A stretch of 32,255 nucleotides of DNA, taken from assembly GCA_030697685.1 (NCBI GenBank), contig JAUYPF010000053.1:1-32255 (forward strand), read 5' to 3'. The stretch comes from a bacterium. GTDB taxonomy: Archaea; Nanobdellota; Nanobdellia; SCGC-AAA011-G17; GW2011-AR17. The position numbers and the translations under genes are program-made. The notes under the pieces are model-generated. The model saw only the letters and a list, made by a program, of their open reading frames with translations. It had not been told where the DNA came from and made no database searches. Positions 1 to 32,255 of this stretch are shown one piece after another. Each line of letters starts with the position of its first letter. Position 1 is the stretch's first letter.

Positions 1-351
1 TATAAAACACACACAAAAGCTTCTGCATCTGATATTTACAAAATAATCCAGAAAGAAGGAACTCTCCGTTTTTTCTATGAACCATTAATTCTTCATTTTC
101 AGTGTAAAGATAAAGAAGCAGCTGAAAAAGTTTTACAACTCCTACAAAATAATGGCTTTAAGAAATCTTGTTTGAGATCATTTAAACATTGGACAATAGA
201 AATCAATGACACAGGAAGCATGGAAACAATAGTCACAAAAGATCTCTCTAAAGAATATATTACTCTTCTCGTGAAAGAAGCAAATATTCGTTTGAAAAAA
301 ACAAAAGAAAATATAACTAAATTAGAAAAACTATTCCTGCTTCTCTTCTAA
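1..351 (+). CDS. taw3: C-terminal part of tRNA wybutosine-synthesis methyltransferase TYW3/Taw3-like protein (5' truncated by window edge)
   Basis: Frame 1 is open from base 1 to TAA at 349-351: ...GTLRFFYEPLILHFQCKDKEAAEKVLQLLQNNGFKKSCLRS...WTIEIND...EYITLLVKEANIRLKK. The EPLILHxxCxD, NNGFKxS and YxxLLVxEAN pattern resembles the TYW3 family C-terminus. Confidence 0.72.
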   Translation, partial: YKTHTKASASDIYKIIQKEGTLRFFYEPLILHFQCKDKEAAEKVLQLLQNNGFKKSCLRSFKHWTIEINDTGSMETIVTKDLSKEYITLLVKEANIRLKKTKENITKLEKLFLLLF

Positions 352-606
352 AGCCTTATCAACCATTTCTTCAAGTCTTGCTTTATACGCATCTATAGCA
401 TAACTTGTCCCATCAACACGAATATACTGACCACCACCCCAAATTTTATTTTCATAACTTTCAATTTCTACAGATTCACCAGCAATACGTGCATTCCTGC
501 TTCCAGTAGTTTTTTCAAACTGTGTTCCATACCATGTAAGATATGAACTAAGAGCAATAGCTGCAGCAACACCGCCCCAAATTTTATATTGTATATCCAA
601 TGCCAT
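331..606 (-). CDS. Small hypothetical protein with N-terminal transmembrane segment
   Basis: 91-aa ORF with N-terminal hydrophobic stretch (GGVAAAIALSSYLTWYG); its 3' end overlaps the convergent taw3 gene by 21 nt. Confidence 0.6.
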   Translation of the reverse strand: MALDIQYKIWGGVAAAIALSSYLTWYGTQFEKTTGSRNARIAGESVEIESYENKIWGGGQYIRVDGTSYAIDAYKARLEEMVDKALEEKQE

Positions 607-655
607 TATTTTTTTCTCCTCGGCAATATCCCTATAAAAAAATAAAATAAAAAAA

Positions 656-2572
656 TTATTTCTTACTGAAAAGCATTCGTAAGAATACTAAAGCAAGAAC
701 GATTAAGATTACATCCACAAGAATCCAGAAGCTTCCTGGTGTTTTCTCTGCAAACCATGTATTAACACCAGCAAAGAAACTGTCTGCTTCAGCTGCTTTT
801 TCACCAAAATCAACAGTGACAATTTCAGTAACTTCATTTCCTGCATCATCGCTTACAGTGATTTGAATGTCATGTTTTCCTTCAGTTGTATCATCTAATG
901 AAAGGTAAACATAGCCATGTGCTTCATCTCCAGCTTGCAATAATGAGAGATATTCTGTTCCTGTAGTTTCAGCCCAGCTTACATCTTCAACAATAATACT
1001 GATAACCTTATCATCCTCACCATTATTGCTGACAATCATATTCAAAGTAAGCTCATTTCCTTCAACAGAATAATCTTCAGAAATATCTAAATTAAGATCT
1101 CCAACAGCTTCTTCCTCACTACAAGAGCTTACTGTAACAGTAATCAATTCACTATCAAGAGTATTCCCATTCTTATCATTAAGAATAGCTTCTAAAGAAT
1201 AACTTCCTTCTTTAATATCATTAGGTAAACTAAGATCAAAGCTTATTTTTTCTTCATTGTCGCTATCATCAAAATCACCTAAATCGATAGTATCAGAATT
1301 TTCTTCAACATCAAGGTCTGCATCTCGTAGTTCAATATAAAGATCATTGATAGAATCAGCACCAGTACTTGTTGCAACAATAGATACTCTATAATCATCT
1401 CCACAAACAAGACCAACTTCTGGGCTTAAACTTGTATCTGAAATGACTGCATCTTGATCTTCTCTATCAAAATCAATTTCTACAGATTCATAATCACAAC
1501 TATCATCTTCATTGCCATCTTCATGGACTTGAACAAAGAGCTCGTAATTGTCATCTTCATCAAGATCTGTTGGCAGTTCAAAGTCAAAGCTAAATGTTTC
1601 AGTTTCATCCTCATCAATAGAGCCTTCAACACGTACAACCTTTTCTTTATTACCAGTATCTGTATTGTATAATGTTACTTCTACTTCTACGTCAAGATCA
1701 TCATTTGCTTTATTTTCGATTTTCACTTCCATAGGAATAGTATCTCCAGGAATGAAATCATCTCCATCATCAGGATTTCTAATCTCAATATCAAAGTCGC
1801 TTCCTTGTTTTCCTTCCTCACAGATATCTGCTACAAGTTCTGCGCTTAATGAAAGACTAGAGCTCTTAGTAGAACTTCCTGTAGCACTAACACCGATAGT
1901 CCCACTATAACTTCCAAAGTCCATATCAGAATCAGGATTAAGAGTGGCAGTAACAGTCATGCTTGATCCAGGTGTAAGAGAACTACTTGCTCCAGAAAAG
2001 CTCACACTCATTTCATCATCATCATTATCTAAAACTTTGCCTATATCACCATCAGAACTTGTAAAATTAATAATCCAACTAGAAAGTGTAGTACTTCCAT
2101 CATTAGTAATACTAAATGTTTCACTCTCATCTTGATCATGAACATCAAAACTTAAGCTGCTTACACTAGTGGTAAAAGAATCTTTACTATTAATAGTAAG
2201 GCTGTAAGGCAAGCTTTCTATATTTGTAGAATTAGTTGTATCAGTTCCTGTAATAATCCCTGTATAAATTCCCGCTGCTTTTGCAGGCACAGTCATAGTA
2301 AAACTAACTGTTGCACTTCCGTTGGCAGGCACACTCACGCTTCCAATTGTTGGAGCACTGATGGTATTTGCTCCAGAAATTAAACTGCTACTAGTACTGG
2401 AAACTGTCATAGCTGTAGCTCCAGCATTAAAATAAACAATATCAAAAGTAACGCTAGTTCCTGGATCCCCTGACTCACTTGCAATTGGACTTCCGCTAAG
2501 ATCACCATCAGCAGCAACAAATACAAAAGCCATAAGGAATATCAATAATGTACTTATAATGAATTTTTTCAT
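656..2572 (-). CDS. Secreted, membrane-anchored acidic surface protein with repeated beta-sandwich (CARDB/NPCBM-associated-like) domains
   Basis: 638-aa ORF with N-terminal signal peptide (MKKFIISTLLIFLMAFVFVAA), Ser/Thr/Asp/Glu-rich body, and C-terminal TM plus basic tail (SFWILVDVILIVLALVFLRMLFSKK). Confidence 0.75.
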   Translation of the reverse strand: MKKFIISTLLIFLMAFVFVAADGDLSGSPIASESGDPGTSVTFDIVYFNAGATAMTVSSTSSSLISGANTISAPTIGSVSVPANGSATVSFTMTVPAKAAGIYTGIITGTDTTNSTNIESLPYSLTINSKDSFTTSVSSLSFDVHDQDESETFSITNDGSTTLSSWIINFTSSDGDIGKVLDNDDDEMSVSFSGASSSLTPGSSMTVTATLNPDSDMDFGSYSGTIGVSATGSSTKSSSLSLSAELVADICEEGKQGSDFDIEIRNPDDGDDFIPGDTIPMEVKIENKANDDLDVEVEVTLYNTDTGNKEKVVRVEGSIDEDETETFSFDFELPTDLDEDDNYELFVQVHEDGNEDDSCDYESVEIDFDREDQDAVISDTSLSPEVGLVCGDDYRVSIVATSTGADSINDLYIELRDADLDVEENSDTIDLGDFDDSDNEEKISFDLSLPNDIKEGSYSLEAILNDKNGNTLDSELITVTVSSCSEEEAVGDLNLDISEDYSVEGNELTLNMIVSNNGEDDKVISIIVEDVSWAETTGTEYLSLLQAGDEAHGYVYLSLDDTTEGKHDIQITVSDDAGNEVTEIVTVDFGEKAAEADSFFAGVNTWFAEKTPGSFWILVDVILIVLALVFLRMLFSKK

Positions 2573-2799
2573 AGTCTAAAACCCCCTAAATGGTGTTTTC
2601 AATGTAAGACAGTCCTTTTTTAAAGCTTCTGATTTTTAAAGAAGGGAATTTAGTCTCCAATCGAGGACAAAGAGAAAGGGAATTATTTTTAAAGAGAGAA
2701 GAAATTTCTCAAGAATATAGCCCAAGAAAATTACAACATTATATTTACTGAAGTGGTAAAAGAATGGAATGGGGTAAATTATAGAATTCAATAGAGAAG

Positions 2800-3342
2800 A
2801 TGGATAATATTCAGAGTTTTTTGTACGACCAAATTGGATATAGAAAAATAGAACAGCTTCTAAAAAAAAAGAGAATATATTTTCCTTATCTCATGGATTT
2901 TTTTTCTGGGACTGTATTAGGAAGCTGGCGACCATCAATAAAATCTTCAACAGATATCTCAACACAATGGCCAAGAGTTCCTTATATAAAACAAAAAGTA
3001 AGAAATTCTGAAAATATGTTTTCTCATCGACTTTTACTCAAAGATTTTTTTGTAGGATATACCCTTGATGGTGTAGATGGTTTTTTGAGTAGTAGTAGAA
3101 GAAAATATTTCCCTTATGCTCATTTAGAAATCCCAAATATAGAACTTACAAAAAATAGTTGGAGAGCATGGCTCAAATCTCCTAGCATAGAAATAGAAAT
3201 CAATGAAGCTCCAATAAAAGAAGCAAAATATTGCACCATAGATTTTTTGCTTGAAGACTCTGATGTTGATAAAATAAATAGGCTCATAAAAGAATATTCT
3301 ATAAGAATTGGAGAAGAAATAAAGAAATTAACTATAAAATAG
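2800..3342 (+). CDS. Hypothetical protein
   Basis: 180-aa ORF in its own intergenic space; no family recognised. Confidence 0.6.
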   Translation: MDNIQSFLYDQIGYRKIEQLLKKKRIYFPYLMDFFSGTVLGSWRPSIKSSTDISTQWPRVPYIKQKVRNSENMFSHRLLLKDFFVGYTLDGVDGFLSSSRRKYFPYAHLEIPNIELTKNSWRAWLKSPSIEIEINEAPIKEAKYCTIDFLLEDSDVDKINRLIKEYSIRIGEEIKKLTIK

Positions 3343-3344
3343 CT

Positions 3345-6300
3345 TCACACTTTCAAACTCAAAACCTTAGATACACCATCTTGCATGGTAACTCCATAAA
3401 TGGTTTGTGCTTCAGAAATAATTGCATCATTATGTGAGATAACAATATACTGTGCACCCTTAGAATACTTTGCAATCAACTTTGATAGCAATTCAGAATT
3501 CTTCTTATCTAAAGCAGCATCTACCTCATCCATCAAATAGAACCAAGAAGGTTCAAACTCTTGAATAGCAAAAATAAAAGATAATGCCGTAAGCGTTTTT
3601 TCTCCTCCAGAAAGACTCTTGATATCTAAATATTTACTTCCTACAATTCTAACACGAATATCTACTCCACCATCAAAAACATTTTCAGGATTTTCTAATA
3701 CTAATTCAGCATCTCCTTTTGTAGATAAAGATGCAAAGATCTCTTTGAAATTTCTTTCTAATAATTTGAATGTCTTCATAAAACTTTCTTGTTTCTTACT
3801 TTCAATCTCAAACATCATTTTTAAGACATCCTCTTTTTCTAATTTTAGTGTATCAAATTTCTGGGTGAGATGTCCATATTCCTCATTGACTTTTTCATAA
3901 ATTTCCAAGGCTCGCAAGTTTACGTTGCCCATAGTACGCAGCATATTTTCAAAATTCTTAATTTCAGCATGGAGATCAGAAAGTGTAATACCTCTTCTGA
4001 GGGAAACATCTTTGAATGGTTCAAATTCTTTCTTCAATCCTTCTACTTCTCCTCCAAGCACTGCTTTTTTAATAGAAACATCATTTCTTTTTCCTTCAAC
4101 ACCACGAATGCGTTCTTCATTTCGAATAAGCACGTTATCTCTCTTTTGAATAAACTCCTCACACTTTGCTCGCTTATTGAACATTTCCTTGTATTCAGCA
4201 TAAAATTGTTTTTGATTTTTCTCCTTAATCTTTAAGATATCATCATTTGATTTCAATTCTTCATGCAATTCTTTTAATTCTTTAGAGAAACTCTCAAATT
4301 CTTTCTCCATATTCTTTAAAATACTAAGAACTTTCTCTTTTTCAGAGCTATACAAACTAATTTGATTATGCAAAGAATTTTTCTCAGAGTCATTCTTAAT
4401 AATTTGTTCTCTCAATCCTTGTCTTTGTACCTCAAAGTTCTCAAACTCTTTACTGACTTCAGAACTTCCTCTCTTAGAAAGAGTTTCCATATGCCCTTGC
4501 TTTTCTAATTTTAATTTTCCTAGCTCTTTTTCAATACCTGCAAAAGAATGTTCAAAATGTTTCCCATCAAATTCTTTACTCTGAGCAAGCAATTCCTTCC
4601 TTTTTGCTTCTAACTCTTTCACATCTTCTGTACCACCAATAGAAACTTCTGCAGCACGAATTTCCGCTTCAAGAACAGCTTTTCTTTCTCTGGAATAAAT
4701 AATATCTTCTTCATTGTCTGTTTTTTTCTTTTCTAATAATGTGACAGTTTCATTTAGTCTTTCCATATCCTTCTCAAGTCTTTCCATACCAGAACTGACT
4801 TCTTTTTGTTGGAATCCTAAACCTCCTGAACTTTCTCTTCGAAAACCTCCAATCATTGCACCAGAAGTTTCCATAAGATCTCCTGTCAAAGTAATCATCC
4901 TTGCCCGTCCAATGCCAATCCTACGTGCAGTGGCAATATCATCAACAACAACAGTTCCACCAAGAACATATTTGAATACAGAAGCAAATTTAGATTCATA
5001 TTGCACAAGTTCAATTGCAAGACCATGTGTTCCATGTTCTTTTGCAATTTGTTTTTCCTCATTACTAATAGATCTTTCTTGTAATTTATTTAAAGGGAGG
5101 AATGTAACAACACCTAATTTATTTTCTTTCAAATATTGAATGCATTTTGCAGCAATGGCATCATTTGCAACAACAATACTTTTCATTCTTGTTCCAGCAG
5201 CAACTTCCATAGCCAAGGAATATTTCCCAGAAACTTGGCCCAAGTCTGCAACAGTCCCATATACTCCTTGCATTTTTTGTTCAATAATTTTCTTGATCGC
5301 AAGATCTCCCGCACTTGCTTCTCGAATACCAATACTCTTTGTCCGTAATTTTGCAAATTCTTCATGAGCATCCATGAGTTTGCTTCGTGCAGAACCGAGT
5401 TGTGCAGAATACACAGAGCTTTGATTCAATGCTTCAGAAAGTTTTTTCATAATTTCTTTAAATTCTTCTCTATTTTTCTTGAGTTTAGAAAATTTTTCTT
5501 GATCTTCCTTTTTCAAGGCTTGAATTTTTTCTATTCTTTGATCTAATGCTTGAATTTCATAATCAATTCTGTCTTTTTTTCGTAATTCATTTTGCTTTTC
5601 TTCTTCTAAACCAAGAATTTCTCTTTGTTTTGCTTCTATTTTTTGATCTAATTCCTCAAGAAGTTTAGAAACATCATCTTGATTGGCAATGCCATGTTTT
5701 TTCTTATAGGATTCAATCTTCTGTAAAAGTTGTTCCTCTTTTTTCTTTACATCTTCATTTTCTTTATGTAATCTTCCTTGTTTCGTATGTGCTTCTTGAA
5801 CTTTTGTTTCATACTCTTTTATACTTTCATCAAGGCTTTGTTTCCTTTCTTTAAGTTTCTTCAGTTCATTCTCGCACACATCTCTTCGTGAACTATCTTT
5901 GATAACTTTTGTTTTGAGATCTTCAATTTCTTTTCCTAATTCCCTTTGTCTTTTGTCCCCTTTCTCATTCAATTCAGTATTAATGACTCCAATTTCTCGT
6001 CGTTTTTCTTGAATTTCCTGTTTTGCTTGTGTAATTTCTGTTTGTATTCCTGAAATTTCTTTTTCAAATTCAACATATTTCTTTTCGACCAGTTCCAGCT
6101 CATCACTCTTTTCTTTGAGCATCAAATGCACACGCGTTGCTTTATTCCTTCCAATATTTTGTTCTAATTCCTTATACTCAATTGCTTGGTCTCTGTCTTT
6201 TTTCAAATCTTTTAGTGTTTTTTCTCTCTCTATAAGAATAATCTCTGCTTCATTCAATCGCTCTTGAACTTTATTCAATTCATTCATTGCTTTTTCTTTC

Positions 6301-6821
6301 TTTTCTTCAAACACAGAAATCCCAGCAATTTCTTCAATAACTTCTCTTCTCTCTACTGGCCTCATTTCCATGAAATGCACAATGTCTCCCTGCAAAACAA
6401 TATTATGCCCATCAGGATCGATACGTGCAGCAGAAAGAATATCAAGAACTTGTTGCCTTGTCATAGTCTTATCATTGACATAATACGTACTGTTTCCAGA
6501 TTGTTTGACTACTCGTGTAATTTTTACTTCTTTATTATCTATGGGAAAAGATTTTTTAGAATTATCAAAATGGATAGAAACTTCTGCTTCAGATGCAGCC
6601 TTTCCCTGCTTACCTCCATTGTAAATAAGGTTCGCAGATTTCTCAGCTCGTAGACCTTTTGCTGAGCTTTTTCCTAGAACAAAACAGATTGCGTCAATGA
6701 TGTTGCTTTTTCCAAAACCATTTGGACCTATTACAGCATTATAACCCTCTATAAGGTCAATATCAACTCTTTTAGCAAATGATTTAAATCCCTTCGCTGT
6801 AAGCTTAGTTATAATAGTCAA
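3345..6821 (-). CDS. smc: Chromosome segregation protein SMC
   Basis: 1158 aa: N-terminal Walker A (GPNGFGKSNIID), long coiled coils, hinge (GVYGTVADLGQVSGKYSLAMEVAAG), C-motif LSGGEKTLTALSF, Walker B FYLMDEVDAALD. Confidence 0.97.
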   Translation of the reverse strand: MTIITKLTAKGFKSFAKRVDIDLIEGYNAVIGPNGFGKSNIIDAICFVLGKSSAKGLRAEKSANLIYNGGKQGKAASEAEVSIHFDNSKKSFPIDNKEVKITRVVKQSGNSTYYVNDKTMTRQQVLDILSAARIDPDGHNIVLQGDIVHFMEMRPVERREVIEEIAGISVFEEKKEKAMNELNKVQERLNEAEIILIEREKTLKDLKKDRDQAIEYKELEQNIGRNKATRVHLMLKEKSDELELVEKKYVEFEKEISGIQTEITQAKQEIQEKRREIGVINTELNEKGDKRQRELGKEIEDLKTKVIKDSSRRDVCENELKKLKERKQSLDESIKEYETKVQEAHTKQGRLHKENEDVKKKEEQLLQKIESYKKKHGIANQDDVSKLLEELDQKIEAKQREILGLEEEKQNELRKKDRIDYEIQALDQRIEKIQALKKEDQEKFSKLKKNREEFKEIMKKLSEALNQSSVYSAQLGSARSKLMDAHEEFAKLRTKSIGIREASAGDLAIKKIIEQKMQGVYGTVADLGQVSGKYSLAMEVAAGTRMKSIVVANDAIAAKCIQYLKENKLGVVTFLPLNKLQERSISNEEKQIAKEHGTHGLAIELVQYESKFASVFKYVLGGTVVVDDIATARRIGIGRARMITLTGDLMETSGAMIGGFRRESSGGLGFQQKEVSSGMERLEKDMERLNETVTLLEKKKTDNEEDIIYSRERKAVLEAEIRAAEVSIGGTEDVKELEAKRKELLAQSKEFDGKHFEHSFAGIEKELGKLKLEKQGHMETLSKRGSSEVSKEFENFEVQRQGLREQIIKNDSEKNSLHNQISLYSSEKEKVLSILKNMEKEFESFSKELKELHEELKSNDDILKIKEKNQKQFYAEYKEMFNKRAKCEEFIQKRDNVLIRNEERIRGVEGKRNDVSIKKAVLGGEVEGLKKEFEPFKDVSLRRGITLSDLHAEIKNFENMLRTMGNVNLRALEIYEKVNEEYGHLTQKFDTLKLEKEDVLKMMFEIESKKQESFMKTFKLLERNFKEIFASLSTKGDAELVLENPENVFDGGVDIRVRIVGSKYLDIKSLSGGEKTLTALSFIFAIQEFEPSWFYLMDEVDAALDKKNSELLSKLIAKYSKGAQYIVISHNDAIISEAQTIYGVTMQDGVSKVLSLKV

Positions 6822-6883
6822 TAGATCACCTTTTTATCTTTTTTTTTCAAGTCTTGACGGTATATAAAGGTTTTTGTTTGAGA

Positions 6884-7069
6884 TTATGTTTTTTCAACTC
6901 CATAAGGGATAGAATCATACTTTCCAAAAAAGGTTTCACAATCATAACAAATAAGCAGATTGTTCAGAACTATATGATTTTGGGGATTAGGATTTTGAGG
7001 CTCTTCATCCACTCTATGGTAGCCTCTCATGCAACACATATCTCTTTCTAGAATTATAAGCTCTGCCAT
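6884..7069 (-). CDS. Small Cys-containing protein, possibly degenerate HNH/zinc-ribbon-like or a gene remnant
   Basis: 61-aa ORF with CCMRG...NNLLICYDC pattern. The same frame stays open upstream to 7180 without ATG/GTG/TTG (see findings). Confidence 0.4.
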   Translation of the reverse strand: MAELIILERDMCCMRGYHRVDEEPQNPNPQNHIVLNNLLICYDCETFFGKYDSIPYGVEKT

Positions 7070-7195
7070 TGCAACAATACCTCTATTTCCTACTCGTATG
7101 TTTGCTCGTTCTACAAGAGTATCAAGGTCTAATTTACTCCTAGGAATAATATCATCATCTGGTACACAAGAAAAATAATGTTAGAGTATAAAAAT

Positions 7196-7612
7196 CTATT
7201 TACTAGACTGAGCAACACGAACATTTGCTTGTAAGAATTCAGCTAAGGATAAAGCAAAATGCTTTCGAATATAAGATTCTTCAACTGTAAGAGGACTTTC
7301 AAATCTTCTTTCACTCATGCCTAAAAGACCATTACTAGAAAAGCGTGAGTCAGGTACAAAGGAAGGTCTCTGAAAATACAAATCAACTTCTTCATGATCA
7401 TAGAAAGTGCAACGATTCACTGTATGTGCAAGACTTCTGCCGAATTGTTCTTTGCTATTATTTCCAGCAACAAGAATATCATACAATCTTTCTTCAGGAA
7501 AGGTAATTTTTGGATTTATTCCTATTCCTACAAAACTTGTTTGGCAATCATCAATACGCCCATCTGTATGATAAGTAAAATTCTTCATTTTAACAACATA
7601 AATCTCTTGCAT
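7196..7612 (-). CDS. Hypothetical protein
   Basis: 138-aa ORF, longest frame in the interval. Confidence 0.55.
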   Translation of the reverse strand: MQEIYVVKMKNFTYHTDGRIDDCQTSFVGIGINPKITFPEERLYDILVAGNNSKEQFGRSLAHTVNRCTFYDHEEVDLYFQRPSFVPDSRFSSNGLLGMSERRFESPLTVEESYIRKHFALSLAEFLQANVRVAQSSK

Positions 7613-7698
7613 AAAAAGCTAATATTTTCTTCCCCTTTATTTACTTTTTCACTGCAAAATAACAAACTTTAAATAAGAGATATAACTCTATATATAAC

Positions 7699-7914
7699 AT
7701 GAAAACAGAAGCAAGGGTAAAGTCTTGGGGAAGCTCTCTTGGACTTATTGTCCCAAAAGAAGTTGTAAAAAAAGAGCATTTATCTGATGGAGAACAAGTG
7801 ATTATAGATATACAAAAAAAGAAGAATATTAAAGACATTTTTGGAAGTTTAAAAGGCTGGAAAATAGACTCCCAGAAAATGAAAGATACAATGCGAAGAG
7901 AATGGGGCGAGTGA
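7699..7914 (+). CDS. AbrB/MazE-fold (VapB-like) antitoxin
   Basis: 71 aa: KSWGSSLGLIVPKEVVKKEHLSDGEQVIIDI is a typical swapped-hairpin AbrB sequence; overlaps a downstream PIN gene by 13 nt. Confidence 0.85.
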   Translation: MKTEARVKSWGSSLGLIVPKEVVKKEHLSDGEQVIIDIQKKKNIKDIFGSLKGWKIDSQKMKDTMRREWGE

Positions 7915-8273
7915 AATATTTTTTAGATACATATGCAATGATTGAGATTACAAAGGCAAATGAATCCTATGAAAAATATCTAACTGAGAATCTTACAACA
8001 TGTGCACTGAATCTCTATGAATTTTTTTACTCTTGTCTTAAAGATTATGGAGAAGAAAAAGCAAAAGAGTTATTTTATGTTTTTCATAGTATATCCCTAA
8101 CAATAAGTAATGAGGATATTTTTCTCGCCGCAAAATTAAAAATGAAATATGCAAAGAATAAAATTTCCTATGCTGATGCTTTAGGATATGCAATGGCAAT
8201 AAATAGGAATATGCGTTTCTTAACAGGTGATAAAGAATTTAAAGATTTAGAACAAGTTGAATTTGTAAAATAA
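7902..8273 (+). CDS. PIN-domain ribonuclease toxin (VapC-like)
   Basis: 123 aa: FLDTYAMIE (acidic residue 1), NLYEFF, SYADALGYAMA and FLTGDKEF match PIN/VapC motifs; partner gene immediately upstream. Confidence 0.85.
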   Translation: MGRVKYFLDTYAMIEITKANESYEKYLTENLTTCALNLYEFFYSCLKDYGEEKAKELFYVFHSISLTISNEDIFLAAKLKMKYAKNKISYADALGYAMAINRNMRFLTGDKEFKDLEQVEFVK

Positions 8274-8275
8274 TT

Positions 8276-8731
8276 CTACTTTTTCACTGCAAAAAACCAA
8301 TAGATATTTTTATCTGGATGCGCACAATGTTTCCATCCCCAAACTTTCTTAAAATAAGAAATAGTATACTTATGTTCTGGTCCAAGCCATGGATCAAGGA
8401 GATAGACATATTTTCTTCCAATTTTTTTAAGCACTGCATAATGCCCTACTTTTTCGGGAGAATACCAGTAACTAATAATAATTTTATACTTTTCTTTTTG
8501 TAATTTTTGTAATGCTGCAAGAGTTCCAAAACGTTTATACACACACTTTAATTTATATTTTTTCACTAAATTAAAAAAAGATTTATCATATGTCCCTTGT
8601 TTTTTAGTATGAAGAACTTGTGCTACATGGTGCTCTTTTCTTTTCACACCTACAGAGGCTAAAACCATCCTTGCAGAAGCTGGTCCACAAGTATATTCTC
8701 TCTCTTGTTCATAGTAGGGTACTCGTACCAT
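8276..8731 (-). CDS. C39-like papain-fold peptidase domain protein
   Basis: 151 aa: VPYYEQEREYTCGPASARMVL (Cys), GHYAVLKKI (His), YLLDPWLG (Asp) follow the peptidase C39-like order. Confidence 0.75.
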   Translation of the reverse strand: MVRVPYYEQEREYTCGPASARMVLASVGVKRKEHHVAQVLHTKKQGTYDKSFFNLVKKYKLKCVYKRFGTLAALQKLQKEKYKIIISYWYSPEKVGHYAVLKKIGRKYVYLLDPWLGPEHKYTISYFKKVWGWKHCAHPDKNIYWFFAVKK

Positions 8732-8908
8732 AAAATGCCAAATCTTAACGAACTATTTAAGGCTTCTCGTGATTGATTTTGAACATTTTTTTTGTCCCTT
8801 TTTCAACCGTTCTGCTGAGTCTATTTTGGTAAAAATGCAGAATTTGAGGGTTTAAGGTCTTTGTTTATATAAGGTAAAAAATAAAAAATAGGTTTAAAAG
8901 ACTTAAAG

Positions 8909-11900
8909 TTAGTTGCACTTTGAGAAACCACAGCTGCATTGTTCACAACCTTCAGCAATTCGTAAAGGGAGAGAACAGCTTGGACAAAACTTTCCAGTCA
9001 CTTTTCCTTCACCTTTTATCTTAATAGTTGGGGTTTGTGTTATATTATGCCCATTTCCATTATTAATTCTTGCTTCTTTCCTTAAAACAGACTCCAAACC
9101 TTTAGCAATTGCATGTGGAAATGAAGTAACTTTATGCTCTCCAATCCCCACCTGTGTTTCTCCAGTGATTTTTTGGAATTGTTCTATATATGCCTCAACA
9201 GGTACACCTGCTTTTAGACCAAGAGTTATAGCTTTTCCATACCCTGCAGCGATTCCGGGAAGATCACCTTCAGTATTTGGTACTGATACAAAGACCTCAT
9301 ATGGTGCAATGTCCTTTCCATATTCATCTTTTTCCCAATTAAGACCGACAAAAACATTCAGCCCATAGGGAGTTCTTTGTTTTTCTGTTAGCCCTCCAAC
9401 AATTTCTGGTCGAGGTTCTGCAAGTCTTTGGGCAACAAGAGTTGCAAGGTCTTGTCTTTTTTGTCTAAGATTTTCAATAGGGTTTATTTCTTCTTTTGTA
9501 AAACCCCCTTTCACTTTCAGAGGCTGATCTTTTCTAGTACCATTTCTGTAAAAAGTAACTCCCTTGATCTTAAGCTCATCTGCAAGAAGAAAAGCTTTTT
9601 CAACATCTTCAACACCCACGTTACTTCTAAAGTTTGTTGTTTTACTAATTGCATCATCAACATGGTTTTGTACAACTGCTTCCATTCTAAGATGATCTTC
9701 TGGACTAATATCATACGTAGTTACAAAGATATTTTTAATTTTATCCAGATGTTTTTGTCTCATTCCAAATCTATCATCCTGTTCTCCAGCACCCTTCACA
9801 AGAGTAAATCCTTGAAGAGACCCATCTCCTCCATTTGGATCTTGTACATATGTATGGAATCTCCTTTTTTCTGCATCATCAAAGAAGAAAGGATACTTCT
9901 GTAATTTCTCTTCTAGAACTGGATTAAAAACATCAACAGTAGTTCCTTGTACAGTTGTTCGTGTATATGCTAAAGCATATTCTGGCTCCATCCCTCCAGT
10001 TGTTTGAGCAGCAAATCCTGTTGTTCCAGTAGGTGCTAGGGTTCGTACAATTGCATTTCTCTTAGGTCTTCCATTTCTAAATTTACTATACTTAAAATTA
10101 GGGAATGCACCAAATTTTTCTGCTTTCTCATGAGATGCTTCATCACTTTCTTTTTCCCAGAAAGCAAGAAGTGTATCAACAAATTCTCTTGTTTCTGAAG
10201 AATTATAGGGTATTTCTAAACGATAAAGCATATTTGCAAGCCCCATGAATCCCATTCCTATTTTTCTATTACTCTTTTGCGTTCTTTCAATATTCTTATT
10301 GGTAAATTCATTTTGATCAATAGAATTATCCAAAATTTCATACATCAATCGAACATTTGATTTAAAGGCCTCATAATCTACCCTGTACCCTGAAGATTGT
10401 GAAGGGTCTTTCACAAGTATTTTTTCTAAATTTGTATGCCCAAGAGCACATGCTTCATTTCCTAAAAGAGGTTTTTCTCCACAAGGATTTGTCGCACGCA
10501 TCTCACCCACACCTATAGGCAGATTCACAAAATGTCCTTCATCATCTCTTTCAGTGATAAATTCATCAACAAGTTTCTCTAATGGGACATTCTTTTTTGC
10601 TTGACGAAGTCTACCAATGATTTCTAATGCTTCTGAATCCCTTTTTTCTAAAATATATTCTTTAAAATATCTTGGGAGCGTTGGGTTTCCATCATTAATA
10701 TGTCCTGTATTAATAACTCCTGGTTCTCCATTGAACCAAGCTCCATAGGACAAATGTCGAAGAACCTTTTTAGCATCCAAATAGACTTCTCCCTCTTTAA
10801 TTTTTCCTATGACTGTATAAGAATCATCAAGCCCTTCTGGAACCCATGGGCTCAAAACATCAACACCATTCTCTCCAATAAGCAAAGATACTTTTGCTTT
10901 TTTATTCATCTTTGTCACATCTAAGGACTCTCGTAATTGTTCTTCACTGTAATATTCTGTAATGTGTGGTCGTAATTTAGGATTAAAATGAGGATTTTTC
11001 AATCGATAAAATCTCTCTTCTCCTTCAGCCCGTGCAGCTGCCCAAAAAGGGTGATCTTCAGCAATAGAAATGTTCGCTGCTGCAATTTCTCCATCTTGTC
11101 TTTTACAATAAATAAATCTCATGATATCAGGATGATTCCAATCGAGCATAAACATATTTGCTCCTTCTCTCTTCCCTCCTTGATTCATCGTTTTTCCAAG
11201 AACAACAGAATACATCCCCATAAAAGCAACAGGTCCATCAGTCGTTCCTCCTGTTCCATGAATGCTTTCATTTGCTGGTCGTAAGTTAGAAAAATTAAAT
11301 CCTGTTCCACCAATGGAAGCCTGAATTTTAGCAGCATCTTTCATCGTATCAAATATACTTTCTCGAGAATCATAAATATCTAAAACAAAGCATGCAAACA
11401 GTTGTTCCTTCACAGTTCCTTCTTGTCGAATATCATTAAGAAGTCCAGCATCTCCACACTCTGCAAGCCTCTGAGTTAAATCTCGAGCAATGCTTTTATG
11501 CCCTGCATTTGCCATATAAGGTGTATTAGGAAACATTTCTCTATTCACAAATTTTTGAAAAACTTCTTTGGTAATCATTTCAAGATCTACGGTAGAATCA
11601 TTTCGTGTAAGCCCTTCAGCAACACTCAGTGCAGCACGATAAAATACCATCTCTGGAGTCTCAATATACCTTTTAGTTTTAGAGTCTTTTCTTCCCCATT
11701 TGTCTAAAACAACTTTATAGTGAGAATCTGACATAGTAGGGTTTTGTAATCCTTGATAAGAAGCTTCAATAACATAATCTGGATATGCTCCTAATTTGAG
11801 TTTAGTTCTCCCATGTTCAAAAATTTTAATTTCAGTACCAGTACTTTTATCTCTAACTTTAAACCCCTCTAAGAGCGGTGCAACTTTTTCTAAATATCCA

Positions 11901-11917
11901 TTTCCACCATCTGCCAT
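8909..11917 (-). CDS. nrdJ: Adenosylcobalamin-dependent (class II) ribonucleoside reductase
   Basis: 1002 aa with RNR motifs NPCGEKPLLGNEACALGHTNLEKI and LAPTGTTGFAAQTTGGMEPEYAL, and C-terminal Cys cluster CPSCSLPLRIAEGCEQCSCGFSKC. Followed by the nrdR operon arrangement. Confidence 0.95.
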   Translation of the reverse strand: MADGGNGYLEKVAPLLEGFKVRDKSTGTEIKIFEHGRTKLKLGAYPDYVIEASYQGLQNPTMSDSHYKVVLDKWGRKDSKTKRYIETPEMVFYRAALSVAEGLTRNDSTVDLEMITKEVFQKFVNREMFPNTPYMANAGHKSIARDLTQRLAECGDAGLLNDIRQEGTVKEQLFACFVLDIYDSRESIFDTMKDAAKIQASIGGTGFNFSNLRPANESIHGTGGTTDGPVAFMGMYSVVLGKTMNQGGKREGANMFMLDWNHPDIMRFIYCKRQDGEIAAANISIAEDHPFWAAARAEGEERFYRLKNPHFNPKLRPHITEYYSEEQLRESLDVTKMNKKAKVSLLIGENGVDVLSPWVPEGLDDSYTVIGKIKEGEVYLDAKKVLRHLSYGAWFNGEPGVINTGHINDGNPTLPRYFKEYILEKRDSEALEIIGRLRQAKKNVPLEKLVDEFITERDDEGHFVNLPIGVGEMRATNPCGEKPLLGNEACALGHTNLEKILVKDPSQSSGYRVDYEAFKSNVRLMYEILDNSIDQNEFTNKNIERTQKSNRKIGMGFMGLANMLYRLEIPYNSSETREFVDTLLAFWEKESDEASHEKAEKFGAFPNFKYSKFRNGRPKRNAIVRTLAPTGTTGFAAQTTGGMEPEYALAYTRTTVQGTTVDVFNPVLEEKLQKYPFFFDDAEKRRFHTYVQDPNGGDGSLQGFTLVKGAGEQDDRFGMRQKHLDKIKNIFVTTYDISPEDHLRMEAVVQNHVDDAISKTTNFRSNVGVEDVEKAFLLADELKIKGVTFYRNGTRKDQPLKVKGGFTKEEINPIENLRQKRQDLATLVAQRLAEPRPEIVGGLTEKQRTPYGLNVFVGLNWEKDEYGKDIAPYEVFVSVPNTEGDLPGIAAGYGKAITLGLKAGVPVEAYIEQFQKITGETQVGIGEHKVTSFPHAIAKGLESVLRKEARINNGNGHNITQTPTIKIKGEGKVTGKFCPSCSLPLRIAEGCEQCSCGFSKCN

Positions 11918-11926
11918 TTTTACCCC

Positions 11927-12388
11927 TCACTTCCTTTTTATTTCTTGTATCTCTTTTTTAAAATCTTCAATGTCCTTAAATTCCTTGTACACTGAAGCGA
12001 ATCGTACGTAGGCAACAGGGTCAAGCTTTTTGAGCTCTCTAATAACCTTGTCACCAATGACTATACTTTTAATTTCTTTCAAGTTGAGCTTTCGCAACTC
12101 TCCTTCAATTTTATCCACTGCATGCTCAATTTTTTCTATAGGTATAGGCCTTTTTTCACATGCTTTCAAAAGCCCTCGTGTAAGTTTTTCTCTATCAAAC
12201 TGCTCTCTTCGCCCATCTTTCTTCACAATGGAAAAAGGTGTTTCTCTAATTTGCTCAGAAGTTGTAAACCTCTTTGTGCATTTCAAACACTCTCTTCTTC
12301 TTCGAGTTTCACTATCAATATCTCTTTTATCAATAACCTTCGTTTCCAAATTTTGACAAAAAACACATCTCATAGCAAACCCCAACAT
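11927..12388 (-). CDS. nrdR: Transcriptional repressor NrdR (start more likely at 12373, MRCVFC...)
   Basis: N-terminal zinc ribbon MRCVFC...RRECLKCTKRFTT and ATP-cone (VKKDGRREQFDREKLTRGLLKACEKRPI); immediately upstream of nrdJ. GGGG lies 8 nt before the ATG at 12373. Confidence 0.93.
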   Translation of the reverse strand: MLGFAMRCVFCQNLETKVIDKRDIDSETRRRRECLKCTKRFTTSEQIRETPFSIVKKDGRREQFDREKLTRGLLKACEKRPIPIEKIEHAVDKIEGELRKLNLKEIKSIVIGDKVIRELKKLDPVAYVRFASVYKEFKDIEDFKKEIQEIKRK

Positions 12389-12420
12389 CTTGTGGTAGAA
12401 GCTCTAACTTCTAACAAGAT
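12387..12420. promoter_or_regulatory. Inverted repeat in the nrdR leader (operator or 5' UTR hairpin)
   Basis: ATCTTGT-GG-TAGAAG-CTCTAA-CTTCTA-ACAAGAT: 7+6 bp arms with a 2-nt bulge, 6-nt loop, directly upstream of nrdR. Confidence 0.6.
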
Positions 12421-12565
12421 ACAGTAGTTACCTACATTGAAGCAATTTATAAATATTCATATACTCAAGGATATGATTCCGGAAATCTTCCGGTTTTTTC
12501 TGCTAAAGCTTTATGAAGAGATTTTCTTTAAGGATAGAAATAGAAAAAATTTAAATAGAAGGAAA

Positions 12566-12583
12566 GACTACATTAGTGTAGTC
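12566..12583. promoter_or_regulatory. Perfect palindromic operator candidate for the 12594-13413 operon
   Basis: GACTACA-TTAG-TGTAGTC, perfect 7-bp arms. TATA-like TTTAAATA at 12550-12557 places the predicted start site near the right arm; GTG start at 12594. Confidence 0.6.
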
Positions 12584-12593
12584 AAATGAAAGC

Positions 12594-12806
12594 GTGGTCT
12601 ACTTTAAAGAAATACAGAAAACAGAGCACTATAAAGAATTTCATGAAAGACAGTTTCCTTGGCTTGAAGTAATTACAGTTATAGTCTGTAGTAAAAAACA
12701 AATAAGGAAAAAAGATGGAAAACTAGAAATCGAAACAGAAAGATATTACATCCTTTGTGAACTAAAGGACACAATATTATATGTAATAAATGCCAAAAGA
12801 AAATGA
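12594..12806 (+). CDS. DUF4258/RelE-fold-like putative toxin (GTG start)
   Basis: 70 aa: IQKTEHYKEFHERQFPWLEVITVI...KKDGKLEIETERYYILCELKDTILYVINA resembles the DUF4258 layout (T-H...R...eV followed by C-terminal beta strands). ATGA overlap with the next gene. Confidence 0.5.
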   Translation: MVYFKEIQKTEHYKEFHERQFPWLEVITVIVCSKKQIRKKDGKLEIETERYYILCELKDTILYVINAKRK

Positions 12807-13117
12807 AATGCCCAAAATGTAACGGAAAAATGAACCTTGTGGAAGTAAGCATAGAAGGTGCGAAAACAAAAGCACTGAGTAGACAATGTAAAGAGTGCGA
12901 TTTTTTTGAATTTGACGCAGAAACTGCAACGAAAGTACTCCAAGAAATCAAAGAACAGCCTATTCAAATAAAACAAAAAATTGTAAAACTTTCTAAAGAT
13001 AGATTGGGGATTTATTTTAATAAACACATAGTGGAAAGTCTCAAATTAGATGCTGGAGAAGAGATTTCAATTACTATTCCAGATAAAAAGCATATTTGGA
13101 TATCTTTAAAAAAATGA
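12803..13117 (+). CDS. Zinc-ribbon (YgiT/MqsA-like) plus AbrB-like domain protein, putative antitoxin 1
   Basis: MKCPKC...RQCKEC four-Cys ribbon followed by KIVKLSKDRLGIYFNKHIVESLKLDAGEEISITI (AbrB-like). Confidence 0.7.
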   Translation: MKCPKCNGKMNLVEVSIEGAKTKALSRQCKECDFFEFDAETATKVLQEIKEQPIQIKQKIVKLSKDRLGIYFNKHIVESLKLDAGEEISITIPDKKHIWISLKK

Positions 13118-13413
13118 AATGCTATAAATGTGGAAAAGGAATGTCATTTAAAAAAGGTATACCATTTAATGAATATACTATTAATGGTTGGATATGTTCT
13201 TGTGGAGAGAAATATTATGATTCAGAACAGGCTCAAAAAGTGTTATTACAAAATAAATTTCGAAAAAAAGAATTAAGAGCAAAATTAGGGCAAATAAAAA
13301 GTAATCTTATCATTAGAGTTCCAAAAGAAGTAGAGTCTGCATTACAATTAAAAAAGGGCAAAGAAGTTATCATAAAAATGGAAAAAAAAGGTTTTCTTGT
13401 TCTTCCCGCCTAA
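13114..13413 (+). CDS. Zinc-ribbon plus AbrB-like domain protein, putative antitoxin 2 (paralogue of preceding gene)
   Basis: MKCYKC...WICSCGEKYYDSEQAQKVL followed by SNLIIRVPKEVESALQLKKGKEVIIKM. The ATG at 13114 overlaps the preceding TGA (ATGA); the ORF track start at 13096 is probably too early. Confidence 0.7.
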   Translation: MKCYKCGKGMSFKKGIPFNEYTINGWICSCGEKYYDSEQAQKVLLQNKFRKKELRAKLGQIKSNLIIRVPKEVESALQLKKGKEVIIKMEKKGFLVLPA

Positions 13414-13463
13414 GCAACAAAATGCCCAAAATTATATAAACCTAAACTTTTCTCACAAATTTC

Positions 13464-13859
13464 ATGAAATGCTATATCCCTTTGTTTTTAGCTTCTTGTA
13501 TAGGAAGTTCTGACCTAAATCACAACAACACACAAAATGATTTAGAATACTTTTGTGCTACAGATACAACAGATCCAGAGATTATTTCTGCAACATGGCC
13601 AGAAGTAATGTCGCAAAATCAATATATACATGTGAAAGCAAAAGATAATAATTCTATAGAGTCTGCTATTTTTTCTACAGAAATTATAAGAAGAAATCCT
13701 TCAATGATTGTAACACAAAAAGTTAAAGCAGAAAAATTAGCTGATGGCTTTTACCAAGCATATGTTTTTCCAATGCGTCCTATATTAAAATATGAATGGA
13801 CTGTAACAGATTGTAATGGAAATAAAGCAAAAATAAGTAAACCTGGCCCAGACTATTAA
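13464..13859 (+). CDS. Putative small lipoprotein
   Basis: 131 aa beginning MKCYIPLFLASC: LASC lipobox-like site after a very short hydrophobic segment; in-frame stop upstream excludes a longer signal peptide. Confidence 0.5.
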   Translation: MKCYIPLFLASCIGSSDLNHNNTQNDLEYFCATDTTDPEIISATWPEVMSQNQYIHVKAKDNNSIESAIFSTEIIRRNPSMIVTQKVKAEKLADGFYQAYVFPMRPILKYEWTVTDCNGNKAKISKPGPDY

Positions 13860-13947
13860 AAAATCCTTATACAAAAGATTCTCTAAATAATACCCCTATT
13901 AAAGAGTAACATTTAAATAGAAGTATATCTCTAAAAATTAATATCAA

Positions 13948-15057
13948 ATGCAACTTCCTAAAGAACTCTATGTACATGAAGCAGATGCAAAGCGTATCTG
14001 GGAAAAATTTAATTTACTAGACCAAAGAATACTTTTTTTACAAAGAAATACAACAAGAATGGCAATGGAATTTGGAGAAGAAGACTACCCTTTAAGGCCA
14101 TTTCATTTTACATTATTTCCAGGAAGTACAAATGAAGAAGTAAATAATCGTATGGCGGAAACAATGCTCAGAGGAAGAACAGCAATCAATACTCTTCTCA
14201 GAGAACATCTTGATGAGAGCCAATATGATTTCTTCGAGCTTCCTGAAATTCAAGATCCCTTTAGTTTCCATGCATTTATCAAAGATGCCTATCATAATTA
14301 TCATTCTACCATAAAAAGAAATGCTAGTGCTCGTGCACGCTATGAAGCCTATGCAGCAATTCGTGCAATGGAACTCGGCTATAGAGTAGGAACGATTGAT
14401 GAATGCCCCTTAGTGCTCAATGCAGTACAACATTTTCCATCTGTAAAAATAACCTTAGAGAATATTTTTGGCTTTTCACATAAAATGCCTACAGAAAAAG
14501 AAGGTATGGAAAATTCTTGGGATACGAATCTAGGCATAAAAATATATTCCTATGATGATACAGCAATGCATACAAGAGTAAAATATTTAGAAAAAGATGG
14601 ATATACTCCTCGTTATAGTTCTATCTTGATGAAAATCTATAAAGAGGGGGAATTTGCAGAGGAACTGAAGGATTATTTAGGTGCAGAACTCATTGTAGAA
14701 AATGATGAAGAAAGAGATTGTCTTGTAAAGTTCATAAAAAAGGAAACAAGTCTTACTGGTCATTTAGAAAAATGGAAAGATACACGAAAAGGAAAAGTTG
14801 GAACTGCTTCAAGTAAAGACTATGGGGTCCTAAAATGGATTCTCAGAGTTCCAGTACAAGTCTATAGGGATATACCTCAGGCTACAAAAATAGCATTCTA
14901 TGAAAGAGTCCCAATAGAAATACAAGTATTAACAATAAAAGATCATATTATCCGAACACAACAAACAGAAACAACACATAAGGCCTACAAAAGAAGACAA
15001 TTCCTAGAAATATTCCCTGCATTATTTCCTAGAGAGATATATGAAAATATCTATTAA
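13948..15057 (+). CDS. RelA/SpoT-like nucleotidyltransferase-fold protein (divergent)
   Basis: 369 aa: C-terminal half has RYSSILMKIYK, LKDYLGAELIV, SKDYGVLKWILRV, VPIEIQVLTIKDHIIRTQQTETTHKAYKRR in the order of RelA/SpoT domain motifs. Confidence 0.5.
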   Translation: MQLPKELYVHEADAKRIWEKFNLLDQRILFLQRNTTRMAMEFGEEDYPLRPFHFTLFPGSTNEEVNNRMAETMLRGRTAINTLLREHLDESQYDFFELPEIQDPFSFHAFIKDAYHNYHSTIKRNASARARYEAYAAIRAMELGYRVGTIDECPLVLNAVQHFPSVKITLENIFGFSHKMPTEKEGMENSWDTNLGIKIYSYDDTAMHTRVKYLEKDGYTPRYSSILMKIYKEGEFAEELKDYLGAELIVENDEERDCLVKFIKKETSLTGHLEKWKDTRKGKVGTASSKDYGVLKWILRVPVQVYRDIPQATKIAFYERVPIEIQVLTIKDHIIRTQQTETTHKAYKRRQFLEIFPALFPREIYENIY

Positions 15058-15718
15058 TAATCTGTAAGACTCTGTTGTGCAATTTTTTTATACGTAGCCC
15101 AAGACTTTCGAAATATTTCAGGGTATTTTTTTGCATTTTTCTTCAAAAAAGCCTGAGTAACAGGGTCTGCTGGATAACCGCTTCCCATTTTTCCATATTT
15201 CTTTTCTAAGTCAACAATAATCCTATCTCGTGTGACTTTTGCAAGAATAGAAGCAGCAGCAACCTGAAGATGTTTTTCTGCATTATGTTCTAAAACCAAT
15301 TCCATTTTTACAGTAAGTAAATTTTGGAGATATTCTTTGTATGCAGGAATATTATTGCTTGGACAATCTACAATTGCTTTGTCTGGTTTTAACTCATTAA
15401 GAATAAGCGCTGTTTTCATTGCCTCAAGAAAATTTAAATTAGTTGTATCAGAGTTCACTGCATCATCAATCTCTGCAGGTTCAATAATAATAAGTTTGTA
15501 TGCTTTTACAATTTTTTTAATAGGCTCAAAAAGAAATTCCCTCTTTTTTGCTGTAAGTAACTTAGAATCTTTCACACCAAGCTCCGCTAGTTTAGGGATG
15601 TCTTCTTCATCCACAACAACTCCACACATGACTAAGGGGCCAATGACAGGACCTATTGGCTTATTTCACCTAAATGAAATAGACTGCCAGCTTCATCAGC
15701 TCCTAAAAGTAAAGTCAT
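15054..15718 (-). CDS. rnhB: Ribonuclease HII, split by a 29-nt putative BHB intron; join(complement 15684..15718, 15054..15654), 211 aa
   Basis: Exon 1 encodes MTLLLGADEAG plus AG; exon 2 continues with A GGT CCT GTC ATT GGC = (R)GPVIGPLVMCGVVVDEED... Joined: GADEAGRGPVIGPLVMCGVV, the RNase HII catalytic N-terminus. TATA-like TTTATAT about 28 nt upstream of the ATG at 15718. Confidence 0.85.
15655..15683 (-). other. Putative archaeal BHB (tRNA-type) intron in rnhB mRNA
   Basis: Sense RNA: ..GAAGC UGGC AG^U C UAUUUCA UUUAGG UGAAAUA A GCCA AU^A GGUCC.. 4-bp central helix UGGC/GCCA, 3-nt bulges AGU and AUA, 7-bp inner helix; cuts after bulge nt 2 restore Arg AGA. Confidence 0.75.
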
Positions 15719-15773
15719 AAAGAAAAAATTATTCTCGAAGAATATAAAGTTTACTAAATAAAAAGTAAGCAAT

Positions 15774-16448
15774 TTACTTGAGCTTTTTCTTATGTTCAAT
15801 CTTTTTTGTGTCTTGAAGTCCTAAAAAATTACTGTCAGATATAACTGCTGTCCCAGTTTCCTTCTCAAGAGCTACTCTGGCATCATGAGCAATTTTTCCG
15901 CCTTTCTGTGCAGTCTCTTTGCATTCCTCAAGTCCTTTTGCATCTTTTGCAATAGTAATATCTGTTGTTGCTTTCTCTCCAAGCATAGTAAAGATCAGTT
16001 CCCAATCTGTCATATGATCTCTGACATTTTGGTTTTTCTTTTCTAAGCCTTTAAACTATTTATACTCTTGCACAGTTTTTCCAAACGTAGCTTTACTAAT
16101 TTCATTTGTCAGAATGGCAAAGTCCCTCTCTTCAATGATTTCTCTATTCTTCCATTCATCTGTAAGCTCTTGTCGAATGGCAATGCCTCTAAGCCTTTTT
16201 TCAATCCATTCTTGAGGATAGCCTTTGAGCTCATAGTATTCTTTTACTCTATTCTGTGCAAGTTCTGGATTTTCAATTTCTTGCACGCGTTCATAACCAA
16301 CTTGTGCGAGCCATAGTTTGAAAGGTTCTGCATGTTTAGAGGTTATAGACTGAATAATTCGAAACATACTTTTTGTGTTTGCACAGTCTGTTTCGTAGTT
16401 TTTTCCATCTGCTGCTGGTAATTTCAGTTGTATCCAAATTGGGGACAA
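15774..16448 (-). pseudogene. DinD/BRO-like protein remnant: N-terminus missing, in-frame TAG at about 16056-16058
   Basis: ...QLKLPAADGKNYETDCANTKSMFRIIQSI..EPFKLWLAQVGYERVQEIENPELAQ..ATFGKTVQEYK*FKGLEKKNQNVRDHMTDWELIFTMLGEKATTDI..: both ORF-track fragments are in one frame separated by a single TAG; a stop lies just upstream of the TTG at 16448. Confidence 0.8.
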
Positions 16449-16468
16449 CTGAAGATCCTAATAGAGCA

Positions 16469-16993
16469 TTACTCAGCCAGCATCACGCCTTTCTGGATAA
16501 ATATTCGCTTGTACTCCAAGCGTTTCTTCACATACTCCATCTGCACTTCTTTGCCTGTCATGCCTAAGACCTTGAAAAATGCCTGCAAATCTTTTTCATT
16601 CCTAATATCCCATGCATCTTTTGCAAAGCTTCCAATAACCATAGGAATCTTATATTTTCGGCAAAGGTGAATATTCTGTATAACCCTTCCTAAATCTTTT
16701 GCTCTTTGTAAAGAATGGAGTATACTTGAAAAAGAAAATCCAATCGCAACACTATGTTCCCTCGCCAATGCACAGAGCACATGATTCAAACCAGAGTTTC
16801 TTTGATGCATAAAATCTTTCCTTTGTCCAAGATGTGGATCAAGAAGAATATCTACATATTTTGAAGAAAGAGCCAGTCTATTAAAAGTATCATCTCCACC
16901 TTGTACAATAACTAACTCCTTGCTTTGGAGTTTAGGAATTTTTTTTAAAATTTCTGCTTTGTATCCAAATCCTTCGCATTGAATGATATCCAT
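16469..16993 (-). CDS. rnp3: Ribonuclease P protein component 3 (RNP3/Rpp30)
   Basis: 174 aa: VDILLDPHLG..DFMHQRNSGLNHVLCALAREHSVAIGFSFSSIL...HLCRKYKIPMVIGSFAKDAWDIRNEKDLQAF..LGM is the archaeal p30 PHP-like pattern. Confidence 0.88.
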   Translation of the reverse strand: MDIIQCEGFGYKAEILKKIPKLQSKELVIVQGGDDTFNRLALSSKYVDILLDPHLGQRKDFMHQRNSGLNHVLCALAREHSVAIGFSFSSILHSLQRAKDLGRVIQNIHLCRKYKIPMVIGSFAKDAWDIRNEKDLQAFFKVLGMTGKEVQMEYVKKRLEYKRIFIQKGVMLAE

Positions 16994-17099
16994 AAAGAAA
17001 TAATAAATTATATCTTTAAAAAGCTTTTTGGGGAGGCTACTCTTATTAAGTAATTAATAAGGAAAGATTTATTAAAGGTACATTTGCGTAGGAACAAAT

Positions 17100-17960
17100 A
17101 TGGATATAGACAATCTAAGCCTTATAAATCTCTTTTTGGATAAAACAAAGAGAGAGCCTTTAGAAGAACTTGTTGAAATGGGAAAAAACAAGTTAGCAAA
17201 CCCTCCAAAGGTTTGGGCGAATTCTTGCAAGGAGAGATGTACGAATGATGAAGCATGGTATCTATTAATAGATATGTCATTAAGAGTAGATGATTTCTTA
17301 GGGGTGCAAATCAAAGATTTCCCTTCTCTTCATTGTGGGTCTTCATATCCTCTTCCTTTTGTCTTAAGTTCTGTACCTAGTATGAGCGGAGTCGTTTTTG
17401 GCTTGTATCTTGCAAACAAAGCTGTAAGTCTAGAACAAATCTCTGAAGCAAATGTAATTCTTGGAGCGTCCGTATTTTTAAGTGGTGTAAGCACAGCATT
17501 ATTAATAAATGCTGTAAGAGATAATAATTCTGGGCTTTATAATAGAAAAACAAAAAAGATTACTGTAAAAAGAGCTGAGTTCAAACAAAGATTAAGTAGT
17601 ATTTTAGCACATGAATATACACATCATATCCAGAATGAAAGAATTCCTTTCTTCCACCCAAACTATAAAGTTTTTTTTGAAGGGCATGCAATGGGTGTAG
17701 AAAAACATATCACAGAAACTTTGGCAGAGGAGAAAAAAGATTTTGCATATATACAACAATCAAATCATTTACAATCCCATTTGGAAGTAGCTTTAGAAAT
17801 ACTTCAAGACTATAAACAGGGAAAAACGATAAATCCTGCAGAATTATTTTTGACATATCGTCATACAATAGGCCATGCTCTTTTCCAGTTAGCAGAAAGA
17901 AAACATGGAAAAGAAATATATGCTGATGCTTTGAAAGGAAACTATAGCTTTTTGGAGTAA
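17100..17960 (+). CDS. Putative membrane-associated zinc metallopeptidase (HExxH)
   Basis: 286 aa: hydrophobic segments (PFVLSSVPSMSGVVFGLYLA; VILGASVFLSGVSTALLI), LAHEYTHHIQ zinc motif and downstream FFEGHAMGVE. Confidence 0.65.
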   Translation: MDIDNLSLINLFLDKTKREPLEELVEMGKNKLANPPKVWANSCKERCTNDEAWYLLIDMSLRVDDFLGVQIKDFPSLHCGSSYPLPFVLSSVPSMSGVVFGLYLANKAVSLEQISEANVILGASVFLSGVSTALLINAVRDNNSGLYNRKTKKITVKRAEFKQRLSSILAHEYTHHIQNERIPFFHPNYKVFFEGHAMGVEKHITETLAEEKKDFAYIQQSNHLQSHLEVALEILQDYKQGKTINPAELFLTYRHTIGHALFQLAERKHGKEIYADALKGNYSFLE

Positions 17961-17962
17961 AG

Positions 17963-18580
17963 ATGAGAGAGCTAATACATTATGGAACCCTACACCATTT
18001 CCTTCAGGATCCAGAAATAACCACTCCTCAAGTGAGGATTGCAATAGAATATTACTTAGGACTTTTAAGGACAAGGTATATTTCTCTTACTGAAGAACTT
18101 CTACAAGAGCATGAACGTTCTCCTTTTCACCGTATCTATCTAGAGGGAGTATATAAAATTCCAGAGCTTATCACTGGAGATCACGCAGTAACACTTCCTG
18201 CAAGAGCTTTAATGGAAAGAGGTGTATCCTTAGAAGCTACTGAACACAGAGGAGTTTATCTTATGCGATCACTAGAACCAGATATTTTTACCCTTCATAT
18301 AGAGAAATTAAAGCTTTTTCCTAAAGAGTACTTTCTTAATGCCAACCCAGAAATACCAGAGTGGAGAGAGATCCTTGAAGATTTTTTTAAAGATTTAGAA
18401 TATGCAGACATAAATGCAGCCAGAGAATATTGGATTGGAAGAAATATTGCAGCAACATTACAAGAAGGAGAAAGAGCCCTACTTTTCCTAGGAAAAGGCC
18501 ATAATCCAGATAATATAAAGAAATATCTTACAAGCGATACAAAATATACCTACATAGATTTATTTCCAGAAATAAATTAA
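17963..18580 (+). CDS. Hypothetical protein (weak TraB/ChaN-like C-terminus)
   Basis: 205 aa, 2-nt gap after the metallopeptidase gene; REYWIGRNIAATLQEGERALLFLGKGHNPDNIKKYL only loosely recalls TraB-type motifs. Confidence 0.45.
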   Translation: MRELIHYGTLHHFLQDPEITTPQVRIAIEYYLGLLRTRYISLTEELLQEHERSPFHRIYLEGVYKIPELITGDHAVTLPARALMERGVSLEATEHRGVYLMRSLEPDIFTLHIEKLKLFPKEYFLNANPEIPEWREILEDFFKDLEYADINAAREYWIGRNIAATLQEGERALLFLGKGHNPDNIKKYLTSDTKYTYIDLFPEIN

Positions 18581-19608
18581 TAATACTGCTCATCACCAAA
18601 AATTTCATCTGTCTGTTTATTGAGCAATTCTTCAGCAGAACCTTTCAGCATTTTATAATCATCAGGTCTGTAAACTTTAGAACCACCTTTCCCTCTTTTT
18701 TCTTCAACTTCTTCCTTTTTTTCTTCAACAACTTTTGCTTTCTTTTCTTCTACTTGTACTTTTTCCACAACTACAACTTTCTCTTCTTTCTTCTCTTTTC
18801 TATGATCAATAATAACAGTTTTTATTTTTTTCTCTTCTTCTTTTTTCACTTCAGGAGCTTTAGGTTTTTCAACTTCAATTTTTGGTATAGGCGTCTCCTT
18901 GTCTTGGAAAAATTGTTTCAAAAAATCTTCACTAATTTTCTTCCTTCCAGACTCAACAGCCTTTTTACACAGTTCTTCACAAGTCTTCAACATAACACGA
19001 ACATTGTTATTAGATCTTTGGTATATTTTACGTACAATAGAATCAGGAAGTAATGTAAGATTCCCTATACGCTTCTTCACTACTTGCAATGCAAGATCTT
19101 CATTCATCTTTGCCATGCCTACTTCTTCAATATGCGCTTTGAAGCCAGGAACCAATTCCCCTTTCTTAATTCCTTTTCCTACAAGAACAATAGATTTGAT
19201 ATATCCTTCTTGATAATAAGAATAAAGTCGTTCATAATCCTTAGAATTCAATTCTTGTGCTTCATCAAGCAGTAGAATCATTTCTTTAGGTTTAATATCA
19301 AAAAGTTGTCCAACAAAACCATACCTTCCATTAAGAAGTGTTTTAACATTCAATCGTGAATCCATTCTATTACAGCTATAGTAGATAACTTGTTTTTTCC
19401 CCCCAAAATCATTGAGAAGTTTTTTGAGAATACTGCTTTTTCCCTGTCCATAATCTCCTTCTACAAGCACAATTTTATTATTGAGAATTCCATAAGAAAT
19501 TTCATCAACTACTTTATCAAAGCCAATGACCTTATCATGAAATACAGCCGGTTTAATGCTAAAAGGATTAGTATGAAAACCTAGTTCTCGAAACCACACA
19601 TCATTCAT
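18577..19608 (-). CDS. AAA-family ATPase with charged C-terminal extension
   Basis: 343 aa: Walker A VEGDYGQGKSS, Walker B ILLLDEAQEL; Lys/Glu-rich linker and conserved-looking tail RPDDYKMLKGSAEELLNKQTDEIFG. Confidence 0.8.
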   Translation of the reverse strand: MNDVWFRELGFHTNPFSIKPAVFHDKVIGFDKVVDEISYGILNNKIVLVEGDYGQGKSSILKKLLNDFGGKKQVIYYSCNRMDSRLNVKTLLNGRYGFVGQLFDIKPKEMILLLDEAQELNSKDYERLYSYYQEGYIKSIVLVGKGIKKGELVPGFKAHIEEVGMAKMNEDLALQVVKKRIGNLTLLPDSIVRKIYQRSNNNVRVMLKTCEELCKKAVESGRKKISEDFLKQFFQDKETPIPKIEVEKPKAPEVKKEEEKKIKTVIIDHRKEKKEEKVVVVEKVQVEEKKAKVVEEKKEEVEEKRGKGGSKVYRPDDYKMLKGSAEELLNKQTDEIFGDEQYY

Positions 19609-20297
19609 TTTATACCTCTCTCTAAAAGCTTCCTTACATCTTCTTCAGTAAGGTTTTTATTTGCAACGTACGCTTTACAAACATGCTCGCAGTTATTTAA
19701 AAACTTTTGTGTGTTCTTTCCTGATAATTGATATGCTGTTTTAATAGTCCTATCACTCAGAATATGTTCACCTAATTTATCACGAAAAACTTGTACTGCT
19801 TCAAATTCAGAAAGTGAATGCAATTGTATGTTTTTTCGTATTCTTTGTTTAATACTTTCGCTTAAGTGTAATTTTTCATAACTTTTAGTTGTAATAATAA
19901 TAGAACGAAGATGATTGCTATCAAAAAAATATTTTATCCTTTCTAAATTCCTGGAAGAAAGATGTTCAACATCATCAAGAAGAAGGATCATGTTTTTTGG
20001 ATATCTCTTAAATAACCAACCTAAGATGCCATTCTTTTTTGCAAGAATTTCTTCAACATTGAGTTCCTTTTGCAATTCTTTTGCATTAATATAAGCTATT
20101 CTTCCATAGCCCCCAAATTTTTTAATAACTTCTTTCAAAATTTTTGTTTTTCCGCTTCCAGTCTCTCCTTCGATGACAAGAATATTTCCAGAGATAATAG
20201 AATAATAAGCCTCTTTCAAAATTTCTTCATTGCCTACACATCGTGTTTCTTTTTGTAAAGGATTTTCATCAAAATCAAGCTCTTCATACCATTCCAT
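19605..20297 (-). CDS. AAA-family ATPase, paralogue of 18577-19608
   Basis: 230 aa: Walker A IEGETGSGKTK, Walker B ILLLDDVEHL; same N-terminal layout (W..EL.F..NP); 4-nt overlap with downstream paralogue. Confidence 0.8.
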   Translation of the reverse strand: MEWYEELDFDENPLQKETRCVGNEEILKEAYYSIISGNILVIEGETGSGKTKILKEVIKKFGGYGRIAYINAKELQKELNVEEILAKKNGILGWLFKRYPKNMILLLDDVEHLSSRNLERIKYFFDSNHLRSIIITTKSYEKLHLSESIKQRIRKNIQLHSLSEFEAVQVFRDKLGEHILSDRTIKTAYQLSGKNTQKFLNNCEHVCKAYVANKNLTEEDVRKLLERGIK

Positions 20298-20298
20298 C

Positions 20299-20517
20299 TT
20301 ATTCTAGCTCCTGTGCTTTTTTTCTATATTCTTCAGCCTTGGCATACAAAGATTCTGCAAGTTCAAAATCTCCAGAGGTATATGCAGATTCTCCTCTCTT
20401 ATGCGCTCGGCGTGCTTTTCGATAATATTTTTGATGATTCTCCTGGAAAAAAATATAGAGAACAATAATAATGATAAGTACAACAAGCCCAATTCCAAAT
20501 ATTTTCAACCATCCCAT
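20299..20517 (-). CDS. Small membrane-anchored helical (TPR-like) protein
   Basis: 72 aa: TM helix GIGLVVLIIIIVLYIFF followed by a YYRKARRAHKRGESAYTSGDFELAESLYAKAEEYRKKA single TPR-like hairpin; 1-nt gap to the AAA gene. Confidence 0.65.
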   Translation of the reverse strand: MGWLKIFGIGLVVLIIIIVLYIFFQENHQKYYRKARRAHKRGESAYTSGDFELAESLYAKAEEYRKKAQELE

Positions 20518-20620
20518 AAATTCATCTGTTCCTAGAAATTCAGGCTAATTCTCCCTATTTATAAGTATTTTTATTATTCACTACTTAGGTATTAAGCAAG
20601 AAAGTATCTATAGTGAGTAG

Positions 20621-22513
20621 TTACTTTTTGAAAAGAGAAAGAAAAGAAAGCCAAAATTCATAGTACCAAGGAACATTTCGCACAATAATTTTTTCTCTTT
20701 GTTCCATATCATAGCTTGTTCCTAAAGCATCAGTATATGTCATATGAAAAATAATTTCTCCTTCTGCAAATGCTTTTCCAGAAACTTTTGTACTAATAGT
20801 TCTTTGTCCTTCAAGAGAGCTCAAAGAAAATATTCCTACATTTTCGACAGTGAGCAAAAGATCTTTTATGGCACTATCTGTGACAAGAGTAAAATCAATT
20901 TCTTCATTTTCATAAAAATCAATTTCTTTAAAACTAATATCTTCTACACGAAGATTTGGTATTTCAATAATATGCAAATCAAAATATGCGTAGCGCGCTT
21001 CATCATTTCTTTCTGCACGAACCAGAAGTCTTTGGCTTTGATAGTCCTCAAGTGCTATAGTCCATTTTACTTTTTCTTCAGCAGCCAAACATGCTTCTTC
21101 AAAACAAACATCAACATCAGAAAGTTCTCCTTCTAAAGAACAAATCAAAACAGCATTTTCTTCTGAGTAGTATTGTTCTTTATCTAGAGAGCAATCCAAA
21201 GAAACATCATCTAAGTAAGGTTTATCTTCATCAACAGTAAGAGAAGAGATTATTTCTTCTGCATCTTCAAGACTTTCTGTTTCATATATTGATGCGTAGT
21301 CAAAACTAGTTTCTGCACTTCCTCCAAACATTGTCTGTACTTCTATACTTGTCGTGTAAAGATACAATGGATCAACATCTTCAGGCACTTGTATGACCCA
21401 AAAAACATTTTTTTCTTCTTTAGGCTCTAAAAGAACACTCTTAGTATTTTTTCCAATAACATTTGGTGCTTTTGTGAGATATAATTGTACAGGGACATAA
21501 AAAGAATTAGGATTAGAAACAGTAATCTGTATTGGGACATAACTTCCAGGTCCAACAGAATATTTCAATGCTTCTAACTCAAGAGAAATATATTCTTCAG
21601 CAGCCCCGCCAACATGTGCAATAGTTGTTTGAAAATCAACTTCCCCTACATTTATCTCAAGGCCATTTCCTATCCATTCATAAGAAACAGATGCTTCATT
21701 TGATCCAAATTCATCTTTAAATTTAATATGTGAAGGATCAATCCATCCAAAAGTTCCATAAGTAACATCCACAGGCATCCATTGCCCATCAATATATACT
21801 TCTGCCCATCCGTGTGCACCAAAATCATTTTGTAAATTTGTATAGACCATTCCTGATACAAACCGCGCAGGAATTCCTCTGCTCCGTGCAAGAGAGATGA
21901 ATAAATTTGTCATCTCATCACAAACCCCTTCTCTATTTTCTAGGACCCAAGAAGATTTTTGGCTTGCTTGAACATTTAATGTAGAGAGATTATATTCAAT
22001 ATTATTCTGTGTCCAGTTTGCAAGAATAAATACTATTTTATACAAATCATCTTCTCCTCCTATAAGTTCTTCTGCAAGAGCATCAATTTCTGGAGTAATA
22101 TCAATAATCTCAGTTTCCGAAGTATAAACTTGTATCTCTTCTGGAATAGCTGTAGGATAAGAAATTTTATCATAAATTTTAATTAAATTATTTTCCACAA
22201 AGATCTTACTGGAAACAGAAAAATCATATTGTGAGCTATCTCTATTCCAAGTATATTTAACACCATTTTCTGTAATGCCTGTCTCTGCTTGCGGATCAGA
22301 AAGAAATTTTTCAGAGAGAATAGTTTGATGGGAATATTCTTTTGGATAAAATTCCAACTCTGCAGAAATTTCCTGTGCAATACCTTTAGTTTTTTGTATG
22401 TGAGAGGAAATATCTACTTGCAATGTTAAGGAACTAACATTATTGTAATTCTCAACTTCTGCAGAAGCAAAAGGAAGCAGGAGAAGAATAAAAATCCATA
22501 CAACTCTTTTCAT
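20621..22513 (-). CDS. Secreted membrane-anchored transglutaminase-like domain protein
   Basis: 630 aa: signal peptide; NREGVCDEMTNLFISLARSRGIPARFVSGMVY (Cys), GAHGWAEVYIDGQWMPVDVTYG (His, Asp); C-terminal hydrophobic anchor. Confidence 0.88.
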   Translation of the reverse strand: MKRVVWIFILLLLPFASAEVENYNNVSSLTLQVDISSHIQKTKGIAQEISAELEFYPKEYSHQTILSEKFLSDPQAETGITENGVKYTWNRDSSQYDFSVSSKIFVENNLIKIYDKISYPTAIPEEIQVYTSETEIIDITPEIDALAEELIGGEDDLYKIVFILANWTQNNIEYNLSTLNVQASQKSSWVLENREGVCDEMTNLFISLARSRGIPARFVSGMVYTNLQNDFGAHGWAEVYIDGQWMPVDVTYGTFGWIDPSHIKFKDEFGSNEASVSYEWIGNGLEINVGEVDFQTTIAHVGGAAEEYISLELEALKYSVGPGSYVPIQITVSNPNSFYVPVQLYLTKAPNVIGKNTKSVLLEPKEEKNVFWVIQVPEDVDPLYLYTTSIEVQTMFGGSAETSFDYASIYETESLEDAEEIISSLTVDEDKPYLDDVSLDCSLDKEQYYSEENAVLICSLEGELSDVDVCFEEACLAAEEKVKWTIALEDYQSQRLLVRAERNDEARYAYFDLHIIEIPNLRVEDISFKEIDFYENEEIDFTLVTDSAIKDLLLTVENVGIFSLSSLEGQRTISTKVSGKAFAEGEIIFHMTYTDALGTSYDMEQREKIIVRNVPWYYEFWLSFLSLFKK

Positions 22514-22559
22514 TTGTGAATAAATGTTTTTATTTCTATTTAAATTTTTGCATAAATTT

Positions 22560-23357
22560 TTAATATTCTTCTAAAAAAGCACGTAAATCTTCCCAGGAGT
22601 ATGCAATAATGTCTGCTTTAGCTTCTAATGCTTCAGAACGATGATGCATTGCAATCACAACACTCTCAGGATTTCTTTTATGTGCCACCAAAGCCATGCC
22701 TATGTCATCTGTAGTATCCCCAATGACAATCATTCTTTCTGCTTTTTCACAAATCATCCGTGCAATACGCTCTTTATCTTTTGTTCCATAAAGCATTCCA
22801 TGCTGCCTAAAATCTTTTTCTGATAAAGGGTTTCCAAAAGTTTCACGCGCATCAACATGTTCACCATAAATGTCTGCAACAACTTGTAGACTGCAAGAAA
22901 TAAGTGCTCTTCTTCCTTTAATATACTCAAGTGTTTCTTTTGCATGGGGATACATTCTTCTAGGAAGTTTTTTTGCACCTTCTTCAATAAGTTCCTCTGG
23001 AATCTCTTTGAGTGCTTCAAGAAATAAATCCACCAAATGTTTTGTATGTATTTCTCTTTCTGTATCAGGAATTCCATTTGCCAATGTTTTTCGATCATAC
23101 AAGAAAATTTCTATATTTTTTGTAACAAAAGGAGCGAGATGAGAAACAGGAATTCTTGGAAGAAGATATATGGCAAGATCTGCATTTGTTATTCCACGAA
23201 GCAAAGATTCATAATAGCCTCTATGAAGAGTTCCATCAATATCACAGAGTATTCTTTGTGTAAGGCCTTCTTTATTTCCTAGGATTCCTACCAAATCGTA
23301 GGCCTTTCTATTTCCTTGAAGGAAAACTTTTCTATTGAGTAATGGTTGCTCTGTCAT
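22560..23357 (-). CDS. HAD-superfamily hydrolase
   Basis: 265 aa: CDIDGTLHRG, ALISCSLQVVADIYG, IVIGDTTDDIGMAL (HAD motifs I, II and IV). Confidence 0.8.
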   Translation of the reverse strand: MTEQPLLNRKVFLQGNRKAYDLVGILGNKEGLTQRILCDIDGTLHRGYYESLLRGITNADLAIYLLPRIPVSHLAPFVTKNIEIFLYDRKTLANGIPDTEREIHTKHLVDLFLEALKEIPEELIEEGAKKLPRRMYPHAKETLEYIKGRRALISCSLQVVADIYGEHVDARETFGNPLSEKDFRQHGMLYGTKDKERIARMICEKAERMIVIGDTTDDIGMALVAHKRNPESVVIAMHHRSEALEAKADIIAYSWEDLRAFLEEY

Positions 23358-24370
23358 TTTATTAGGAATTCAAGATGTGTTGCTGCCACAGAAAAACCAA
23401 AAACCCATGTATTACTGACTTCTCCATAGCGCTCACCAGTATTTGTAATAGCTTCATATTTTTTTTCAATAATTTCCTTTCCTGTAAGACTTTCTAAATC
23501 CTTGGTAGTCTCTTGAGGAACAAGTGTACCTGCAGAACCTACTTGTTGTTTGAAAAGCCAGTATTTGCTAACACCATGCCTCGTTAAAATGGGAGGGCTA
23601 GGGCGTGTATGTGCGTCTGTATTGTAAATAAGTGGAAAATTATGTTTCTGTGCAAAAACACGGACTGCACTGTTTGTGAATGTCATCCAGAGACTATTTC
23701 CAGCATTAAGACCTTCAAAAAACACAGGAAATTCTTTTGCGATTTTATAGAGCTCTTCAATTTCATCAGGGCTTGGAGGAAGGAAAGCACTAAGTTGTTT
23801 TAGAATAGGAATACTTGTTTTTCCTGCCGGCACAGTAAAAGGATGTGCAATTGTCATGTACGCACCTTGTCTTTGTCCCTCTTCTAAAAGTGCATGGGTT
23901 CCAGAGGCATGCAAACTATCAAAACCTTCTGCAGCAATATGTATTTGATGATTCTCTCGAAGAATACTTGGAGTACTGCCTTCAAGAATGCTTTCTACTT
24001 CAATACCTTTTATGAAAACAACTTGTTCATCTCCACGCTTTGCAATAGTCACATATTTATCCGAGAAAGAAACTTCAATGCCTGCAACTTTTGGAAGAAC
24101 GGCAACAAATTCTTCATAAGGAACTACATGGTTTATAGAATTAAAAAGTCCATACTCAGAAATAGTTTGCATTCCTACCCTTGCGTCAAAAAAAGTATGC
24201 ACAACTGCAGCATAATCTTCTTCTGTTTTGAATAAAGCTCTTCCAATATGAAAATGAGAATCAACAAGAGTTTTTTCTTCTGAAATCTTTTCTCTTCCAG
24301 GAAAATGTGCTCGTACGAAACCCAAATGATCTTTACTAACTTCTAATGCAAAAATAGGGATAGTAAACAT
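23354..24370 (-). CDS. PHP-like metal-dependent phosphoesterase
   Basis: 338 aa: VDSHFHIG, FIKGIEVES, MTIAHPFTVP, PLIYNTDAHTRP match spaced PHP-domain ligands; 4-nt overlap with the HAD gene. Confidence 0.65.
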   Translation of the reverse strand: MFTIPIFALEVSKDHLGFVRAHFPGREKISEEKTLVDSHFHIGRALFKTEEDYAAVVHTFFDARVGMQTISEYGLFNSINHVVPYEEFVAVLPKVAGIEVSFSDKYVTIAKRGDEQVVFIKGIEVESILEGSTPSILRENHQIHIAAEGFDSLHASGTHALLEEGQRQGAYMTIAHPFTVPAGKTSIPILKQLSAFLPPSPDEIEELYKIAKEFPVFFEGLNAGNSLWMTFTNSAVRVFAQKHNFPLIYNTDAHTRPSPPILTRHGVSKYWLFKQQVGSAGTLVPQETTKDLESLTGKEIIEKKYEAITNTGERYGEVSNTWVFGFSVAATHLEFLIK

Positions 24371-24419
24371 CCTATTAAATGAAAATGGTTTCTTTAAATA
24401 CCTTGCGATAAAGGATATT

Positions 24420-24893
24420 TCATTTCTTTTGTCCTACAAGAAGAATGTTGGCTTTAGACAGAAACTGCTCTCTTTTCAATTCATCAATAATGTAAAACAC
24501 TTCCTCCTTCTCAACACCAAAAAATTGTCCTAATGTATCAATATGTTCTTCCATTTCTCGCATAGTCTTAAAGATAAATTCAGCCATAAAGTCATAGCCA
24601 TTATTGATTTTATACAACTCATTGAGAGCAGGGCATTTCAATAAATGCTCTCGTAGTTTCTCCATTTCTGTTTTCTTTACTTTGAGCAATACTCGAGCAC
24701 GTGCACTAAATCCCAATTGAGAAAAATCAATGAGTGCAGTATGTTTATGAATAATACCATTGTTATAGCTTTTCATTTTATCATAGATTGTTGATATAGG
24801 AATTTTTGTGACTTTACTCATTTCTGTAAGACTAATTCTACAATTCCCTCGCAAAAGAGAAACAATTACTTCATCTTCATTTTTCATAGGCAA
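24420..24893 (-). CDS. Lrp/AsnC-family transcriptional regulator
   Basis: 157 aa: N-terminal winged HTH (VIVSLLRGNCRISLTEMSKVTKIPISTIYDKMKSY) and RAM-like alpha/beta C-terminus. Confidence 0.78.
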   Translation of the reverse strand: MPMKNEDEVIVSLLRGNCRISLTEMSKVTKIPISTIYDKMKSYNNGIIHKHTALIDFSQLGFSARARVLLKVKKTEMEKLREHLLKCPALNELYKINNGYDFMAEFIFKTMREMEEHIDTLGQFFGVEKEEVFYIIDELKREQFLSKANILLVGQKK

Positions 24894-25018
24894 TACCTCT
24901 GAGAATAAGAAGAGAATTTGCTATAAAGTTCTAATCCCAATGAAGTACATATAATCTATACTTTTCACAAAGCTTATTAGGGAAGAAAAAATAATCTCTA
25001 TGGACATCAAAATGTGTC

Positions 25019-25044
25019 TGGCGCAGTTCGGTGATACTGCGCCA
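25019..25044. promoter_or_regulatory. GC-rich hairpin in the divergent intergenic region
   Basis: TGGCGCAG-TTCGGTGATA-CTGCGCCA: perfect 8-bp arms, 10-nt loop, notably GC-rich for this AT-rich sequence. Confidence 0.7.
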
Positions 25045-25052
25045 CATATCTT

Positions 25053-25081
25053 AAAGCCTCAAATTCAGGCTTTTAAGCCTG
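25053..25081. promoter_or_regulatory. Mutually exclusive hairpin arms
   Basis: AAAGCCT(25053-25059)..AGGCTTT(25067-25073) and CAGGCTT(25066-25072)-TT-AAGCCTG(25075-25081): the middle arm can pair with either neighbour. Confidence 0.65.
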
Positions 25082-25155
25082 TATAAAGGCATTCCAAAAG
25101 ACTTAAATAGTAGTATTGTCACTTAAAAGTAACAAAAAGGAGTGTAAAACACAAA

Positions 25156-25776
25156 ATGGTAAACGCACAAACACAACCAAACCCTAATGCAAAATATGAA
25201 GCATTAACGGATATTATGTTAACAGAAGCACCTGAAAGAACAGGAGCATTAGAAGATCGTTTAACTATAGCATGGGCAAATCATGTGCAAGCAAACACTG
25301 CAGATCATGGAAAAGGCCTTGGTGAAGCAATGTACACTGCTGCTGACACCTATGTTCGTCAAGAATTATATGGTATTACCGGAGCACTTCCAGGAAATGC
25401 AAACTTAGGAACACAGCTTGATGCAATAATCGCACAAACAATTGGTGTAACAAAATCCCAATTGGTTGATACCTACAAAGACAAAAAAATAGTTCATGTA
25501 GCAGATATCGAAGGTGTGACTGATGCATGTAAGAAAGCAATGGGAAAATCCTTGCAAGGAATTCAAGCAACAAGATTAAAAGATCTTGGACAAGATGATT
25601 TCGAAGCATTCAAAAGCTATGTGCTTGGTCTTGCTGGAGAAGTTGGTGCTACAAACTTAAAAGCAGATAAAATGCCAACATTACATGCAGCAATTGAACA
25701 GTATATGCAAATGATGCCTTTAATTGCTCAATACAGAGGCTTGAAAAAAGCTGCTTCAGAAAGAACTTACGAATAA
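25156..25776 (+). CDS. Hypothetical soluble helical protein
   Basis: 206 aa; TATA-like TTAAATA near 25103-25109, GGAG Shine-Dalgarno-like at 25139-25142; no family recognised. Confidence 0.75.
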   Translation: MVNAQTQPNPNAKYEALTDIMLTEAPERTGALEDRLTIAWANHVQANTADHGKGLGEAMYTAADTYVRQELYGITGALPGNANLGTQLDAIIAQTIGVTKSQLVDTYKDKKIVHVADIEGVTDACKKAMGKSLQGIQATRLKDLGQDDFEAFKSYVLGLAGEVGATNLKADKMPTLHAAIEQYMQMMPLIAQYRGLKKAASERTYE

Positions 25777-25788
25777 ATCTTCTTTCTT

Positions 25789-26604
25789 TTATTTTTTCTT
25801 TTCTTTTCTAATAAATATATCCATTTCTTTCACAAATTTTTCAGCTTTTATTCTATAAGCATCATATTCTTTTCCACTTACTCTTTTTTTGTTTCTAGTA
25901 GTAATAGCTTTGAAAAAAGCATACATTTCTGTCATTGTTTTCAAGGATTCCTTAGATATTTTTTTATCTTTTATTAAAGTTTTTTGCATAATCTCCACAA
26001 CATGTTCTGGACTTGGCGGCACTTCTCCGTAATGCATCAATGCAGCATGTGCAGAATTAATAACAGCCCAATACAAATCAACACTTGCAGCAAGAAGATG
26101 CCCTTCTGCCTTCTCTAAACTTGCTGGTGCCAGAGCAAAATACATGGATATTGATTCTGGTGTTGGCCGAATTCTTCCTTGATCAAGAAGTTGTTGGAGA
26201 GGATCAAAAAATCCAGTATCCACAAGTGCAACGCCATAGCGAAGAATATTTGTCGCAACAGGATCTCCTGCTCGCACATACTCCCAAAAACTGCTAAATT
26301 TCATTGATTGCACATGCAATCGCTTTGCATCCGTATCTGCAATAATTTTTTGTATAATAATTCTATAAGTCTGAACAATCTCTTCAGAAAATTCAATTCT
26401 CACATCATCTAAAATAATAAGAATATCAATATCATTTGCTTTTTCTTTATGTTGGCTTGCACTTCCAAAGAGAACAATCGCACGAACAAATTCTCCAAAT
26501 TCCTTAAAGACTCTGCTTGCAAATGTTCGCGCAACAACAAACTCTTCACTGGGGTAATTCTTTTGCACATCCCGTGCCTCATGATATTTAACTTGAAATT
26601 TCAT
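25789..26604 (-). CDS. Nucleotidyltransferase (MNT-like) with C-terminal HEPN-like helical domain
   Basis: 271 aa: IVLFGSASQHKEKANDIDILIIL (GSxx...DxD NTase core); C-terminal helical SLEKAEGHLLAASVDLYWAVINSAHAALMHYG resembling HEPN, without an obvious Rx4-6H motif. Confidence 0.7.
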   Translation of the reverse strand: MKFQVKYHEARDVQKNYPSEEFVVARTFASRVFKEFGEFVRAIVLFGSASQHKEKANDIDILIILDDVRIEFSEEIVQTYRIIIQKIIADTDAKRLHVQSMKFSSFWEYVRAGDPVATNILRYGVALVDTGFFDPLQQLLDQGRIRPTPESISMYFALAPASLEKAEGHLLAASVDLYWAVINSAHAALMHYGEVPPSPEHVVEIMQKTLIKDKKISKESLKTMTEMYAFFKAITTRNKKRVSGKEYDAYRIKAEKFVKEMDIFIRKEKKK

Positions 26605-26622
26605 TTTCCACCTCTTTTTTTC

Positions 26623-28530
26623 TTATTCAATAGGAGCTTCTGAATAACTCCATAATCGCCAGTCTTTACTTATCCCTGCACCATATGCACCGCTCACATG
26701 GAAAGGCGAACTTGATGTCCCAAAATAGCCTACATTTTCAATATCACTCCATCGAGGAGAAACTCCTTCAACGCGATAAATAGGTGAACCAGCAAGATTT
26801 GCCCATGCAGCAAGCAATGCTCCTCCTTCTTGTTGTTCCTCAGGTCCCTGTGCTCCCCACTCAACAACAATTTTCCCTTCATATCTTTTATCCTTAAACA
26901 ATTCTACTAATTCTCGTAAAGGAGCATTCCCCCCTCCAACATTTAAGTGTTCATCATGATAGCCAAAATTATCAGAAAGATGTACATTTCCTAAAATATT
27001 ATCATCTCGAAGTTTCTTTACTTCTCCAACGAGCCATGTATCAAATTTCTTTTTATTTTCCTCTGGAGAGAGTTTTTGATCCTCTTCAAAATATTTTGCC
27101 CAAGTATTTGCATGTCCTGCATCAAAGGTTGCTTTGATATGATCTTCAGCAATTTTTTTTGCTTCTTTACCTTTAATGCCAAAAGTTTTCTCTAATTTTT
27201 CTGCCATTGCCTTTCGAGATTCTTGAACAATAGCACGAAGTTCATCAGGATGTCCACCATAGCCATAATCAGCAAACATATTCTCAGGGGCTATAAACAC
27301 AGCTTTATCTAATTTTTTTTGTTTTCCAAGACGATATGCATAGAGTGCAGCTTCTGCAAAAGTATCTGCCGTTTTTTTCAATCCTACCTCTTCAATAGGT
27401 TTGATAGTTTCAAATTCATTTAGCATTTTTTTCACGTTTTTATGAAATCCTAAGTACCCTTCTCGAAGGCGTACAGCCTCTTCTTTTACTCTATTGGAAT
27501 GTTCTTCTAAGATTTGACTAGGATTTTTTTTTGTCTTATCTAATTCATGTGCCAATTCTTTAAATTCTGATTTAAATGCATTCAAAAGATATTCCTTTTT
27601 ATCTTTTGGTGTTCTAGTTTCTAATTCTTTCCAAGTATCAACTTTCCCTTTCAATTCTTTATAATCTTCTTCCATTTTTCGTGCTCCACGTTCATATTCT
27701 AATACTCTAGGCTGTTCTGCTTGAATTTGTTGAAAACTTTGAAGAAACATAAATTCTTTTTCTGTAACTCTTTTTTCTTGATTTGGATGCGCATTATTCC
27801 ATGCTTTAATTTCTTTTGCAAAATCATCATATTGAAGTCCACCTTTTTTCCAAAGGATATCTCCTTTATCATCTGTTTCAGGAACTCTATGTGCATAATC
27901 TCTAGGATCTTTCAAAGGTTTATCATCAATATCAACATATTCTCCATTCACCTTTTTCCATTGAGGAACATCAAGAGGATTTCTAGAAACACCCATAATC
28001 TTTCCAGTTTTTTCATCTGCTAAATACAAGGGCTCTTGTTCTTTAGAACCAATTTTAAATCGTGTATCTTTTAGTGTTCGTGGGAATTCTCCTGTGTGTA
28101 CAACAACAGCTCCTCCACCAGCAGCATCAGCAGCAAACTCAATAGTCCTTTTAATTTCCTGTAAACGCTCTTGCCTAAAAGTTTCGCTAAAAGAGTCTCC
28201 TCGTTGAGGATTAAATCCTGAGAATCCAGCCATTTGTACAGCCGCATGGGTACTGACTGTAACACCATTAATCTTTGCAAGCTGTCGAATCTCTTCTCTT
28301 TTGACTTTATCAAACATTTCTGGGTTTGTATTTCCCTGTAAACTTCCTTTTCCAACACCTGCAAAAACAAGCTCAACATGTTTTGCTCCTGTTGCAACAT
28401 CTGCTTTGAACGCTTGAAGAACATCACCAATCTTAGCACTAATCCCAAATTCCTTCACATGCATATTTCCAATTTGTTTTTTTGGAGCATCCATTGCATG
28501 AAAATAATCAGTAGAGCCAAAATCAACCAT
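26623..28530 (-). CDS. Xylose isomerase-like TIM-barrel (AP endonuclease 2 superfamily) protein with large insertion
   Basis: 635 aa: VTVSTHAAVQMAGFSG, AVVVHTGEF, IAPENMF, ATFDAGHANTW, NVHLSDNFGYHDEHLNVGGGNAPL, KIVVEWG are the ordered barrel motifs. Confidence 0.78.
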   Translation of the reverse strand: MVDFGSTDYFHAMDAPKKQIGNMHVKEFGISAKIGDVLQAFKADVATGAKHVELVFAGVGKGSLQGNTNPEMFDKVKREEIRQLAKINGVTVSTHAAVQMAGFSGFNPQRGDSFSETFRQERLQEIKRTIEFAADAAGGGAVVVHTGEFPRTLKDTRFKIGSKEQEPLYLADEKTGKIMGVSRNPLDVPQWKKVNGEYVDIDDKPLKDPRDYAHRVPETDDKGDILWKKGGLQYDDFAKEIKAWNNAHPNQEKRVTEKEFMFLQSFQQIQAEQPRVLEYERGARKMEEDYKELKGKVDTWKELETRTPKDKKEYLLNAFKSEFKELAHELDKTKKNPSQILEEHSNRVKEEAVRLREGYLGFHKNVKKMLNEFETIKPIEEVGLKKTADTFAEAALYAYRLGKQKKLDKAVFIAPENMFADYGYGGHPDELRAIVQESRKAMAEKLEKTFGIKGKEAKKIAEDHIKATFDAGHANTWAKYFEEDQKLSPEENKKKFDTWLVGEVKKLRDDNILGNVHLSDNFGYHDEHLNVGGGNAPLRELVELFKDKRYEGKIVVEWGAQGPEEQQEGGALLAAWANLAGSPIYRVEGVSPRWSDIENVGYFGTSSSPFHVSGAYGAGISKDWRLWSYSEAPIE

Positions 28531-28574
28531 AGCCCTCTTATAAACAAAGAACTTTAAATAACTTTCTAAAGAGA

Positions 28575-30074
28575 TTACAAAGTCATCATGCCATTAGATT
28601 TCTTGAAGACATCATAAGTAAGCCATGCTTTAGCTGATGCAATTTCTTCAAAATCCTTTTTTTCTTTTTCCTCTGCAAATGTTTCTTTTTTACTTTCTCC
28701 TTTTTCTGGCCATAACTTTTCTGGCCAGAACATTTTGAAAGAATCTACTAATCCTTTAAATGGGTCTAGAATTCCAAGTTCTTTTTCTTCTTCTTTTTTC
28801 TTTTCTTTTCTTTCTCCAGTTTCTGCTTCTCGTAAATATTCCTCAACATCAGTTCCTAAACTTTTCAGCATTGCATCAATATCACCAATCATATCGACAT
28901 CAGTCCCAGAATAATAGGTGAAATGTTCCTTCTCTGTATACTTTTTATAATAATCAATATCTTCTTGTGTTGCAACATAAGGTTCAATCTTAATATCAAT
29001 TTGTCCAGAGTGAAGGACCTGTTTTCCTCCTCCTTGAGTATAAGAAAGTTCTGGTCGTGTAACAATAGTACATCGTACAAGCACACAAGCTCGGTATTTC
29101 TTCCCTTTTTTTACTACTGCAAGCAATTCTAATTCTAGTTTGCTTGTTTCAAAAGCACTGATCAAATCTGGAGAATTGATATCTCCTTTCATTTGCAATG
29201 CTTTTAGTGCAGTCATATATGGTTTCAACCAAGAAACATACAAAAGAACAACATTATGATGCTGTTTGAGATTTTTAATACGAAATTTATAAGTATGCCT
29301 CATTTCATTCCATGTTTTGTCTTTCCATGTATAATATTGAACAAGTTTTTTGGTAAGAACATCTCGAACTTTAGTATTGAAAGCCTGTTCTTTTTCTATA
29401 GCAGCTAAGGCTCTAGTAAGATTTTTTTGTTGTTCTTCTATTGTTTTTCCCTGAGGATTTACACCAAAAAAAAGATCTGGCAGAGTAACAAATCCTAGTT
29501 TTGTTGCCATACTATAAACAGAATTAGGATTTTGCATTCCCTGTTCAACAACTTCAATCCAAGTAGATTTTAATGCAATTTCATTTTGTCTTGCTTCTGA
29601 ATCCTCTTTTTTATCAGAAAAACTTTTCTTGTAGAGTTCTAATCTCTCATCCATGAGCCGAATTTCTCTCACCATGGGAAAAAGACTTTTACTAAGTTGT
29701 CCTATTTGTGTAAGATATCCTGAAATTTGTTGTTGCAATGCACTTGTCTTACTTCCAATCTGCCCATGAAAACTACTGCTTACGGATGCATCAAAAACAT
29801 CTTTAAGTTTCAATAACTCTTCTGAATGTATTCCAAAACTAGTATCCTCATGTTTAGTAAAAAATTTTTGAAAATGATAATAATGTTTTTCAATAGAATC
29901 TCCCATATTATCAAGGGAAACACGATAGGCGCCAACTCCTTTATCCATACTCACAGTCTTATTATGAAGAAATGGATTATTTTTCTTTTGAATTTCTTCA
30001 GCTTTTTTCTTCTTTTCTTCTTCACTTTCTGCTTTGGGAGTATCAAAAAGAGATTGTATAGGACTTTGAGCCAT
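28575..30074 (-). CDS. Hypothetical coiled-coil-rich protein
   Basis: 499-aa ORF with charged ends; one base overlaps the lspA stop region; no family recognised. Confidence 0.7.
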   Translation of the reverse strand: MAQSPIQSLFDTPKAESEEEKKKKAEEIQKKNNPFLHNKTVSMDKGVGAYRVSLDNMGDSIEKHYYHFQKFFTKHEDTSFGIHSEELLKLKDVFDASVSSSFHGQIGSKTSALQQQISGYLTQIGQLSKSLFPMVREIRLMDERLELYKKSFSDKKEDSEARQNEIALKSTWIEVVEQGMQNPNSVYSMATKLGFVTLPDLFFGVNPQGKTIEEQQKNLTRALAAIEKEQAFNTKVRDVLTKKLVQYYTWKDKTWNEMRHTYKFRIKNLKQHHNVVLLYVSWLKPYMTALKALQMKGDINSPDLISAFETSKLELELLAVVKKGKKYRACVLVRCTIVTRPELSYTQGGGKQVLHSGQIDIKIEPYVATQEDIDYYKKYTEKEHFTYYSGTDVDMIGDIDAMLKSLGTDVEEYLREAETGERKEKKKEEEKELGILDPFKGLVDSFKMFWPEKLWPEKGESKKETFAEEKEKKDFEEIASAKAWLTYDVFKKSNGMMTL

Positions 30075-30502
30075 TATCTATTCTTAGAACTATGAGCTTT
30101 ATTAATCTTTTCTTCCTTCCAGAAAGCATATAACAATAACAATACTCCAATACTATTCCAAGTATCTGCAAGATTAAATATTGGCCATATACTCACAGAA
30201 ATAAAATCTCGAACAAACCCAAAAAAAATCCTATCCAGAAGATTTCCTAAAACTCCTGCACAAAGAAAACTAAGTGCAAGTGGATAGCTTCTGAAATAAT
30301 AAAAAATACCTCCTAAAGCAAGCAAAGAAACAAGAACAAAAAGAAAATTATATCCTTGAAACAAACTAAATGCGACACCAGTATTTTCTGCATAACGGAA
30401 AGAAAAAAAAGACAATATTTCTATATTCTTATATTGAAAAAAGAATTTAGTGATTTGATCAAGCAAAACAAAAAGAAAAGCAAGAAAAATATATTTCTTC
30501 AT
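30074..30502 (-). CDS. lspA: Signal peptidase II (prolipoprotein signal peptidase)
   Basis: 142 aa, four hydrophobic segments; LDQITKFF, AENTGVAFSLF, GVLGNLLDRIFFGFVRDFI, WPIFNLADTWNSIGV carry the LspA signatures including both catalytic Asp. Confidence 0.92.
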   Translation of the reverse strand: MKKYIFLAFLFVLLDQITKFFFQYKNIEILSFFSFRYAENTGVAFSLFQGYNFLFVLVSLLALGGIFYYFRSYPLALSFLCAGVLGNLLDRIFFGFVRDFISVSIWPIFNLADTWNSIGVLLLLYAFWKEEKINKAHSSKNR

Positions 30503-30503
30503 T

Positions 30504-31028
30504 TTAGCGATAAATCATCATAAAAGCTTTGAGTTCATCATAGAGTTTATGTGCTTCTCCATAAAGTTGTCCTTCCTCTGCTCGTAATCTATCACGAATA
30601 AGAATTTCATAAAGTTTTGCAAGTATATTCCCCATGAATTTACCTTTCCAAATATTTATATTTCTTTTAATATACGCAGCACTACGAAATTCTAAAGTTC
30701 CTTTTTGTCTTTTGACTTTTGCACCACCATCTAAAGTGACTTCCACATCAGTAATATCTGCTGCAAGATTAAGTTTGATAATAAAAGTACTATATCCACC
30801 AATTTCTTTCACACCCTGCCAAAGAATTTCTAAATGTTGAGATCCGCCTTTTCCAGCAACAACTTTATATTCTATTTCTTTCCAATCATAGCCCATATGT
30901 GTAAACCATTGATTTAACTCCACATAAAGATCCTCAAGGTTATACACTCCTTTTGCTTTAATTTTATATCCATCCTTAATGATTTCAATTTTATCAGGAA
31001 CTCTAGTAATCTCCACAGAATTTGTCAT
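30504..31028 (-). CDS. Hypothetical protein (start probably MTNSVEITRVPDK at 31028; ORF track start 31076)
   Basis: ORF immediately upstream of lspA (1-nt gap). The later ATG avoids overlap with the divergent gene. Confidence 0.65.
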   Translation of the reverse strand: MTNSVEITRVPDKIEIIKDGYKIKAKGVYNLEDLYVELNQWFTHMGYDWKEIEYKVVAGKGGSQHLEILWQGVKEIGGYSTFIIKLNLAADITDVEVTLDGGAKVKRQKGTLEFRSAAYIKRNINIWKGKFMGNILAKLYEILIRDRLRAEEGQLYGEAHKLYDELKAFMMIYR

Positions 31029-31116
31029 AACACATGTGTAAACCCTAAGATTAATAAACTTTTTTATGAGAGCCACAAATCTTATAAATGAATTTTACCC
31101 TTTAAAAGATAAGAAA

Positions 31117-31635
31117 ATGGTCATTTTTCATAAGGAAAAAACAATTGAAAGAGAACTTACTTCAGAGGAACTAGAAAAAGAAAGACTTCGTTCTATTCAG
31201 AATTCTGATGTTTGGAAACACCATGCTGCATTGCATAAGCAAGCAGACTTAGGAGAGGCACAACTTCATATTTCTGGAGAACCTCTTTTCGGTGAAAGAG
31301 ATATACTTCGCGGACGTTTTGGTCTGCCACAGCAAAGAACAGAAACAACAACAGAAACAAAAAATGTGGAAACAGTAAGTTATGGAATACAGCATAATAA
31401 CCCTGCTCATACAACATATACTGCTCCTGGTTCACAAGCAGATCTTTGGGCATCTTGTAATTGTGGCGCAGAATTTAAAGCAGAAAACAAATCTGGAAAA
31501 CTCGAAGTAAAATCCTATGGTGTAGTAGGCTCTGATCAAAAAGCAACAGCATATGCAATGAATTCAAGTGGAACAAGCTATAACAATCCTTCCTCCAATT
31601 CAGGTTATACAACAAAGCAAAATACGAATTACTAA
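31117..31635 (+). CDS. Hypothetical protein with low-complexity C-terminus (ORF track start 31066)
   Basis: Start probably MVIFHKEKTIERELTSEE at 31117; C-terminal Ser/Asn/Thr/Tyr-rich tail; ASCNCG in the middle. Confidence 0.6.
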   Translation: MVIFHKEKTIERELTSEELEKERLRSIQNSDVWKHHAALHKQADLGEAQLHISGEPLFGERDILRGRFGLPQQRTETTTETKNVETVSYGIQHNNPAHTTYTAPGSQADLWASCNCGAEFKAENKSGKLEVKSYGVVGSDQKATAYAMNSSGTSYNNPSSNSGYTTKQNTNY

Positions 31636-31677
31636 CTACACAAGCTATTTAAACACACATTTTCACTTCTTACATAA

Positions 31678-32238
31678 ATGATTTCAGCTTTAGAATTACG
31701 AAGACAATTTCTCCATATGGCCTTTGGAATATTTTTGGTGGCTATGCTATATTTCAATTTATTCACCATTTGGCATCTTATTGGTATTCTAATCCTAGGT
31801 ATTATTTTTTCACGATTATGTAAAAGTTTTACCGTTCCTCTTGCTTCTTGGGTTATGGAAAAGTTTGAAAGACCTGAAAATCTAAAAACTTTTCCTGGAA
31901 AAGGACCAATCTTTTTTGTTTTAGGTTCTATCATTGTTGTTTATTTCTTTCCCTTAAAAATAGCTCTTGCATCTATTATTATCCTCACATTAGGTGATGC
32001 TCTCTCACATATCTTTGGAAAACTTCTTTCAAGAAAAACCTACAAATATCTAAAATCTGTAGAAGGAACTATTGCTGGTATTGCTTTCTCTTTTTTTGGA
32101 GCTCTCCTCTTTGTGAATGTTTTTGCTGCTCTTTTTGGGAGTTTACTCTCTATGACTTTAGAAACCTTTAAATTAGACTATATTGATGATAATCTTCTTG
32201 TACCTATTACTGCTGCTTTAGTGATGAGTATTTTCTAA
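31678..32238 (+). CDS. DGK1/VTE5/SEC59-like CTP-dependent lipid kinase or phosphatidate cytidylyltransferase-related membrane protein
   Basis: 186 aa multi-TM: ELRRQFLHMAFG, LTLGDALSHIFGK, KSVEGTIAGIAFSF match the family signature. Confidence 0.8.
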   Translation: MISALELRRQFLHMAFGIFLVAMLYFNLFTIWHLIGILILGIIFSRLCKSFTVPLASWVMEKFERPENLKTFPGKGPIFFVLGSIIVVYFFPLKIALASIIILTLGDALSHIFGKLLSRKTYKYLKSVEGTIAGIAFSFFGALLFVNVFAALFGSLLSMTLETFKLDYIDDNLLVPITAALVMSIF

Positions 32239-32255
32239 ACTATTTTATTTTCTTA

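Follow-up and report, generated by a model that had tools for sequence, protein, structure and literature searches.

The 29-nt segment at positions 15655-15683 (minus strand) of the window, that is, of the whole 32,255-nucleotide stretch of DNA analysed here, is very likely an archaeal bulge-helix-bulge (BHB) pre-mRNA intron in rnhB, which encodes the DNA-repair enzyme RNase HII. The interruption of the gene, its conserved position among relatives, a covarying BHB structure, the exact restoration of an arginine codon, selection on exon 2, the presence of EndA and RtcB genes and tRNA introns of like design are all shown; splicing itself is inferred, as no RNA data are available. The insert has the properties of this class of introns. 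Its precise removal restores the conserved coding frame, exon and intron pair in a central helix of about 4 bp with a 3-nt bulge on either side, compensatory changes and intronless alleles occur in relatives, and the host encodes both a splicing endonuclease and an RtcB ligase.

Interruption of rnhB in the window

Read without splicing, the minus-strand frame that begins at 15718 gives MTLLLGADEAGSLFHLGEISQ and then meets a stop, after 21 codons. Excision of 15655-15683 (minus strand), TCTATTTCATTTAGGTGAAATAAGCCAAT, leaves 35 nt and 601 nt that together form a 636-nt, 211-aa ORF containing DEAGRGP. Exon 1 (35 nt, ATG...GGCAG, 15684..15718, minus strand) encodes MTLLLGADEAG, in which DEAG contributes the catalytic Asp and Glu, plus two nucleotides of the Arg codon; exon 2 (601 nt including TAA, 15054..15654, minus strand) runs from the last nucleotide of that codon to the stop. 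The intron site adjoins the catalytic D-E motif (DEAGR^GP), and among the four ways of keeping three nucleotides the 2+1 split alone gives Arg. An internal ATG at 15629 opens a 191-aa ORF.

The putative central helix consists of TGGC on the exon side (15686..15689, minus strand) paired over 4 bp with GCCA on the intron side (15657..15660, minus strand). The 29-nt intron is predicted to be excised between the cut AG^T in the 5' bulge AGT (15683..15685, minus strand) and the cut AT^A in the 3' bulge ATA (15654..15656, minus strand). Inside the intron, TATTTCA (15675..15681, minus strand) and TGAAATA (15662..15668, minus strand) form a 7-bp inner helix, whose matching columns covary, closed by the loop TTTAGG (15669-15674, minus strand). 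A C.A mismatch (15682/15661) lies between the inner helix and the 5' bulge, and the outer exon-exon helix is weak. The TATA-like box TTTATA (15742..15747, minus strand), 24-29 nt before the ATG, is compatible with a leaderless rnhB transcript, which remains a possibility only, promoter function being inferred from sequence alone.

An earlier note on this locus had given the same coordinates, minus-strand frame, 29-nt removal and 636-nt, 211-aa ORF, and had stated that just one way of retaining three nucleotides yields Arg. Both claims held (2+1, of four), and the TGGC/GCCA pairing, AGT and ATA bulges, 7-bp inner helix, C.A mismatch and TTTATA box that it described are all present.

Elsewhere in the window, an RNase P p30 ORF (16469-16993, minus strand) aligns with its profile over positions 86-207 only, out of 214, so that the N-terminal portion is either absent or divergent.

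Identity of RNase HII and selection on the gene

Compared with PF01351 (RNase_HII), the spliced protein scores 156.9 bits and covers profile positions 1-198, and exon 2 alone scores 137.0 bits; with the NCBIfam equivalog TIGR00729 the scores are 185 and 165.7 bits, respectively. Among solved structures, archaeal RNase HII enzymes come nearest to the spliced protein, and the alignment runs through DEAGRGP. No second rnhB was found in the window's genome (G000; 1.07 Mb, 92%-complete, 65 contigs, probably metagenome-assembled). The lineage is of the Nanoarchaeota/Woesearchaeota type (DPANN), a tiny uncultured archaeon whose nearest named relatives are 'Nanoarchaeota archaeon' UBA10136 and Candidatus Woesearchaeota contigs.

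Exon 2 is under strong purifying selection, with dN/dS values of 0.034 for G000 and its congener G002 and of 0.048 for G392 and G470. The exon 2 sequences of G000 and G002 are 88% identical, yet their inserts are unrelated in sequence. The Asp of DEAG is invariant in 82 homologues, the second catalytic position is E or D, and this pair is kept by exon 1 in all intron-bearing rows. At the intron site itself, Lys replaces Arg in 5 of 54 intronless homologues, so Arg is near-invariant, not absolute. RNase HII without the catalytic Asp and Glu carried by exon 1 cannot work. Splicing should therefore be required for activity, and unspliced rnhB mRNA would yield no active enzyme; both statements are inferences.

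The fourth catalytic Asp of RNase HII (HKAD) is Glu in about one third of the rows across the order, with or without an intron. The Glu of G000 was considered as a sign of decay, and this was rejected because intronless relatives share it.

Same-site inserts in related genomes

An HMM search detected rnhB in 89 of 103 genomes of the order, and many of the matches start at profile position 8-9 or cross a stop. Nineteen genomes of the order, plus G063, carry an insert of 22-35 nt between DE(A/S)G and GP, where homologues without an insert have a single codon, for Arg or Lys. Searching 378 genomes of the class and 371 of the phylum with a DNA pattern added G106, G171, G198, G322, G392, G409 and G470, confirmed the insert of G346 and revealed a remnant in G039; with the reversed pattern as a control, the same 378 and 371 genomes gave 0 matches. 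The total is 29 same-site inserts, with introns of 19-39 nt, in 15 families, and counts outside the order are lower bounds. The insert sequences differ among genomes and the site stays constant. Full-length rnhB genes hold 28 of the 29 inserts (28 genomes of the class), the 29th being a deleted remnant. Within the window's own genus, G000, G001 and G002 have the intron, and G003, G005 and G006 have an intronless rnhB.

With 82 rows in the RNase HII tree, 28 of them bearing the intron, no fewer than 21 changes of intron state are required; many forks are weak and this count is rough. The distribution is clearly patchy and may have arisen by recurrent losses, recurrent gains, transfer of the gene or some combination of these, among which no choice is made.

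Some individual copies are unusual. In G039, an internally deleted rnhB remnant on C8 (L251) keeps its BHB intron beside an intact intronless rnhB. The rnhB of G003 (L045) has a long in-frame, intein-like insert after the GS of GSGYPSDP, and that of G030 (L047) has a long in-frame intein-like insert plus a BHB intron; the frames are 691 and 703 aa, respectively.

Structure and covariation of the inserts

Cuts were chosen from structure only, as the best BHB with two 3-nt bulges, a 4-bp central helix and an inner helix. The cut so chosen restores Arg in 29 of 29 inserts, which with random cuts among the four frame-keeping options has a chance of 5e-10. G040 and G098 have the entire structure displaced by one nucleotide; there the codon is split A|GG and still encodes Arg. 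Most genomes have an insert whose length is not divisible by three, and 28 of the 29 unspliced readings run into a stop.

Strict BHB geometry was observed in 22 of the 29 inserts, compared with a mean of 0.1 and a maximum of 3 in 2,000 shuffles; the remaining inserts deviate by a single mismatch or by a shifted pair. In the 27-sequence alignment, standard pairs occupy 96.8% of the paired cells (60.4% when shuffled), and the covariation score is 0.928, against 0.190 for shuffled and at most 0.167 for slid controls. The shuffles ignore the relatedness of the genomes, which the slid controls retain. The Gly codon fixes two GC pairs, which show no variation, and the other six pairs all have two-sided changes; in the central helix, compensatory changes are seen in two of the four column pairs and the other two are constant (27 genomes).

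The BHB-constrained fold lies no more than 1.3 kcal/mol above the minimum in 27 of 29 inserts, and 0.9 kcal/mol above it for the window's own copy. The minimum-free-energy fold of this copy on its own is unremarkable (z -0.94), and the case therefore rests on comparison. The outer exon-exon helix GAYGA/TCRTY was not significant as a signature (12/28 versus 12/54, p = 0.07).

Splicing machinery and tRNA introns of the host

The splicing endonuclease EndA is encoded in G000 by one gene (C13:25273-25533), in which the active-site Tyr, His and Lys are present as read by eye. EndA matches were found, in single copy each, in G000 and in 22 of the 24 genomes searched, which fits a homomeric enzyme, although this is an inference. 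RtcB was likewise matched in 22 of 24 genomes. No RtcB match was found in G001 and G088, and no EndA match in G001; these genomes are incomplete. The rtcB of G000 is present and appears to contain an intein.

Two tRNA genes of G000 carry BHB introns inside the anticodon stem, 29 nt in tRNA-Leu(GAG) (C46:4230-4346) and 24 nt in tRNA-Cys(GCA) (C35:15364-15459). ARAGORN misses or misnames both unless the introns are removed. The host must therefore already excise introns of this kind.

BHB introns in rtcB and cbf5

The rnhB intron is one of a set, with BHB introns of rtcB and cbf5, which are located outside the window, found in the same order. Fifteen rtcB introns of 28-33 nt occur in 11 genomes (G025 L182, G032 L183, G057 L184, G028 L297, G036 L287, G047 L288, G056 L283, G062 L286, G063 L301, G074 L285 and G099 L296), at the catalytic motifs HWG-YGF and FDI-NCGM, with two introns each in G025, G047, G063 and G099. 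Inteins occupy the same motifs in other relatives. The broken rtcB genes of G019, G029, G043, G049, G070, G083 and G089 showed no strict BHB at the two motifs.

In cbf5, BHB introns of 13-29 nt are present in 13 genomes of the order (L260-L262, L264-L272 and L279). They split the catalytic Asp codon as G|AT in every case, and their central helix shows compensatory changes. When compared with Yokobori et al., they share the codon and phase of the crenarchaeal cbf5 intron. The cbf5 of G000 is uninterrupted (335-aa frame, no stops).

A whole-genome scan of G000 for BHB motifs and coding frame gave 147,231 raw and 1,582 filtered loci, among which rnhB ranks 12th; no further introns were called because the BHB motif alone is too common. 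Reciprocal tblastn between G000 and the complete genome G022 revealed no other clear intron, and short first exons escape this method.

Proposed mechanism and alternative explanations

In the proposed mechanism, pairing of exon TGGC with intron GCCA would fold the transcript into a 4-bp helix between two 3-nt bulges. EndA would cleave each bulge after its second nucleotide, and RtcB would ligate exon 1 to exon 2, giving the junction GGCAGAGGT with the Arg codon restored as AG|A. The predicted product is the 211-aa RNase HII. Cleavage, ligation and release of a circular intron in the cell are inferred, there being no transcript data.

Other explanations were weighed against this reading. In translational bypassing, ribosomes would pass over the hairpin insert and continue from GGT, with the RNA left unspliced. 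The insert does contain a hairpin, and its length is mostly not a multiple of three. However, bypassing from GGC to GGT would give DEAG-P, losing both Arg and Gly, and so lacks the matched take-off and landing codons with a correct product that define such an element. Moreover, selection maintains an exon-intron pairing with two helices and two bulges that is exactly an EndA substrate, and the cut tracks the structure where this is shifted by one nucleotide (G040 and G098). Bypassing is thus very unlikely. No more credible is a pseudogene in decay, or a shortened enzyme that begins at the internal ATG at 15629. The stop after 21 unspliced codons and the 191-aa ORF could be read in this way, and the related G039 C8 copy really is a remnant. 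Nevertheless, this is the sole rnhB of its genome, with a dN/dS of 0.03; exon 1 retains the catalytic DE (second position E or D) in all intron-bearing rows, and a remnant would not retain covarying structures in 28 genomes.

A sequencing, assembly or binning artefact could be suspected in a genome of 65 contigs that is probably metagenome-assembled. It is practically ruled out, as inserts of different sequence occupy the same site in 28 independent assemblies, including the single-contig G022; for the class of same-site inserts, an artefact is excluded. Removal by another route, as a self-splicing ribozyme or an intein, is equally remote. It is true that rtcB has inteins at the motifs used by its BHB introns, and that rnhB appears to have them at a different site, but a group I or group II ribozyme core takes hundreds of nucleotides against inserts of only 19-39 nt, most inserts hold in-frame stops, and no intein ORF is present.

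The BHB intron interpretation of the earlier note is therefore supported. Of the findings that would have refuted it, those pursued here (a second rnhB, a missing endonuclease, an artefact) did not materialize. A second intact rnhB was sought in the genome without success, the endonuclease gene was sought and is present, an assembly artefact was excluded because independent genomes carry different inserts at the same site, and comparison of relatives' rnhB revealed both intronless alleles and same-site BHB introns. Its statements on Arg and on the motif needed revision. The invariance of Arg held only in part, given the Lys variants. The relaxed motif held for the C.A mismatch in the window's copy and failed as a general description, most relatives having a strict 3-4-3 BHB. 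Nor does the window's intron stand alone, given the patchy rnhB introns across the class and the rtcB and cbf5 introns.

Significance and comparison with known systems

A 2020 study noted that, besides its own 5' UTR case, one archaeal mRNA BHB intron had been reported, that of crenarchaeal cbf5 (PMC7714728). Nothing on mRNA BHB introns in rnhB, rtcB or DPANN was found in the open-access literature searched, subscription papers and preprints being outside its scope. The present case would thus add a new gene, rnhB, and a new lineage to a known class, with novelty being provisional. Now rnhB is clearly a second affected gene, rtcB a third, and the cbf5 introns an independent set, all in a different lineage whose genomes have one endonuclease gene each. 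Annotation of DPANN genomes misses or truncates real enzymes, and intron gain and loss in archaeal genes becomes testable inside one genus. The question is also raised why introns occupy catalytic codons shared with inteins.

A bolder reading is that the tiny BHB introns of DPANN archaea make up a population that inserts repeatedly or moves horizontally, settling in catalytic codons of rnhB, rtcB and cbf5; the rtcB motifs are also intein sites, and the cbf5 codon and phase are those of the crenarchaeal intron. Repeated insertion at conserved codons of this catalytic kind is attractive because of the shared cbf5 site and the coincidence with inteins, but the evidence does not tip the balance for or against it. 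If it is true, the mRNA of rtcB, which encodes the splicing ligase, itself needs splicing, and an autoregulatory loop would result.

The cbf5 pre-mRNA intron of Sulfolobales and Desulfurococcales is 16-44 nt long, BHB-like and an EndA substrate (PMC2738675). Like the rnhB intron, it disrupts a catalytic motif, is conserved in position and not in sequence, and has intronless relatives. The rnhB intron differs in its gene, in its DPANN phylum-level lineage and in its far patchier distribution, and does not qualify as a cbf5 intron proper, which lies in cbf5 after the first nucleotide of the catalytic Asp codon. The genomes here have a single EndA gene each, whereas the crenarchaeal case has been linked to a hetero-oligomeric endonuclease (according to the title of Yoshinari 2006, cited in PMC12397907). 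The HVO_1309 intron of Haloferax volcanii, for which EndA cleavage was shown in vitro (PMC7714728), is likewise an mRNA BHB intron, but it lies in the 5' UTR and interrupts no coding frame. Archaeal pre-tRNA BHB introns, including those of tRNA-Leu(GAG) and tRNA-Cys(GCA) in G000, have the same 3-4-3 geometry and a similar size; they interrupt tRNAs, whereas the rnhB intron interrupts a reading frame. Finally, the rtcB and cbf5 introns of the same order are alike in geometry, size and placement at catalytic motifs, and differ in the genes that carry them.
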